From Natronolimnobius baerhuensis (GTDB taxonomy: Archaea; Halobacteriota; Halobacteria; Halobacteriales; Natrialbaceae), in assembly GCF_002177135.1 (NCBI RefSeq), contig NZ_MWPH01000002.1:372001-436000 (forward strand): a DNA stretch of 64,000 nucleotides, in the 5' to 3' direction. The notes under the pieces were generated by a model that was not told where the DNA came from, did no database searches, and saw only the letters and a program-made list of their open reading frames with translations. Below, piece by piece: positions 1 through 64,000 of the stretch. A program made the translations under genes and the position numbers. Numbering within the stretch: position 1 is the stretch's first letter; each line of letters starts with the position of its first letter.

Positions 1-126
1 CACCTGAACGCCAGACGGGCCAGGATCTGCACTGTCTCCCGTATTCGCGCGTGGGTCTGGGCCTGCGTCCGGACCAGGTGCAGCCTCCGATTCCGGTCGC
101 TTCTCGGGCGACTCTCCAGCAGACAT
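1..126 (-). CDS. N-terminal fragment of an unknown acidic protein (partial)
   Basis: An open frame of 42 codons begins with ATG at 126 and runs off the left edge. It starts MSAGESPEKRPESEAAPG and is rich in Asp, Glu, Pro, Gly and Ala, like the disordered acidic N-terminus common in haloarchaeal proteins. No domain is visible in this part, so no function is proposed. It would be transcribed leftwards, in the same direction as the HAD hydrolase gene upstream of it. The frame is stop-free with haloarchaeal composition, but the length is too short for certainty. Confidence 0.55.
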   Translation of the reverse strand, partial: MSAGESPEKRPESEAAPGPDAGPDPRANTGDSADPGPSGVQV

Positions 127-218
127 TATGCCCGATGCTCACCCGCAGTCGGCTTTGTTAGTCGTCAGGTACAACTACAGCCAGCACCGTCTCGATGGGC
201 CGTTGCAGCCTTACTCGC

Positions 219-878
219 TCACTCGAGGCCAGCGAGAATCTCCGGCAGCGCCGTTGCAATGTCGGCCTGCTCGACGTGGGCCACAGCCCGCGAATCGGGC
301 TCAGGGCCGCCCTCGAGGAGTACCTGTATGACCGCCATTCCGGCGTTGCTCGCGCCGTAGACGTCGGCGTCGACGTCGTCGCCAACGTAGACCGTTTCCG
401 CCGGTTCGACGTCCAGTTCAGTTGCAATCGCTTCGAACGCACGCGGGTCGGGTTTGCCCGCCTCGAGTTCGCCCGTGACGAGGGCGGCATCAAAGCGGTC
501 CTCCCAGCCGAGCGTCTCGAGTTTGTCCCGCTGGGCCCGAACTGGCCCGTTGGTCAACAGCCCAACTCGGTAGTCGGCTTTGAGATCCTCGAGCATGGAT
601 TCGACACCGGGCAGCGCCTCGAGTGCGTCTGCGATTGCCTCGCGGTAGGCCGTGGCAACGGCGGCCGGATCGGCTGTGGTATCGTACTCGGCGAGCAAGT
701 CGATGAAAATCGGCTCGCGCGAGCGCTGGGTGAGGTGGTTTCCATGGGCCTCGAGATAGTCCTCGCGCGTGAGTGCCGGCGCGTCAGCAGTGTCGACGGC
801 CTCCTGTAACAGCGTTTCGCGGTCCCGCGTCGGAACCGCAAGCGTATAATCGAGGTCGAAGACGACCGCCTGTGTCAT
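219..878 (-). CDS. HAD-superfamily hydrolase
   Basis: A cytoplasmic phosphatase-like enzyme of 219 residues. Motif I is DLDYTL near residues 7-12, with the nucleophile Asp and the +2 Asp expected of the family. Motif II is the LLTNGP stretch, a conserved Lys follows in the GKPDPRAFE segment, and motif IV is GDDVDADV. The spacing between motifs I and II fits a helical C1 cap as in phosphoglycolate phosphatase and haloacid dehalogenase types; the substrate cannot be told. The start at 878 was chosen because MTQAVVFDLD places motif I at the usual distance from the N-terminus; an in-frame ATG at 935 would add 19 residues of no family resemblance. Confidence 0.88.
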   Translation of the reverse strand: MTQAVVFDLDYTLAVPTRDRETLLQEAVDTADAPALTREDYLEAHGNHLTQRSREPIFIDLLAEYDTTADPAAVATAYREAIADALEALPGVESMLEDLKADYRVGLLTNGPVRAQRDKLETLGWEDRFDAALVTGELEAGKPDPRAFEAIATELDVEPAETVYVGDDVDADVYGASNAGMAVIQVLLEGGPEPDSRAVAHVEQADIATALPEILAGLE

Positions 879-1038
879 AGCAGTCAAGGCGGACTCGAGG
901 GGGTTGAAACTATCCCTTCTGGATACACCGATCACCCAGTGATGTCGCCTCGCGTGGGAGTCAGTTCTGACGACACCACGACGTATCGATGCCGGGTTCC
1001 GACACCGTTAATTCAGTCGCCTAGGAAGATTCGGGCAG

Positions 1039-2805
1039 ATGGTTACCGAAACAGCGCTTACTGTTGATCTCGCTGTTATTTTGTTCTGTGCGACATTTGC
1101 AGGATTCCTCGCCAAACAGACTGGCCAACCGACGATCATCGCGTACATTCTCGCCGGCGTCGTGATCGGACCGGCAGTGCTTGGCATCGTCGAGGTCAGC
1201 GAACTAACCGAGTTGCTCTCGGAACTCGGTCTCGCGTTCTTGCTGTTCTTGCTCGGGATCAAAATGCGTCTCGAAGAGATTCAACACGTCCTCTCACCAA
1301 TCGTCAAAATTGCGCTCCCGCAGATGGCGCTCGTCTTTCTCGCGGGGGCGGGAATCGCGTATGCGCTTCCCCCGTTCGGTCTGCTCGAGGCGTTTCTCAT
1401 CGGCCTTGCAGTAATGTATAGTTCGACGGCCGTCGTCATCAAGATGTTAAACGACAAGGACGAAGCAACCTCATTGCACGGCAAAATCGATGTTGGCATC
1501 CTGCTCGTACAGGACGTCGTCGTCGTCATTATTCTGGCCGTGCTCGCAGCCGGACAGCCGGAGAGTTTCACAGAGGTCGCGACGACGCTCGCCGTCGTGC
1601 TCGTCCTCGTTGCGCTCGTGACGGTCGCAGCGCTTGTTGCCTCCCGAACGGTCCTCCCGATTGTCTTCCGTCGGATCGCAGATAACAAGGAAATCTTCTT
1701 CCTCGTCGCTATCTCGTGGGCGTTTCTGTTCGTCTTCGTCTCCGACAACATCAACCTCTTTCTCGAGCCGTTTGGCATCGAGGCGTACCTCTCGATTGAG
1801 ATGGGTGCGTTCATGGCCGGCGTCGCCATCGCCCAACTCCCCTACAGCAAGGAGTTGCAAGACCGGGTCAATCCGCTGACTGATCTGTTCGTCATGGTCT
1901 TTTTCGTCTCGGTCGCACTCGACCTCGAGGCCGCGCAACTGTTTGCGTACACCCAGGAGGCACTCATCGCTGCGCTGGTGTTGATGCCAGTAAAGTTCCT
2001 GATCTTCTTCTACCTGCTCGACTGGCAGGGTTTCGGGTCCGAAACGACGTTCCTCGGGAGTCTCAACATGATACAGGTCAGCGAGTTCGGGATTATCGTC
2101 ACTGCCGTCGCGGTCACAGGCGGGTTCATCGAGGCCGAGGTGCTCGGCTTCATGACGCTGCTTGCAATCTTCACGATGGCCGTCTCGGTGTACTTCATCG
2201 AGTTCAGCCATACGCTGTTCGAGCGATTCGAGTCGCCGATCACGCGATTCGCCGGCGAGGGGTCGTTCGAGGGTGACAAACAGGAGTACCGCGATCATGC
2301 AGTCGTCATCGGCTACGACGACGTGACGCGAAACGTCCTGCCGTTGCTCGCGGATCACTACGAGGATGTTGTCGTCGTCGACCGAACCGTCGAACACGTC
2401 GAAACGCTCGAGGAAGAGGGGTACGACGCCGTCTACGGTGACTTCCGAAACGCAACGATCCGGAAGGATGTCGCCGCAAAACGAGCGGATTTCGTCCTCT
2501 CGTCGTCGGTCGACCCGGCGGTCAACTCGGTGTTGCTCGAGTCAGTCAGCGAGGACGCGACGGTCCTCGTCGAGGCGGATCGAATCGAAGACGCACGTAC
2601 CCTCTACGATAGCGGCGTCCACTGTGTACTGATGACCCCATACCTCGCCGCGGACAGACTTGCTGCGTACCTGCACACGTATCTCGAGGACGGTCGCGTT
2701 ACGGACCGACTCGAGCGAACGCTCGAGTCGGACATCGAGTTGCTGGCCACTGATGAGCCGTTCCCGGACCACGACGGTGGATTCGGAGGTGGTCTCGATG
2801 AGTGA
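1039..2805 (+). CDS. KefB-type cation:proton antiporter with degenerate TrkA-N domain (pair 1, first gene)
   Basis: A 588-residue CPA2-family antiporter. Residues 1 to about 395 are hydrophobic with 11-13 likely membrane segments and the typical QPTIIAYILAGVVIGP stretch near the N-terminus. A cytosolic TrkA-N/RCK-like domain follows. Its nucleotide-binding loop reads GYDDVT at residues 425-430 instead of GxGxxG, so NAD(H) binding may be lost or altered. The gene overlaps the next antiporter gene by 8 bp (ATGAGTGA), implying translational coupling and probably a two-subunit transporter. Family knowledge suggests Na+/H+ or K+/H+ exchange; the ion is not readable from sequence. An AT-rich stretch about 30 bp upstream of the ATG fits a leaderless start. 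Confidence 0.9.
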   Translation: MVTETALTVDLAVILFCATFAGFLAKQTGQPTIIAYILAGVVIGPAVLGIVEVSELTELLSELGLAFLLFLLGIKMRLEEIQHVLSPIVKIALPQMALVFLAGAGIAYALPPFGLLEAFLIGLAVMYSSTAVVIKMLNDKDEATSLHGKIDVGILLVQDVVVVIILAVLAAGQPESFTEVATTLAVVLVLVALVTVAALVASRTVLPIVFRRIADNKEIFFLVAISWAFLFVFVSDNINLFLEPFGIEAYLSIEMGAFMAGVAIAQLPYSKELQDRVNPLTDLFVMVFFVSVALDLEAAQLFAYTQEALIAALVLMPVKFLIFFYLLDWQGFGSETTFLGSLNMIQVSEFGIIVTAVAVTGGFIEAEVLGFMTLLAIFTMAVSVYFIEFSHTLFERFESPITRFAGEGSFEGDKQEYRDHAVVIGYDDVTRNVLPLLADHYEDVVVVDRTVEHVETLEEEGYDAVYGDFRNATIRKDVAAKRADFVLSSSVDPAVNSVLLESVSEDATVLVEADRIEDARTLYDSGVHCVLMTPYLAADRLAAYLHTYLEDGRVTDRLERTLESDIELLATDEPFPDHDGGFGGGLDE

Positions 2806-4504
2806 GTTACTCACCGCTGTCTCGATCATGTTCATCATCACCGGACCGCTCTTGCTGGCGGCAAACCGGTACGACCTCCCGACAGTGCCGTTTTTCATCC
2901 TCGCGGGCGTTATCGCCGGATTCGCGATGGACGGCTTTGGCCTCGACGAGGAACTGACCCTCGAGATAGCTCAGTACGGGATTGCGCTGCTCGTGTTCTC
3001 GTTCGGCGTTGGAATCGATTTCGCTGCCGTTCGGTCGGTGCTCGGCGACAGCGAAATCGCAGCACTTGGCCAGATTTTCATCGTTGGCTCGCTCGGCATC
3101 GGGATCAGCATCGTCCTCGGTGTTGCCCCCACTGAAGCGATCTATCTGGGGATTGCGGCCGCACTCTCCTCGACAATCGTCGGCCGAGCGCTGTTACAGA
3201 CCGAGATCGATCTGCGGCTGATCCGTGGTCGACTGGCGAGTACGATCCAGTTCGTCCAGGACCTACTCGCTATTGTCTTCGTGCTCATCCTGGGGACGGG
3301 AACGCTCGAACTCGGCCCAGTCGCGGCCGCTATTGGCTACGGGCTGGCCTTGATCGCCCTCGCGTTCCTCGTCAACCGATACCTGTTCGACATCATTGGT
3401 CGACTCGCCGATGGGTCGGACGAACTCATGATTCTGGGCGTCGTCTCCTTGCTCGCGGCATTTATTGGTGCTGCCGAGTTCGCTGGCGTCTCGATTGTCG
3501 TCGGCGCATTTGCCGCCGGTCTCGCGGTTCGACACGATCCAATCGAGTATCTCGGTCTGTTCAACGGCCTCGAGTCGATCAGGGACTTCTTTGTCGCGAT
3601 CTTCTTCGTAACCATTGGCGCGCTCATCACGTTCCCATTCCTCGAGACGGGGCATGCCGAGTCCGTCGAGAAGGTGCTGATTGCCGGCGGTCTCGTTGTG
3701 CTCACAGTCGTCGTGAAACCAGCGCTTACGACGGCGATCTTGCTGGCGAAAGGCTATGAGCGACGCACGGCAACGCTGACCGGCCTCAGCATCGATCAGG
3801 TCAGCGAGTTCGCGCTCATCATCGCGATTCAGGCGCTGTTGATCGGTGCAATCTCCGAGACGGTGTTCGACGCGATCATCCTCGCTGCAGCCGTCACGAT
3901 GATCACCTCGAGTCTGAGTCAACGCTACGACGAACAGCTGTATCGCGGGCTGGTCAACCGAGGGCTCCTCCCACGTGCACACGGCAAGATTGATGCGTGG
4001 AGCGACGTGCCAACGGACCTCTCTGACCACGTCGTCATCGTCGGCTACGGGCGACAGGGGAAGCGACTGGTCGAAACCTGCGAGGAACTCGACCACCCCT
4101 ACGTCGTCATCGAAAACGATCCCGCTCGTCGAGAAACAGTCCGCAAGGAGTGTAACGCACTCGTCGTCGGCGACGCGATGGAACAGTACACGTGGGAGAA
4201 AGCAACCGTCGAGCAAGCGCGGCTGGTCTTCTCGACGATTGAATCCGATTCCGTCTCGAGACAGATTCTCTCCGCCGATTTCAACGCTGATTGTATCGTC
4301 CGTGCGAGCGAGCAGGAAACGGCGCTCGAGTTGCTCGAGGCAGGTGCGTTGTACGTCGGTGTCCCCGAACTCCTCGCCGGCCAGCAACTTGTCGAACACG
4401 TCGAAGACTTGCTCGAGGGTGACCTGACTGCCGAACAACTTCGAGCAGCGCGCCAGCAGGATCTGGAGCTACAGGCGGATGCAACGCAGCCGCACTTACA
4501 GTGA
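2798..4504 (+). CDS. KefB-type cation:proton antiporter with canonical TrkA-N domain (pair 1, second gene)
   Basis: A 568-residue membrane protein that starts MSELLTAVSIMF inside the last codons of the preceding gene. About 12 membrane segments occupy residues 1-390. A TrkA-N domain follows with an intact glycine-rich loop GYGRQG at residues 416-421 and the acidic strand end VVIEND that normally contacts the NAD ribose. A C-terminal region with repeated LLEAGALYVGVPELLAGQQL matches this KefC-like subclass. The first gene of the pair has a degenerate loop, so nucleotide sensing may be supplied by this subunit. The longer in-frame start at 2660 was rejected because it lies inside the upstream gene and adds unrelated residues. 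Confidence 0.9.
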   Translation: MSELLTAVSIMFIITGPLLLAANRYDLPTVPFFILAGVIAGFAMDGFGLDEELTLEIAQYGIALLVFSFGVGIDFAAVRSVLGDSEIAALGQIFIVGSLGIGISIVLGVAPTEAIYLGIAAALSSTIVGRALLQTEIDLRLIRGRLASTIQFVQDLLAIVFVLILGTGTLELGPVAAAIGYGLALIALAFLVNRYLFDIIGRLADGSDELMILGVVSLLAAFIGAAEFAGVSIVVGAFAAGLAVRHDPIEYLGLFNGLESIRDFFVAIFFVTIGALITFPFLETGHAESVEKVLIAGGLVVLTVVVKPALTTAILLAKGYERRTATLTGLSIDQVSEFALIIAIQALLIGAISETVFDAIILAAAVTMITSSLSQRYDEQLYRGLVNRGLLPRAHGKIDAWSDVPTDLSDHVVIVGYGRQGKRLVETCEELDHPYVVIENDPARRETVRKECNALVVGDAMEQYTWEKATVEQARLVFSTIESDSVSRQILSADFNADCIVRASEQETALELLEAGALYVGVPELLAGQQLVEHVEDLLEGDLTAEQLRAARQQDLELQADATQPHLQ

Positions 4505-4516
4505 ATCAGCAAGTCT

Positions 4517-4738
4517 TTGGTCTGTCTGTGCGAAGAACTTGCTGTGTTTGAACTCGGGCAAGTGCTTCGAATTGGACGAAACCTCGTCGTCTACACCGTT
4601 GGTGTTGGACTGTTAATCGTCGCCGCACTTGGACTTGCAGACGCCATCGAACTCGAGGCGCTCGTTGCAGTCCCACTGTTTGTCGTTGGGCTTGCCCTCG
4701 TCCTCGTCGTCCACGAGTATTTCGATGGCCCAGTCTGA
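4517..4738 (+). CDS. small two-helix membrane protein
   Basis: A 73-residue protein with two hydrophobic segments (about residues 23-40 and 49-66) separated by a short acidic turn, ending HEYFDGPV. No recognised family. It starts 12 bp after the antiporter pair on the same strand, so it is probably co-transcribed and could be an accessory subunit; that is inference from position. A GTG at 4544 is an alternative start that removes nine N-terminal residues including two cysteines. Confidence 0.6.
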   Translation: MVCLCEELAVFELGQVLRIGRNLVVYTVGVGLLIVAALGLADAIELEALVAVPLFVVGLALVLVVHEYFDGPV

Positions 4739-4776
4739 GGGGCATCTATTTTGTCCGTGGTCTCACTAGCGGGAGT

Positions 4777-5229
4777 ATGGACGCTCCAACACCACACTCT
4801 CGAGACATACTCGATCACGTTCTGGTTCCGGTGGCACACGAAGACGACGCCACGCAAACCGCACTCGCGCTCGAGCCGTACGATCCCGTTCACGTCACGG
4901 CGATCCACATTGTCGAAAAAGCCGACGGTGCCCCAGACAAAACACCAGTCGAGCAATCCGAAGCAATCGCTGCGGACTCGTTTGCGGCGATAGGAACCGT
5001 GTTTCCCGACGCCGATGAGCGGGTCAAGTACGCACGTCGCGTTGTCGATGCAATTTTCGAGGCCGCAGACGAACTCGATGCCAGCGCTATCGCGTTCCGC
5101 CCGCGCGGCGGGAATCGTGTGGTTCAGTTTCTCTCGGGTGACCGCTCACGGAAACTCGTCACCGGTGCCAACCGCCCCGTCATTGCTCTCCCAACGAGAG
5201 ACGAGGTACCATCGGACGCAGACTCGTAG
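4777..5229 (+). CDS. UspA-family universal stress protein
   Basis: A 150-residue single Usp domain. The first strand HVLVPVAHEDDA, the internal VDAIFEAADELDASAIAFRPRGG region and the final strand RPVIALPT follow the universal stress protein fold. The usual ATP-binding G-2x-G-9x-G-S/T pattern is only partly matched: the RGGNRVVQFLSGDRSRKLV segment has no clear GS, so nucleotide binding is uncertain. It sits between two antiporter pairs on the same strand as the first; Usp proteins beside cation transporters are common in haloarchaea and may regulate them, but that is inference. Confidence 0.85.
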   Translation: MDAPTPHSRDILDHVLVPVAHEDDATQTALALEPYDPVHVTAIHIVEKADGAPDKTPVEQSEAIAADSFAAIGTVFPDADERVKYARRVVDAIFEAADELDASAIAFRPRGGNRVVQFLSGDRSRKLVTGANRPVIALPTRDEVPSDADS

Positions 5230-5257
5230 TCCGCCTTGCGGACCCAACAGACACAGG

Positions 5258-6958
5258 TTATATCCGCTCGTCACGACTCGCAAACCCGTCCTGCTCGAGC
5301 GTTTGGAAGTACGCCATGTGCTCTTGCTCAAGCGTTTCGGGATCCGTCTCACCGGCCGCCAGCGCCTCGACAGTTGAAACGAGTTGTTCGCCCGCGAGGA
5401 CGTTCGGCACAGCAACGTGCGTTGCGCCCGCCTCGAGATACGATTCTGCATCGCCGGTCGACTCTGCTCGAAGGACGATATCGGCGTCACTCTCGCGCTC
5501 GAGGAGTGCCTCTGAGACGCCCTGATGGTCGACCGTCGAACAGACGAGCGCGGCGTTTTCGACCTGTGCTTTCTCCCACGGATAGTCTGCTAACGCGTCG
5601 CCCAGCACGTAGTGTTGACAGGCGGTATCGAGTTCGTCCCAGAGGACCGGGTCGTTTTCGATGACGACGTACGGGTGATCGAGTGTCTCGAGCGTTTCGA
5701 CGAGTTGGCGACCGATTCGGCCGTAGCCGACGATGATGATGTGGTCCTCGAGGTCGCCGACACTGCTTCGGTCGTCGACTTTCCGCGTTCGTTGGCTCCG
5801 AAACAGCCGTGCGACGACGACCCGGTAGACGACGTCTTCGGTTCGTCGGCCGAGGAACGTCAACAGCATCGTTGCCGCAGCAGCGAGGATGATCGCGTCG
5901 AACAGCGCATCGGCTATCGTTTGCATCAACAGCGCCTGAATCGCGATGATGAGTGCAAACTCACTGACCTGATTGAGACTCGAGCCAGCCAGAAACGCCG
6001 TTCGAGCATCGTAGCCTTCGTAGATGAACGAGATGATGTGCACGACCGGGTTTACCACAAGCACGAGCAGCGTAATCGTACCCGCGATGACGAGGACCTC
6101 GAGTGACGGAATCGCAACGAGCGCACCGACAGTGACGAAGAAGATCGCAACGAAGAAATCGGTGATCGAACTAATTCCGTTTTGCACCTCGAGGGCCTGT
6201 GTCCCGTCGCTTCGGATCGAGATGCCGGCGGCGAACGCACCGATGACGAGCGAGAGGCCAACGTACTCTGCTGCAGCGATGAACGCGATCAGAATCGAGA
6301 TACTGCCGACGAGTATGAGTTCGCCGTCTCCGTCAGCGAGTCGAACGAGGAGCGGGAAGCCATGGCGGTAGATCACCAGTCCCGCGACGACGAACAACAC
6401 GCCGTAGCCGATTTGTGCAGCGATGCCGTCGGCTGTGACGACTTCGGTACTGAGGATCAACAGGAGCGCAATCGCGACCAGATCGTCGAAAAAGTGAATC
6501 GACGACGCGAGCCGACCGTGAACGAGGTTCGCCCGACTTTCAGAGCCAAGCAAGACGCCGCCGACGAGCGACGAACTCAGAACGACGGCCGCGGCGAAGT
6601 ACGCCGCGTTTCGAAGTTGGTAGTCGAAGCCGAACAGGTCGCCAAACAGATAGCCAACAGCAAATGCAATCGGCGCGACGATGATCAGCTGTGTCAGTGC
6701 TGCGATTTCTGCATCTCGGAGTACCGACTCGAGGTCGCCGAAATCGATGCGAATCGCAAAGACGAACACGAGGAACGCGATTCCCCACTGTGCGAGAACG
6801 ATTATTTCAGATTGCGTTACAGACTCGAAGCTACCAGCGATCAATCCGGCGATGATGTAAAACGGAATCGGCGAGAGGCCGAAGTGATTCGCGATTAGCG
6901 AGAGCACGCCAGCGGAAACGAAAACGACCGCCAGCGTAATGACGAGTTCCTCAGCCAT
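5258..6958 (-). CDS. KefB-type cation:proton antiporter with canonical TrkA-N domain (pair 2, second gene)
   Basis: A 566-residue paralog of the gene at 2798-4504. The membrane domain starts MAEELVITLAVVF, with the shared PFYIIAGLIAG, FAIRIDFGDL and RDAEIAALTQ stretches. The TrkA-N domain has an intact GYGRIG loop at residues 411-416, followed by HPYVVIENDP, almost the same as in the other copy. The C-terminus carries the AGATHVAVPNVLAGEQLV segment. Its ATG overlaps the stop of the upstream antiporter gene by 8 bp (ATGGCTGA), repeating the coupling seen in pair 1. The ATG at 7060 was rejected because it would run through the end of the upstream gene. Confidence 0.9.
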   Translation of the reverse strand: MAEELVITLAVVFVSAGVLSLIANHFGLSPIPFYIIAGLIAGSFESVTQSEIIVLAQWGIAFLVFVFAIRIDFGDLESVLRDAEIAALTQLIIVAPIAFAVGYLFGDLFGFDYQLRNAAYFAAAVVLSSSLVGGVLLGSESRANLVHGRLASSIHFFDDLVAIALLLILSTEVVTADGIAAQIGYGVLFVVAGLVIYRHGFPLLVRLADGDGELILVGSISILIAFIAAAEYVGLSLVIGAFAAGISIRSDGTQALEVQNGISSITDFFVAIFFVTVGALVAIPSLEVLVIAGTITLLVLVVNPVVHIISFIYEGYDARTAFLAGSSLNQVSEFALIIAIQALLMQTIADALFDAIILAAAATMLLTFLGRRTEDVVYRVVVARLFRSQRTRKVDDRSSVGDLEDHIIIVGYGRIGRQLVETLETLDHPYVVIENDPVLWDELDTACQHYVLGDALADYPWEKAQVENAALVCSTVDHQGVSEALLERESDADIVLRAESTGDAESYLEAGATHVAVPNVLAGEQLVSTVEALAAGETDPETLEQEHMAYFQTLEQDGFASRDERI

Positions 6959-8723
6959 CGGACTCACCTCCGTGGCGCCGATTGGGGTCCTCGAGTGGCT
7001 CGGTGTCGTCATCGGAGTCGTCCTCGAATCGTCTGACTGCCCGGTGTTGGCGCGCTTCAATCGCGTCGATATCGCGGCTGATTGCCTCGTCGAAGGACGT
7101 CTGGTCGGTGACGTACAACTCGACGTACTCGCTTAGCTTCTCGGCGGCGAGATGGGATGTCATGATGACGTAGGTCGCTCCGCGGTCGTAGAGTGTGCGT
7201 GCATCATCGATTCGCTCGGCCTCGACGAACACCGTCGCGTCCTCATTTACCTCTGCCAGCAGCGCCTTGTTGACCTCGCGTTCGACACTCGAACTCAACA
7301 CGAACTCCGCGCCTTTCAGGTTTGATTCCTTCCGAACTTCGGTGTGTCTGAAATCGCCGAAGACATACTCGTAACGGCCTTCTTCCTCGAGTTCTTCAAT
7401 GTGATCGGTTTGTCTATCGATGATCACCACCTCCTCGAAGTGCTCCTCGAGAAGCGGGAGCGCACGCTCGGTAATTTCGTCGTAGCCGATGGCAATCGCG
7501 TGATTCTCATACTTGCTAATGTCGGCGTCTTTCTCGTCGTCGGATTCGAACCGCCGGAACCACGGCTCGAGGCGCTCGTAGAGTGCGTGATTGTACGCGA
7601 TGATGTACGTCGAGAGACTCATCGTCAGCAGCGCCATCAGACTCAGGTAGCCGAGTACGTCTGGACCGATGAGTTCCTGATCGATTGCGAGCGCGCCGAC
7701 AATCAGTGAGAACTCACTAACCTGAACCATGTTGATCGAGCCGAGGAAGGAGGTTTCGACGTCGAACCCTTCGCGGTCGATCAGGTAGAACATGATCCAG
7801 AAGTTCCCAACCATGAGGATGATCGAGGCGACGATTGCTTGCCACCAGTAGGCAAGCAGACTCGAGAGGCCGTCGATCTGGAGCCCAATCGTGGCGAAGA
7901 AGACGAGGATAAAGAAGTCGGTGATCGGCGTGATCCGATCCTCGAGTTCCTTGCTGTAGGGGAGTTGGGCGAGGCTGATGCCGGCCAGGAATGCACCGAC
8001 TTTCGGATCAAGGTCAGCGCCCTCTGCGATGGCGACGAACAGGAACGCCCAGGCGATAGCAACGATGAGGAAGACGTCTTTGTTGTCTGCGATACGCCGG
8101 AAGAGTCCTGGCAGAATGTATCGCGAGGAAAACAGCGAGAAGATGCCGATAAAGGACATCATGACGAGGATCACGGCGAGCGTGGACGCGATCTCGCTTG
8201 CGTTACCGAGTTCGTCGGCGGTAAACAGTGCAAGGACGATGACGAGATAGATGTCCTGCACGATGAGGACGCCGACGTCGATTTTGCCCGGGAGGCTGGT
8301 GATCTCGTCTTTGTCGGTGAGAATTTTGACGATGATCGGCGTCGCACCGAAGACGGTCGCAAGCGAGATGACGAGAATTTCAGTCGTGCCAAAGCCAAGC
8401 GCCAGCGCAACCAGAAACGCCAGCGCGGTCTGCATCACCGTCTGCCCGAACGCGATGTTCGTAACGGAGGGAAGAATCTCGCGAATGTCTTCGAAACGCA
8501 TCTTCAGCCCGAGCAAGAACAGCAAGAACGCAAACCCGAGATCGCCCATCAACTCGACAAGTCCCTCGTTGGTCACGATATCGAACGCAACCGGGCCGAG
8601 GATAATCCCTGTCAGAATGTAGGCGATAATCGTCGGTTGCCCTGTCTGACGGGCAATGAGACCGATTATGGTCGCAACGACGACGATAATCGCAAAGTCG
8701 GCCGCGAGAGCAATTTCACTCAT
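6951..8723 (-). CDS. KefB-type cation:proton antiporter with degenerate TrkA-N domain (pair 2, first gene)
   Basis: A 590-residue paralog of the gene at 1039-2805. It shares the QTGQPTIIAYIL stretch near residue 28, FAFLLFLLGLKMRFEDI, and KDEITSLPGKIDVGVLIVQD. The cytosolic TrkA-N-like domain again lacks the glycine-rich loop: GYDEIT at residues 413-418. The tail after residue 560 is very acidic and rich in Asp and Arg, and may be disordered. It is the first gene of a two-gene unit with the following antiporter (8-bp overlap). Ion specificity is unknown. Confidence 0.9.
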   Translation of the reverse strand: MSEIALAADFAIIVVVATIIGLIARQTGQPTIIAYILTGIILGPVAFDIVTNEGLVELMGDLGFAFLLFLLGLKMRFEDIREILPSVTNIAFGQTVMQTALAFLVALALGFGTTEILVISLATVFGATPIIVKILTDKDEITSLPGKIDVGVLIVQDIYLVIVLALFTADELGNASEIASTLAVILVMMSFIGIFSLFSSRYILPGLFRRIADNKDVFLIVAIAWAFLFVAIAEGADLDPKVGAFLAGISLAQLPYSKELEDRITPITDFFILVFFATIGLQIDGLSSLLAYWWQAIVASIILMVGNFWIMFYLIDREGFDVETSFLGSINMVQVSEFSLIVGALAIDQELIGPDVLGYLSLMALLTMSLSTYIIAYNHALYERLEPWFRRFESDDEKDADISKYENHAIAIGYDEITERALPLLEEHFEEVVIIDRQTDHIEELEEEGRYEYVFGDFRHTEVRKESNLKGAEFVLSSSVEREVNKALLAEVNEDATVFVEAERIDDARTLYDRGATYVIMTSHLAAEKLSEYVELYVTDQTSFDEAISRDIDAIEARQHRAVRRFEDDSDDDTEPLEDPNRRHGGESDG

Positions 8724-8820
8724 CGGCGATGTAGGTACTCTTGTTTTGCCCCATCTCGCGTTTATACGTTGGCTTCTCGGAACTCGAGGATTCGAATCGA
8801 CCTGTCTCGACGCTCGAGGG

Positions 8821-10056
8821 CTACGACGTCTGTGGCATCCGCAGTGTCAGCAGGATAACCGTCGCCATGATTACAGCCAGTACGATGTAGCCCTCGTTGA
8901 AGTAGCCATAATCGGCGACGATTCCGAAGACGAGCGGGCCGCCTGCGCCGAGCGTCGCGGTCGTCGTTCGAATCACGCCGAGGCCCGTTCCCTGCATCGC
9001 ATCGGAAAACGAGTCAGCGAGATACGACTGTGTGATCGCACCGGAGCCGAGCATCGTACTGATCAGGGCAGTGATGACGACGAGCGCCCAGAGCTGGTCG
9101 ACCAGCGGCAAGAGCAGGAAGCCGGCGACTGGTGGGAGCAAGACGCCGACGAGCGAGCCACGCATGCCGATTCGGTCGTACGCTGCGCCGCCGACGGGTT
9201 TGACGATGACGCCAACTGCGAAGAAAAACCCGAACAGCAGGCTCGCAATCGCCGGATCGATCTCTTTCACGCTGGTCAGATACGTCGGGTAAAACGCCGT
9301 AAACGATTGCCAGATGAAGATGTAGAGAAATAGGATAAGCGACATCATCGCCATCTCCGGTCGCCGGAGCGTTCGAAACACGCCAAGTGTGTCACGGAGT
9401 GAGATAGGATCGTCCGTCTCGTCTGTTTCGCCCGTCTCGCTCGTCTCACCGGTCGACGTTCGCAGCGGTGGCACGGCGATGAAAATCACGATCCCGGCGA
9501 CCAACAGGAGGGGCGCGACGAAGCCGAGTCCGGCCTGCCAAGCGACGCCAGCCGCGATCACGGTCGCAATGGGCGGTAACACGGTCTGGCCAATATCGCC
9601 CGTCGCCATCGTCACGCCGAGGGCACTTCCGAGGCGCTCCTCGTACCGTTTCGAGAGGAACGTGATTCGAGCGATGGGATACAGCGAGTGGGCAAGCCCC
9701 CAGAGTGCGGTCGCAGCGAACAGGATGATCGCCGACGAGGAGGTGACGACGATTCCGAGTGCCACTGCCACGCCGAGTGCGCTGAGGCCCAGCAGCGTCC
9801 GCTCGTTGTACCGGTCCGCAAGAATCCCCCCGGGAAGTTGGCCAATCGAGCCGAACAGCCAGAGGACGCTCACGAGCGAGCCAGCAACCGTCAGGCTCAG
9901 TCCGTAATCGCTCTGTAGATACGGGAGGATGACGGGGTAGATCATCCGCGCCCCGACCAACAACCCCCAGGTCGTCGCAACGGCGATCAGTGAAATCCCT
10001 TTGCCGCCACCCCACAACGCCGTCGCTTCCTGCCGTAAGAGAGTCCACACTGCCAT
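8821..10056 (-). CDS. MFS transporter
   Basis: A 411-residue major facilitator superfamily permease with about 12 hydrophobic segments and a central acidic cytosolic loop (near residues 195-215, rich in Thr, Glu and Asp). The GGILADRYNERTLL stretch in the first half is the MFS motif A between helices 2 and 3, and a related GAAYDRIGMRGSL copy marks the second half. Helix pattern and charges suggest proton-linked efflux or uptake; the substrate is unknown. It is on the same strand as antiporter pair 2, 97 bp upstream of it. Confidence 0.85.
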   Translation of the reverse strand: MAVWTLLRQEATALWGGGKGISLIAVATTWGLLVGARMIYPVILPYLQSDYGLSLTVAGSLVSVLWLFGSIGQLPGGILADRYNERTLLGLSALGVAVALGIVVTSSSAIILFAATALWGLAHSLYPIARITFLSKRYEERLGSALGVTMATGDIGQTVLPPIATVIAAGVAWQAGLGFVAPLLLVAGIVIFIAVPPLRTSTGETSETGETDETDDPISLRDTLGVFRTLRRPEMAMMSLILFLYIFIWQSFTAFYPTYLTSVKEIDPAIASLLFGFFFAVGVIVKPVGGAAYDRIGMRGSLVGVLLPPVAGFLLLPLVDQLWALVVITALISTMLGSGAITQSYLADSFSDAMQGTGLGVIRTTTATLGAGGPLVFGIVADYGYFNEGYIVLAVIMATVILLTLRMPQTS

Positions 10057-10392
10057 TCAGTACTCGCTAGCACTACCTCATCGTCGGGCGGCCTTATCGC
10101 CTCGCGTCTCCCACAGCGCTTTCCGCTTTCGCTCGAGCGGTTCGGGGCTGTTGTAACTGTGCCCCACCGCACTCGAGAGCTGTCGGCTGAGTCCGGCGCT
10201 ACTGACTGACAGGAGACCGCAGCAGGTCTCGAGGCAGTAATGGGCTTACGGAGAGTCAAGGAGAAAGCCCCGTCCCTTCAGGGCGGGGATGAATCCGACA
10301 CTCCCCTTCACAAACCACCGTTCATGCCACGGCAGGATATTCCACGCTGCATAATCCATACCTCCAAGTAGGTTTGTCAACATAGATTACGT
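10057..10392. other. intergenic region leading into the IS605-type element
   Basis: No convincing gene. The left 200 bp is ordinary GC-rich sequence and would hold the MFS promoter on the minus strand. From about 10260 the sequence becomes the left part of the TnpB element: a hairpin with stems CCCCG(T)CCC and GGGCGGGG around a TTCA loop (10268-10288), then a lower-GC leader up to the tnpB ATG. The stretch GGGCGGGG-atgaatCCGACAC is matched, with small changes, in the second IS remnant of the window (minus strand, about 52515-52531). Confidence 0.5.
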
Positions 10393-10503
10393 ATGGCGAA
10401 ACAGGTCGTTACGCGCACCTACACTGCTTCCATCAGGAACCAGCCACAGGTGTCTGACGACCTCGATTCGCTCGGGTTCACTGCCAGTAAACTCTGGAAC
10501 GTC

Positions 10504-10559
10504 CTCAGAAATCGAAGATTTCTGATGGGCTGCACAAGAGCTCCGCTCTTGTGAGCGTC
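10504..10559 (+). repeat. double-hairpin palindromic insert 1 (in tnpB)
   Basis: A 56-bp insert between the codons for LWNV and GRWTIS. First hairpin CAGAAATC-gaa-GATTTCTG, a short spacer containing ATGGGCTG, then a second hairpin CACAAGAGC-tcc-GCTCTTGTG. A GTC triplet flanks both sides, so it may be a 53-bp element with a 3-bp target duplication. It shifts the frame by two and adds TGA. The layout matches the insert at 10677-10730 although stem sequences differ. Confidence 0.75.
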
Positions 10560-10676
10560 GGACGGTGGACAATCAGTCGCGTCTGGGATGAAATCGACTA
10601 CATCCCAGAACACGACGAACTCACCGCCTACCTGAAGTCGCACGAACGCTACGATGACCTGCATTCTCAGTCAAGT

Positions 10677-10730
10677 TCGTTCGAGACGGCGAGCCGTCTC
10701 GTGATGCCAATGAGCTTCGCTCATTGAGCA
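10677..10730 (+). repeat. double-hairpin palindromic insert 2 (in tnpB)
   Basis: A 54-bp insert between the codons for HSQSS and QRVLQEL. First hairpin CGAGACGGC-ga-GCCGTCTCG, spacer TGATGC, second hairpin CAATGAGC-ttc-GCTCATTG. The length is a multiple of three, but the frame through it has one TGA. The second hairpin shares the GAGC-loop-GCTC core with insert 1. Confidence 0.78.
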
Positions 10731-11783
10731 CAGCGAGTCCTTCAAGAACTCGCTGAGGCGTTCAACGGCTGGTACGGCAAACGACGCAACGGAGACACAC
10801 AAGCAAACCCGCCCGGCTACCGCAAACACAACGACAACCACCCACGAAGTACGGTCACGTTCAAAGCCGCTGGCTTCAAACTCGACACCCAGTACAACCG
10901 CGTCCGGTTCTCCCAAGGCTCAAACCTCAAGGACTACTGGTCGGACTTCATCCTCTGTAAGTACCAGACCCGCCCCGACGTTGACCTCTCCAGCGTGGAG
11001 AGCGTCCAACAGGTTCGAGCGGTGTGGACGGGAGAGGAGTGGGAGTTGCACTTCGTGTGCAAAGTCGAGATTGAGGTGGTCGACTCTCCCGGCGAGAAGA
11101 CGGTGGGTATTGATCTCGGTATCAACAACTTCGCCGCCCTCGCCTACCAAGATGGCCACAGCGAACTGTATCCGTTGAACTGTCTGAAGCAGGACGACTA
11201 CTACTTCAGCAAGCGGATCGCCCGGTGTGACGACTCCGACTCCAAGCAAGCCACGCAGTTGAACCAAAAAAAGTCGGCTCGCCGCACCCATTATTTCCAC
11301 ACACTCTCAAAACACATCGTTCAACGGTGTGTGGACGAAGGAGTTGGCACGATTGTGGTAGGCGATCTCTCCGGTGTCCGCGAGGATGAGGAGAGCGGTG
11401 AAGCGGAGAACTGGGGCACACACGGCAACCTCGACCTACACTCGTGGGCATTCGACCGGTTCACCAATCTGCTCGAATATAAGGCCGAGATGGAAGGCAT
11501 CACGGTTGAGGAGGTATCTGAGCGTGATACGTCGAAGTCGTGTTCGTGCTGTGGACGAAAGCGTGACGCGAACCGTGTTGAACGCGGGTTGTACGTGTGC
11601 GATGACTGCGGGACGGTGGCGAACGCTGATGTGAACGGTGCTGAGAACATTCGACAAAAAGTATCTCCGAGTCTTGCCTGCGATGGGGGAGATAGGAGTA
11701 ACGGCTGGTTGGCACAGCCATCGACGTACCTGTTTGACAAGGAAACTGGCGCATTCGAGCCTCAAGAACAAGTCACGTCGTAA

Positions 11784-11849
11784 ACCACAATATCCCAACC
11801 CAGCGGCGCGGTGCCGTGGGAATCCTCGCGCTTCAGCGCGGGGAGGATG
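11784..11849 (+). ncRNA. candidate omega-RNA 3' scaffold of the TnpB element
   Basis: TnpB proteins are known to use an RNA transcribed from the 3' end of the element, whose guide is the sequence just outside the right end. Here two consecutive hairpins (11799-11820 and 11822-11848) follow the tnpB stop and end exactly at the element border, as expected for that scaffold. The RNA would begin further upstream within tnpB; its 5' end cannot be set from sequence. The adjoining guide would read into the 3' end of mgsA. Confidence 0.45.
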
Positions 11850-12218
11850 TCAATCTGCGAGGCCCTCGATGAGGAATTCCGCAGAAGCAAGGTTTGTCGC
11901 AAGCGCAGTGTCGTGGACGTCACAGATCCGCAACAGCGCAGAGATATCCGGCTCGTGTGGCTGGGCACGAAGTGGGTCTCGCAAGAAGACGATGCCGTCA
12001 ATAATGTCTTCTGCGACCTCGCCGCCGATCATCAGGTCGCCACCAAGCGGTCCCGATTGCTTTCGCTCGACCTCGAGGTCGGTTTCGTCCATCAGTCGCT
12101 GTCCCGTGGTGCCAGTCGCGAGCAGGTCGTACTCCTGGAGTTGCTGTTCGTGGGCCTGTGCAAACTCGATTAGATCCGCTTTCTTCTCGTCGTGGGCGAT
12201 AAGTGCAACACGGGTCAT
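11850..12218 (-). CDS. mgsA: methylglyoxal synthase
   Basis: A 122-residue cytoplasmic enzyme converting dihydroxyacetone phosphate to methylglyoxal and phosphate. It keeps the family landmarks: ALIAHDEKK at residues 5-13 with the His of the active site, LLATGTTG for phosphate binding, GPLGGDLMIGGEVAE with the catalytic Asp, FLRDPL, and QPHEPDISALLR with the second conserved His. The start at 12218 gives the family length; an ATG at 12257 would add 13 unrelated residues. The TnpB element ends at its stop codon. It is divergent from a VOC-family gene that could act on its product. Confidence 0.93.
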   Translation of the reverse strand: MTRVALIAHDEKKADLIEFAQAHEQQLQEYDLLATGTTGQRLMDETDLEVERKQSGPLGGDLMIGGEVAEDIIDGIVFLRDPLRAQPHEPDISALLRICDVHDTALATNLASAEFLIEGLAD

Positions 12219-12340
12219 ACCGAGTGGTCGGCTGCCGGGAAAATAAGCGTGTGTCACTTCCGCGCGTCAGCGCACTGACTGCACACAGTGGCAGACGGAC
12301 AACAGAACCATTATCACCGCTCGCCCACCCCACTCGAGAC

Positions 12341-12772
12341 ATGTCTACACAATCGCTTACGGCACATCACGTTGGACTCACCGTCGCCGATCTCGAGGCC
12401 GTCCTGCCGTTCTATCAGGACGTTCTCGGCTTCGAACTCGCCGGCGAGTTCGAGGTCTCCGGCGAGGCGTTTTCGGACGCTGTCGACGTCGCGGACGCGG
12501 CGGGCACGTTTGTCCACCTCGACGGACATGGCGTGCGTATCGAACTCGTTGAGTACGAACCCGAAGGTGAGGAGATTTCGAGTGTACAACTCAACCAGCC
12601 CGGCGGCATGCATTTTGGCTTCACCGTTGACGACCTCGAGGCGTTCTACGAGGACCTGCCAGCCGATGCTGAGACGCTGAGCGAGCCACAGACGACTGCG
12701 ACCGGCAATTCGATTCTCTTCGTCCGAGATCCGGAGGAGAATCTGGTCGAAGTGCTCGAGATTAGCGAGTGA
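12341..12772 (+). CDS. VOC-family protein (glyoxalase or epimerase-like)
   Basis: A 143-residue single-chain vicinal oxygen chelate protein with two beta-alpha-beta-beta-beta modules: HHVGLTVADLEAVLPFYQDVLGFEL at the N-terminus and GGMHFGFTVDDLEAFYEDL in the second half, ending FVRDPEENLVEVLEI. His at 9-10, the later His in MHFGF and the final Glu are the likely metal ligands, as in glyoxalase I and methylmalonyl-CoA epimerase. It lies divergent from methylglyoxal synthase, which makes a role in 2-oxoaldehyde handling plausible, though the substrate is inferred only from position. The start at 12341 is supported by the family N-terminus. Confidence 0.85.
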   Translation: MSTQSLTAHHVGLTVADLEAVLPFYQDVLGFELAGEFEVSGEAFSDAVDVADAAGTFVHLDGHGVRIELVEYEPEGEEISSVQLNQPGGMHFGFTVDDLEAFYEDLPADAETLSEPQTTATGNSILFVRDPEENLVEVLEISE

Positions 12773-12779
12773 GCCAAAC

Positions 12780-14114
12780 TCACATCGTCTCGACGACTTC
12801 GTCTAACACGTCAGCATCAACGAAGACGACGATGTGATCGCCCGGATAGATCATCGTCTCACCACGTGGCGTCACCAGATCGCCACCACGCGAGATTGCG
12901 CCGATAACGACGCCGTCGGGTAAGTCATTCATTGCTTCGACAATCGTCTCACCCGCTAAGACGCTGCTATCGTTTACTTCGAACTCGATTACCTCCGCCC
13001 GGTCGTGCTCGAGCATGGCGACTTTCTCGGTGTGGCCGGCACGAGTAAAGCGGACGATCTCTTCTGCGGTCTCCTCGCGCGGGTTGATTGCGACATCGAT
13101 GCCAACCGTTTCGAACAGTTCGGCGTACTGGAGGTTCTCGATGACTGCGACCGTCCGGTCGACGCCAAGTCGGCGGGCAAGCAGGGAGACGAGCAAGTTC
13201 TTTTCGTCGCCATCGAGTGCAGCAATGACGACGTTGGCCTCGTCGATGTGTTCGCGCGCGAGGAACTCGGCGTCAGTCGCGTCGCTTTCCATCACGAGCG
13301 TGTTCGGCAGCGCTTCGGCGACCTCGCGCGCGCGGTCGTGGTCCTGCTCGATCAGTCGCGGCCGATAGCCGTGTTCTTCGAACTCTCGAGCGGCCTGGAA
13401 GCCGATTTCACTCGCACCAACGATGACGACTTCGTCGGCATCGTCGGTATCGAGCGTCGCAACGTCTTCTGCGAAGTCGACGACAGAACCGGGGCTGCCG
13501 ATAACGACGACCCGGTCCCCTGCCCGGATAACGGTATCACCGGTGGCAACGATCATCTCGTCATCGCGGAAGATCCCAGCAAACGTCATCGAATCGTAGC
13601 AGTCGGCCTCCTGGACGGTCATATCGACAACGGGGCTTTCGGCGTTGATTTCGAACTCCGCCATTCTGACGAGACCGCCAACAAAGGTATCAACATCTTG
13701 TGTCGCAGGAAGCCCTGAAATACGGAAAATCGTTCGCGCAGTCAGCAGATCCGTACAGACCATGAAATCAACGCCGAATGCACCCTGTGACCCCTCCCAG
13801 GTCTCGAGGAGTGTTCGTCGCCGGACACGGGCAATCGTAAAGGCGTTGCTCGCCGTTTTGACCGCGCCACAGACGACGACGTTTACTTCGTCGTTGTCCG
13901 TACAGGCGATTACGAGGCTGGCTTCTTCGACATCCGCGGCTTGTAAGGTCTTGAGTTCGGTTCCATCACCGTGCAACGCGAGGACATCCATCGAGTAAGT
14001 CAACTCCTCGACAATCTCTTGATTGCGGTCGATGACGACGACATCGTGTGAGTCCTCTAAGTTGCTGGCGATTGCCTGTCCAACGTCACCTGCGCCGACG
14101 ATTATTACGTGCAT
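12780..14114 (-). CDS. trkA: TrkA, NAD-binding regulatory subunit of Trk potassium uptake
   Basis: A 444-residue peripheral membrane protein with two TrkA-N/TrkA-C repeats. The first Rossmann loop is GAGDVG at residues 7-12 in MHVIIVGAGDVGQAI, with VVIDRN at the second strand; the second is GASEIG in DEVVIVGASEIGFQ. TrkA-C domains follow each, the first with GDTVIRAGDRVVVIG and the second with GETMIYPGDHIVVFVD. Length and layout are those of full-size TrkA. It gates potassium uptake through TrkH-type channels; no trkH gene is in this window. It is divergent from an Lrp-type regulator carrying a TrkA-C-like domain. Confidence 0.93.
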   Translation of the reverse strand: MHVIIVGAGDVGQAIASNLEDSHDVVVIDRNQEIVEELTYSMDVLALHGDGTELKTLQAADVEEASLVIACTDNDEVNVVVCGAVKTASNAFTIARVRRRTLLETWEGSQGAFGVDFMVCTDLLTARTIFRISGLPATQDVDTFVGGLVRMAEFEINAESPVVDMTVQEADCYDSMTFAGIFRDDEMIVATGDTVIRAGDRVVVIGSPGSVVDFAEDVATLDTDDADEVVIVGASEIGFQAAREFEEHGYRPRLIEQDHDRAREVAEALPNTLVMESDATDAEFLAREHIDEANVVIAALDGDEKNLLVSLLARRLGVDRTVAVIENLQYAELFETVGIDVAINPREETAEEIVRFTRAGHTEKVAMLEHDRAEVIEFEVNDSSVLAGETIVEAMNDLPDGVVIGAISRGGDLVTPRGETMIYPGDHIVVFVDADVLDEVVETM

Positions 14115-14336
14115 ACAGTGGCTCGCAACTGCTGGTTGGTGTCTACTGTGTCTGGACTCAGGCTAATAATTGCTCCCCTCTGGTCCCAGTAGCAAATCCC
14201 TTCTCGAGACCGTCCAAATGGACCGTCCCGACATAGCCGACCGCTCGAGTGATTTTCGATTCGGAAAGGACCCCCTCGAGAACTATCGAATACGAAGTAC
14301 CGAGGATATATAGTCCGGTATGACGCACAGGTATCT

Positions 14337-15131
14337 ATGGGAGACGGGACCGGCAGCAGCTATCGACTCGACGAGATTGACCGTCGGATCATCTACGCGT
14401 TGATGGCCGACGCGCGCAATACGTCGGCACCGACTATCGCTGAGCAGGTAAGCGTCTCCGGCGCGACGGTCCGCAATCGAATCGCACAACTCGAGGAACA
14501 CGGGATTATCGAGGGCTATCACGCGACTGTCGATTTCGAACACGCCGATGGCTCGCTGATGAACCTCTTTCTCTGTCACGTCTCGTTTGACGAAATCGAG
14601 GGTGTTGCCAGACGGATCGGCACCATCCCCGGCGTGATCAACGTCAGAGAGTTAATGGGCGGTCGCATAAACTTACACGTCCTTACAGTCGGAACCGATA
14701 CGAGTGATCTACGCCGCATTGGGCGCGACCTCGCGAAACTGGACGTCGAAATCGAAGACGAGTTCCTCTTACAGACCGAACACGATTTCCCGTATACGCC
14801 CTACGGACCCGCCGATGGGCAGCCTCGAGAGCAGTTGACCGATCACATCAGCCTCACCGGCGGCGCGGAAGTCGTCGAAGTGAACGTCCACGAGGACGCC
14901 CCAATCGCCGACTGTACACTCGAGGAGGCAGCGGCGGAGGGACTGCTCGATGATCGGACGCTGGTGATTGCAATCGAGCGCGACGACGACGTGATCACAC
15001 CACACGGCGATACAGAAATTCACGCCCACGATATCGTGACCGTGTTTGCACCGAACGAGACCGACGGGCCGACCGTTCAGGGCTTTCACGGCCCTGACAG
15101 AGAGCCAGACCTGCGGACGCGACAGCAGTAA
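14337..15131 (+). CDS. Lrp/AsnC-type regulator fused to a TrkA-C (RCK_C) domain
   Basis: A 264-residue protein with three parts: an AsnC-type helix-turn-helix (residues about 10-60, YRLDEIDRRIIYALMADAR then VSGATVRNRIAQLEEHGII), an Lrp ligand-binding-like region to about 150, and a TrkA-C-like domain near 180-245 (PIADCTLEEAAAEGLL, then GDTEIHAHDIVTVFAP). RCK_C domains bind small ligands such as cyclic di-AMP in other TrkA proteins. Its divergent placement against trkA suggests control of potassium uptake genes. A TATA-like GATATATAG about 30 bp upstream of the ATG supports this start. Confidence 0.85.
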   Translation: MGDGTGSSYRLDEIDRRIIYALMADARNTSAPTIAEQVSVSGATVRNRIAQLEEHGIIEGYHATVDFEHADGSLMNLFLCHVSFDEIEGVARRIGTIPGVINVRELMGGRINLHVLTVGTDTSDLRRIGRDLAKLDVEIEDEFLLQTEHDFPYTPYGPADGQPREQLTDHISLTGGAEVVEVNVHEDAPIADCTLEEAAAEGLLDDRTLVIAIERDDDVITPHGDTEIHAHDIVTVFAPNETDGPTVQGFHGPDREPDLRTRQQ

Positions 15132-15140
15132 TTGGCATCC

Positions 15141-15347
15141 ATGTCACTCAGTAAATATCTTCCCGAGTTCCTGCAGGGGGATGACGACGAGCGTGAGGCG
15201 GACCCGAACGCGACGATCATCTACGAGTGCCGTCACTGCGGAACTGACTTTGACGAAGACTTAGATCATTGCCCAGTCTGTGAGTCGACAGAAATTGCGA
15301 CGTACACGTTCGATACTGGCGCTGAACTCACGGACGACGCGGAGTAA
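15141..15347 (+). CDS. small zinc-ribbon protein
   Basis: A 68-residue acidic protein with one zinc ribbon made by CRHCG (about residues 30-34) and CPVCES (about 45-50). Such short zinc-finger proteins are abundant in haloarchaea and mostly of unknown role. The start at 15141 (MSLSKYLPEF) was preferred over a TTG three codons upstream. It follows the Lrp-type regulator by 9 bp on the same strand and is probably in its transcript. Confidence 0.75.
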   Translation: MSLSKYLPEFLQGDDDEREADPNATIIYECRHCGTDFDEDLDHCPVCESTEIATYTFDTGAELTDDAE

Positions 15348-15472
15348 GACAGTCACGCTTGCCTCGAGACGGGTCCCCGGTCGACCGACCTCGAGTGAGA
15401 GCGGAGTACCTCGACGCTATCAGTGAAAACTGCAAACAAAAACAACACTGCAACCGAAAGGCGGTCGGTAGG

Positions 15473-16339
15473 TTAGTAGAACTCGCGGACGAGGTCCATC
15501 GCGTCCTCAGGCGCACCGTCTGGAATCTCGGACATGTTCTCGGTGACGCCGTGTTGTTCGTGGTACGGCACGGACTCGTCGTCCTGATACATCACACCTT
15601 GATACTCCTTGTCGCTGTCGAGGATGACTTCCTTGGCTGCCTCGTAATCGGTCGGGTCGTGGTCTTCGTCTTCCTGCAGGTCGACGAGGTTGTCGCGGAA
15701 GTAGTCGTAGGTGTCGACGTCGTTGAACGTGACACACGGGCTGAAGACGTTGACGAAGCCGAAGCCGTCGTGTTCGATGGCTTCCTGGACGATCTCCTGG
15801 TGGCGCAGGGCGTCGGAAGCGAACGACTGGGCGATAAAGGACGCGCCGGAGGCGAGTGCGAGTGCGAGTGGGTTCACCGGCGGCTGTTTTGGTCCTTCTG
15901 GGGTCGTCGAGGTTTCGAAGTCAGACCGCGACGTTGGCGAGGCCTGCCCTTTCGTCAGTCCGTAAATGCGGTTGTCCATGACGACGTAGGACATGTCGAC
16001 GTTTCGGCGGACGGCGTGGACGAAGTGACCGGCACCGATTGAGTAGCCGTCACCGTCACCGCCGGCGACCATCACTTCGATGTCGGGGCGGGACATCTTG
16101 ACACCCTGTCCGACCGGAAGCGCACGGCCGTGGACCCCGTGAAGGGCGTAGCTGTGCATGTAGGTCCCGATCTTGCCGGAACAACCAATTCCAGCGACCA
16201 CGAACGTGTTGTCCGGGTCGTTTCCGGTTTCGGCGAGGGCTTTCATCATACCGTTCATCGTCCCGAAGTCACCGCAACCGGGACACCACGTTGGCTGCTT
16301 GTCGGATTTGAAGTCTGTGAATCGAACGTCGGAGCTCAT
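15473..16339 (-). CDS. korB: 2-oxoacid:ferredoxin oxidoreductase, beta subunit
   Basis: A 288-residue thiamine diphosphate-binding subunit. CPGCGDFG near residues 19-26 is the conserved beta-subunit motif, GIGCSGKIG follows, and GGDGDGYSIGAGHF leading to VMDNRIYGLTKGQASPTS is the thiamine diphosphate and Mg2+ site. With the alpha subunit it oxidatively decarboxylates a 2-oxoacid (2-oxoglutarate or a related acid) to acyl-CoA using ferredoxin. Its ATG overlaps the korA stop in a TAATG arrangement, so the subunits are translated together. The choice between Kor and other 2-oxoacid subclasses is from overall resemblance. Confidence 0.9.
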   Translation of the reverse strand: MSSDVRFTDFKSDKQPTWCPGCGDFGTMNGMMKALAETGNDPDNTFVVAGIGCSGKIGTYMHSYALHGVHGRALPVGQGVKMSRPDIEVMVAGGDGDGYSIGAGHFVHAVRRNVDMSYVVMDNRIYGLTKGQASPTSRSDFETSTTPEGPKQPPVNPLALALASGASFIAQSFASDALRHQEIVQEAIEHDGFGFVNVFSPCVTFNDVDTYDYFRDNLVDLQEDEDHDPTDYEAAKEVILDSDKEYQGVMYQDDESVPYHEQHGVTENMSEIPDGAPEDAMDLVREFY

Positions 16340-18093
16340 TATGCTGGCACCTCTGCGGAGAGTTTTTCGGTGATCTGTTCGGCGAGTTCGTCCGCCTTGA
16401 AGCGGATACCGGTGTACTTGTTGATGCGTTTGACGCGGGTAAGGGCGTCGTGTTCGATCAGATCCGCGAACTGTCCCGTTGCGTTACACTCGACAACGAT
16501 GACTTCCTCGGCCGCCTCGATCTCGTCGGTCAGATCCGGACGCGGGAAGATGTACGGCACCGAAATCACGCGCAGATCAACATCGTCTTCCTCGAGATAC
16601 TCGAGGGCTTCGACGAGTGCACCTTCGTTCGATCCCCACGAGAGGATGAGGTTCTCGGAGTCAGGGTTCCCGAACTCACGGTACTCCCAGCCTTCTTCTT
16701 CTTTGGCGGTCTCGACCTTTCGATTTCGTTTGTCGACCTGCTGGACGCGCACGTCGGTTTCTTCGGTTCGGCGACCGAGTTCGTCGTGCTCTAAGCCGGT
16801 GGACATGTGTGCGCCGTCGGTTGTGCCGGGGATGGCACGGGGGCTGACGCCGTCTTCGGTGGCAGCGTGTGCGCGGAACCGACCCTGCGAGTCGAGCCAC
16901 TGGTCGACGGTGTCGTCGTCGACGAGTTTGCCGCGGTCGATCTCGACGTCGTCCATGTCGAACGCTTCCGGTGGGAACGTCTGTTCGGTGACGGACATTG
17001 CCAGATCGGAGATCAGGAACACCGGCGTCTGGTACTTTTCGGCGAGGTTGAACGCCTCGATGGTCTTCCAGAAGCACTCGGTGATCGTCGTCGGCGCGAC
17101 GACGAAGCGTGGCACCTCACCGTGGCCACCGTACAGCGCCATGTTGAGATCGCCCTGTTCCTGTTTCGTCGGCATCCCGGTCGATGGACCGGAACGCTGG
17201 ACGTCAGTGATGACAAGCGGTGTCTCGCTGGTTGCAACGAGGCCGAACGTCTCGGTCATGAGGTCAATCCCAGCACCGGAGGTTGCGGTCATCGAGCGCG
17301 CGCCAGCGCGTGCACCACCAAGCGCCATGTTGATCGCCGAGAGTTCGTCTTCTGCCTGCACGACGTGCCCGCCGTACTCTTCGATTCGGCCCGTCAGATA
17401 CTCCATGATGGAGGTTGCGGGCGTGATCGGGTAGCCGGCGTAGAAGCGACAGCCAGCGGCGATGGCACCCATGCCAATCGCTTCGTTGCCGTTCAAGAGG
17501 ACGTAATCGTTGTCCGTCGTCTCGAGACTGTAGCCGAGGTGGTCCAGATCGTAGTTCTCCTGGACGTATTCCTGGCCGAGTCGAGCGGCTTCCTTGTTGT
17601 TCTCGACGATTTTCGAGCCTTTGCCGCCGAAGCGTTTCTCGAGGGATTCGTCGAGGTACTCGACATCGAAGTTGGCGATTTCACACGCCGCACCGAGTGC
17701 GACGACGTTGCGCATGATTGCGCCGCCGGCGTCTTCGGCGAGCGATTTCAGTGGTACGTCGACGGCGGTGATCTCGTCGGGGATTTCGGCTTCCCACGAG
17801 CGCTCACCGTCGTAGATGACGGCACTACCCTCGTGGAGTTCATCCAGATTCTCGTCGATTGTTCGCTGCGTCAGCGCAACGAGAATGTCGAGTCGGTCGA
17901 CAACACTTTGAATATCATCGACAGATGTTCGAATCTTGTAGGCAGTGTAACCGCCGCGGATTCGCGACGCGAAGTCTTTCGACGTGAACACGTGTCGGCC
18001 GGCACGCGAGAGCGCCTGTGCGAAGATTTTTCCGGTCGAGTCGATGCCGTCTCCGGCTTCGCCTCCGACCGCCCAGTTGAGGTCCTCAGCCAT
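16339..18093 (-). CDS. korA: 2-oxoacid:ferredoxin oxidoreductase, alpha subunit with fused gamma domain
   Basis: A 584-residue subunit. Residues about 1-190 are the gamma domain (WAVGGEAGDGIDSTGKIFAQ near the N-terminus), followed by the alpha pyrimidine-binding domain (GNEAIGMGAIAAGCRFYAGYPITPAT, then EDELSAINMALGGARAGARSMTATSG), and the C-terminal transketolase-like domain. Gamma-alpha fusion is the normal form in haloarchaea. The start at 18093 (MAEDLNWAVGG) fits the family; an upstream ATG at 18186 would add 31 residues without resemblance. It is the first gene of the korAB unit, divergent from the FNR-like gene. Confidence 0.9.
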   Translation of the reverse strand: MAEDLNWAVGGEAGDGIDSTGKIFAQALSRAGRHVFTSKDFASRIRGGYTAYKIRTSVDDIQSVVDRLDILVALTQRTIDENLDELHEGSAVIYDGERSWEAEIPDEITAVDVPLKSLAEDAGGAIMRNVVALGAACEIANFDVEYLDESLEKRFGGKGSKIVENNKEAARLGQEYVQENYDLDHLGYSLETTDNDYVLLNGNEAIGMGAIAAGCRFYAGYPITPATSIMEYLTGRIEEYGGHVVQAEDELSAINMALGGARAGARSMTATSGAGIDLMTETFGLVATSETPLVITDVQRSGPSTGMPTKQEQGDLNMALYGGHGEVPRFVVAPTTITECFWKTIEAFNLAEKYQTPVFLISDLAMSVTEQTFPPEAFDMDDVEIDRGKLVDDDTVDQWLDSQGRFRAHAATEDGVSPRAIPGTTDGAHMSTGLEHDELGRRTEETDVRVQQVDKRNRKVETAKEEEGWEYREFGNPDSENLILSWGSNEGALVEALEYLEEDDVDLRVISVPYIFPRPDLTDEIEAAEEVIVVECNATGQFADLIEHDALTRVKRINKYTGIRFKADELAEQITEKLSAEVPA

Positions 18094-18251
18094 GTTATGC
18101 CGGACCTTGCCCCCAGTAAATGAAAAGGCTTCTGAAACCCCTACCAGGTCACCTGCGTTGTGCCATCGATCCCCGTGTGTGGACATACGGCACCCGCGTT
18201 TCCAACAACCGGAACGGAACGCCTTTTCGCACAGCAGCCGAATCCGAAGCC

Positions 18252-18923
18252 ATGGACGGAACGCCAGTCACTGTTGTATCGGTACGCGATGTCGGCCCAG
18301 AAACCGTCGCACTCGACCTCGAGACGCCAGCTGAGTTCGACGCCGCACCGGGACAGTTCGTCTTGCTGCGCGCGGTTCCCGGCGAGGGCGCAGTCGATGA
18401 CCCGGACGATGACGACGTCGTCGAGCGCCACTATACGCTCTCCTCGCCGTCCGTCGCGGACACCTTCGAGATCACCGTCGGTGTCGACCCCGAGGGCGAC
18501 CTCTCGCCGTGGCTCGCCGACCTCGAGGGCGGCGAAACCGTCCATATCGACGGCCCGTTCGGGACGATTACCTACGACGGCGACGAAGACGGCGACGTCG
18601 TCGCTATCGCAGGCGGACCGGGCGTCGGTCCCGCAATCGCCATCGCCGAAGCCGCCCACGACGCCGGTCACGACGCCGTCGTGATCTATCAGGACGACGC
18701 GCCCGCTCACCGCGAGCGACTCGAGGCCCTCGCGGACGATGATGTCCCGGTCGAACTCGTCGCGGGCGACGACCGCGAGGCACTTACCGACGCAATCGAG
18801 ACGCATCTCGAGGCAGGACAGGTGTACGCGTTCGGCTTCGATGCGTTCGTGACGACCGTCGCCGAGACAATTGAGGACGCTGGCGGCGACGCCGACGGTG
18901 CACACATCGAGAACTTCGGCTAA
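18252..18923 (+). CDS. FAD/NAD(P)-binding oxidoreductase of the ferredoxin reductase-like family
   Basis: A 223-residue flavoprotein. Residues 1-100 form the FAD-binding barrel with RHYTLSSPS at 59-67 (the RxYS/T motif) and APGQFVLL; the second half is the NAD(P) domain with AGGPGVGPAIAIAEAA. No CCxxC iron-sulfur motif typical of dihydroorotate dehydrogenase electron-transfer subunits is present, so it is a stand-alone reductase of unknown partner. Its position beside korA may mean it works with ferredoxin; this is inference. The start at 18252 gives MDGTPVTVVSVRD, matching the first strand. Confidence 0.82.
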   Translation: MDGTPVTVVSVRDVGPETVALDLETPAEFDAAPGQFVLLRAVPGEGAVDDPDDDDVVERHYTLSSPSVADTFEITVGVDPEGDLSPWLADLEGGETVHIDGPFGTITYDGDEDGDVVAIAGGPGVGPAIAIAEAAHDAGHDAVVIYQDDAPAHRERLEALADDDVPVELVAGDDREALTDAIETHLEAGQVYAFGFDAFVTTVAETIEDAGGDADGAHIENFG

Positions 18924-19001
18924 TCTGCTCGGTTGTTTGCCTGTCTCCGCGTGATACTTGCAAGCACAGTACCTACGCTCGCACGCGTTGTACATCACCA
19001 C

Positions 19002-19409
19002 ATGGTGGATGACGACCTCGAACTCGAGCGTGATATCGGCCAGGCAACGATTGTCTACGACGAACCGGACGAAGGGACGGTCAGAAAGACAGTCCCGAAC
19101 GAACACATCGCCTACTTTCAGGACCACTGGATAATCAAGACCGACGAGGACGAGGAGGGCCACGATATCGTCCGTCGCGTCCCCGCCCAGCGAGTGCACT
19201 ACGTCGAGCGCTCCGTCGAGCAGTTCGAAGAGGAAGTCGCGACGCTCGTCGATCAGGTCCAATCGTTCGCGGCCGATCTGCGGACGAAACTGCCAGTCGG
19301 CGGGGGAAACAGCGAGCAACAACGTGAGCCTGACGACCCGCCCGAACCGCATCGTATCAACATCGAGGAAGGGAGTCCCGACGGCCCAGACGATTCGACG
19401 TCCCAGTAG
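19002..19409 (+). CDS. conserved haloarchaeal hypothetical protein
   Basis: A 135-residue acidic soluble protein. It has a compact N-terminal half (ATIVYDEPDEGTVRKTVPNEHIAYFQDHWIIKT), a helical middle (RSVEQFEEEVATLVDQVQSFAADL) and a disordered acidic tail. No family is recognised. An upstream ATG at 18933 was rejected because it adds a hydrophobic stretch out of character; MVDDDLELERD is a typical start. It lies 78 bp after the FNR-like gene and is convergent with the VOC gene that follows. Confidence 0.65.
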   Translation: MVDDDLELERDIGQATIVYDEPDEGTVRKTVPNEHIAYFQDHWIIKTDEDEEGHDIVRRVPAQRVHYVERSVEQFEEEVATLVDQVQSFAADLRTKLPVGGGNSEQQREPDDPPEPHRINIEEGSPDGPDDSTSQ

Positions 19410-19414
19410 CGCGG

Positions 19415-19804
19415 TCAGTACTCGACGAACTCGAGCAACACGCCGCCCGTATCCGCCGGGTGGAGAAAGGCCACCGTGTGTCCCCACGCACCGGGACGTG
19501 GCTCCTCGTCGATTAATCGAACATCACTCGCGCGCGCACGCTCGAGCGCGCCCTCGAGATCACCAGTCGCGAGCGCGAGGTGGTGAATCCCCGCACCGTG
19601 TGAGTCGAGATACTGCGCAATTGTCCCGTCCTCGAGTGGCTCGAGCAGTTCGAAGTAGCCGTTTCCGCAGTCTACAAAGACGACGCGCATGCCGTCGAAC
19701 TCCTCTTCGTGGGCGATCTCGAGGCCGAAGAGGTCTGCGTACAGATCGGCGAGTTCGGCCGCGTCGTCGGTCGCGACACCGGCGTGATCGAAATGCGTGT
19801 TCAT
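19415..19804 (-). CDS. mce: methylmalonyl-CoA epimerase (VOC family)
   Basis: A 129-residue VOC protein with the epimerase pattern: MNTHFDHAGVATDD at the start (metal-binding His at residue 7), LFGLEIAHEEEFDGMRVVFVD, GNGYFELLEPLE, GAGIHHLALAT (second His), and GGVLLEFVEY at the end (final metal-binding Glu). The family interconverts the (2S) and (2R) epimers of methylmalonyl-CoA. The mutase gene lies three genes upstream on the same strand, supporting the assignment over a generic glyoxalase. Confidence 0.85.
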   Translation of the reverse strand: MNTHFDHAGVATDDAAELADLYADLFGLEIAHEEEFDGMRVVFVDCGNGYFELLEPLEDGTIAQYLDSHGAGIHHLALATGDLEGALERARASDVRLIDEEPRPGAWGHTVAFLHPADTGGVLLEFVEY

Positions 19805-19869
19805 ACTGTCCGTTCGCGGACGGCCTTCAAAAATCGCTGGGCGAGTCGGCCCTCGGCAAACAGTTGCAG

Positions 19870-20772
19870 TTAGTCCGCTCGAGGCGAAAGTTCTCGAGAG
19901 CCGGTCGACGCCGACTGTTCGGTGCGGCCGCCGAGCGTCTCGAAGTCGAAGTTGTCGAACTCGGAGGGAGCGGTGCCTTCGACGGCGTAGACGTACAGTG
20001 CGGTCTTTGCGACGCCCCAGATCGTCTGGCCGAGGACGTAGGTGAACGCGAGTGCACCGCCGACGAGGACGACCGCGAGGACGAATCCCGGTGCGGGGAC
20101 GACGGAGGCGACGGCGAGCGAAATCGCAAGTGCGCCACCGACGAACACGAACCCGATGAGCGCCGTAATCAGCGTGATGCCGAAGCCGGCACCCAGCGTC
20201 TCGCCCCACGTCTCCTTAAATGTCGAGCCACTGCGCGTGAACATCGACTTGATAGAGACGTCTTCGAAGACGATCACCGGCACGATGAAGAAGGTCATAA
20301 TCGACCAGCCGACGGCGAACAACGCCCCGAGCAGCGAGGCGACGGGGTTGTCCGATCCCTCGAGACTCTTGAGGATCACGCTGACGGTCGCAGCGATCAC
20401 CGACCAGACCATGATTGGACCGAGCCGGTCACTGACTGCGCTGAGACACTTTCGCACCGCCGGTTCGCGCCCGTGAAACGCCTCGTTCGTCCCGTAGACC
20501 AGCGCAGCCGAACAGTACGTACTGACGAACGTCGTCACTAGATACAGGACGAAGAGGACGGCGTACTCGAGGCCGCTGCCGAGCGCGTCGGCGATCAACA
20601 GCGGGCCAAAGAAGAGCGCGAAAAAGAGCAGGCTCGAGGCACCTGCGAGTGCCGGAAGGACCAGGAGTCGGGGATGGTGTCGAATCACACTGATACTGTC
20701 TTTGGTCAACGTCCAGCCGGTTTTGAGCCGACCGAAGAAGCCGATTTTCGTTCCGTTCGCGTTCGATAGCAT
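19870..20772 (-). CDS. DUF6159-type multi-pass membrane protein
   Basis: A 300-residue integral membrane protein with about six hydrophobic segments. It opens GFFGRLKTGWTLTKDSISVIRHHPRLLVLPALAG, characteristic of a conserved prokaryotic family of unknown function (DUF6159, assigned from memory of this N-terminus). Later segments include TFVSTYCSAALVYG and TFFIVPVIVFEDVSIKSMF. The C-terminal 35 residues are polar and acidic. The minus-strand promoter region upstream is AT-rich (TATATTTTAACAC around 20800). Confidence 0.72.
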   Translation of the reverse strand: MLSNANGTKIGFFGRLKTGWTLTKDSISVIRHHPRLLVLPALAGASSLLFFALFFGPLLIADALGSGLEYAVLFVLYLVTTFVSTYCSAALVYGTNEAFHGREPAVRKCLSAVSDRLGPIMVWSVIAATVSVILKSLEGSDNPVASLLGALFAVGWSIMTFFIVPVIVFEDVSIKSMFTRSGSTFKETWGETLGAGFGITLITALIGFVFVGGALAISLAVASVVPAPGFVLAVVLVGGALAFTYVLGQTIWGVAKTALYVYAVEGTAPSEFDNFDFETLGGRTEQSASTGSRELSPRAD

Positions 20773-20844
20773 GGGTGCTCTATATGGGTATCATGTGTTA
20801 AAATATACGATGAGTTTCCGACGAAGAAATCGAGATGACGATCT

Positions 20845-20871
20845 GGGACGACCGATGCTCGAGGTCGTCCC
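20845..20871. terminator. 9-bp inverted repeat after the aldo/keto reductase gene
   Basis: Stems GGGACGACC and GGTCGTCCC around a 9-nt loop lie 62 bp past the aldo/keto reductase stop codon and upstream of the DUF6159 promoter region. Position suggests a transcript-end or RNA-stabilising hairpin. No strong T-run follows on the minus strand, so the call is tentative. Confidence 0.35.
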
Positions 20872-20932
20872 TCCAACCAGTTGACCTCGAGTGCGTCACC
20901 AGTCTGTACGCGAGCCACCCTCGAGCCCGCCG

Positions 20933-21772
20933 TCAGCGAAGCCCCAACTTCGCAGCGAGCTGGTTCCAGACGCCGTCGCCGACCGCAGTTACCGCCTCCA
21001 TCTCGTCGTCGGAGAGTTCGAAGTCGAACACGTCCGCATTGGTCTCGATATGTGCTCGACTCGAGGCCTTGGGAATCGCCGCGACGGGCGGTTGCTGGAT
21101 CAGCCAGCGCAGCGCGACCTGCGCCGCGGACTTGCCGTGTGTATCGCCGATCTCGGCGAGTCGGTCGTCACCCGGCACCGCACCCTCTGCGAGCGGACTG
21201 TAGGCCGTCAGGCAAATATCGTGCTCGGCACAGAACTCGAGCAAGTCGTCCTGGTGATAATACGGGTGATACTTCACCTGATTCGCGACGATGGGTGTCT
21301 CCGAGTGGTCGGTCGCGTCCGCGAGTTGGCTCGCCGAGAAGTTGCTGACGCCGATGTGGTCGACCGCGCCGTCGGTCTGCAGGTCGTTCATCGCCGCGAG
21401 CGTCTCCTCGAGCGGTGCCTCCTCGCTCGGTGCGTGTAACAGGAGCAGGTCCACGGTTGCCAGCCCGAGGCGCTCGAGGCTCTCGCGAGTCGACTCGAGC
21501 ACGTCGTCGACGGCGGCGTTGTCGGGATGGACCTTGGTGACGACGAAGACGTCATCGCGGTCGACATCGCTCGCAGCGATGGCCTCGCCGACTGCCGCCT
21601 CGTTGTCGTACATCTGCGCGGTATCGATGTGGCGATAGCCGACCTCGAGTGCGGTTTCGACCGCGCGCCGACACTCGTCGCCGGTCATTCGTGCGGTTCC
21701 GAAGCCAAGGGCGGGAATCTCCGCACCGCCGGCCGTAACGGTCGCCGTCGGATCGTCCGGACCGAGTTCCAT
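20933..21772 (-). CDS. aldo/keto reductase
   Basis: A 279-residue TIM-barrel NAD(P)H-dependent reductase. The catalytic tetrad is visible: Asp in GYRHIDTAQMYDNE (Asp and Tyr), Lys in VVTKVH, and His in LLLLHAP. GVSNFSASQL and KYHPYYHQDDLLEFC are family signatures, and IPKASSRAHIETN is the cofactor-binding stretch near the C-terminus. The substrate is an unspecified aldehyde or ketone. The start at 21772 (MELGPDDPTATV) was chosen; an ATG at 21805 (MFKPRG) is possible and would add 11 residues. Confidence 0.9.
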   Translation of the reverse strand: MELGPDDPTATVTAGGAEIPALGFGTARMTGDECRRAVETALEVGYRHIDTAQMYDNEAAVGEAIAASDVDRDDVFVVTKVHPDNAAVDDVLESTRESLERLGLATVDLLLLHAPSEEAPLEETLAAMNDLQTDGAVDHIGVSNFSASQLADATDHSETPIVANQVKYHPYYHQDDLLEFCAEHDICLTAYSPLAEGAVPGDDRLAEIGDTHGKSAAQVALRWLIQQPPVAAIPKASSRAHIETNADVFDFELSDDEMEAVTAVGDGVWNQLAAKLGLR

Positions 21773-21878
21773 GCGCTGAGACACGGCCCCGCGGGGCTTG
21801 AACATCCGGGCGGCAGTTTCGCTCTCGAGAGAGTCACATTGTTCGCGGTCGACAGCCGCGCGCTGATCGAAGCCGGGT

Positions 21879-23558
<1,680 letters not shown>

Positions 23559-23650
23559 ATCACTTCGTACGCGGGCCGGGATTGAAAAGTATGCAGCGCA
23601 AGGATGGCGACTCGAGGTGCTGGCCGCTGACGGCCAGCGCCAGGTACAGA

Positions 23651-24256
23651 CTATCCGCCGGTGTCGTACTTGTAGGTCGCCGAGTCGGGATCGATGCCGA
23701 AATCCTCCGGGGCATCGTCGGTTGACACCTCGTCGTCTCCCTCGGGTGCGCGTTTGAACGCTTCGCGGAGGGCGGCTGGCATCCGGAATCGGTCGACCTC
23801 GAGTGCGTATGGAACCGCATCGGGGTCGACGCCCTCTCGCTTGCTCTCGAGGCGTGTTTGCAGTGGGTCGGGCAGATTCGATTCGTCGATTCGGCGGAAC
23901 CCAAACTGTGCGAGATAGCTTCCCTCGCCGGTCAGCGTGTAGACGGTGTCAAAGCCCTCGTCGCTGGCGTACTCGATGAGTCGTTCGATAACGTGTGCAC
24001 CAACGCCTTGTCCGCGCCAACCCTCGAGGACGCCGATGCTGGTCAGTTCGCAGTATTCCGTGGGTTCGTCACTCTCGTCACGGTCGGCACTGACGCGGTG
24101 AATTCGAATTCGGCCAAAGCCGGCCTTCTCGTTTGAGAGTTCGTCGACGGCAATGACGTAGTCGCGCGAGCGGAACGCCGTCTCGTCGAGCCCCATCGAC
24201 TCGATGTGGTCGAGTAGCCAGACCTCCTCTCTGTTTTTCGCGTCCCGCACGTACAT
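23651..24256 (-). CDS. GNAT-family N-acetyltransferase
   Basis: A 201-residue protein. The central acetyl-CoA binding motif is [21 protein letters not shown] (the R-G-x-G-x-G/A pattern), preceded by a strand with ELTSIGVL and followed by [21 protein letters not shown]. The N-terminal [38 protein letters not shown] resembles the ArgA/PanM-like group. The C-terminal 30 residues are acidic and probably disordered. It is just upstream of mcmA on the same strand with a 92-bp gap. Confidence 0.85.
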
Positions 24257-24506
24257 GGCCCACTATAGGTGATGCCGGCCAAAAGCATTTGTGGGTTGCC
24301 AGGTGCAAGCACCGACTCGCGGCGATCACACTTGTTCGCCGAGAATTCGATTTGAAAACCGCAGTACACACTCCGTTCCCTGAGACGGGCCGCATGAAAC
24401 GTGTGTCCGTCGAACTCGCGAAACAGTGGTCGGTTTGCCCTCGAGCATCCCCGGAGAACGCAATCGAGTAAACTATATGTGGTCTCGTGTGTATATATGA
24501 CATACC

Positions 24507-24797
24507 ATGGCCGAGTGTGCCACGTGTGGCGATGACGTGCCCCAACTCTTTGAACACCGCGTGCGGTCCGAAACGATGACACACCAACGAACGAAACGCA
24601 GTTGCGCGGACTGTCACCCATCGCTGCCGAGTACGTCGAAACGGCTGGTCACCGACGGCGGAACGACCACATCGGCTTGCCCGACCTGTTCGGGCCCAAC
24701 CGTCGATACTGATGGTCCGCTCACCTGCGTCGACTGCGGCTGGACCCCACGGGAGTACCACGCTCGGTTCTCACTGTCCTGGTCCGAACGTCTGTAA
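24507..24797 (+). CDS. small multi-zinc-finger protein
   Basis: A 96-residue protein with four CxxC motifs: CATC near the N-terminus, CADC, CPTC and CVDC. The pairs can form two zinc ribbons. Between them lies a basic segment (TMTHQRTKR) that could bind nucleic acid. No named family. An AT-rich promoter region (AACTATATG and GTATATATG, 24472-24500) precedes the ATG. It stands alone, divergent from the GNAT gene. Confidence 0.75.
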   Translation: MAECATCGDDVPQLFEHRVRSETMTHQRTKRSCADCHPSLPSTSKRLVTDGGTTTSACPTCSGPTVDTDGPLTCVDCGWTPREYHARFSLSWSERL

Positions 24798-25028
24798 CGC
24801 GCGAACGCGCTGTTTTCGACGGCTATAGAGTCTGTACTCGCATTTCCTCGAGCGACTGGTACACCTCCGAACGTACATCATACATTGAATATCGCTATAT
24901 CAAATCGGTTAATAGCGGCAACAGTGTCTCGAGTCGAACACACGAACACAGCCCTCGCTGTGGCCTCGAGCGTGTCTGAATCGGAACACAGCGCGGGACG
25001 ATCCTGCGCACCAAAAGGGGCGTGCGGA

Positions 25029-27047
25029 CTAAGTTTCGAGGTCGATCTCGAGTTCGTGGGCGGGCGCGTCGACAACCGCAAGGTCGCGACCCGAAACCGT
25101 CTCGTCGCCGAGGACGAGCGTGCCGGAGCCAGCGTCGACCGTTACGGCGTCCGTTCCGAAGTTCGTGACCCACGTGTAGCCGTCGCGTTCGGTCAGGCGG
25201 ACGCGCCCGGGCAGGCGTTCGCTGACTGGGACATCCGCGCGCTCGAGCAGACCCACCGAAATCGCGTCCGCGAGGTCCGCCTCCGGCCAGACGCCAACGT
25301 ATTCGACGTGGCCGTCGCCCACAGCGTTGCGGACGATGGCGGGTTCTTCTGTTCCGGGCCCTGACTCGAGGCGACCGATGACTGTCCCGTCGTCTGGCTC
25401 GAGCCACTCGGCCCACGTCTGATACGCGTAGGACTCGCCGTCGTAGCTCACCTGCGTCTCGACGCCCGGCGAGAGGCTCTCGTGTTGTGCGACGTGTGCG
25501 CCGAGGGCCTCCGCGAGCGGCCCTGGCGCGAGTTCGTCGCGCAGATGGTCGTGTTCGTCTTTCATCGCCGAGCGGATCGTCAACAGGAGTTCGCCGCCGT
25601 CCTGGACGTACGCCGTCAGTCGATCCGCAAGATCGTCGTCGACGAGATGGAGCGACGGCGCGACGAGGGCAGCGTACGCCTCGAGGTCGGCGCTCGTCGA
25701 CACGAGATCGACGGTCACGCCGCGTCGCCGGAGTGCGCGATAGTACGCACGCAGATGCGCCCAGTAGTCGAAGTCGGGCGAGTGGGCCTCGGCGTGAGTC
25801 GCCCAGAGACTGTCGTAGTCGACGAGTATCGCAACGTCGCCGCTTGGAGCGTCGAGATCAGGGAGAGACTCAAACTCCGCGGCGGTATCCGTGGCTTCCT
25901 CGAGGCCGCGGTCTGGTGCGCCGTCGTAGTTGTTCAACGCGCCCCAGTACTGTTCCTGGCCGAACTGGCAGCGCCGCCAGCGGAAGTACGAGACCACGTC
26001 GGCTCCGTGGGCGGCGGCCTGATGCGTCCAGAGGCGAATCATCCCGTCGTCGGGTTCCGCCGAGTAGGGAAATGCCCGGATGTCGCCGGCCTGGTTCTCC
26101 ATAACCCAGAACGGGCCGTCACTTGCGCCACGATAGAGCGCGTGGTTCATCCCCGTCACGTCCGGGTCGCCGGCGCGCTGGAGGTCGTCGCCCATCTCCT
26201 CGGGCGCGGGCGTATCGGGAGCATCCTGCGTATGCAGCGTCGGGTAGGAGTCCCACGCGGCAAAATCGAGATCTTCGCTCACGTCGAAGGCATCGAGCGG
26301 GTCGAAATCACCCATGAAGTTGTGCGTGACGAACCAATCATCGTCGGCCTCGCGGAGGAGATCGACGTGCAGCCGGTTGTACTCCACGACGCTGTCGCTG
26401 GCGAAGCGATTGTAATCGAGCAGTCTCGAGGGGTGGTGATTCGCCGCCGTCGGCCCTGGGAGATCGACCTCGGAAAAGCTCCGGTACTCCTGGCTCCAGA
26501 AGGCATTGCCCCACGCCTCGTTGAGGTCGTCGATTGAGTCGTAGTACTCGCGAAGCCACGTTCGGAATGCCGACGCGCAGTCATCGCAGTAACAGCGAAC
26601 GGTCTCGTGACAGCCGTACTCGTTGTCAGTCTGCCAGCCAGCGACGTGCTCGTGGCCCGCAAAGTGATCGGCCAGGTTCTCAATGATACGGCGACTCTCA
26701 CGCCAGTAGACGGCCGAGTTGAAACAGTAGTGTCTCCGACTGCCGAACTCGAGTGGCGTTCCATCCGGCTCTTCCTGTCGGATCTCGGGATACTCATCGA
26801 GCAGCCACTTCGGCGGCGTCGCCGTCGGCGTACACAACACCGCCTGCATGTCGTGCTCGCCGATCAGGTCGACAGCCGCCTCGAGCCACTCGAAGTCGTA
26901 CTCGCCGGGCTCGGGTTCCATCCGATTCCAGGCGAACTCGGCCATACGGACGTACTCGATACCCGCCTCAGCCATTCGCTCGATATCGTCCGCCCAGCGC
27001 TCACGCGGCCAGTGTTCAGGAAAGTAACAGACGCCAGTGTGCATCAT
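25029..27047 (-). CDS. bga: GH42 beta-galactosidase
   Basis: A 672-residue glycoside hydrolase family 42 enzyme releasing beta-linked galactose. The catalytic acid is Glu143 in QTDNEYG and the nucleophile Glu lies in FWVMENQAGDI. Four cysteines at 108, 152, 154 and 157 keep the spacing of the zinc site known in family members. An N-terminal TIM barrel is followed by a trimerisation-like domain (DVAILVDYDSLWATHAEAHSPDFDYWAHLRAYY) and a small C-terminal beta domain. The start is the double ATG at 27047/27044. It could act on plant or exopolysaccharide galactosides; no sugar transporter gene is adjacent. Confidence 0.93.
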   Translation of the reverse strand: MMHTGVCYFPEHWPRERWADDIERMAEAGIEYVRMAEFAWNRMEPEPGEYDFEWLEAAVDLIGEHDMQAVLCTPTATPPKWLLDEYPEIRQEEPDGTPLEFGSRRHYCFNSAVYWRESRRIIENLADHFAGHEHVAGWQTDNEYGCHETVRCYCDDCASAFRTWLREYYDSIDDLNEAWGNAFWSQEYRSFSEVDLPGPTAANHHPSRLLDYNRFASDSVVEYNRLHVDLLREADDDWFVTHNFMGDFDPLDAFDVSEDLDFAAWDSYPTLHTQDAPDTPAPEEMGDDLQRAGDPDVTGMNHALYRGASDGPFWVMENQAGDIRAFPYSAEPDDGMIRLWTHQAAAHGADVVSYFRWRRCQFGQEQYWGALNNYDGAPDRGLEEATDTAAEFESLPDLDAPSGDVAILVDYDSLWATHAEAHSPDFDYWAHLRAYYRALRRRGVTVDLVSTSADLEAYAALVAPSLHLVDDDLADRLTAYVQDGGELLLTIRSAMKDEHDHLRDELAPGPLAEALGAHVAQHESLSPGVETQVSYDGESYAYQTWAEWLEPDDGTVIGRLESGPGTEEPAIVRNAVGDGHVEYVGVWPEADLADAISVGLLERADVPVSERLPGRVRLTERDGYTWVTNFGTDAVTVDAGSGTLVLGDETVSGRDLAVVDAPAHELEIDLET

Positions 27048-27148
27048 CGTGAACACGCCCTGAAAGGCCAATAAAGCACGGGCCGCGGCAGAGTGTGACA
27101 AGGAGCCGGCCGCGACAGACTGCGATGGACCACGGACTCGAGTCAGCG

Positions 27149-27721
27149 CTACTCGGAACGAAACGACGGCACGTCGCCGGGCGTATCGAAGTCGTGGTAG
27201 TGCTCGCCCAGTTCGGTACTGAGAATCGAGAGCGCGGCTGCGGCTCCATCCCCCGCAGCGATGACGGCCTGCCACTCCTCCGCGCGGACCATGGCACCGG
27301 TCGCATACAGGTTGTCGACGCTCGTTGCCATATCCAGATCGACATCGACCGTGTCTCTGTCGTCGAGTTTACAGCCGAGATCCTCGGCAAACGAGCGGTC
27401 CGCGCCAGTCGCGAGTATCGCGTACGAAACCTTGTACGTCGCATCAGCCGTTTTGATCCGAAAACCGTCGGCGATCCTGTCGATACCAGTTACCGCCTCG
27501 CCAGTATGTATCTCTGCGCCGCGATCACGGACCTGCCCGCGCGTCAACTCCATGTACTCGCTGCCGCTGATGCTTCGAATCCCCGGATAGTTGAACAGAT
27601 GTGCCTTGTGCATCCACGTCTCGTCAGTGTCGAAGACGGCCGTCTCGAGGCCGTTTTTCGCCGTAAACAGTGCGGCACTCAACCCGGCAGGGCCACCGCC
27701 GACAATCGCAACATCGGGCAT
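27149..27721 (-). CDS. small FAD-binding oxidoreductase, thioredoxin reductase-like
   Basis: A 190-residue protein with the FAD dinucleotide motif GGGPAG at residues 8-13 (VAIVGGGPAGLSAALFTAKNG), the middle ILATGA motif, and a C-terminal FAD motif around LYATGAMV. It lacks the NADPH domain and the redox CxxC of true thioredoxin reductase, so it is a shortened relative of unknown reaction. The start at 27721 was chosen because MPDVAIVGGG is the standard N-terminus; an ATG at 27745 would add eight residues. Confidence 0.78.
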   Translation of the reverse strand: MPDVAIVGGGPAGLSAALFTAKNGLETAVFDTDETWMHKAHLFNYPGIRSISGSEYMELTRGQVRDRGAEIHTGEAVTGIDRIADGFRIKTADATYKVSYAILATGADRSFAEDLGCKLDDRDTVDVDLDMATSVDNLYATGAMVRAEEWQAVIAAGDGAAAALSILSTELGEHYHDFDTPGDVPSFRSE

Positions 27722-27799
27722 GCCTCGAGTCACCACAACGGGCAAAATAAAGGATAGTACCGATACTTGAGAGCCTCATCCGACTCGAAACGAACGAGG

Positions 27800-28561
27800 C
27801 TACGCTAGTGAGATGTCCTCGAGCACGATGTGCTCTGCTTCCGGAACAGACGCCACGTCACCGTCACTCGTCGTCACAGCGTACTTGCCGAGTTCGTCAG
27901 CATCGTCAGCTCCCAACACAATCGTTCCTTCGGCGAGCAACGGCGCAAGAACGCCCGCAACGACCGTTCGACAATCCGAGAGCGGTGTGCGAACAACGAT
28001 GCGATCCCCACGCTCGAGGCTGTTGTCGTCGATCACGTGCTGTGCCGCCGCAATCGCCTCGGAGTGGCTCACGCTTCGTTGACCATCGGTAACCAGCGCA
28101 GTCTCAGGGTCGATGGACACCGGCGGGAACGACGGGTTCTCACTCCAGAGTCCGCCGTTGAAGTTGTGGATGTCCGGCTGCTCGGGCTTGTCACCGTAGC
28201 CGATTCGCTGTGCACCCACTGGGAGGTCGTACGTTCCCGACTCGAGGTCTTCGACGGGTGCGACAAGCGCGCGAAACGAGTCATCGCCAGCTAGGTCAGT
28301 CGGTGGGTCGAACCGAGTCCGGGCCTCGAGCAATGTCGCCCCAAAAAACGCAAGCAAGGCAAGCGGGCCAGTGCCGACGACGCCGACGGTCACGCCGTTT
28401 CGAACCCCCGAATGTCGCAAGAAGTTCCCGGCTTTCCACGCGGTGGTACAGAGCCAGTGGTGGTCGTACTCCCGGCCAGTCGCATCGACGAGGGTCGTTC
28501 GGTCGCCCCAGCGCTCGCGACGCTCGCGCGTGAACAACTCGTCGACTGTCGCGGCGGTCAT
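27800..28561 (-). CDS. truncated AMP-binding (acyl-CoA synthetase-like) protein
   Basis: A 253-residue protein resembling only the N-terminal domain of adenylate-forming enzymes: TVDELFTRERRERWGDRTTLVDATGREYDHHWLCTTAWKAGNFL, then GVVGTGPLALLAFFGATLLEA, a linker, and SVSHSEAIAAAQHVIDD with DRIVVRTPLSDCRTVVAGVLAPLLAEGTIVLG. The usual Thr/Ser/Gly-rich phosphate loop and the C-terminal lid domain are absent, so adenylation activity is doubtful. The frame is intact, suggesting a conserved short form rather than a fresh truncation. The start at 28561 avoids eight extra residues. Confidence 0.65.
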   Translation of the reverse strand: MTAATVDELFTRERRERWGDRTTLVDATGREYDHHWLCTTAWKAGNFLRHSGVRNGVTVGVVGTGPLALLAFFGATLLEARTRFDPPTDLAGDDSFRALVAPVEDLESGTYDLPVGAQRIGYGDKPEQPDIHNFNGGLWSENPSFPPVSIDPETALVTDGQRSVSHSEAIAAAQHVIDDNSLERGDRIVVRTPLSDCRTVVAGVLAPLLAEGTIVLGADDADELGKYAVTTSDGDVASVPEAEHIVLEDISLA

Positions 28562-28707
28562 ACCGAACCCTGGGGAGCGCTGCAAAAAAGGCCGCCGATA
28601 CCGACGGACCCCATCGCTGTCAATTACCGCCGTATGGCGGGCTGTACTCGTTTTCGACCGATTTGAAACGGTCAGTCATAACCTGCAACTCACGTTAGCC
28701 GGCAGTC

Positions 28708-29301
28708 TCAGTCGTCCGCAGCCGCCGGCTCGGCGTGCTCGACGTCCGTCCCGAGACAGTCGAGGAACTCGGCGAGCCACTCGGGATGATCCGGCCACGC
28801 CTGGGCGGTCACGAGGTTGCCGTCGCAGGTGACGTCGTCTTCCCACTCTCCGCCTGCCGCGATCACGTCGGCCTCGAGTGCGGGATACGCGGTGCAGGTC
28901 CGTCCCTCGAGGACGTCCGCTGCAGCGAGAATTTGGAGGCCGTGACACAGCGCCGCGACGGGTTTGTCCGCCTCGAAGAAGTGCTGGACGATCTCGAGCA
29001 CGTCGTCGTAGGTCCGGAGATACTCGGGCGCGCGGCCGCCGGGGACGACGAGGGCGTCGTAGTCCGCAGGATCGACGTCCTCGAAATCGTGGTTCAGTTC
29101 GAAATTGTGGCCCGGCTTCTCGGTGTAGGTCTGGTCGCCCTCGAAGTCGTGGACGGCCGTCGGACAGGTGTCGCCCGCCGCTTTCTCCGGACAGACGGCA
29201 TGGACCTCGTGGCCGACCATCTGGAGCGCCTGGAACGGAACCATTACCTCGTAGTCTTCGACAAAATCGCCGGCGATGAGCAGTATTTGGGCGCGTGACA
29301 T
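28708..29301 (-). CDS. DJ-1/PfpI-family protein
   Basis: A 197-residue class I glutamine amidotransferase-like protein. The nucleophile elbow is ALCHGLQ with Cys at about residue 118, and the [21 protein letters not shown] segment contains the conserved PGG region. PfpI-type members act as chaperones, glyoxalases or peptidases; which applies here cannot be told. Residues 40-75 ([17 protein letters not shown]) resemble the subgroup that lacks an extra cap. The ATG at 29301 gives the normal [18 protein letters not shown] start. Confidence 0.87.
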
Positions 29302-29452
29302 AGTGCCTCACGTGTTGGTACGTTAACAATCGACTTAACCTGTGTTGGACGGTCTCGTGACAGTCAGACTTCCGAATAGGTTGCTGGCGAACTCCACCTA
29401 GAACGAGGAACCAAAAACAACTCGAGCGAGCGGTGGATGTCGACTAGTCTAG

Positions 29453-30607
29453 TCAGAACGCCCGCTTGATCTTCTCGAAGAAGCCTTCCTTGATCTCGAT
29501 TTCGTCACCGCCAGCCTCGGCGAACGCCTCGAGGGCCTCACGCTGTTCCTCGTTGAGTTTCTCGGGCGTCACGATCTGAATCTGGACGTAGAGGTCACCC
29601 TGCCCGCGTCGGCGGAGTCGAGGCATCCCCTTGCCACCGAGGCGGAACGTCTCGCCGCTCTGGGTCCCAGTCGGCACCTCGAACTCGACTGCACCGTCGA
29701 GCGTCGGCACCTCGACCGTATCGCCGAAGGTCGCCTGTGGGAACGAGAGTGGAAGTCGGTACCGGAGATCGTCGCCCTCCCGCTCGAACTCCTCGTGCTC
29801 GCGGATCGTAATATCAATCAGCAGATCACCGTGCGGGCCGCCGTCCGGACTCGGCGCACCCTCGCGTTCCATCCGCAGCGTCTGGCCATCCTGAATCCCT
29901 GCTGGCACCTCAATCGTCAGCGTCGCCTCCGTGCGAACGTATCCATCACCGCGACACTCGCTGCAGGTCTCGGAATACAGCGTTCCCTCACCCTCACAGC
30001 GCCGGCACGTCGTCGTCTGCTGAACGCGACCGAGCGGCGTCTGCTGGACCTGGCGTTTCTGACCCTGGCCCTGACACTCCGGACACGTCTGGGCATCCGC
30101 ATCCGGCGGGTGTCCCTCACCGTCACACGACTCACAGGTCTCCGGACGCTCGAGGGTAAACTGCTTTTCCGCGCCGTTGAACGCCTCCTCGAGATCGATC
30201 TCGAGTTCGGTGCGCAGATCCTGGCCTTTGCGTTGGCGACGACCGCGGCCGCCACCGCCACCGGTGAACATCTGCTCGAAAATGTCACCGAGGCCGCCGC
30301 CCATGCCGCCACCGCCCATGCCGCCGAACGGGTCGCCACCCATGCCACCGGCACCGCCACCGGCGTCGTAGCCGTGCTTTTCGGCCTGCTCGTAGCGGTC
30401 GTGGCCCATCCGGTCGTAGGCGCTTCGCTTTTCCTCGTCAGTCAGAACCTGCTTTGCCTTCTGGATTTTCTTGAACTTCTCCTCCGCGTCGGGATCGTCG
30501 CTGACGTCCGGGTGATACTCCGTTGCCTTCTCCCGGTAGGCCGATTTGATCTCGTCGGCGGAGGCGTCCTGGCCCACACCGAGTACGTCGTAAAAGTCCT
30601 CGCTCAT
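29453..30607 (-). CDS. dnaJ: chaperone protein DnaJ
   Basis: A 384-residue type I J-protein that stimulates DnaK ATPase and delivers clients. The J domain at residues 1-70 has the HPD motif in TEYHPDVSDD; a Gly/Met-rich linker (GGGAGGMGGDPFGGMGG) follows; then four CxxCxGxG zinc repeats (CESCDGEG, CPECQGQG, CRRCEGEG, CSECRGDG), and two C-terminal beta domains. It follows dnaK on the same strand after a 275-bp gap containing hairpins, so it may be transcribed both with dnaK and separately. Confidence 0.97.
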   Translation of the reverse strand: MSEDFYDVLGVGQDASADEIKSAYREKATEYHPDVSDDPDAEEKFKKIQKAKQVLTDEEKRSAYDRMGHDRYEQAEKHGYDAGGGAGGMGGDPFGGMGGGGMGGGLGDIFEQMFTGGGGGRGRRQRKGQDLRTELEIDLEEAFNGAEKQFTLERPETCESCDGEGHPPDADAQTCPECQGQGQKRQVQQTPLGRVQQTTTCRRCEGEGTLYSETCSECRGDGYVRTEATLTIEVPAGIQDGQTLRMEREGAPSPDGGPHGDLLIDITIREHEEFEREGDDLRYRLPLSFPQATFGDTVEVPTLDGAVEFEVPTGTQSGETFRLGGKGMPRLRRRGQGDLYVQIQIVTPEKLNEEQREALEAFAEAGGDEIEIKEGFFEKIKRAF

Positions 30608-30669
30608 TCGTTAGCCACTGATACTCGCTTGCGCCACTTGAAACGAACGTTCCGGTACGAACTTTTTCC

Positions 30670-30694
30670 GCGGCGGGTTCGCCGCTGGCGAACC
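30670..30694. promoter_or_regulatory. overlapping alternative hairpins between dnaK and dnaJ
   Basis: Two mutually exclusive stems share bases: GCGGCG-ggtt-CGCCGC (30670-30685) and GGTTCGCC-gct-GGCGAACC (30676-30694). On the minus strand, two T5 runs lie just before them, around 30698-30718, which fits archaeal termination after dnaK. The arrangement could be a terminator region or a structure affecting the dnaJ leader. Confidence 0.45.
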
Positions 30695-30821
30695 ACTTGC
30701 GCAAAAACTTCGATGAAAAAGACCGCTCACTCACTCCGTTCGTTCGCGGGTGCAACACTTGCGATACACCAGCGAATTCCTCACTCTCGATAGTCTACTC
30801 GAAGACCGAAGACGCGACCGT

Positions 30822-30912
30822 TCAGTTCTCGTCGTCTTCGTCAACGTCGTCAGACTACGTCTGACGGGCTGACGAAAACGACTCAGTCTTCGTCGTTTTC
30901 GTCAACGTCTTC
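30822..30912 (-). repeat. diverged 30-bp direct repeat with double hairpin at the dnaK 3' end
   Basis: The last 30 bases of dnaK including its stop (30883-30912) are repeated with four mismatches at 30822-30851, also ending in TGA. Between and across them lie hairpins CGTCAGAC-tac-GTCTGACG (30848-30866) and a 12-bp stem GACGAAAACGAC / GTCGTTTTCGTC (30871-30903) whose 9-nt loop holds the present stop codon. The downstream copy would encode DDVDEDDEN, a plausible original C-terminus. Confidence 0.65.
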
Positions 30913-32811
30913 GAAGTCAGCGTCGACGAACTCCTCGCTGTCGTCACCGCCTGCTGCGCCTGGGCCTGGGTTCGGGCCACCGCCCATGCCACCCATGTCG
31001 CCCATGCCACCGGGACCTGCGCCGGCCGCACCAGCACCGGCAGCGCCCGCACCTGCTGCGCCAGCGCCTGCTTCCTGGTGGATCTGCTTGCCGATTTCCT
31101 GCAGTTCCGTGCTCAGGTCTTCGGTCGCAGCCTCGATGTCGTCAGCGTCGGCCTCGTTATCGTCGATAACGGCCTCGAGGTCTTCGATTGCGGCCTCGAT
31201 CTCACCGCGCAGATCGTCGTCGACCTGTTCGTCGTTCTCCTCGAGCAGGGATTCAGCGCGCTGGATCGTGGCTTCGGCGGCGTTGCGAGCCTCGATGCGC
31301 TGGCGTTTCTGCTCGTCTTCTTCGGCGTGTTTCTCCGCTTCTTCCTGCAGACGGTCGATCTCGGCGTCGGAGAGACCGGCACCGCCCTCGATGGTGATCT
31401 CCTCGCTCTCGCCGGAGCCTTTGTCCTCCGCAGAGACGTTGACGATACCGTTTTCGTCAATCGAGAACGTGACTTCGATCTGTGGCGTACCCGCCGGCGC
31501 TGGCGGAATACCCGTCAGATGGAACTCGCCGAGCATCTCGTTTTCGGCGGCGATTTCGCGCTCACCCTGGAAGACACGGACCTGCACCGTGGTCTGGTTG
31601 TCCGCTGCCGTGGTGAAGATCTTTGATTCCTCGGTCGGAATCGTCGTGTTCTTCTCAATGAGTCGCTCGAAGAGGCCGCCTTTGACCTCGATACCGAGGC
31701 TGAGTGGCGTCACGTCGAGCAGGACGATGTCGTCGACTTCGCCGCCGAGGACACCACCCTGAATCGCCGCGCCGAGTGCAACGGCTTCGTCCGGGTTGAC
31801 GTTCTTCTGTGGCTCTTGGCCGGTCAGTTCCTCGACCTTGTCTGCGACCTGTGGCATCCGCGTCGAGCCACCGACCAGCAGCACTTCGTCGATGTCGGAT
31901 TTCTCGTAGCCCGCGTCCTCGAGTGCCTGCTCGGTCGGTTCGACGGTACGGTCGATAAGGTCCGACGTCAGCGACTCGAACTTCGCGCGAGTGAGGCTCT
32001 CCTCGAGGTGGATTGGACCGTCGTCGGTCGCCGTGATGAACGGCAGGTTGATTTCGGTCTCTTTTCGACTACTGAGTTCGATCTTGGCCTCTTCGGCGGC
32101 GTCTTTGAGCCGCTGGAGGGCCTGACGGTCCTCGCGGAGGTCCATGCCGTGTTCCGCTTCGAACTCCTCGGCGAGCCAGTCGATGATGGCCTCGTCCCAG
32201 TCGTCGCCACCGAGGTCGTTGTCACCGTTGGTCGCGACGACTTCGTAGACGCCGCCGCCGAGGTCGAGAAGCGAAACATCGAACGTTCCGCCACCGAGGT
32301 CGTAGACGAGCACGGTCTGGTCGGATTCGTCGTCGAGGCCGTACGCCATCGACGCGGCCGTTGGCTCGTTGACGATACGCTCGACCTCGAAGCCAGCGAT
32401 CTCACCGGCGTCTTTGGTCGCCTGGCGCTGACGGTCCGAGAAGTACGCTGGGACCGTGATAACGGCCTTCTCGACGTCGTCGCCGAGATACTCCTCAGCG
32501 TCGCGTTTGATCTTCTGGAGGATCATCGCCGAAATCTCTTCGGGCGTGTACTCCTCGCCGTCGATGTCGACGGTATAGTCGTCTTCGCCAATGTGGCGTT
32601 TGATCGACTGAATCGTGCGCTCTGGGTTCTGGACGGCCTGGTTCTTCGCCGGTTTACCAACGAGGCGCTCGTCGTCGTTGAACGCGACAATCGAGGGCGT
32701 CGTTCGGTCACCTTCGGCGTTGACGATGATTTCCGGATCGCCCCCTTCCATCACCGCGAACGCGCTGTTCGTCGTCCCGAGGTCGATACCGAGAATCTTG
32801 TTACTCGCCAT
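30883..32811 (-). CDS. dnaK: molecular chaperone DnaK (Hsp70)
   Basis: A 642-residue Hsp70. The ATPase domain has [17 protein letters not shown] at the N-terminus, [61 protein letters not shown] and [13 protein letters not shown]; the substrate domain has [16 protein letters not shown] and [16 protein letters not shown]. The C-terminal lid ends in an Ala/Gly-rich stretch and an acidic tail (ending [10 protein letters not shown]). As is usual for Gram-positive-like and archaeal DnaK, an insert is missing in the ATPase domain. It sits between grpE and dnaJ. The stop codon region looks rearranged by a palindromic insert. Confidence 0.97.
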
Positions 32812-32995
32812 TACGAGGCCATTGTGCGCACTTTGGTTTAAACGTTACTAGGCCGGACGAGGGACCGAATAAAATTCGGTAATTGAGAACGAGCCTCGAG
32901 AAAATCGCCTCGAAACGTCTCGAAACACCGGAAACCGGCGACTAGCGAGTACTGTGAACGAGAAAATATCAGCGGACAGTTAGCTAAAACCGGCT

Positions 32996-34198
32996 TCAGG
33001 CCTCGTCAGAGACATCGCCGCCGAGTTCAATCGCGTCGTCTGCCTCACTCTCGCCATCGGCGTCGTCAGTCGCCGATTCCGCCGCATCGGTCTCAGCAGC
33101 CGACTGCGCCGCATCCGCTGCAGTATCATCCACCGTTTCGTCATCGCTCGAGTCAGCAGCTGCTGTCTCCGTGTCCTCACTCCCCGCAGCGTCTGACTCC
33201 TCGTCTGCTGGCTCGCTGTCGCCTCCAGAGTCCTGCTCGTTAGTGTCGCCGTCGGTCTCCGTCTCCGCTTCGGAGTCGGCATCAGCATCGTCATCGTCAG
33301 CCGACTCATCCGCGAATTCACCGTTCGAAACCGTGACCTGCGCGTTCTGGATTACTTTATCGCCCATCTCGTAGCCAGGGGTGTAGACGTCCGCAATCGT
33401 CCCTTCGGGCTGGTCGCTGTCGACGTTCATCATCACTTCGTGGCGCTGCGGGTCCGTCTCGGTTCCCGGCTCGGGATCGATCTCCGAGACGTTCTCGTCC
33501 TCGAGCACGCGGTCGAACTCCCGCATGGTCATCTCGAGGCCCTCACGAAGGCTCTCGACGTCGCTGCTTTCGTCCTCGAGTGCGCGTTTGAGGTTGTCCC
33601 GAACGTCGACGAGTCGCGTGACCAGATCCTCGGTTGCGCGGTCTTTGATCTGATCCTGGCGCTTTTTCGCGCGCTTTTTATAGTTCTGGAAATCTGCTTG
33701 CTTGCGCTTGAGACGGCTCTTGAGGTCCTTTACCTGCTCTTGGTACTCCTCGAGTTGCTCGTCGCGTTCGTCAATCACCTGCTCGCGGGCCTCGAGTTCG
33801 TCCTGTAGGTCGCCGATGGTCTCTGCTTGGGATTCAACGCGCTCTGTCAGGTCCTCGAGTTCCTCGCGCTGGTGGGAAATGGTTCCCGACAGCTCTCGGG
33901 TCTGGTCGACGATTGAGTTGACCTTGCGTGCGAGGTCGTCGTCGTACTCGGTGAGCTGGTCGAGTACCTGCTGGACGTCTGCGCTGGTTTCGACGTCTGG
34001 GCTGGCAGTCGACTCCGTTGTCTCGTCCTCGTCGCTCGCTCGAGGCGCGTCCGATTCTGTTTCCGAGTCGGTCGGGGCGTCCGCAGGTGTCGCGTTGTTG
34101 TCGGTGTCGGCGTTGCCGTTGCCGTTTCCGTTGCGCTCTGGCTCGTCTGCGGACGGGACACCCTGGGCGGACGAGTCCGTGCCCTCGTCTTCACTCAT
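32996..34198 (-). CDS. grpE: nucleotide exchange factor GrpE with long acidic extensions
   Basis: A 400-residue protein, about twice the usual GrpE length. Residues 1-75 are acidic and disordered; 80-190 form a long coiled coil rich in Glu, Gln and Arg; 190-300 is the GrpE core (RLVDVRDNLKRALEDES, FDRVLEDENVSEIDPEPGTETDPQRHEVMM, EGTIADVYTPGYEMGDKVIQNAQVTVS). The last 95 residues are almost entirely Asp, Glu, Ser, Thr and Ala. It releases ADP from DnaK. It leads the grpE-dnaK-dnaJ cluster with 184 bp to dnaK. Confidence 0.92.
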   Translation of the reverse strand: MSEDEGTDSSAQGVPSADEPERNGNGNGNADTDNNATPADAPTDSETESDAPRASDEDETTESTASPDVETSADVQQVLDQLTEYDDDLARKVNSIVDQTRELSGTISHQREELEDLTERVESQAETIGDLQDELEAREQVIDERDEQLEEYQEQVKDLKSRLKRKQADFQNYKKRAKKRQDQIKDRATEDLVTRLVDVRDNLKRALEDESSDVESLREGLEMTMREFDRVLEDENVSEIDPEPGTETDPQRHEVMMNVDSDQPEGTIADVYTPGYEMGDKVIQNAQVTVSNGEFADESADDDDADADSEAETETDGDTNEQDSGGDSEPADEESDAAGSEDTETAAADSSDDETVDDTAADAAQSAAETDAAESATDDADGESEADDAIELGGDVSDEA

Positions 34199-34293
34199 GT
34201 CCGGGTCAACGAACAGCGATAATAAAAGGGTTGAGGTCCGGTCGGGCGACTCCGGACTGTCACTCGCCGATGGGACTCGTGATCGATTCCAAC

Positions 34294-34300
34294 AGTATAT
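34294..34300 (+). promoter_or_regulatory. TATA box of the XPB-type helicase gene
   Basis: AGTATAT lies 28-34 bp upstream of the GTG at 34328, the spacing expected for a leaderless haloarchaeal transcript. It argues against the upstream GTG at 34301, which would directly abut the TATA element. Confidence 0.5.
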
Positions 34301-34327
34301 GTGCGCGCCATCGCGATAGCTTTGACA

Positions 34328-35761
34328 GTGACACCCGCTTCGGACTCGCCGCCGGCTATCGAGTGTCGGTTCGAAGACGGCACAATCTACATCGACGGAC
34401 TCGAGGAGTCACAGGTCCGGTCCCTGCGTGAATCCGCCCCACAACTCGAGTTGCAGCCGGATCCCCGAAGCGATGGCTGGCGCGTGCCGGCGTTTCGATA
34501 CGCCGCCCTTCGAGCAGCGACTGCCGAACTGGCCGTCGACGACTCCGTTCTCGAGTGCGACTCACTTCCCGACCGCCACTCGGCGTACGAACTCCGGGAA
34601 TACCAACGCGAAGCGCTGGACGCGTGGCTCGAGACGGATCGCTGGGTCGACATCGCCGTCCCGGAAGACGCCGCCGTCAACCGCGCACCCGCGGGCGTTC
34701 TCGAACTCCCGACCGGCAGCGGCAAGACCGTCATCGCGCTGAAAGCCATCGAACGCCTCGGCGTGCCGACGCTCGTTGTCGTCCCGACAATCGACCTCCT
34801 CGAGCAGTGGATCGACGAACTCGAGACCGAATTTGACATCCCTATCGGCCGCTTCGGCGGCGGCGAACAGCGCCTCGAGCCGATCACGGTTTCAACCTAT
34901 GACTCGGCGTACCTCAAAGCCGATTCCGTGGGCGACCGGTTCGGCTGCGTCGTCTTCGACGAAGTCCATCACCTCGGGGGTGAGGGCTACCGGGAAATCG
35001 CTCGCCTGCTCGCCGCGCCCGCACGACTCGGCCTCACCGCGACGTTCGAGCGCCCCGACGACGCACACGAGGTAATCGAGGAGATCGTCGGCCCGCTGGT
35101 CTACCGCGTCGACGTCGACGATCTCGCCGGCGAGCATCTCGCACCCTACGACGTGAAACGACTCGAGGTAGCCCTCACGCCCGAGGAGCGCGACGAATAC
35201 GAGCGCGCACAGGAGACGTTCACGGACTATCTCGCAACCTCGAACATCCGAATGCAGAGCGGCTCGGACTATCAGGAACTCGTCAAACGCTCTGGGTCGG
35301 ACCCGAGAGCGCGCGAGGCCCTCCTTGCCCGCCAGCGCGCACGTGAGATTGCCCGCGGTAGCGCGGCAAAAATCGACGCACTCGAGGGTGTTCTCGAGGA
35401 CCACCGCGGCGAGCGCACACTCGTCTTTACGGCGTCCAACGACCTCGCGTACGACGTGAGCGAGCGGTTTTTGATCCCGACGATCACCCATCAAACGGGT
35501 GCCGCGGAGCGACGCGAGATCCTCGAGCGCTTTCGCGAGGGTACGTACAGCCGAATCGCGACTTCGAACGTGCTGGATGAAGGTGTCGACGTGCCCGACG
35601 CCGCCATCGCTGTCGTTCTCTCCGGCAGCGGCAGCGAGCGGGAGTTTACCCAGCGACTGGGGCGGATACTCCGACCGAAGAGTGACGGCAGCCGGGCGCT
35701 GCTGTACGAGGTCGTGACGGCGGACACGTCGGAAGAACGCGTCGCTGAACGTCGCCGGTAA
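34328..35761 (+). CDS. XPB/Rad25-type DNA helicase
   Basis: A 477-residue superfamily 2 helicase. An N-terminal damage-recognition-like region (residues 1-90) is followed by the Q/motif I block LREYQREALDAWLE and LPTGSGKTVIALKAIERL (Walker A), motif II DEVH in VVFDEVHHLGGEGYREIARLL, motif III GLTATFERPDD, and the second RecA domain with TLVFTASNDLAYDVSERF, ATSNVLDEGVDVPDA and FTQRLGRILRPKSDG. Archaeal XPB unwinds damaged DNA with the Bax1 nuclease, whose probable gene lies 3.3 kb downstream on the same strand. The GTG start at 34328 was chosen from the TATA spacing; GTG at 34301 is the alternative. Confidence 0.9.
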   Translation: MTPASDSPPAIECRFEDGTIYIDGLEESQVRSLRESAPQLELQPDPRSDGWRVPAFRYAALRAATAELAVDDSVLECDSLPDRHSAYELREYQREALDAWLETDRWVDIAVPEDAAVNRAPAGVLELPTGSGKTVIALKAIERLGVPTLVVVPTIDLLEQWIDELETEFDIPIGRFGGGEQRLEPITVSTYDSAYLKADSVGDRFGCVVFDEVHHLGGEGYREIARLLAAPARLGLTATFERPDDAHEVIEEIVGPLVYRVDVDDLAGEHLAPYDVKRLEVALTPEERDEYERAQETFTDYLATSNIRMQSGSDYQELVKRSGSDPRAREALLARQRAREIARGSAAKIDALEGVLEDHRGERTLVFTASNDLAYDVSERFLIPTITHQTGAAERREILERFREGTYSRIATSNVLDEGVDVPDAAIAVVLSGSGSEREFTQRLGRILRPKSDGSRALLYEVVTADTSEERVAERRR

Positions 35762-35794
35762 TCCCCGTCTTGTTCGAAGCAGGAAGGAGCCGAG

Positions 35795-38152
35795 TCAGTC
35801 AGTTGCTGCAGTCACGTGATACGTTCGACCCGCCACTGTGTCGAATGCGACGACCCCATCAGTCCGGTCGATGTCCACGATGTCGCCGTCGTGCGTCACT
35901 GCCTCGATTTCGGCACCAAATGCCCGTACGCGACAGCGTTCCCCCGACCCCGAGCGGATGGTCGCGGTGTCGAGGTTCCCGTTCGACCACTCGAGATCAA
36001 CCTCGAAGTCGCCGCGAGCGCGGAGTCCCGTGACTGCCCCGTCTGCCCAAGCCTCCGGCAGCGCTGGCAGCAGCCGAATTTCGCCGGCGTGACTGCCAAG
36101 CAGCATCTCAACGACGCCTGCCGTGGCACCGAAGTTGCCGTCGATCTGGAATGGTGGATGGAGGTCGAACAGGTTCGGTGCAGTCGAATCCGCAAGCAGC
36201 GTCTCGAGCCACTCGTGAGCCTGTTCGCCGTCTTCTAACCGGGCGAACTGGTTGACCAGCCAGGCGGCGCTCCAGCCGGTATGTCCGCCGCCGGAGTCGA
36301 GGCGGCGCTCGAGGGTCGTCTCCACAGCATCCGCGAGAGCAGGCGTGTCACGGGGCGTAATTTGGTCGCTCGGGTGCGCGCCGTAGAGGTGTGAGATGTG
36401 CCGGTGGCCCGGTTCGGCCTCCTCGTAGTCCTCGATCCACTCCTGTAACTGACCGTGGCCGCCGACCTGCATCGGTGGGAGGCGCTCGAGTGCGACCAGG
36501 AGGTCCTCGTGGAACTCGTCGACGACGCCCAGCGTCTCCGCGGTGGCGACGCAGTTCTCGAAGAGGTCGCGGGTCAACTGCACGTCCATCGTCGGCGCGT
36601 AGGTGATCGTCGCCTCCTGTCCGTCGTCGGTAACGTAGGCGTTCTCCGGCGACATCGACGGCGCAGTCACCAGCCAGTTCTCGTTGGGGTGCTCGACGAG
36701 GAAGTCCAGGACGAATGCTGCGGCCTCGTGCAAGATCGGTGCGGCTGTTTCCCGCAGAAATTCCTCGTCTCGAGTGTACGCGTAGTGGTCCCAGACGAGG
36801 CGGGAGAGCCACGCCGCACCCATTGGCCAGAGTCCCCACCGTGCGCCGTCAACGGGCGCAACGCTCCGCCAGAGATCTGAGTTGTGGTGGACGGCGAAGC
36901 CGTCACAGCCGTAGTGAGCCTCAGCTACCCGGCGGCCCGGACCGCGCAGGTCGTCGACGAACTCATACAGCGGCTCTGCACACTCCGCGAGATTCGCCTG
37001 CAGGGCCGGCCAGTAGTTCATCTCGAGGTTTATGTTCAGGGTGTAGCCGCTGTTCCACGGGGGATCGAACGCCGCGTTCCAGATGCCCTGCAGGTTTGCT
37101 GGCTCCGTCCCGGGACGCGAACTCGCCAGTAAGAGATAGCGCCCGAACTGCGCGTACAGGGCAGCGAGATGCGGATCGTCGGCGTCGATTGCGTCGTCAG
37201 CTATGCGGGCAAGCCGTTCGTCCGTCGGTCGGTCCACGGGGTCGCCGAGGTCCAGTTCGACGCGCTCGAACAGCTCTCGGTGGTCGGCGACGTGTGCGCG
37301 CCGAAGATCGCTATCAGGTCGCCTCGCCACCGTCTCGAGGACGTTCTCACAGGCAACAGTCGGGTCGGCCGTCTCGTGGCTCGTAAACCCGGTCAGCAGA
37401 ATCGTCACCTCGTTGGTGTTGCTGACCGCAAGTCCGATACTGGACGAACCCGGTGCGTCCTCACCTGTGACCCGTTCGATATCGCCGCCCGAGGCGTCGA
37501 CGCGGGCCTGCGCTTCAAACTGCATCCCCCATCCACCCTCGCCACGGTCATCGGCTGGCGGGTCGGAAACCGCTCCACGAAGAAAGAGCGTGTCGTCTCG
37601 AGCGCCATCACGGGCTTCCTGTGCCCGGTGGAGACCAACCGTCGAAGCCACGTCGGCGGGGCCGTCAGCGGTCAGCCGGACCACGAGAACGTCGTCCGGC
37701 GTCGAGACGAAGTACTCGCGGGTGTAAGTCGTTCCCTCGTAGTCGTATCGGACTCGCGCGATGCCCGTCGACAGGTCGAGGTCCCGCCGGTAGTCGGTCA
37801 CGTCGCCGTCGTCGTGATCACCCTCGAGAAACAGATCGCCAAACGGTTGGTACGGGCGCAGGCGAATTGGGTCACCCAGCAGTGTCTCGTCGGCGAGCGC
37901 TTGCGCTCGTTCTATCTCGCCATCGAACAGGAGTTTCCGGACCGTCTCCACGTACTCGCCGGCGACGGGGTTCGTCCGGTCCTCGTGGCCGCCAGCCCAT
38001 AGCGTGTCAGCGTTGAACTGTATGCGTTCGCTTCCGGGTCGGCCAAACACCATCGCGCCGAGACGCCCGTTGCCGAGTGGGAACGCCTCCAGCCACTCCG
38101 CTGCGGGCGCGTCGTACCACGTCGTCGTCCGGTGATCGAACTCGCCGTGCAT
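35795..38152 (-). CDS. GH95-family glycoside hydrolase (alpha-L-fucosidase-like)
   Basis: A 785-residue enzyme of the GH95 family, whose members act on alpha-1,2-L-fucosides or related alpha-L-galactosides. The N-terminal beta domain starts [47 protein letters not shown]; an alpha/alpha barrel contains [36 protein letters not shown], the [16 protein letters not shown] segment, [11 protein letters not shown] and [19 protein letters not shown]. There is no clear signal peptide, so it is probably cytoplasmic. With the adjacent SDR gene on the same strand it may form a small sugar-catabolism unit inserted between XPB and Bax1. Confidence 0.9.
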
Positions 38153-38235
38153 ATCCTCGTCTCGGCGAGCGGGAACTTAACTCTCGGCGCAGCGGAACTC
38201 GTGTCGTCCGAGAACACAAGGGATGCCCGACCCGC

Positions 38236-39003
38236 TTAGACCGAGAAGTTGTTGTAACCGCCGTCAATGGTGATGATCTCGCCAGTCGTGAACGAGGCTG
38301 CGTCACTGGCCAGATACAGCGCCGCGCCGCTGATTTCGTTCGGCGTCGCCACGCGATCCATCGGCGTTCGCTCGTCGACACCCTCGCGGAACTCCGAGCC
38401 GTCCTCGAGTTTCGGGCCGGCGAGTTCCGTTTTAACGAAGCCGGGCGAGATGGCGTTGACGCGAATGTCGGGGCCGAGATCGGCCGCCGTCGCTCGAGTC
38501 AATCCGTTGAGACCGGCCTTTGCGGAGACGTAGCCCGCGCGCGCTTCGCGGGACTGGTCGGCAGACATCGAGGAGATGTTGACGATGCTGCCCTCGTCCA
38601 TCGCGTCGCCAAAGACCTTGATCGCGCGGAAGACGCCCGAGAGACAGATGTCGATATCCTGGTCCCACTCGTCTTCGGTCATCTCGGTGACCGGCGCGGC
38701 CGCGACCGAACCCGCGGAGTTGACGAGCACGTCGACACCGCCGAGTTCGTCGACGACTGCGTCCTTGAGGTTCTCGAGCGACTCGAGGTCGCGGACGTTG
38801 CAGGTGACTTCGGTCGTCTCGGCACCGAGGTCGCGCAGTTCGGCGGCGGCGTCGGCGACGCTGTCTTCGCTTCGGCTCGTCGCGACGACGTCCGCGCCGT
38901 TGCGGGCGAACGCGCGGGCGATTTCGAATCCAATGCCGCTGGTGCCGCCGATGACGACCGCTGTCTTATCCTCGACACTGATCGCTCCTGGTGAGTCAGT
39001 CAT
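38236..39003 (-). CDS. short-chain dehydrogenase/reductase
   Basis: A 255-residue classical SDR. The cofactor motif is GGTSGIGFEIA near residue 20 (TGxxxGxG variant), then NSAGS, the catalytic Ser in NISSMS, and YVSAKAG containing the YxxxK pair. The C-terminus TGEIITIDGGYNNFSV is typical of FabG-like sugar or acyl dehydrogenases. It reduces or oxidises a hydroxyl/keto pair with NAD(P); the substrate may be a sugar given the neighbouring GH95 gene. The start at 39003 (MTDSPGAISVEDKT) fits the family. Confidence 0.9.
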   Translation of the reverse strand: MTDSPGAISVEDKTAVVIGGTSGIGFEIARAFARNGADVVATSRSEDSVADAAAELRDLGAETTEVTCNVRDLESLENLKDAVVDELGGVDVLVNSAGSVAAAPVTEMTEDEWDQDIDICLSGVFRAIKVFGDAMDEGSIVNISSMSADQSREARAGYVSAKAGLNGLTRATAADLGPDIRVNAISPGFVKTELAGPKLEDGSEFREGVDERTPMDRVATPNEISGAALYLASDAASFTTGEIITIDGGYNNFSV

Positions 39004-39107
39004 GGTCACTCCTCTCGCGCTCGGCGTGGTGATGGTTTCGATTTGCCCCGAGCGACCCACGCGAGCGTCGGTCGATTTTTGAGCGCTGCCCACCGAGTGT
39101 CCGCCGA

Positions 39108-40646
39108 ATGCTGACGAAGGATCTGCTGCGCGTCTCGAGAGCCGGCGGGGGCTACCACCCAGAGTTTGCCGACCGCGCACACCGGCCGCTCGCGGCGAAG
39201 GTGATCGGGACGTTCCAGGGCCACGCCGGCGAGTCTCGAGGCGATCTCGAGGCGGCCCTGACTGACCTCGAGCGCGGGGCAGACGATTTCAAACTCGTCC
39301 GCGGACTCGCCGCCTTGCTCGAGCGCGAGGCGATCTTCGAGACGGACGCCGAACTCGAGCCCGAGCGCGCCCGAAAAGCGGCCTTCGAGGCAGCCGAAGC
39401 CGTTGGCGTCGTCGGCGAGGACGAGCGGGCGATGGCGCTCATCCGCGCCGCTGAACCGCTTTCAGTTTCGGCAGACGCCCTCGAGGCGGCGCTCTATGCC
39501 GACCTCGAGGCGCGCCAACTCCTCACCGAAGTCGATACTCGGTGGGGCCCCGACGACCTACTGGCGCAGTACAACCTCTCGCTGGCACAAACGGCGCTGT
39601 TCGACGCGACCGAGGTTCGGGTGCGCTCGAGCGATCCGAAGGCGCTCGTCTCGGCGGTCAAGCGACTGCGGCTGATGTACGAGATTCACGCGCCGGCGAC
39701 CGACGACCCGCTCGCATCCGACGACGGCGCGAGCGAGCGCGAGGTGATCGTCACCGGTCCCACGCACCTCTTTCGGGCAACCCGGCGCTACGGCACGCGC
39801 TTTGCCAGACTGCTGCGGACGGTCGCGGGCGCAGCCGAGTGGCACCTCGAGGCGACCATCGACGACCGCGGGACAGAGCGCACGCTCACCCTCTCACACG
39901 AGGATCCGATCACCGTCCCCGACGCCGACCCGGTCGCCGAGGTGACGTTCGACAGCGGCGTCGAAGCCGACTTCGCGGCTCGAGTCGGGACTCTCGACCT
40001 CGAGTGGGACCTCGTGCGCGAGCCCGAGCCGCTGGCGACGGGCACGCGCGTGATGATTCCCGATTTCGCCTTCGAGTACGCGCATTCGAACTTTCGCGTC
40101 TACCTCGAGATCATGGGATTCTGGACGCCGGAGTACGTCGCAAAGAAGCTCTCGCAACTCGAGGGACTCGAGGACGTGGAACTCGTCGTTGCGGTCGACG
40201 AATCGCTGGGTGTCGGCGAGGAGATTGCGGCGCGAGACTTTCGGGCGATTCCCTACACTGGCACGGTGCGGGTGAAGGACGTCGTCGACGTATTGGGAGA
40301 GTACGAACGCGACCTCGTCGCCGCGAGCGCCGCCGACTTGCCCGCGGAACTGCGCCCGGACGACGACACCGTGACGCTCGAGGCGCTCGCGGACCGCCGT
40401 GGCGTGAGCGAGGACGCGCTCGCGGACGTGGTCTTTCCCGAGCACGACCGCGTCGGGCGGACGCTGGTTCGACCCGGCGTGCTCGAGGAACTCTCGGAGG
40501 GGATTTCGGCCGGTATGTCATTGGCTGGCGCCGAAGACGAACTCGAGGCGTACGGGATCGACGACTCGAGTGCGTTGCTTTCGGAACTTGGCTATCGCGT
40601 CGAGTGGGAGGGGCTTGCGGGCGGGACACTCGTCGAGCGGGAGTAG
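39108..40646 (+). CDS. Bax1-like nuclease (DUF790), partner of XPB
   Basis: A 512-residue protein of the DUF790 family, known in archaea as Bax1, a structure-dependent endonuclease that binds XPB. The N-terminus MLTKDLLRVSRAGGGYHPEFADR is diagnostic. The nuclease core is visible as MIPDFAFEYAHSNFRVYLEIMGFWTPEYVAKKLSQLEG with the Asp and Glu of a PD-(D/E)XK-type site and Lys just downstream. It is not contiguous with the XPB gene here, because GH95 and SDR genes on the other strand lie between them. Confidence 0.88.
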   Translation: MLTKDLLRVSRAGGGYHPEFADRAHRPLAAKVIGTFQGHAGESRGDLEAALTDLERGADDFKLVRGLAALLEREAIFETDAELEPERARKAAFEAAEAVGVVGEDERAMALIRAAEPLSVSADALEAALYADLEARQLLTEVDTRWGPDDLLAQYNLSLAQTALFDATEVRVRSSDPKALVSAVKRLRLMYEIHAPATDDPLASDDGASEREVIVTGPTHLFRATRRYGTRFARLLRTVAGAAEWHLEATIDDRGTERTLTLSHEDPITVPDADPVAEVTFDSGVEADFAARVGTLDLEWDLVREPEPLATGTRVMIPDFAFEYAHSNFRVYLEIMGFWTPEYVAKKLSQLEGLEDVELVVAVDESLGVGEEIAARDFRAIPYTGTVRVKDVVDVLGEYERDLVAASAADLPAELRPDDDTVTLEALADRRGVSEDALADVVFPEHDRVGRTLVRPGVLEELSEGISAGMSLAGAEDELEAYGIDDSSALLSELGYRVEWEGLAGGTLVERE

Positions 40647-40953
40647 AGTCCGCTGACAGTCGTCGTCAGTTGCGAGTAATCGGGTAGTGGGAGCCAGTCA
40701 GTGGGTGTCAGTGGGAGCCAGTCAGTCAGAGTCAGTCAGTTCAACGAGAGGGAGCGGCGACTTCGTCTCTCCGAGAACGACGACCCCGAACTCCCCCGGC
40801 TCCGTTCAGTCCACCCCGGCCATCCGGCCTCGCCCTCCCCAGCCGACTCGTTCGCTCGTCCCTCGCTCACTCGCCCCTCGCACAGCGTCGTCGACGCGTC
40901 CTCGCGATGCTCGAGCGCGTCGACAGCGCGCGCCGAGTTGTACTCTCGAGGGC
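40647..40953. other. gene-free stretch with a GTCA-type tandem repeat
   Basis: No ORF with haloarchaeal coding character is convincing here. The segment 40687-40740 holds imperfect tandem copies of AGTCAGTGGGAGCC and short GTCA repeats. The rest (40741-40953) is C-rich on the plus strand, with TCGCTC-type runs. It lies at the 3' ends of two convergent genes (Bax1-like and MATE), so it may simply contain transcript ends. Confidence 0.5.
40687..40740. repeat. short tandem GTCAGT-type repeat
   Basis: The block GTGGGAGCCAGTCAGT occurs twice (about 24 bp apart) and is followed by AGTCAGAGTCAGTCAG. Imperfect and non-coding, located between convergent gene ends. Confidence 0.6.
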
Positions 40954-42360
40954 TCAGTCCTCGTCCTCTGTCAGACTGCCGCGTTCGTGCATCATCCGCG
41001 TGCCGCGCTCGAGCCAGCCCTTGCGCGCGTAGACGACGCCGACGACGAGGTTGCGCCAGACCCAGTCGGCCACGATGGCGACGTAGGCGGCGACGACGCC
41101 GTACTCGAGGTGAACGCCGAAGACGTAGGTAATTCCGAGCAGGAAGAAGACGGCTCCGGTGAGCTTCGCGACGAACGGCGGGCGGGTCTCGCTGCCGCCC
41201 CGCAGTGAGCCCGCGAGGACGATGTAGAGCGCGATGAGGAACGTCGATATCGCGTACGCGCGGGCGAAGTCGACCGCGTAGGGGATCGTGTCCGCGTCTC
41301 GAGTGAACACCAGGACGACCCAGTCGGCGGTCGCGAAGATGCCGACGCCGAGGCCGCCGACGGTGAGGACGGCAAGCCCCGCGGCGGCGAGTCCGTTGAA
41401 ATAGGCCTCGTCGGGGTTGCCCCGCCCGAGTGACTGTCCGGCGATGATGTTTGCAGCCGTGCCGTAGCCTCGCGAGAGCGGCGAGGAGAGTTGCTGGTAG
41501 ACCCGCCGGCCGATGTGGTAGGCCGCGTTGACCTCGGTACCGAACATGAGCAGGATAGCGTTGAACGGAAACTCGGCGATGAGTTCGGTGACGCCCTCGG
41601 CGATCCGGGGCGCGCTGATGACGAGGAGCTGTTTCATGATGACGAGCCGACTCGGCCAGACAAGCGTGAGGTCGCTCCAGGAGCTGTAGATGACGGCGAT
41701 GAACGTGATCGCGGCCAGCGTGTCGCCGATTGCCGTCGCGATGGCGATGCCGACGACCGAGAGTTCCGGAAACGGCCCCAGCCCGAACGCGAGCGCCACG
41801 GTGAGGACGATGTTGAACGCGTTCGCCGCGGCGTTGATGTACATCGGCGTGCGCGTATCGCCAGTCCCCTGAATCGAGCGCGCCGCGATCATCGTCACGT
41901 GAAACGCCGGCGCAGTCAGCAGAATAATCGCCAGATAGAGGCCACCCCAGCGGACGGTTTCGGCATCTGCACCGAGCACTTCGATGGCCCAGAAACTCCC
42001 GACGAGTCCAAAGAGCGCGAACGGAATGCCGGCAAGCACGCCCAATAAGAGCGCCTGGCTCACCGCCTCGTCCCGGTTCGCGACGCTGCCGCTGCCCGTA
42101 TCCTGACTCGAGAGCGCAATCGCGCCGTCGCCGACGCCGAGGCCGAACCACAGCGGCAATCGGCCGTAGATGTCCGCGAGGCCGACGGCGGCGACCGCGG
42201 CGGGCGAGAAAAAGCCCGCGACGATGAGGTCGGTCGTCCGCATCAGCGTCCGCAGCACCTGCTCGGCCATGACGGGCCACGAGAGATCGAAGACCCGTCG
42301 CCAGAGGGCGAGCACTCGAGGCCGGAGCGACGACGCGTCCGGGCCGGAAACTGACGACAC
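40954..42360 (-). CDS. MATE-family efflux transporter
   Basis: A 468-residue exporter with 12 likely membrane segments in two related halves: LSWPVMAEQVLRTLMRTTDLIVAGFFSPAAVAAVGLAD in the first and the GYGTAANIIAGQSLGRGNPDEAYFNGLAAAG segment in the second. MATE proteins export drugs or metabolites by Na+ or H+ antiport. The start is the GTG at 42360 (MSSVSGPDASSLRP), which gives normal family length; the open frame runs much further upstream through sequence with no resemblance. It is divergent from the MBL-like gene. Confidence 0.87.
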   Translation of the reverse strand: MSSVSGPDASSLRPRVLALWRRVFDLSWPVMAEQVLRTLMRTTDLIVAGFFSPAAVAAVGLADIYGRLPLWFGLGVGDGAIALSSQDTGSGSVANRDEAVSQALLLGVLAGIPFALFGLVGSFWAIEVLGADAETVRWGGLYLAIILLTAPAFHVTMIAARSIQGTGDTRTPMYINAAANAFNIVLTVALAFGLGPFPELSVVGIAIATAIGDTLAAITFIAVIYSSWSDLTLVWPSRLVIMKQLLVISAPRIAEGVTELIAEFPFNAILLMFGTEVNAAYHIGRRVYQQLSSPLSRGYGTAANIIAGQSLGRGNPDEAYFNGLAAAGLAVLTVGGLGVGIFATADWVVLVFTRDADTIPYAVDFARAYAISTFLIALYIVLAGSLRGGSETRPPFVAKLTGAVFFLLGITYVFGVHLEYGVVAAYVAIVADWVWRNLVVGVVYARKGWLERGTRMMHERGSLTEDED

Positions 42361-42483
42361 GAGTACGGAGTTTAACCAGGACTCCCTTGTACCTTCAGAA
42401 AGCGGTGACCGCTTCTCGAGTGCGGTAATTACGAGTGTCTCGACGACACTGAGATTTATGCCGATTCGATTCCGTTTTTTGGT

Positions 42484-43182
42484 ATGACATATTCGCGAGG
42501 CGAGTCGGAGTCGTTCCGCGAGATTGATCGCTGGGCGGACGGCATCGGCTGGATCGCCCATCCCGACGAGGACGGACTGCGCGCCAGCCACGCTGTTCGC
42601 GGTTCGGAGGGGCTCTGGCTGCTCGACCCGTTGCGAGCTGCGGGCGTGACCGACCTCATAGAAACGGTCGACGAGGATGTTGCCGGCGTCGCCATCTGCT
42701 CGAGTTGGCACGCCCGCGATGCCGACTGGTTCGCCCGGACCTACGACGTGCCCGTCTCCGTGCCGACGTGGATGGGCCGCGTCCCGGAGCGCGTCGATGC
42801 ACCGATCCGGTACTACGACGGCGATCTCGAGCCCGCGATCCAGGTGACGCGCTGCGAGCCGATGCCGACGTGGACCGAGGCAATCCTCCACGCCGAGCCC
42901 CACGGAACGCTGTACGTTCCCGACTCGATGGGGACGATAGCGCCGTTTACCGTCGGTGAGGAACGGCTGGGGCTGGAACTCCTGCGTCGACTTGCCCCGC
43001 CACGGTCACTTCGCCGGCTCGAGCCCGAGCGCGTGCTTGTCGGGCACGGCGAGGGTGTCTTCGAGGACGCGACGCGCGCACTCGAGTTCGCCCTGGCGGG
43101 CGGCAGGCGGCGGTTTCCGCGGGCAACTCTCGAGAACGGGCCGGCGACGGTGCGGTCGCTCGTCGGCGCGGTGTGCGAGTGA
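42484..43182 (+). CDS. metallo-beta-lactamase-like protein lacking the metal motif
   Basis: A 232-residue soluble protein. Its order of strands (GLWLLDPLRAAGVTDLIETVDEDVAGVAICSSWHARDADWFAR, then GTLYVPDSMGTIAPF, then ERVLVGHGEGVFEDATRALEFAL) follows MBL-fold proteins with the final GHG-like motif. The HxHxDH metal signature is replaced by SSWHARDADW, keeping only one His and two Asp, so hydrolase activity is doubtful. It is conserved-looking and intact. It is divergent from MATE and 78 bp upstream of a VOC gene on the same strand. Confidence 0.7.
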   Translation: MTYSRGESESFREIDRWADGIGWIAHPDEDGLRASHAVRGSEGLWLLDPLRAAGVTDLIETVDEDVAGVAICSSWHARDADWFARTYDVPVSVPTWMGRVPERVDAPIRYYDGDLEPAIQVTRCEPMPTWTEAILHAEPHGTLYVPDSMGTIAPFTVGEERLGLELLRRLAPPRSLRRLEPERVLVGHGEGVFEDATRALEFALAGGRRRFPRATLENGPATVRSLVGAVCE

Positions 43183-43260
43183 GCAGTCGGAACGAACCTG
43201 CGGTCGCCGGCTATGCGAACGCCGGGGTACCGTTATTCCGCTCGAACCCGTACGAACGCT

Positions 43261-44190
43261 ATGCCCCAGACGCCCGGCATTCACCACGTGACCGCCGTCG
43301 CGAGCGATCCGTCGCGAAACTACGCGTTCTACACCGAAACGCTCGGCTTGCGCCTCGTCAAACAGAGCGTCAACCAGGACGACGTCTCGGTGTATCACCT
43401 GTTCTACGCCGACCACGAGGGCTCGCCGGGGACGAGCATGACCTTCTTTCCCTACACCGACGCCCGTCCGGGACAGGTCGGCACCGGCCAGGTCAGTACC
43501 GTCTCGTTTCTCGTCCCCGAGGGGAGCCTCGAGTTCTGGCGCGACCGCCTCGAGAGCGCGGGCGCGAATCCTGCGGAGCCACTCGAGCGGTTCGGCGACA
43601 CTGTGCTGCCGTTCGACGACCCCGACGGCCTCCCGCTGGAACTGGTCGCCCGCGCGGACGTACCCGAAGCGAACCTGCCGGAGAGTCCCGTGCCAGCCGA
43701 CCATGCGATCCGCGGCTTCGCCGGCGTGACGCTCTCGTTGACGAGCGCCGAGCCGACGACGGAGTTGCTCGAGGCGATGGGCTACGACGCGGTCGGGCAG
43801 GAGGGAACGCGGCGGCGATACGAGAGCACCGGCGAACTCGGAACCATCGTCGATGTCGACGAGGATCCGCAGGCACCCCAGGGACTGCCCGGCGCGGGAA
43901 CCGTCCACCACGTCGCGTTCGAGGTCGGAGATGACGAGCAGGAGGCATGGCGCGAGTTCCTGATCGACCGGGGGCTGCGGCCCACGGAGATCATCGACCG
44001 CACGTGGTTCCGCTCGGTCTACACCCGCGAGTACGGCGGCGTGCTCTTCGAGTTCGCAACCAAATCGCCGGGCTATACGGTCGACGAAGACCTCGAGGAA
44101 CTGGGCGACCAACTCGTCCTCCCGGAGTGGCTCGAGGACCGACGCGGGGAGATCGAAGCCGGATTGCCGGAACTGTCGTCATCGGACTAA
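43261..44190 (+). CDS. VOC-family protein, ring-cleaving dioxygenase-like
   Basis: A 309-residue protein with two VOC domains: IHHVTAVASDPSRNYAFYTETLGLRLVKQSVNQDD at the N-terminus and FAGVTLSLTSAEPTTELLEAMGY in the second half, then GTVHHVAFEVGDDEQEAWREFLIDRGL and GVLFEFATKSPGYTVDED. Length and motifs match the MhqO/PcpA-type group often annotated as ring-cleaving dioxygenases. Metal-binding His residues are in IHH and VHH, the Glu in FEF. The substrate is not readable. The start at 43261 gives MPQTPGIHHVTAV. Confidence 0.85.
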   Translation: MPQTPGIHHVTAVASDPSRNYAFYTETLGLRLVKQSVNQDDVSVYHLFYADHEGSPGTSMTFFPYTDARPGQVGTGQVSTVSFLVPEGSLEFWRDRLESAGANPAEPLERFGDTVLPFDDPDGLPLELVARADVPEANLPESPVPADHAIRGFAGVTLSLTSAEPTTELLEAMGYDAVGQEGTRRRYESTGELGTIVDVDEDPQAPQGLPGAGTVHHVAFEVGDDEQEAWREFLIDRGLRPTEIIDRTWFRSVYTREYGGVLFEFATKSPGYTVDEDLEELGDQLVLPEWLEDRRGEIEAGLPELSSSD

Positions 44191-44224
44191 TCAGGCGACG
44201 GCAGGCGGCTATCGCCGAGTGCTC

Positions 44225-45316
44225 TCAGGACGAGTCGCCGGCGTCAGTCTCCTCCTCTGGAAGCTCCTGTTGCAGGACGAACGGGCCGAAATCGGCCGCG
44301 GTGCGGCGGGCGATAGTCGCAATGCGAAGCACGTACGCGAGCAAGACCGCAAACGGACTGAACAGCGCCGTGATCGTCGTGGCGACGACAACGGCGTAGA
44401 CGGACGGGTGTAACTCGAGTGCGAGCAGATTGCCGTAGGAGACGACGATGAACGCGCCGCCGAGCAGCGTCGGGAAGCCGACGTAGAGCAGAATCTTCGA
44501 GAGGTCGGCCAGTTCCTGTTGCATGTAGACCGTCTTGAAGTACTGCCTGGCGACGTGGATATCGTGGAGCAGGTCCTCGAGTCGCTCGAGTTGCCGGTCG
44601 GCGTCTGTCGAGAGCGCGATGCGATTGCGCTCGCGTAGTCGGCGGACGATCTGGAGTTGCCACGGATCGTTGTAGTGCAGGATCACCGAGATCACCTCGA
44701 ACGTGCCGAAGTGGGCGTCCTCGAGCGTGTCCATCGCGCGCTCGTCGTGCGAATCGGTGTTCGCGATGAACGCCTCGATATCCCCGCGGAGGTCAGCCGG
44801 GGCGCCCTGACAGATGTTCTGGAGTCCGAGCGCAGTCCGTCGCTTCGCTTCGATCAGCACGCGCAGGAACGCTGCGGGCTCGGCCGGCGTCGGGCGATAG
44901 CCGGTGTGGTCTTCGATCCGTTCACGATACTCTCGGGTCTCCTCAAGGCGCTCGAGAAAGGTGCCCGTCGAGCCGAATTCCTCGGAGAGGATGAGCTGGT
45001 TGATCGCGAGGACGACGGTGATAAACGGGAGCATGCCGCCGATCAGCGCCGCGGAGATGGCCGTGATATCGCCGGCTTCGGCGGGCGTGACCAGATCAAC
45101 CTGGATCAGCGCCAGTGTGGCGACGAAGACACCCGCGAGCAAGAGTACCGAGAGCACCCACCGGTCGCCGTAGAGAAACATCCACTGGACGAGTTCGCCG
45201 ACCCCGAGTCGATTGCCGAGGCTGGTATCGGGTTGTGATGCGGCGGGGCGGTCGTCGGCGTCGTCACCGGTGGTCGGATCGGCGTCGGTCGTCCCCGTCG
45301 CACCGTCGTCGGCCAT
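44225..45316 (-). CDS. conserved membrane protein with a large cytosolic helical domain
   Basis: A 363-residue protein with an acidic disordered N-terminus (1-45), two hydrophobic segments around 60-80 and 90-115, a long charged helical domain (about 120-275, with RLEETREYRERIEDHTGY and VRRLRERNRIALSTDADRQLERLEDLL), and two further hydrophobic segments near 285-340. No named family is recognised; the layout is that of a haloarchaeal conserved membrane protein. The start at 45316 was preferred over the ATG at 45340. Confidence 0.68.
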   Translation of the reverse strand: MADDGATGTTDADPTTGDDADDRPAASQPDTSLGNRLGVGELVQWMFLYGDRWVLSVLLLAGVFVATLALIQVDLVTPAEAGDITAISAALIGGMLPFITVVLAINQLILSEEFGSTGTFLERLEETREYRERIEDHTGYRPTPAEPAAFLRVLIEAKRRTALGLQNICQGAPADLRGDIEAFIANTDSHDERAMDTLEDAHFGTFEVISVILHYNDPWQLQIVRRLRERNRIALSTDADRQLERLEDLLHDIHVARQYFKTVYMQQELADLSKILLYVGFPTLLGGAFIVVSYGNLLALELHPSVYAVVVATTITALFSPFAVLLAYVLRIATIARRTAADFGPFVLQQELPEEETDAGDSS

Positions 45317-45396
45317 ACCGTCAGTAGTCCAACGCGACACTTAGTGTCTCAGCCTGAATGCGGCCGGATCGACGGAACGAGTGATCGAACGCGAGG

Positions 45397-45924
45397 TTAC
45401 AGGTCTCGCTGTCGACCCTTCGGAACCATCGAGCGCAGTTCGCCGTGGACGTAGAGGCCGATCCCGAGCGGCTCGCGCTCGCCGGCCACGGTATGAGCGG
45501 CGATCAGGTACCCCCAGTCGCCCTCCCAGCGTTCGATCTCCTGATCCTCGCCCGCGGCGAACGCCGTCGCCTCCTCGCGCTCGAGGTCGATCACGCACGC
45601 CTCGGCGTGGTGGCCAACGCGCTGAACGAAGTCCGTCGTCGGCTTCCAGTGTTCCTGGCGCGTTCGCAGGCAGGTCATGCCGATGGCCTCGATCTCGAGC
45701 GGTGTGGGTGCGTCGCCCGCGTAGATCCAGATTTTGCCGGCGCCTTTCTCCCAGAACGTGTGCTCGTCGAACGTCTCGGGCGGGATGGCGAATCGGTCTT
45801 CGAAGTAGTCGACGACCTCCTCGCGGCTGGCGCGGCCCTCGACGGTTCGCTCGGCGGGCGTTTCCGGCAGCCGACCGAATCGCTGGCCGTCGTTTTGCTC
45901 GAGCGAGTCATCAGAATCGCCCAT
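45397..45924 (-). CDS. DUF7122-type protein coupled to an RNA methyltransferase
   Basis: A 175-residue protein with a PUA-like C-terminal region. The core reads REEVVDYFEDRFAIPPETFDEHTFWEKGAGKIWIYAGDAPTPLEIEAIGMTCLRTRQEHWKPTTDF, similar to the RNA-binding extension of NOL1/NOP2/Sun proteins. Its ATG overlaps the stop of the methyltransferase gene (TGATG), so the two proteins are probably made together and act on the same RNA. The family name is from memory and less certain than the functional link. Confidence 0.72.
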   Translation of the reverse strand: MGDSDDSLEQNDGQRFGRLPETPAERTVEGRASREEVVDYFEDRFAIPPETFDEHTFWEKGAGKIWIYAGDAPTPLEIEAIGMTCLRTRQEHWKPTTDFVQRVGHHAEACVIDLEREEATAFAAGEDQEIERWEGDWGYLIAAHTVAGEREPLGIGLYVHGELRSMVPKGRQRDL

Positions 45925-46832
45925 CAGGCGGTCACCTCCAGTTTCGCCACGAAAAAGCCGCCCGTATCGTTGTGGTGCGGGTAGATTCGCGCCGCCTGCT
46001 CGAGCGAGTCGTCGAAGCGCTCGCCGTCCCACTCGGTGAGTCCGGGCGCGTGCTCGAGACCGAGGTCGAAGTCGACGACCTCGCAGGATTCGGTCTCGAG
46101 GGCGTGCTGGACGACGGCTTCGTTCTCCTCGGGTGCGAAGGTACACGTCGAGTAGACGATCTGGCCGCCCTCGCGGGTCGCCTGAACCGCACGGCGCAGG
46201 ATCCCCTTCTGAATGCCCGCGATGGTGTCGATGTGACCCTCGGACCAGTTCTCGAGTGCATCGGGGTTCTTGCGGATCGTCCCCTCGCAGGAACAGGGGG
46301 CGTCGACGAGCGTGCGGTCGAACGCGTCGAACGAGAAGCGCTTGAGCGAGTAGTTACGCGCGTCGTCGTTCGTCACCGCGAGACTGGTCGCGCCCAATCG
46401 CTCGGCGTTGAATCGCAGCGCCGAGATGCGCCCGAGGTTGTTGTCGTTCGCGACCACGGTTCCGCGGTCGTCCATCAGCGCCGCGAGCTGGGTCGCCTTC
46501 CCGCCCGGCGCGGCACAGCAGTCCCAGACGCGCTCGCCGGGCTGGGGATCAAGGACGACCGGCGGCACCGCCGAGACCTCCTCTTGCCCGTGGGTAAAGC
46601 CGTGAAACGAGGTCCACGTCGACCCCGGCGAATCCGTCTCGAGGCGCACCACGCGGGGGTTCCAATCGGCCTGCTCGTAGGCGACGCTATCTTCCTCGAG
46701 CGTCGCAATTGCGCGCTCGACGGAGGCCTTGATCGTGTTCACCCGCACGGCGTTGCCAAGCGGGCGCTCGCAGGCCTCGAGAAAGGCGTCGAAACCGTCG
46801 ATAATCGGTCGATACCGCTCGAATGGCTCCAT
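45924..46832 (-). CDS. RsmB/NOP family RNA 5-methylcytosine methyltransferase
   Basis: A 302-residue SAM-dependent enzyme. DCCAAPGGKATQLAALM is the SAM-binding motif I, VANDNNLGRISALRFNAERLG motif II, TNDDARNY motif III, VDAPCSCEGTIRKNP contains the catalytic motif IV Cys, and YSTCTFAPEENEAVV the motif VI Cys. The N-terminal EACERPLGNAVRVNTIKAS is the RNA-binding FMU-like part. Target may be tRNA or rRNA. The start at 46832 gives MEPFERYRPIIDGF; the frame extends upstream through the neighbour's promoter, which was ignored. Confidence 0.92.
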   Translation of the reverse strand: MEPFERYRPIIDGFDAFLEACERPLGNAVRVNTIKASVERAIATLEEDSVAYEQADWNPRVVRLETDSPGSTWTSFHGFTHGQEEVSAVPPVVLDPQPGERVWDCCAAPGGKATQLAALMDDRGTVVANDNNLGRISALRFNAERLGATSLAVTNDDARNYSLKRFSFDAFDRTLVDAPCSCEGTIRKNPDALENWSEGHIDTIAGIQKGILRRAVQATREGGQIVYSTCTFAPEENEAVVQHALETESCEVVDFDLGLEHAPGLTEWDGERFDDSLEQAARIYPHHNDTGGFFVAKLEVTA

Positions 46833-46982
46833 TGGCGACGCGTTCGGGGGCCCGGCGCTTGTGGGTTTCGAAGCGCTCGGCTCGAGGAGCGAATGGATAA
46901 TCAAATACGTTGTTGTACTATGTTGTTCTCTAGTGGATAGATTTATACAACATTCGCGACAACAGTACCAGCAGTTGACACC

Positions 46983-47681
46983 ATGAGCGATACGACGAAA
47001 TTCGAAGTCACTGACTGTGCGATCATTGGCCGAACATTCGAGGAGTACGTCGCGATGTTCGACCTCGAGCCGACCGACCTCGAGGGAAAACGAGTGCTCG
47101 ACTGTCCGTCGGGTGTTGCGTCGTTCGTTCCGACGGCGGCCGAACACGGTATCGACGCCGTTGGTGCTGATGTCGTCTACGAACAGCCGTCAACTGCACT
47201 CGCTCGACGCTGTCGAACGGACCGCGAGTCGGTGGCGGAGCAGGTCGCGGAGAAGTCGGATCTGTTCGCGTGGTCGTTCTACGATTCGCCCGCCGAGCGC
47301 CGACAGTACCTACGACGGGCATCCGAACGGTTTCTCACAGATTACGCCGATGGCGTTCGGCAGGGTAGATACGTCGCGGCCGCGTTACCAACCCTCCCGT
47401 TCGACCGCGACTCGTTTTCGGTCGTGCTCTCGGCGCACCTGCTGTTTCTGTACGGCGACCGCTTCGACTACGAGTTCCATCTCGAGGCGTTGCGCGAACT
47501 CGCTCGTGTCGCCGCCGACGAAGTCCGGATTTTTCCGCTACAGGGACTCGACGCACAGCCCTACGACCGACTCGAGGACGTCATTACGACGCTCGAGGCG
47601 GAGGGATACCACCCCGAAATCGTCCCCGTTCCATTCGAGTTCCAGCGGGGATCGACGGAGATGCTCGTCCTGTCGCCGTAA
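46983..47681 (+). CDS. SAM-dependent methyltransferase-like protein
   Basis: A 232-residue protein with a class I methyltransferase core: KRVLDCPSGVASFVPTAAEHGIDAVGADVVYEQ is motif I in altered form (DCPSGVASF in place of DxGxGxG), and LPFDRDSFSVVLSAHLLFLYGDRFDYEFHLEALREL is the motif IV/V region. Substrate unknown. The TATA box TTTATACAAC lies about 45 bp upstream of the ATG, preceded by direct repeats of TGTTGTT (46907-46930) that could be an operator. Divergent from the RNA methyltransferase gene. Confidence 0.75.
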   Translation: MSDTTKFEVTDCAIIGRTFEEYVAMFDLEPTDLEGKRVLDCPSGVASFVPTAAEHGIDAVGADVVYEQPSTALARRCRTDRESVAEQVAEKSDLFAWSFYDSPAERRQYLRRASERFLTDYADGVRQGRYVAAALPTLPFDRDSFSVVLSAHLLFLYGDRFDYEFHLEALRELARVAADEVRIFPLQGLDAQPYDRLEDVITTLEAEGYHPEIVPVPFEFQRGSTEMLVLSP

Positions 47682-47752
47682 CCTGATCCACACACCGTCG
47701 GTCGTTCCCTCCCGGCCGCAATTTTATGCCGTCGCCGAGACTCGTCTCACAT

Positions 47753-48496
47753 ATGGCACAGATCAACACGCAGGAAGAGCCAATCGACCTCGAGAACCCC
47801 ACACTCGTCGAGGGGTTTCCGGGTGTCGGCCTCGTCGGGAAAATCGCGACTGACCACCTCGTCGAGCAACTCGAGATGCGATACTACGCGAGCGTCCACT
47901 GCGATGGCCTCCCCCGGATCGGCGTCTACCGCGGCGGTGATCGAGCGATCCGCCCGCCGGTTCGCCTCTACGTCTCCGAAGAACACAATCTGCTGGCGCT
48001 TCAGAGCGACGCCCCGATCAGCGCGCAGGCAGCCGGCAGCGTCGCCGACTGCGTCACGAACTGGATTGTCGACCAGGGAGCGACCCCACTGTATTTGAGC
48101 GGGTTGCCCGCTGATCGCGAGGAAGGGGAGCCGAGCGTCTACGGCGTTGCAACCGGTGGTGCAAGCACCCTTCTCGAGGACCACGCAGTTGACGAGCCAC
48201 CCGAAGACGGTGTCATCACCGGTCCAACTGGCGCGTTGATCAACCGCGGCGCACAACTCGAGTACGACACCCTCGGGCTGGTCGTCGAATGCAACCCACA
48301 GTTCCCTGACCCCGAAGCCGCCGGCATCCTCCTCGAGGAGGCAATCGCACCGATTGCCGGCCTCGAAATCGACGTTGACGACCTCCTCGAGCGCGCCGAA
48401 GAAATTCGCGCGAAACGCGAGCAGTTCGCCCAACAGATGCAAGCAATGGCACAGGACGAGAGTTCACAGGCCCAGCCGCTGCGGATGTACCAATAA
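47753..48496 (+). CDS. PAC2-family protein (proteasome assembly chaperone-like)
   Basis: A 247-residue archaeal PAC2 protein. NPTLVEGFPGVGLVGKIATDHLVEQLEMRYYASV at the N-terminus is the family signature, followed by GPTGALINRGAQLEYDTLGLVVECNPQFPDPEAA and a C-terminal helical, Gln-rich stretch. Archaeal PAC2 proteins resemble eukaryotic proteasome assembly chaperones and a ligase-like fold; their role in archaea is still loosely defined. TATA-like ATTTTATG about 28 bp upstream of the ATG supports a leaderless start at 47753. Confidence 0.9.
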   Translation: MAQINTQEEPIDLENPTLVEGFPGVGLVGKIATDHLVEQLEMRYYASVHCDGLPRIGVYRGGDRAIRPPVRLYVSEEHNLLALQSDAPISAQAAGSVADCVTNWIVDQGATPLYLSGLPADREEGEPSVYGVATGGASTLLEDHAVDEPPEDGVITGPTGALINRGAQLEYDTLGLVVECNPQFPDPEAAGILLEEAIAPIAGLEIDVDDLLERAEEIRAKREQFAQQMQAMAQDESSQAQPLRMYQ

Positions 48497-48648
48497 CGCT
48501 GGGGTTGCGACGCTCGAGGGACGCAGTAGCCGCATTCTATATAGCGACTTTCAGTTTATCGTGGCTATTGACGTGTGTCTCACTCGAGCAAGCGATATCG
48601 CCTCAGCAGTAGAACGAACGGCGAGAAACGGCGATTTGTACGGGGTAC

Positions 48649-48966
48649 TCAGCCGACAGCGCCCTCGAGATACTCCTGCTCCCAGGACTCTCGCTCTTGA
48701 AGTTCTTCTCGTCCGGCGTCAGTAATTGCGTAGTAGTTGGTTCGTCGGTCAAGTTGTCCTTTCTCAACGAGGCCGCGATTGACAAGCGTATCCAGATTTG
48801 GATACAGCCGTCCGTGGTTGATATCGATATCGGCGTCAGTTTCGATATTTGTCTTGATCGTCTGCCCTGACGGCCGGTCTAGGCCGGCGATCACGACCAA
48901 CAGGTCGCGTTGAAAGCCGGTGAGATCACAGAGTGCCATAATTTGTCTCAGGTGACCATCCACCAT
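48649..48966 (-). CDS. PadR-family transcriptional regulator
   Basis: A 105-residue winged-helix protein. LTGFQRDLLVVIAGLDRPSGQTIKTNIE is the helix-turn-helix entry, followed by INHGRLYPNLDTLVNRGLVEKGQLDRRTNYYAITDAGREELQERE, the wing and dimerisation helix. It has the size of a single-domain haloarchaeal PadR-like regulator. The regulated gene is unknown. ATG 48966 is used; ATG 48939 (MALCDLTGFQ) is equally possible and would shorten it by nine residues. Confidence 0.82.
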   Translation of the reverse strand: MVDGHLRQIMALCDLTGFQRDLLVVIAGLDRPSGQTIKTNIETDADIDINHGRLYPNLDTLVNRGLVEKGQLDRRTNYYAITDAGREELQERESWEQEYLEGAVG

Positions 48967-49281
48967 TGTTAGATATTGGTTTTGGCGCTGCTATCTCAAG
49001 TCGTCTGGCACGTTGTGGTTGAACGGTCACCAGTACGTGTGTCTTCTGCTGTTTCAACATAGTGCCAAACAAAACGAGTCCCCTCGAGGTCGCGAATCTG
49101 CGATCACAAACCAATCTGAGTACGCGATTCCTCGGAAGCGAGCGCGTACGCGTTGTTCTATTCGGTCGGCGAATATGCTGTCTGGAATTTGATGAGGTTC
49201 TGTGAGCACTGCGAGCAGGTTTTCAGGCGTCGTTCAAATCCAGGGTCGCATTCTCAGCTCACGAAGTTGTTCGCTGAGAAA
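48967..49281. other. intergenic region between padR and tRNA-Glu
   Basis: No coding frame of the expected character. It contains the minus-strand promoter region of the PadR gene and, at its right end, a hairpin downstream of tRNA-Glu. The rest shows no recognisable feature. Confidence 0.5.
49251..49280 (-). terminator. hairpin directly downstream of tRNA-Glu
   Basis: Inverted repeat TTCTCAGC (49251-49258) and GCTGAGAA (49273-49280) around a 14-nt loop, immediately after the tRNA 3' end on the minus strand. Position suggests a transcript-end or 3'-trailer structure. Confidence 0.45.
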
Positions 49282-49356
49282 TGCTCCGTCTGGGATTTGA
49301 ACCCAGGTCATCGGCTCGAAAGGCCGAAATGATTGGCCGGACTACACCAACGGAGC
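49282..49356 (-). tRNA. tRNA-Glu (anticodon UUC)
   Basis: A 75-nt cloverleaf on the minus strand. Acceptor stem GCTCCGT pairs with ACGGAGC, followed by discriminator A. The anticodon stem TCGGC / GCCGA closes the loop CTTTCGA, giving anticodon TTC. The T arm has CTGGG-TTCAAAT-CCCAG. The D arm reads GGTGTAGTCCGGCCAATCAT, as in other haloarchaeal tRNA-Glu. No intron; CCA is not encoded. A T-rich stretch about 30 bp upstream (CTTTTTACTAG on the minus strand) is a candidate TATA box. Confidence 0.96.
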
Positions 49357-49602
49357 GTTCTACGCATTCATTGCTTGCCGAGGGCTAGTAAAAAGACTTC
49401 CGTTCCGCGGCGACAATGACAGCTAATGACGTGCCCATTTGCCCCCTGAAACTGTCTTTAGCCAATACTTTCGAGACAGAGTTGAAAGCAGTCAATTCGA
49501 AATCCTCACTCAAGAGCAGTAATCGATACCAGAGATGTCTCCCTTCCAGCGAGGGACGCCGACATCTCAACGTTTTTGCCGCCGGAATCCCATCACTCGA
49601 GT

Positions 49603-50340
49603 ATGAAATACGTCCGATTCCGCGACCCAGCTGGGTCGATTCGACGTGGCAGACTCGAGGACGACCGTGTTCGATTCGGGAACCAGACCTACGCGCTCGA
49701 TGGCGAGGAAATCGACGTACTGGCACCGACAGACCCCTCGAAGATTGTCTGTATCGGGCGCAACTATGCAGACCACGCAGACGAGATGGGCAACGACGTG
49801 CCCGACCGACCGCTGCTCTTTTTGAAGCCGCCAAACGCAGTCGCCGGACACGGCGACACCATCACCGCGCCCGCTGGCAAGGACCGCATCGACTACGAAG
49901 CGGAACTCGGCGTCGTGATCGGCGAGCAGTGCCGTCACGTCCCCGTCTCGGACGCAATGGATGTCGTCGAGGGCTTTACCTGCGTCAACGACATCTCGAA
50001 TCGCGACGACCAGGAGAAAGAACAGAACTGGATCCGCGGCAAGGCCTTCGACGGCGCAGCGCCCCTCGGCCCGGTGCTTGCAACACCCGATGAAGTCCCC
50101 GACGGCGCATCCGTCCAGTCACGCGTCAACGGCGAGTTGAAACAGGACGGCTCGACCGATCAACTCATTTTCCCGATTTCCGAGCTGATCGCGGAGATCA
50201 CCAGCTACCTCACCCTCGAGGCGGGCGACGTGATCGCAACCGGCACACCGGAAGGCGTCGGCCCACTCGAGGACGGCGACACGGTCGAAATCGAAATCGA
50301 AGGCATCGGCACGCTCGAGAACACGGTTCGGCGTCCGTAG
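49603..50340 (+). CDS. fumarylacetoacetate hydrolase-family protein
   Basis: A 245-residue FAH-fold enzyme. KIVCIGRNYADHADEMG opens the domain; RPLLFLKPPNAVAGHGDTITAP and DRIDYEAELGVVIGEQCRHV carry the metal-binding Glu pair; GFTCVNDISNRDDQ the metal Asp; KAFDGAAPLGP and LEAGDVIATGTPEGVGPLEDGD complete the active site. Members hydrolyse or decarboxylate diketo or oxo-dioic acids in aromatic and sugar breakdown; the substrate is unknown. The start at 49603 has a TATA-like stretch (CGTTTTTGCC) about 30 bp upstream, fitting a leaderless mRNA. Confidence 0.88.
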   Translation: MKYVRFRDPAGSIRRGRLEDDRVRFGNQTYALDGEEIDVLAPTDPSKIVCIGRNYADHADEMGNDVPDRPLLFLKPPNAVAGHGDTITAPAGKDRIDYEAELGVVIGEQCRHVPVSDAMDVVEGFTCVNDISNRDDQEKEQNWIRGKAFDGAAPLGPVLATPDEVPDGASVQSRVNGELKQDGSTDQLIFPISELIAEITSYLTLEAGDVIATGTPEGVGPLEDGDTVEIEIEGIGTLENTVRRP

Positions 50341-50364
50341 CGTGGGTGCAGGAGTGCGGGAGCG

Positions 50365-50652
50365 TTATTCGACCGTAAAGAGATGGCCCTCGGTTGGGAC
50401 ATCGAACAGTCCAATACGTGCGCCCGCATCGAGCCATGCGTGCCCGTAGGAAAACGACGCTAACGCGTTGACCGGATCATCATTCTCGCGAAAGTGCTGA
50501 CCATCCTCGAGGTACGACGCGGCCATTTCGTAACACTCCGCCGCAGCATCGGCCATCGGCGTCCCCTCGCGAGGTGCAATCGTCGCTTCCTCGAGCGCCT
50601 CGGCCAGGAGCGCGCCGTACCGGTCGGTTTTCTCCTCGAGATCTGCAGCCAT
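50365..50652 (-). CDS. DUF357-family protein
   Basis: A 95-residue all-helical acidic protein of the archaeal DUF357 family. EEKTDRYGALLAEALEEATI, DAAAECYEMAASYLEDGQHFRENDDPVNALASFSYGHAWLDAGARIGLF is the conserved core. Function unknown; members are often found alone or near translation and secretion genes. It is convergent with the FAH-family gene, with 24 bp between stop codons. Confidence 0.85.
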   Translation of the reverse strand: MAADLEEKTDRYGALLAEALEEATIAPREGTPMADAAAECYEMAASYLEDGQHFRENDDPVNALASFSYGHAWLDAGARIGLFDVPTEGHLFTVE

Positions 50653-50834
50653 ACTCGAGTGTCCGCTGGCGTGGCCGTAAAGTCGTCGACAGGCATCGGG
50701 TTGGAAGCCAACTATGCAATGTGGGATGGTCTGGCCTCAAGACGCCGGCTCTCGCGAGTGGCTGGTGTCATAGGAGACGGCCTCGAGTTGCAGAGAACGC
50801 AAGCGGTTTAGGCAATCTGTCCCAACTATGGAGT

Positions 50835-52151
50835 ATGAGCGACCAGCCACGCGTCGAGATCTATACCAAAACAGACTGTCCGTATTGCGACAAAGCCAAG
50901 GACCTCTTTGATGCGAAAGGAATCGAGTACGAGACCTACAACGTCACTGGCGACGACGACTTATTCGAGGAGATGGTCGAGCGCGCAGACGGCCGCAAGA
51001 CTGCGCCAGAAGTCTTTATTGACGACGAGCTCATCGGCGGCTGGGACGATACGAGCGCACTCGACGAAACGGGCGAACTCGACGAGAAACTGGGCATTGC
51101 AGACGACGGTGACGACAACGTCGAACACCGGACACTCATCATCGCCGGCACCGGAATTGCCGGCCTCACGGCAGCAATCTACGCCGGCCGCGGCGACAAC
51201 GAGCCGCTGGTCATCGAAGGCGACGAACCCGGCGGCCAGCTCACCCTTACGACGGATGTCGCGAACTATCCCGGCTTCCCCGAGGGCATCGGCGGGGCTG
51301 AACTCGTGAACAACATGAAAGAGCAGGCCCGCCAGTTCGGTGCCGACCTGAAAAACGGCATTATCGACTCCGTCGATGCCGACGAGCAGCCGTTCCGCGT
51401 CGAACTCACCAACGGCGACGTCTACACCGCAGACGCGGTCATCGCCGCTTCGGGCGCAAGCGCTCGCACGCTTGGTATTCCCGGCGAAGATGAACTGATG
51501 GGCTACGGCCTGTCGACGTGTGCGACCTGTGACGGCGCGTTTTTCCGCGGCGAGGACATGCTCGTCGTCGGCGGTGGCGACGCCGCCATGGAGGAAGCAA
51601 CCTTCCTCACGAAGTTCGCAGACACGGTCTACATTGCCCACCGTCGCGAGGAGTTTCGCGCCGAACAGTACTGGGTCAACCGCGTCAACGAAAAGGTCGA
51701 ACAGGGCGAGATTGAGATCATGAAAAACACCGAAGTGGTCGAACTCCACGGTTCCCAGGCAGACGGCGTCGACCACGCCACGCTCGTTCACAATGACAAA
51801 GGACACCCCACCGACCGCCTCGAGGACCCCGAAACCGAGGAGTTCGACTTCGACGTCGGCGCCGTCTTCTTCGCCATCGGCCACACGCCAAACACAGACT
51901 ATCTTGAGAACACCGGCGTGAAGATGGACGACGACGGCTACCTCAAGACGAAAGGCGGCTCCGGCGGCGGCCAGACCGAAACCCACGTCCCCGGCATCTT
52001 CGGCGCTGGCGACGTCGTCGACTACCACTACCAGCAAGCTGTCACCGCCGCTGGCATGGGTTCGAAGGCCGCACTCGACGCTGATGAGTATCTCGAGGAC
52101 CTCGAGCGTGAAGCGCCTGAGGAACTCGAAGCAGCCGCTGCAGACGATTGA
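50835..52151 (+). CDS. glutaredoxin-thioredoxin reductase fusion
   Basis: A 438-residue two-domain redox enzyme. Residues 1-85 are a glutaredoxin (YTKTDCPYCDKAKDLFDAKG with CPYC at 15-18 and TAPEVFIDDELIGGWDD). From about 95 it is a low-molecular-weight thioredoxin reductase: FAD motif GTGIAG, GGQLTLTTDVANYPGFPEGI, redox pair CATC at 229-232, NADPH motif GGGDAAMEEA, and the C-terminal FIGAGD-like FGAGDVVDYHYQQAVTAAGMG. It probably passes electrons from NAD(P)H through CATC to the fused CPYC. The start at 50835 gives MSDQPRVEIYTKTD. Confidence 0.93.
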   Translation: MSDQPRVEIYTKTDCPYCDKAKDLFDAKGIEYETYNVTGDDDLFEEMVERADGRKTAPEVFIDDELIGGWDDTSALDETGELDEKLGIADDGDDNVEHRTLIIAGTGIAGLTAAIYAGRGDNEPLVIEGDEPGGQLTLTTDVANYPGFPEGIGGAELVNNMKEQARQFGADLKNGIIDSVDADEQPFRVELTNGDVYTADAVIAASGASARTLGIPGEDELMGYGLSTCATCDGAFFRGEDMLVVGGGDAAMEEATFLTKFADTVYIAHRREEFRAEQYWVNRVNEKVEQGEIEIMKNTEVVELHGSQADGVDHATLVHNDKGHPTDRLEDPETEEFDFDVGAVFFAIGHTPNTDYLENTGVKMDDDGYLKTKGGSGGGQTETHVPGIFGAGDVVDYHYQQAVTAAGMGSKAALDADEYLEDLEREAPEELEAAAADD

Positions 52152-52290
52152 GCAACAACTAATCGTTCCAGTCTCGAATCGGTGCGATAAGTGGCTTACT
52201 CGTAATTAGTCAACTGCCCCGCGCACGGTGGCGCGGGGCTTGTCAGTGAACTCGGCCTCTACCCCGAAAGTGGGGGAGCCATGTATCTGG

Positions 52291-52416
52291 CTAACTCGGC
52301 GTCCTTGCTCCTGACTTGAGAGCGTATTGACCGACGCTCCTCCGACCGGACGGCTGATGGCCCCGCCGGAGATACAGTTCGGCAACGTTCTTCGCTGCGT
52401 TGTAATCCGCGTGATT
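52291..52416 (-). pseudogene. tnpB: tnpB 3' remnant
   Basis: A 41-codon frame ending in TAG encodes NHADYNAAKNVAELYLRRGHQ, the RuvC-III region and C-terminus of haloarchaeal TnpB, including the third catalytic Asp. Everything upstream, including the zinc finger and RuvC-I/II, is missing; the junction at about 52417 joins directly to left-end sequence. It cannot encode a working nuclease. Confidence 0.75.
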
Positions 52417-52477
52417 CGACTATAGGTTGATAAAAGCCGGGATTGGGTGTCGGCTTCAACCCCGCCCACGGTGTTGA

Positions 52478-52521
52478 CGCAAATCTTCGATGTGCGAAAG
52501 CCGAAAACCTGCGGTTTTCGG
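52478..52521. repeat. double-hairpin palindromic insert 3 (inside the IS left-end hairpin)
   Basis: First hairpin CGCAAATC-ttc-GATGTGCG (one mismatch), spacer AAAG, second hairpin CCGAAAACC-tgc-GGTTTTCGG. It sits in the loop between the CCCCGCCC and GGGCGGGG stems; the same interval is 4 nt (TTCA) in the element at 10268 but 56 nt here, so about 52 nt were gained. Confidence 0.72.
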
Positions 52522-52754
52522 AAGGGCGGGGAATCCGCCTTGGTTTTCTTTTGAAGCTTAAAGACGATAGTAGTCAGAACGAATAGATGTTCTCGTAGCC
52601 AGCCGACTGTTGTTGCTGGAGCGGAGACTGTCCGTATGTCGGTTTGACTACGGAATTCTGTACGTGTAGAATCGCTATAAGAAGACTATCAGCGCCTGCG
52701 ACAGCTGTCGCTTGGTGGTGTAGCGGTCAAAAGAAAAGTCGAGATGCGTCAAAG

Positions 52755-52771
52755 ACCGGATGGAATCCGGT
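52755..52771 (-). terminator. S-layer gene 1 terminator hairpin
   Basis: Stem ACCGGAT-gga-ATCCGGT just after the stop codon, followed on the minus strand by T-rich CTTTTCTTTTG. An identical copy follows the second S-layer gene. Confidence 0.6.
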
Positions 52772-52781
52772 AGTTGATCAG

Positions 52782-55358
52782 TTAGTTCTGCTTGCGGATG
52801 GCGAGCATTGCAGCGGCGAGCAGTGCGAACAGTGCAACAGCGACGCCAAAGCCAGGCGTGCCGTCATCGTCCGCGGTGTCGTCCTCACCGTCATCATCTG
52901 CAGGTGCGTCATCATCTGCAGGTGCGTCGTCATCTGCAGGTGCGTCGTCATCTGCAGGTGCGTCGTCATCTGCAGGTTCTTCAACAACGCTCACGGTGCC
53001 GCTATCGGAGTCGTCATCAACGGTGACGCCCCAATCAACATCGCCTTCAGCCTCGGTTGGGATGTTGTAGCTTTCGGACCACTCGTCGCCAGCCTCGAGC
53101 GTGACGTCCTCGGAGGCGACAGCTTCGTCGCCGACGTCAACGCCGATTTCGACGTCCTCAGCAGCGCCGCCGGTGTTCGAGACGGTCACGTCAAGGGTTG
53201 CGTCGTCACCAACGTACACTTCTGCAGGTGCGTCAGTGTCGAGGTTGATGATTGCTTCTTCAGCGTCGACGAGTTCGGCTTCGAAGTCATCCTCAAGGTC
53301 GTGGAACGACTCAGAGGCTTCAACTTCGACTTCCGTGCCAGTGTCGTAGTCGCTGAAGTCGTAGGTCACCGTGAAGGTGCCGTCATCCTCGACGGTGCTC
53401 TCTTCATCCATGAAGAAGTTACCGGAGGAGGATGCGCGGGTGTCGAGTTCCGTACCGGGTGCGACGTTCGTCTCGCCGGTTACGTCAGCGTCAGCGTTTG
53501 GCAGTTCGTCGACAGCGCTGAGCTCGAAGTCTGCTTCAACGGTGCTGAACTCAACCGAGATACTCTCTTCGTCGTCCTCGTCCTCGATGAACGTGTTGAC
53601 CTCGGTGAGCGTGAGATTCAGTTCGTAGTCATCTTCTTGAGCGAGTTCGGACTCAAGGTTGCTCTGGTCGAGAGCGATCGTAACAACGCCGTCATCCTGC
53701 TCGGCTTCCACGACGGTCACGTCAAAGTGATCGTCACCAGTACTCCACGTAGTGGGATCGACGTTCGGACCAGGATCAGTCTCAGTGATGCTAATGTTCA
53801 CACCAGCATTATCCAGAGCATCTCGGTCATCTTCCTCGCCAAAGAACGAGAAGACATCGTCCTGCTCAAGTTTGACCACTGTGTGATCCATTTCGTCGTC
53901 ACTGACAGCGATTTCGCTCGTTTGCGTTACGTTCGTGTCCTCGAGATCATCGTTGTCTGTGAGATCATCATCACCTGGTGCAGTCCAGGTGCTAAGTGCA
54001 TCCTCGTCGAGTTCACTGCGGTCTTCGAACGTGAGGAATGCAGAGTCGGTCTCATCCGTGACGTTCTCATCATTTTCCTGATCAAGGCCAGTGATCATCT
54101 CGTAGTCACCGGCATCGAGTGGTGCAGTGACTGATTCGACTTCAGCGATGTGCTCAAATTCGTCATCATCGTCATTGAGCTCGAACGCGTCGCTTCCAGT
54201 CTCGGAGGTGTCGTACAGGATCGTGACGTTACCGCTATCACTTGCGTCCTCAACGCTAATCAGTTCCTGATAGTTGTCGTCTTCAGCGTCGCCGATCTGG
54301 ACGAAGACTTCGTCGTCGTAGTCGTCGATGTCAACTACAATCTCAGCAACGTTACCGAGGTTTTCGACGACGTTGTCGCGGAATTCGACATCGGCGTCAG
54401 GCCGTTCTTCAACAGTGAACTCGTCAGACTCAGCCGTGACACCGGTATCGATCTGCTCAACTTCGACAGTGTGGTTCTCGTGGTCAGGATCAATCTCACT
54501 TAGGTTGAATTCGGCTTCAGCCTCACCGTTGCTCCCGATAGTTTCGTTTTCCGAGGCAATGGAATCACCATCGTCATCAAGGAGATCGAACTGGACATCG
54601 AGGTTAATGTCGTCGGCTTCAGCGGTTGCCGTAACTTCATCAGTGTCCCAGTAAGAATCATCGTCAGTTTCGATGTCTAGACCAAGGTCATCAAGGTCAA
54701 CAGTTACTTCGCCACCAGAACTACTACCATCATCATCAAAAATGATGGTAATATTATCGGCACCGTCCCAACGGTCATCCGTGTCAATTGTATTGACCCA
54801 ACTGTCCGAACCCAGTCCACGTGTCACAGAGTCGTCCTCACTTTCGACATCGTAGGTCTGGTCAGCATCGTTGAGACCTAAGACTGCGAGGGTTTCACCA
54901 TAGTAGGCTTCTTCCTCGTTGTCATCAGAACCGTCACTTGGGTCGTCAATCGTCTGGGATGCAACTGTAACATCATACTCTTCACCGTCGATCTCAATCT
55001 CCGTTTCACCGGAAACCATCTCGTCTAATTCGACGAGAACCGTATTATCGTCCGAACCAGCGGTGTAGACGTTGTCAACCGTAACGTCTCCGTTGCGGTC
55101 ATCAACGGTAATGTCGTCAGTCTCAATTCCATCAAAGTTCTCGTCTTCGTCGAAGACGACTTCGATGTACGCTTCATCTCCGCTACCTTCAGGATGGTTG
55201 CCCTCGAAGGCAACCGGATCCTGATCGATTTCAGATGCGTCGCCGTTGAATGCTGCAGCGCCTCCAACGAAGGCTGCGGACATCGCAACGACAGACAGGA
55301 TCATCATCGCTGCGAGGAACACTGCACGTCCCTTTTCACGATATGTGTTTTCGTTCAT
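52782..55358 (-). CDS. S-layer glycoprotein 1 with PGF-CTERM anchor
   Basis: A 858-residue secreted surface protein. The N-terminus NTYREKGRAVFLAAMMILSVVAMSAAF is the haloarchaeal S-layer signal peptide. The mature part is very acidic, made of beta-rich repeats, with many N-x-S/T sites. A CARDB-like domain lies near residues 700-780 (APAEVYVGDDATLDVTVSNTGGAAEDVEIGVDVG). A hinge of five PADDDA repeats precedes GTPGFGVAVALFALLAAAMLAIRKQN, the PGF-CTERM signal cut by archaeosortase A. The first 60% is AT-richer and diverged from its neighbour, while the last third is almost identical to it. The start at 55358 was chosen because the signal begins there. Confidence 0.95.
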   Translation of the reverse strand: MNENTYREKGRAVFLAAMMILSVVAMSAAFVGGAAAFNGDASEIDQDPVAFEGNHPEGSGDEAYIEVVFDEDENFDGIETDDITVDDRNGDVTVDNVYTAGSDDNTVLVELDEMVSGETEIEIDGEEYDVTVASQTIDDPSDGSDDNEEEAYYGETLAVLGLNDADQTYDVESEDDSVTRGLGSDSWVNTIDTDDRWDGADNITIIFDDDGSSSGGEVTVDLDDLGLDIETDDDSYWDTDEVTATAEADDINLDVQFDLLDDDGDSIASENETIGSNGEAEAEFNLSEIDPDHENHTVEVEQIDTGVTAESDEFTVEERPDADVEFRDNVVENLGNVAEIVVDIDDYDDEVFVQIGDAEDDNYQELISVEDASDSGNVTILYDTSETGSDAFELNDDDDEFEHIAEVESVTAPLDAGDYEMITGLDQENDENVTDETDSAFLTFEDRSELDEDALSTWTAPGDDDLTDNDDLEDTNVTQTSEIAVSDDEMDHTVVKLEQDDVFSFFGEEDDRDALDNAGVNISITETDPGPNVDPTTWSTGDDHFDVTVVEAEQDDGVVTIALDQSNLESELAQEDDYELNLTLTEVNTFIEDEDDEESISVEFSTVEADFELSAVDELPNADADVTGETNVAPGTELDTRASSSGNFFMDEESTVEDDGTFTVTYDFSDYDTGTEVEVEASESFHDLEDDFEAELVDAEEAIINLDTDAPAEVYVGDDATLDVTVSNTGGAAEDVEIGVDVGDEAVASEDVTLEAGDEWSESYNIPTEAEGDVDWGVTVDDDSDSGTVSVVEEPADDDAPADDDAPADDDAPADDDAPADDDGEDDTADDDGTPGFGVAVALFALLAAAMLAIRKQN
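52891..52978 (-). repeat. 18-bp tandem repeat encoding PADDDA hinge (gene 1)
   Basis: Five near-perfect copies of an 18-bp unit centred on TCATCTGCAGGTGCG encode the acidic Pro-Ala-Asp hinge in front of the membrane anchor. Copy number could vary by slippage and change the length of the stalk. Confidence 0.8.
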
Positions 55359-55455
55359 GTATTGTATTGATATTGTCTGCGAATTGGTTAGCATGCGATC
55401 AGTGGAAGGCGACCGTCGGCGTTCTACCAGCACTTCATCGTCTCCCAACCAGCCT

Positions 55456-55471
55456 CCCGGGATAGGGGTAT
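55456..55471 (-). promoter_or_regulatory. conserved leader motif of S-layer gene 1
   Basis: On the minus strand ATACCCCTATCCCGGG lies 98-113 bp upstream of the ATG, about 27 bp after a TATA-like ACTTATACC. The second S-layer gene has the almost identical ATACCCCTATCCGGGG at the same relation to its TATA box, although the rest of the leaders differ. This is probably the 5' end of the mRNA. Confidence 0.6.
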
Positions 55472-55651
55472 CTGAAGAGTCTTTCACACCAAGGTATAAG
55501 TTTTGTGGATAGACATTTACTTCTATATTAGAAGTGTATGAGAGGGAAATACTTTTAGAATATATAGTTATATTCAATTGCTCGGTGGGAAAGAGAGGCC
55601 TCTATGTGTAATTTTGACCGATGCCGAAGGAACTGTGAAAAAGTTTCGATT

Positions 55652-56296
55652 TTATATATACTTTCGAATCGCTAACTCGTCATCAATTAACTTGAGATCA
55701 CAATCAAATGGACCAGCAATGCAATAGTACTCAAGAATGAGCCTTTCATCACCAGAAACTGAATTATGATCATTAAGTTCGGACCTGTGAATTAGAGATC
55801 CGAAATCAGTATACAATTCCTCAAGTTTGAGGTTACTTACGCGTGCACTGTATTCACTAATCGAATATCGACGATTTGGGTTCCTATCAAAATGTTCGCG
55901 ATCAATAATCCACTGCGTTGCTTCTGCTCGTTGTTCGACGACAACAGTTTGGTATTTTCGAAGTCGGCGTTTACCAAGAAAATGTAACACCCAGTCGAAA
56001 GCCTCTCGAGGAAGTGATGACTGAAAAACAGTATTTTTCGTGAAGTTAATTGACTCGAGTGTCTCGCGGTTTTCGTTGACAAACACCTTGGCCGCTTGGC
56101 GGATATCACCCTCAAGATAGTAAACAGTCGTAAATCCGCCAGTTCCCTGTATTAGGCTATTTTGGATTTCGACCTTGAGGTGACGGAGTTCGGCACGTTC
56201 TCTGGGTGCTAAACGTCCACGGTGAATGTTCGTTTGTGGGGAGGCAGTTAGTAATTCATACTGTTTAGTTGCCACACTAATGTGTTTTTCACCCAA
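55652..56296 (-). CDS. AT-rich orphan protein between the S-layer genes
   Basis: A 214-residue soluble protein with no recognised domain. Its region is clearly richer in A and T than the window and it has more Lys, Asn and Ile than the acidic proteome around it, suggesting transfer. Central residues (TKNTVFQSSLPREAFDWVLHFLGKRRLRKYQTVVVEQRAEATQWIID) look helical and basic. The start is a TTG at 56296 or a GTG at 56275. It is flanked by AT-rich non-coding DNA on both sides and by S-layer genes on the same strand. No function is proposed. Confidence 0.6.
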   Translation of the reverse strand: MGEKHISVATKQYELLTASPQTNIHRGRLAPRERAELRHLKVEIQNSLIQGTGGFTTVYYLEGDIRQAAKVFVNENRETLESINFTKNTVFQSSLPREAFDWVLHFLGKRRLRKYQTVVVEQRAEATQWIIDREHFDRNPNRRYSISEYSARVSNLKLEELYTDFGSLIHRSELNDHNSVSGDERLILEYYCIAGPFDCDLKLIDDELAIRKYI

Positions 56297-56412
56297 CTAT
56301 TTGTCTATTACTATAATAGTATATTGGTATTAGACAATAAGAGATAGTAGTGTGATTGCAGAGCCACAGCTAACAGCATAACAGCCAAAAGAAAAGTCAA
56401 GATGCGTCAAAG

Positions 56413-56429
56413 ACCGGATGGAATCCGGT
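56413..56429 (-). terminator. S-layer gene 2 terminator hairpin
   Basis: Same ACCGGAT-gga-ATCCGGT stem as after gene 1, just past the stop codon and followed by a T-rich stretch on the minus strand. Confidence 0.6.
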
Positions 56430-56439
56430 AGTTGATCAG

Positions 56440-59010
56440 TTAGTTCTGCTTGCGGATGGCGAGCATTGCAGCGGCGAGCAGTGCGAACAGTGCAACAGCG
56501 ACGCCAAAGCCAGGCGTGCCGTCATCGTCCGCGGTGTCGTCCTCACCGTCATCATCTGCAGGTGCGTCATCATCTGCAGGTGCGTCGTCATCTGCAGGTG
56601 CGTCGTCATCTGCAGGTGCGTCGTCATCTGCAGGTTCTTCAACAACGCTCACGGTGCCGCTATCGGAGTCGTCATCAACGGTGACGCCCCAATCAACATC
56701 GCCTTCAGCCTCGGTTGGGATGTTGTAGCTTTCGGACCACTCGTCGCCAGCCTCGAGCGTGACGTCCTCGGAGGCGACAGCTTCGTCGCCGACGTCAACG
56801 CCGATTTCGACGTCCTCAGCAGCGCCGCCGGTGTTCGAGACGGTCACGTCAAGGGTTGCGTCGTCACCAACGTACACTTCTGCAGGTGCGTCAGTGTCGA
56901 GGTTGATGATTGCTTCTTCAGCGTCGACGAGTTCGGCTTCGAAGTCATCCTCAAGGTCGTGGAACGACTCGGAGGCTTCAACTTCGACTTCCGTGCCAGT
57001 GTCGTAGTCGCTGAAGTCGTAGGTCACCGTGAAGGTACCGTCATCCTCGACGGTGCTCTCTTCATCCATGAAGAAGTTACCGGAGGAGGATGCGCGGGTA
57101 TCGAGTTCCGTACCCGGTGCGACGTTCGTCTCGCCGGTTACGTCAGCGTCAGCGTTTGGCAGTTCGTCGACAGCGCTGAGTTCGAAGTCTGCACTAACGG
57201 TACTGAATTCAATCGTTGCTGTCTCTTCGTCATCCTCGTCGTCGATGAACGTGTTGGAGTCGTTCAGCGTGAGGCTCAGCTCGTAGTCATCTTCCTGGCT
57301 GAGGTTGTCGAAGAGGTCACCCTGATCGAGGGCAATTGTGGCAACGCCATCGTCCTGCTCAGCCTCGAGGACGGTTGCGCTGAAGTTGTCTGCGGCGGTC
57401 CAGGTCTCTGCGTCAGTGTTTGGACCAGGGTCGGTCTCAGTGATGTTGAGTTCGATACCAGCATCGCTGAGGTCGGACTCTTCGTTACCTTCCTCGAGGA
57501 AGGCGAAGATGCTGTTAGACTCGAGCTGGACGACCGTGTGGTCCATCTCGTCGTCACTGACTGCGATCTCGTCCGTCTGCGTCAGCGTCGTGTCCTCGAG
57601 ATCGTCGCTGTCTGCGAGGTCATCGTCGCCAGGTGCAGTCCAGACACTGAGACCGTCCTCGTTAAGCTCGGTGCGGTCCTCGAGCGTGAGGAATGCGGAG
57701 TCAGTCTCGTCCGTGACGTTGTTGTCGTCGTTGTCCAGACCAGTGATCATCTCGTAGTCGCCCGCGTCGAGCGGTGCGGAGATGCCGGACTGGTTCATAC
57801 TCTCAAAGTTGATTTCGTCGTCGTCGTCAGCGAGGCTGTATGCGTCCTCACCAACTTCGGCTGTGTTGAAGTGGATAGTGACGTTACCGCTGTCGCTACC
57901 GTCTTCAACACCGATCAGGTCTTGGTAGTTGTCGTCTTCTTCGTCACCGATCTGCACAAAGACTTCATCGTCGTAGTCGTCGATGTCGACGGTGATCTCG
58001 GCGATGTTACCGAGGTGCTCGACGACGTTGCCGTCGAACGCGACATCCGCGTCAGGTCGTTCTTCAACGGAGAACTCGTCGGATTCAGCCGTGACACCGG
58101 AGCTGATGTCTTCGACTTCGATGGTGTGGTTCTCGTGGTCGACGTCTTCGTCGCTCAGGTTGAACTCAGCGTCGACTTCACCGTCGGAGCCGATGGTCTT
58201 GTCGGTCACGTTAGCGACTTCGTCGCCATCTTCGTTGAGCAGTTGGAACTCAACAGGGCGGTCGATGTCGTCAGCTTCAGCTGTAGCAGTGACGTTCTGG
58301 GTGTCCCAGTACGAGTCCTCGTCCGTTTCGACGTTGAGGCCGAGGTCGTCAAGTTCAATCGTCACATCGTCACCGCCCACGAAGTCGACAGTAATGTTGT
58401 CAGCGCCGCTCCAGCGGTCGTCACTGGTATCGAGCGTGCGGACGTTGCTGTCAGAGCCGAGACCACGGGTGATGGACGAATCTTCGCTGGAGATATCGAC
58501 GGTGGCACCGGTGCTACCGACAATTGCGATGTTCTCACCGTGGTAAGCGTCTTCCGAGTCAGATCCTGCCTCATAGGCCGGATCGACAGCAGCAGTTGAC
58601 GTACCTTCGATGTCGTATTCTTCAGTAGTGTCGTCCCACTCAATTTCGAGCGTTCCGTCACCGATTAGCACATCGTCAGCGGTATCATTCGTGAGAATCA
58701 GAACGTTAGTAGCCGTATCAACGTTCCAGGTGAGTTCTTCACCATGTCGGTCCTTGACGGTGATTTCGTCACCCGACGAAAGGCCGCTTACGTCGTCTTC
58801 AAAGACGGCTTCGATAGATTGTTCATCGCCGCTGGACAGACTGTCGTGCGGTCCGTAGGCGACGGGTCCCTGTTCTACTTCGGTTTCTTCGTTCGCCGCG
58901 GCTGCTGCGCCCGCGAAGGCGGCAGACATCGCGACGACAGACAGAACCATCATCGCGGCAAGGAACAACGCACGTCCCTTCTCGCGATATGAGTTTTTGT
59001 TATGTGTCAT
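56440..59010 (-). CDS. S-layer glycoprotein 2 with PGF-CTERM anchor
   Basis: A 856-residue paralog of the gene at 52782-55358 with the same plan: signal peptide NSYREKGRALFLAAMMVLSVVAMSAAF, acidic mature domains with blocks such as ERPDADVAFDGNVVEHLGNIAEITVDIDDYDDEVFVQIGDEEDDNY, a CARDB-like domain, the PADDDA hinge and the PGF-CTERM anchor. It has higher GC than gene 1 in its 5' part and may be the ancestral main S-layer gene. Start at 59010; the longer frame upstream covers the leader. The first copy's N-terminal 200 residues differ strongly, so the two may build distinct lattices. Confidence 0.95.
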   Translation of the reverse strand: MTHNKNSYREKGRALFLAAMMVLSVVAMSAAFAGAAAAANEETEVEQGPVAYGPHDSLSSGDEQSIEAVFEDDVSGLSSGDEITVKDRHGEELTWNVDTATNVLILTNDTADDVLIGDGTLEIEWDDTTEEYDIEGTSTAAVDPAYEAGSDSEDAYHGENIAIVGSTGATVDISSEDSSITRGLGSDSNVRTLDTSDDRWSGADNITVDFVGGDDVTIELDDLGLNVETDEDSYWDTQNVTATAEADDIDRPVEFQLLNEDGDEVANVTDKTIGSDGEVDAEFNLSDEDVDHENHTIEVEDISSGVTAESDEFSVEERPDADVAFDGNVVEHLGNIAEITVDIDDYDDEVFVQIGDEEDDNYQDLIGVEDGSDSGNVTIHFNTAEVGEDAYSLADDDDEINFESMNQSGISAPLDAGDYEMITGLDNDDNNVTDETDSAFLTLEDRTELNEDGLSVWTAPGDDDLADSDDLEDTTLTQTDEIAVSDDEMDHTVVQLESNSIFAFLEEGNEESDLSDAGIELNITETDPGPNTDAETWTAADNFSATVLEAEQDDGVATIALDQGDLFDNLSQEDDYELSLTLNDSNTFIDDEDDEETATIEFSTVSADFELSAVDELPNADADVTGETNVAPGTELDTRASSSGNFFMDEESTVEDDGTFTVTYDFSDYDTGTEVEVEASESFHDLEDDFEAELVDAEEAIINLDTDAPAEVYVGDDATLDVTVSNTGGAAEDVEIGVDVGDEAVASEDVTLEAGDEWSESYNIPTEAEGDVDWGVTVDDDSDSGTVSVVEEPADDDAPADDDAPADDDAPADDDAPADDDGEDDTADDDGTPGFGVAVALFALLAAAMLAIRKQN
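56549..56636 (-). repeat. 18-bp tandem repeat encoding PADDDA hinge (gene 2)
   Basis: Same repeat and copy number as in gene 1, within the shared block. Confidence 0.8.
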
Positions 59011-59085
59011 GTTGTGTTTGTGTTCGTGTTCAGCTTCAGAGGCGACGTGACCAGCACCACAATGATGTGTGGCCGGTCGGGTTCG

Positions 59086-59101
59086 CCCCGGATAGGGGTA
59101 T
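59086..59101 (-). promoter_or_regulatory. conserved leader motif of S-layer gene 2
   Basis: ATACCCCTATCCGGGG on the minus strand, 76-91 bp upstream of the ATG, about 27 bp downstream of an AT-rich AGCTTATTACGG TATA-like stretch. Matches the motif before S-layer gene 1. Confidence 0.6.
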
Positions 59102-59337
59102 GAGAGCAATTTAGGCTTTCCGTAATAAGCTTTCTGTATTAGAAGTCAATTATCTGTTAACTGGTACGGAAACCACACTGGAAAGATACCCTCTTTTTGA
59201 CTCATGTTACCGAACAGTGAATACGGTATTAGCGACCAGTAAGGTCCTATTACACCGTGAAAAGCAGATGATCAAATAAATTCCGCACTTGGACCTCGTA
59301 ATAAGTATTGATGAAAGAATTCTGAATAGGAGTCATT

Positions 59338-59943
59338 CTAAGTACATTTATAGAGTCGTCTGTTTAAGTACATCTGTACTTCTACTTGCAACTTATCGAG
59401 CGACAATTCGCTCTCGACGGACGACCGACGATGAACAGCCCCAACGATCAGCGTCAAAAGCGTTTCAGCAACGGCATCCGGATCAACTTCTCGGAAGACA
59501 CCAGTCTCAATTCCTTCTTGGATTACATCCACAAAGTACGCGTGCATTATCCGATCATTTCGCTCGAAGTACGTGCGGTACGCTGCATCATGAGTCGACC
59601 GTGCTCGCAACTCGAGCATCATCGTAAAGAATCGTTCCGCCTCTGCGTCAAACGTGGGATCAACGGACCAGAAGATACTCTCCTCGAGCCGTTCCCGAGG
59701 ATTCTCTATTGAGTCGTCAATCAGTTCCGACTCAAACGATTCAAGAAGGTATTCTAAGCACGCAAGAACTAACGCATCCTTATCGTCGTAGTGGTGATAA
59801 ATGAGGGAGGGACTCTTATCAAACTGGTCGCCGATTCGCTTGATTGTAAGCTCACTGTAGCCATGGTTGAAAAGCGCCTGGTAGGTTGCTTTGAGTATTT
59901 CTGCCTGCGTACCGTCGACATCGTCAAACGGATTGTTCTTCAT
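59338..59943 (-). CDS. TetR/AcrR-family transcriptional regulator
   Basis: A 201-residue repressor-type protein. Residues about 14-60 are the TetR helix-turn-helix: AEILKATYQALFNHGYSELTIKRIGDQFDKSPSLIYHHYDDKDALV. The remaining helices form the ligand-binding and dimer domain (RFFTMMLELRARSTHDAAYRTYFERNDRIMHAYFVDVIQEGIETGVFREVDPDAVAETLLTLIVGAV). It is divergent from a CARDB-like protein and an MMPL transporter, and a 20-bp perfect palindrome lies before that operon, so it probably represses it. Confidence 0.9.
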   Translation of the reverse strand: MKNNPFDDVDGTQAEILKATYQALFNHGYSELTIKRIGDQFDKSPSLIYHHYDDKDALVLACLEYLLESFESELIDDSIENPRERLEESIFWSVDPTFDAEAERFFTMMLELRARSTHDAAYRTYFERNDRIMHAYFVDVIQEGIETGVFREVDPDAVAETLLTLIVGAVHRRSSVESELSLDKLQVEVQMYLNRRLYKCT

Positions 59944-60067
59944 AGTGGGGTTGGCAGTTGAGAGCCGTTACACCTGTCATCCACGGTAGCATCAGTTAAC
60001 TCCGCTGGGATTTCGGTACTGTCGAGAAACATATCCATCGTCTTCACTGACTATCCTGATAAACGGG

Positions 60068-60087
60068 CTGATTGAACGTTCAATCAG
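60068..60087. promoter_or_regulatory. probable TetR operator (20-bp perfect palindrome)
   Basis: CTGATTGAACGTTCAATCAG is fully self-complementary. It ends 4 bp before the TATA-like GATTATATGC of the operon at 60216, where a bound dimer would block TBP/TFB. It lies between the divergent tetR and transporter genes, the usual place for a TetR operator. Confidence 0.72.
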
Positions 60088-60215
60088 AGCGATTATATGC
60101 ATTGCTGGCTAAGACAAATCAATGAATAGAATAGTTCGGAGTACAACATATTCCGTAACGATGGTTGAAATTAGCCCTCCACGCCGTAGCAGACCGCTAG
60201 AAATTGGTGGTTACT

Positions 60216-61823
60216 GTGCAACGTAAGCAGATTCTACTCGGATCGATAATCGTATTAATTCTACTGGCAGCAGGACTGGCAGCCATACCTAGTGTGCTCA
60301 GTCAAGAAGTTGGAGAAGCAACACGCGGAGAGCCTGATCTCGATATTTATCTTCCAGATTCGGAAGTTGACACCGGGTCGGAAGCAGTCCTTGAGTTGCA
60401 GGTACAGAACGACGGTAAACTTGAGCAAGGAATGCAGGGTGATCGAGTGTATACTGCACGATCAACCACCGTCGATATCACAGACTCCGGGCCGTTCGAG
60501 GTGAAGTCTGGTGAACAAGCAGTTGGATCGATCCAAGACGGAATGACTCAATCAGCAACGATGGAAATCGTTGTTCCCAACGACATTGATCCAGGATCGT
60601 ATGATATCACCGTTGAAACAAGTTACTCCTATGACCGTATTGTCTCTGATCATATTAATGCGATTAGGCAGGAAAGCAGAACCGAAACCCACGACGTGAC
60701 CGTCGTTGTCACTGACAATTCACCCCTTTTAATCGAAAATGCAAAAACGGATGTTGAACCCGGGAGCAGCGGCGACGCAACTCTCGAAATACGAAACACG
60801 GGCACTGAACCAGTGAACGAGACGCATGCGTCTATTTCTGGGTCCGGAATAGTCGTCGACGGTGAAACTGCCGAGGAACACATCGGAAATCTCGAGCCTA
60901 ACGAGTCGACAGTTGTTTCGGTCGATATCGGTGTCGATGACGCGGTTAGCGAAGGAACAAAATCGCTACAAGCAACGTTCACGTACAGAGACACACACGG
61001 TATCGAACGCGAGACGGCACCGACGATGACCAGTCTTCCGCTTGGAAAGAGCCAATCATTCTCGATCAACAATATTGTGGACACGCTGTCGGTCGGTTAC
61101 GACGGCCATATTGGCGGTGAAATCACCAACGAGGGGCCGCGAGCGATTGACGACGCCGTCCTCGTCGTCGAGCCGATGAGCGAAACACTGTATATCGAGG
61201 ATACGCGCTATGCGCTTCCCCCACTCGAGCCAGGTGAGACAACGACGTTTACCTATCCGACAGACGTCAGCGGGCAGGCCGATGCCGGACCGCGCCAACT
61301 GCGATTCTCCATCGAGTACACCGGCTCGAGCGGTGAGGCGACGCTCGAGGACGGGCCATTTACCGACCGCGTCACCGTCGACGAGCGGACGGACGAGTTC
61401 GCACTGGGAGACGATCCCATCACTGTCCAGCAGGGTGACCGAACGGAGTTTGCCCTCGAGATCACCAACCAGCGCGAGGAGACCCTCTCAAATATCGACG
61501 CCCAACTGTACACCGACAGTCCGCTGAGTACGGTAAACGACGAGGCGTTCGTCCCCGCCCTCGAGCCAGGTGAGTCGACGGAACTCACCTTCGACGTTGC
61601 GGCCAGCGAGAGTGCACCGACCGAGTACCACCCGGTCGAACTCGACTTCCAGTACGACACGGAACGCGGTGACACGGTCGTCTCCAGCGTCTACCAGCAT
61701 CCAATCGAAGTCATGCCGGGCGAGGATGACGATAGCGGCGGAATTACGGGCACGGTCGTCGGGATCATGGCGTTGCTGTCGGTCGCTGGTCTCGGCGTCG
61801 GGATGTGGTGGCGTCGGACGTGA
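60216..61823 (+). CDS. COG1361/CARDB-like exoprotein of an MMPL export operon
   Basis: A 535-residue protein with an N-terminal membrane or signal segment (KQILLGSIIVLILLAAGLAAIPSVLSQ), at least three immunoglobulin-like CARDB repeats (DTGSEAVLELQVQNDGK, GSSGDATLEIRNTGTEPVNETHASISG, DRTEFALEITNQREETLSN), and a C-terminal membrane segment GTVVGIMALLSVAGLGVGMWWRR. Such proteins are regularly paired with MMPL-type transporters in haloarchaea and probably form the extracellular part of the complex. The start could be GTG 60216, GTG 60207 or TTG 60204; 60216 was chosen for the shortest lead into the hydrophobic segment. Confidence 0.82.
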   Translation: MQRKQILLGSIIVLILLAAGLAAIPSVLSQEVGEATRGEPDLDIYLPDSEVDTGSEAVLELQVQNDGKLEQGMQGDRVYTARSTTVDITDSGPFEVKSGEQAVGSIQDGMTQSATMEIVVPNDIDPGSYDITVETSYSYDRIVSDHINAIRQESRTETHDVTVVVTDNSPLLIENAKTDVEPGSSGDATLEIRNTGTEPVNETHASISGSGIVVDGETAEEHIGNLEPNESTVVSVDIGVDDAVSEGTKSLQATFTYRDTHGIERETAPTMTSLPLGKSQSFSINNIVDTLSVGYDGHIGGEITNEGPRAIDDAVLVVEPMSETLYIEDTRYALPPLEPGETTTFTYPTDVSGQADAGPRQLRFSIEYTGSSGEATLEDGPFTDRVTVDERTDEFALGDDPITVQQGDRTEFALEITNQREETLSNIDAQLYTDSPLSTVNDEAFVPALEPGESTELTFDVAASESAPTEYHPVELDFQYDTERGDTVVSSVYQHPIEVMPGEDDDSGGITGTVVGIMALLSVAGLGVGMWWRRT

Positions 61824-61895
61824 CCGAACGCAGTGTCACGCTGACCGAGTGGCCTCGAGCGTGCAATTTCGATTGCGAGACAGAGACTACTACCG

Positions 61896-64000
61896 ATGAC
61901 TAACGCAGATCGCCCTGGCTCTGCCCCCGACAACAGCGACGAGGCTTCCGCAGCCGACGCGTCCCGCCCACGCGGCGTCATCGGTCGCCTGGCCGCGTTC
62001 GATCTACGCTCGAGGATCGGGTCGACAGATGATGGGCGCACAGGAACGGACTCGAGGACGAGGGCGGAGACGAAGACGAATGCAGACACGAAGCCGGACT
62101 CGAGTGGACGGAAAAGCGACGAAAGCGGAGGTAATCGCGGTGAGGACCCGTTCACACGTCGAATCAACCCGCTGATTACGAATCGGCCGTGGACGGTCGT
62201 TTTCGTCTTTATCTTGCTGACTGCGCTCTTTCTCGGCGGGGCAATGGTCGGTGGCGGCGACCAGGAAGCCGGGACGGACCAGTTCACCGAGGGCACCGAA
62301 CAGCAGGAAGCCTTCGACGATATGCAGGAGAACTTCGACCGTGGGACGCGCGATTCCGGTGGGACGACCGCGCAGTTGTTCATTACCGATGACCGGAACG
62401 TCCTCTCAGAGCCGAGTTTATTGCGGATGCTCGAGTTCCAGGATCGGATCGAGAACGAAGACGGCCTGAGAGTTGCCTCCTCGACGAGTCCGGCGTCGCT
62501 CGTCGCGATGGAACTCGAGCCGACAGCGGAGACTGCTGAAGCGCAGATCCGTGCCGTCGAGTCAGCCTCACAGCGCCAACTCAACACGGCGATTGCCGAT
62601 GCGGATGAGAACGCAGGGCTGCCGGTAAGCACGGATTTCACTCCTGAATCGGCCAGTGCCAACGTTGCCCAGATTGCGGTCACGTACGACACACCGCCGA
62701 ATGCGGATACGGATGATCACGCAGTGCTCCAGTTCTCGACACAGGATCTCGCAAACGAGATTGACGGCTTCGATACGGACGAGAACGTCGTCATCTTCGG
62801 CGATGCGATTCTCGAGGAAGAGATGTTACAGTTGCTCGGCGATACGTCTATCGTGGTCTTCCCGGCCGCAATCGTGCTGATTCTGTTCTTCTTGCTGGTG
62901 GCCTACCGCGACCCTATCGACCTCGGACTCGGGCTGGCTGCGCTGTTGATGACGATGATCTGGACGTTCGGGTTCATGGGAATCGCGAATATCCCGTTCT
63001 CGGACTCGTTGCTCGTTGTCTTTCCGCTATTGCTCGCGGTCGGGATCGACTTCGGGATTCATATTATCAATCGCTATCGCGAGGAGCGAATCGCCGGTGC
63101 GTCGATTCGTGATGCGATGGGGATTACGACGACTCAACTCACGACAGCACTACTCATCGTCACACTGACGACTGTTTTCAGTTTCGCAGCGAACCTCGTC
63201 AGCGAGATGACGCGTGACTTCGGGATCGTCGCTGCAGCAGGCATGATCTTTACGTTCCTCATCTTTGGCGTCTTCCTCCCTGCCGGCAAGGTTGGGTTCG
63301 ACCGCTTGCGCGAGGGAACCCGCTTCCCAACGTTCGGGTCGACACCGCTTGGAAGCGAAGGATCGCTCATGGGCCGGGTGCTGCCAGTTGGCGTCTATAT
63401 CGCCCGGTTTGTCCCCGTCGTCTTCGTCGTGGCAATACTTCTTATCGGCTTGGGTGCTGGGGCCTACGGAACCGGCGTCGATACCGAGTTCGACGACGAG
63501 GCGTTCTTCCCCGACGAGGACCGTATCGAGCAGTACAAAAGCTTGCCCGGCCCGCTTGCACCCGGTGACTACACCTTCATGACCGTCCTCAAACACATGG
63601 AGGAAGACTTCGAACAGGGGATGGAGGGGTCAGTAACCGTCTATATCGACGATCCAGGACTCAGGGATGATGGCGCACTGGGAGACATTGACCGTGCACT
63701 CGAGAACCCACCAGACGCGTTCGAGACTGGCGAGAACAACCGGGTTACGGAGGCAAACAGCATCCTCTCGGTTATCGACCAGCAGGCAGCGGCCGATCCA
63801 GCGTTCGCCCAGACCGTGGCACGATACGACTCGAGCGGGAACGAGGTGCCGGACCGTGAACTTGATGCGGTCTACGATCACCTGTTCGATGACCACGAGT
63901 CGGCGGCTATGGATCGCATGACGACAGACCGGAGTGCAAGTCGAATCGATATTCCGATCCACGTCGATGCAGAGCAAGACGAAGCGGTCGCGGCTGCCGG
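61896..64000 (+). CDS. MMPL/RND-superfamily transporter (partial, C-terminus outside window)
   Basis: The first about 701 residues of a large membrane transporter; the frame is open to the right edge. An acidic cytosolic N-terminus (1-85) is followed by a first membrane segment (PWTVVFVFILLTALFLGG), an exterior domain of about 220 residues, then a cluster of membrane helices (IVVFPAAIVLILFFLLVAYR, LAALLMTMIWTFGFMGIA, SLLVVFPLLLAVGIDFGIHIINRYREER) with the GIDFGIHI motif of the MMPL/HpnN/SecDF-like group, and a second exterior domain. It probably exports lipids or hydrophobic compounds by proton motive force. It follows the CARDB gene by 72 bp. Confidence 0.88.
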   Translation, partial: MTNADRPGSAPDNSDEASAADASRPRGVIGRLAAFDLRSRIGSTDDGRTGTDSRTRAETKTNADTKPDSSGRKSDESGGNRGEDPFTRRINPLITNRPWTVVFVFILLTALFLGGAMVGGGDQEAGTDQFTEGTEQQEAFDDMQENFDRGTRDSGGTTAQLFITDDRNVLSEPSLLRMLEFQDRIENEDGLRVASSTSPASLVAMELEPTAETAEAQIRAVESASQRQLNTAIADADENAGLPVSTDFTPESASANVAQIAVTYDTPPNADTDDHAVLQFSTQDLANEIDGFDTDENVVIFGDAILEEEMLQLLGDTSIVVFPAAIVLILFFLLVAYRDPIDLGLGLAALLMTMIWTFGFMGIANIPFSDSLLVVFPLLLAVGIDFGIHIINRYREERIAGASIRDAMGITTTQLTTALLIVTLTTVFSFAANLVSEMTRDFGIVAAAGMIFTFLIFGVFLPAGKVGFDRLREGTRFPTFGSTPLGSEGSLMGRVLPVGVYIARFVPVVFVVAILLIGLGAGAYGTGVDTEFDDEAFFPDEDRIEQYKSLPGPLAPGDYTFMTVLKHMEEDFEQGMEGSVTVYIDDPGLRDDGALGDIDRALENPPDAFETGENNRVTEANSILSVIDQQAAADPAFAQTVARYDSSGNEVPDRELDAVYDHLFDDHESAAMDRMTTDRSASRIDIPIHVDAEQDEAVAAA

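Follow-up and report, generated by a model that had tools for sequence, protein, structure and literature searches.

The 64-kb window analysed here carries, on its forward strand, a tnpB gene of an IS200/IS605-type (IS1341-type) element (10393..11783) that is interrupted by two short segments on the same strand, each composed of a pair of adjacent hairpins. Insert 1 (class A; 56 bp, 10504..10559) consists of a left hairpin, TCAGAAATC-GAA-GATTTCTGA (10505..10525), and a right hairpin, CACAAGAGC-TCC-GCTCTTGTG (10533..10553), both with a perfect 9-bp stem and a 3-nt loop and both showing paired changes. Insert 2 (class B; 54 bp, 10677..10730) carries a CGTT tag (10678..10681), the left hairpin CGAGACGGC-GA-GCCGTCTCG (10682..10701; perfect 9-bp stem, 2-nt loop) and the right hairpin CAATGAGC-TTC-GCTCATTG (10708..10726; perfect 8-bp stem, 3-nt loop). 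The four perfect hairpins with 2-3 nt loops described in an earlier, sequence-only reading of this DNA are present, with stems of 9, 9, 9 and 8 bp. Immediately 3′ of insert 2, an imperfect 12-bp palindrome belonging to tnpB (10731..10755 on the forward strand; arms 10731-10742 and 10744-10755, 92% complementary) is a possible target feature for that insert. The two inserts are the only double hairpins in the window (stems of at least 7 bp, gaps of at most 14); ten Markov-shuffled windows contained none or one each under the same criteria, three in total.

The tnpB copy in the window is broken because the inserts introduce TGA stops, one in frame from insert 1 and a second within insert 2. Joining the flanks opens a frame of 426 codons, as the sequence-only reading had claimed. 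At C1:487444-488721 the genome has an intact paralogue of 426 aa from which exactly 56 bp and exactly 54 bp are missing at the insert points, so that it supplies an exact empty site for each, and nine further tnpB copies from other genomes, 87-89% identical, are all full length. Since the paralogue and the full-length copies are without both segments, the segments are insertions, and the possibility that they are conserved TnpB sequence, which comparison with uninterrupted relatives had been proposed to check, does not stand. The limits first assigned to insert 1 can be shifted by 4 nt, as CGTC stands at 10500-10503 and again at 10556-10559, one copy to either side. Under the rule that other sites obey, the unit is 10500-10555, set before a CGTC (bottom strand GACG; 10556..10559) that was already there at the empty site. 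The 3′ end of this tnpB (11659-11844) matches the Rfam sense overlapping transcript sot0042 (RF02656) at 164 bits.

Used as a DNA query, insert 1 has matches in 38 of 61 haloarchaeal genomes; in alignment these have in common CGTCCTCAGAA, then a stem and loop that vary, then TTCTGATGGGCTG, and finally a second hairpin and AACG. Class A, as defined by insert 1, has the layout CGTC, hairpin, the linker TGATGGGCTG, hairpin and RRCG, in a unit of 53-62 bp (45-64 bp across the family). The covariance model R1 built from these matches, a search of the kind the sequence-only reading had proposed as a check, recovers the layout in 56 of the 61 genomes and in 48 of the 50 good ones, with 11 hits in the window's own genome and 57 in one genome of 1.9 Mb. 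Both hairpins are maintained by paired changes: 92.7% of the cells in the class A alignment are paired (76.5% when shuffled), cells changed on both sides number 72 against 19 in shuffles, and the covariation score of 0.416 compares with 0.135 for shuffled alignments and no more than 0.11 after sliding of the partners. The earlier proposition that pairing is kept while the stems change is borne out by these controls. A pattern scan of GTDB gave at least 80 records, and among the matches listed all 80 are from Halobacteria; 76 of these have the CGTC tag, 73 the right hairpin and 69 the AACG. The search pattern left out both the tag and the right hairpin, so that their recurrence is independent of it. 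Viral contigs gave no match to the class A pattern. In 2.2 Mb of sequence, 201 left hairpins have an adjoining right hairpin and only 13 do not (mostly beside a decayed partner), which identifies the doublet as the unit.

The two inserts had been taken as alike, and this holds for their common layout, although they represent two sister classes rather than one. Relatives of insert 2, which begins TCGTT, have the form TCGTTCGAGACGGC...GCCGTCTCGTGATG followed by a second hairpin. Units also occur in tandem and inverted arrays, including a head-to-tail array (L112:1501-1734, genome G046, contig 49) with a period of 54-58 bp in which three class A units are joined by one with a class B-like left tag, each beginning with CGTY; classes A and B are tied together by their presence in this one array. 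Towards the 3′ end of tnpB, several genomes have a shorter class of double hairpin (TGTCAGACTACGTCTGACA-gcc-...), an addition of about 46 bp at AAAGCGCGT (L201, L215, L222, L042, L056).

About 17 distinct target sites of class A were resolved by comparing joined flanks with relatives. At all of them the difference is a single unit with zero extra bases, and the empty sites have CG at the junction in all but about two cases, mostly as CGCC, CGTC or CGCT. Class A therefore adds exactly one unit beside CGYY without further target duplication; the ordinary target duplications that had been suggested as something to look for are not seen. Read on the opposite strand, the unit sits 3′ of RRCG and its own end is GACG. 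At some of its resolved sites class B departs from the CG rule. A hairpin foot was considered as a general target and rejected, being suggestive at the insert 2 position of tnpB only and absent at most class A sites. Nor are the criteria of a MITE met (terminal inverted repeats related to a transposon and a transposase-type target duplication), as nothing is duplicated beyond the junction CG. Only the outermost 4 nt of the class A unit are roughly inverted (CGTC/AACG). With exact empty sites in relatives and a layout found across haloarchaeal genomes, the suggestion of a structured mobile element is upheld. It is highly probable that the inserts are copies of a pan-Halobacteria family of non-autonomous mobile elements with the unit CGTY-hairpin-linker-hairpin-RRCG, a conclusion that forms part of a best explanation that includes an inferred Y1 transposase step.

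Some positions in tnpB have been hit repeatedly. At the insert 2 position (site 2), class B units of 53-55 bp are also found in copies from six other genomes, and each filled copy is closest to an empty one. On a tree of the downstream TnpB protein the filled or empty label switches five times, at least four of these switches being forced by supported branches. These comparisons suggest that site 2 was entered independently at the identical nucleotide at least four times, although short gene conversion between tnpB copies could account for part of the pattern. The stems at site 2 differ among insertions (left CGAGACGGC, CGAAAGGC and CGAAAGAC; right CAATGAGC and CAAAAATC), so that either distinct variants arrived at one and the same nucleotide or the stems were exchanged by short conversion. 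At the insert 1 position (site 1), a class A unit is also present in a divergent TnpB (L306), and a congener (L177) has a different double hairpin of 45 bp. Another TnpB group has in-frame units of 57, 60 and 51 bp at several positions of a gene that is still open.

Insertion of IS200/IS605 elements keeps a tetranucleotide target on one side and makes no duplication (also PMC6006769). Placement 3′ of a fixed tetranucleotide, absence of a duplication and hairpins at both ends are all met by the family described here, for class A only. The proposed mover is a Y1 HUH transposase (TnpA of the IS200/IS605 type). It would act in trans on the units in single-stranded form, with cleavage 3′ of RRCG in the target and 3′ of GACG where the element ends. 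The hairpins would be the TnpA binding sites; on this proposal, pairing rather than sequence is kept because the transposase would bind there. Because the end of a unit is itself an acceptable target, head-to-tail arrays are expected. Copies are enriched in and around transposon genes. Units lie inside or within 600 bp of tnpA or tnpB at 6 of 9 sites in the window's own genome and 12 of 19 in its congener. Among the GTDB matches listed, 26 of 80 are inside tnpA or tnpB or no more than 300 bp away, whereas a background sample from the window's own genome gave 1.4% inside these genes and 2.8% within 600 bp. A double hairpin is found within 300 bp of 11 of 32 Y1 tnpA loci, against about 0.5 expected; the remaining 21 intact loci have no unit at this distance, which counts against the Y1 step. 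Unit copy number is correlated with tnpA number across 50 genomes (Spearman 0.46, uncorrected for kinship or total IS load), yet 11 of the 50 good genomes have units and no detectable Y1 tnpA, including one in which two contigs together hold 10 units, and this too counts against the Y1 step. Tolerance or hitch-hiking could also cause the enrichment near IS genes. All evidence on movement comes from comparing sequences, neither excision nor transposition having been observed, and excision and insertion by TnpA in trans is an inference for which we consider the chances about even. A reading of the units as obligate ends of tnpA elements, in the manner of a REPtron, is rejected, most tnpA loci being without units.

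An origin from an autonomous element was weighed against this scheme. PATEs of Haloquadratum walsbyi are described as transposase-free elements with palindromes near both ends, no target duplication and versions of 52 bp (Dyall-Smith et al. 2011, PMC3119063). The units could be PATEs reduced to their termini, that is, the fused ends of a full-length IS605-type transposon that has lost its core, as in ISHwa23 and HqIRS46 (52 bp), moved by the TnpA of that transposon. Size class, near-terminal palindromes, tetranucleotide target, lack of a duplication and of terminal inverted repeats, a length too short for a transposase, and haloarchaeal hosts all agree (PMC3119063), and this explanation departs from the one favoured here mostly in origin and not in mechanism. 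No full-length IS605-type transposon with ends matching the class A hairpins was found in the 2.2 Mb searched, where 201 left hairpins adjoin a right one, 13 do not, and none was seen with its partner across a gene. Coding insertions in host genes, present in the haloarchaeal family, are not mentioned for PATEs in the text consulted. The unit is also absent from most tnpA loci, and the end hairpins of the window's own tnpB element differ from it in sequence. We regard this origin as unlikely, though it cannot be set aside. SMR-A of Haloquadratum, which prefers to enter PATEs and IS605-type elements (PMC3119063), resembles the units in entering IS605-type elements, and differs in its length of about 110 bp and its prominent inverted terminal repeats. 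At L142:2892-2937 a unit lies within the left-end hairpin of an IS1341-type element, recalling the SMR-A elements of Haloquadratum.

Bacterial REPINs offer a second precedent, in which an inverted doublet is the unit, with compensatory changes, tandem clusters and proximity to Y1 transposase genes (Bertels and Rainey 2011, PMC3116915). The haloarchaeal units share the inverted REP-like doublet as the unit of spread, the compensatory changes, the tandem clusters and, for some units and clusters, neighbouring Y1 genes, and on these grounds could be an archaeal REPIN or BIME system with a dedicated REP transposase of the RAYT kind. REPINs, however, are extragenic, RAYT-linked and tagged with GT[AG]G (GTAG), whereas the tag here is CGTY, and the fold open to a REPIN is a single long hairpin, against two short ones for the haloarchaeal unit. 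Only the IS200-like subclass 1.1 of TnpA-Y1 has been reported from Archaea (PMC6006769), and several of the Y1 genes concerned here adjoin a tnpB. A dedicated system of this sort is improbable.

With many copies close to tnpB, and with a match to sot0042 at the 3′ end of that gene, the unit might be a functional RNA or regulatory module, such as a terminator or part of the omega RNA, selected at that position. Inserts 1 and 2 have no match in Rfam, however, and units are found in both orientations, in coding DNA and in places far from tnpB, which leaves this explanation with very little support. Scarcely credible is an origin of the hairpins as local palindromes through replication slippage or template switching without transposition, which would suit the variation of stems among copies and the commonness of short palindromes in the window but is already contradicted for class A by a long consensus, tags and linker included, common across genera, by empty sites that differ by exactly one unit and share a target motif and by conservation of the whole unit between unrelated loci, remaining thinkable only for the short class D units.

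Among described repeats, the sequence-only reading had named the Rickettsia palindromic elements (RPEs) as the nearest. RPEs are about 150 bp long (PMC10969869); the likeness lies in short palindromic mobile units found in frame within unrelated protein genes (here trpB, nadC, acyl-CoA dehydrogenase and tnpB), and the differences in the haloarchaeal hosts, the unit of about 57 bp with two hairpins and the many copies within tnpB. The in-frame copies in host enzymes favour that comparison, but CGTC-tagged REP dimers (PMC3733652) and 52-bp PATEs (PMC3119063) are formally closer. CGTC-tagged REPs form head-head dimers without a known transposase and include RPE-4 and RPE-6; the paper describing them makes no mention of haloarchaea (Di Nocera et al. 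2013, PMC3733652). Their families 1-4 have a terminal unpaired CGTC (or TGTC, CCTC) tag, a stem of 8-9 bp with complementary AT at positions 1-2, a loop of 4-5 nt and the tail CCA (PMC3733652). The haloarchaeal units likewise have CGTC outside a short stem, are mostly head-head dimers, have mixed stems, occur within genes and lack a known transposase, and they satisfy both the tag criterion (left end CGTC in 76 of the 80 GTDB matches listed) and the dimer criterion (201 doubles, 13 singles). They differ in a right tag that is mostly CGTT (opposite strand) and not CGTC, in left stems that start with TC or CC and lack AT pairs at positions 1-2, in loops of 2-5 nt, mostly 3, and in the linker TGATGGGCTG. 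The family thus meets some defining features of CGTC-REPs, PATEs, RPEs and REPINs and fails others. Among open-licence papers, supplements excluded, none was found that reports CGTC REPs from haloarchaea or coding palindromic elements from these hosts; ISfinder and paper supplements were outside the comparison, and some copies may possibly have an earlier name.

Some copies of the unit are also carried in frame by host genes. The trpB gene of Natrialba hulunbeirensis contains an exact 60-bp unit in frame that is missing from trpB of four congeners, and outside the insert the protein shares 97% identity with the nearest of these; the inserted residues are also missing from solved TrpB chains. 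The same species has a second trpB, 53% identical, and a predicted structure of the insert-bearing TrpB was unusable (mean pLDDT 34.8). The nadC gene of Haloterrigena salina, which is single-copy in its genome, encodes 37 extra residues including the unit, and in Natronococcus pandeyae an acyl-CoA dehydrogenase carries 35 residues that are absent from two relatives. The reading frames of a histidine kinase and a UvrD-like helicase run through a unit, on domain evidence only. Antisense ORFs across units, probably spurious, were excluded from this count of coding insertions. Most of the peptides encoded by the unit are polar (for example SDAAHQNAxRSED and SSESxSDSDGLRKSxSDFR). A unit that has entered tnpB or intergenic DNA may mostly be tolerated, while in genes under selection only in-frame, stop-free and mostly polar versions would persist.

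A more far-reaching interpretation can be offered only tentatively, as we hold it slightly less probable than its negation: the family would be an archaeal counterpart of the RPEs, class-wide double hairpins of about 57 bp placed 3′ of RRCG by Y1 single-stranded DNA transposition in trans, repeatedly lengthening working host enzymes in frame by about 20 polar residues; some sub-lineages would home on fixed tnpB positions. Working proteins would then have a second way, in a different domain of life, of gaining short peptides from a mobile repeat, and tnpB genes would be under repeated attack from a smaller parasite. Rickettsia is genetically difficult to work with. In the haloarchaeal family the target rule is clear, recent copies are many, congeners preserve exact empty sites and the hosts are tractable, so that what moves such elements can be tested directly; for CGTC REPs, some RPEs among them, the transposase is not known (PMC3733652).

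Several coding copies have further peculiarities. In nadC and the acyl-CoA dehydrogenase (L227, L290) the insertion is about 15 residues longer than the unit, as though it had been joined by a further short element or a duplication. Beside the unit in the histidine kinase (L238:4929-6596), and in the same ATPase loop, are the repeat-like expansions AVEHGSTSNRPQDD and AVEHGSTSPRSQAQED, possibly older coding insertions. In the window itself, the covariance model R1 detects a third, weak double-hairpin unit on the forward strand, CGTCGTCAGAC...GTCAACGTC (30845..30909; E = 7.8e-5). It covers the stop codon and 3′ end of a dnaK-like gene on the minus strand (642-aa ORF, 30883-32811), and the acidic C-terminal end of the dnaK-like product is apparently altered by it.
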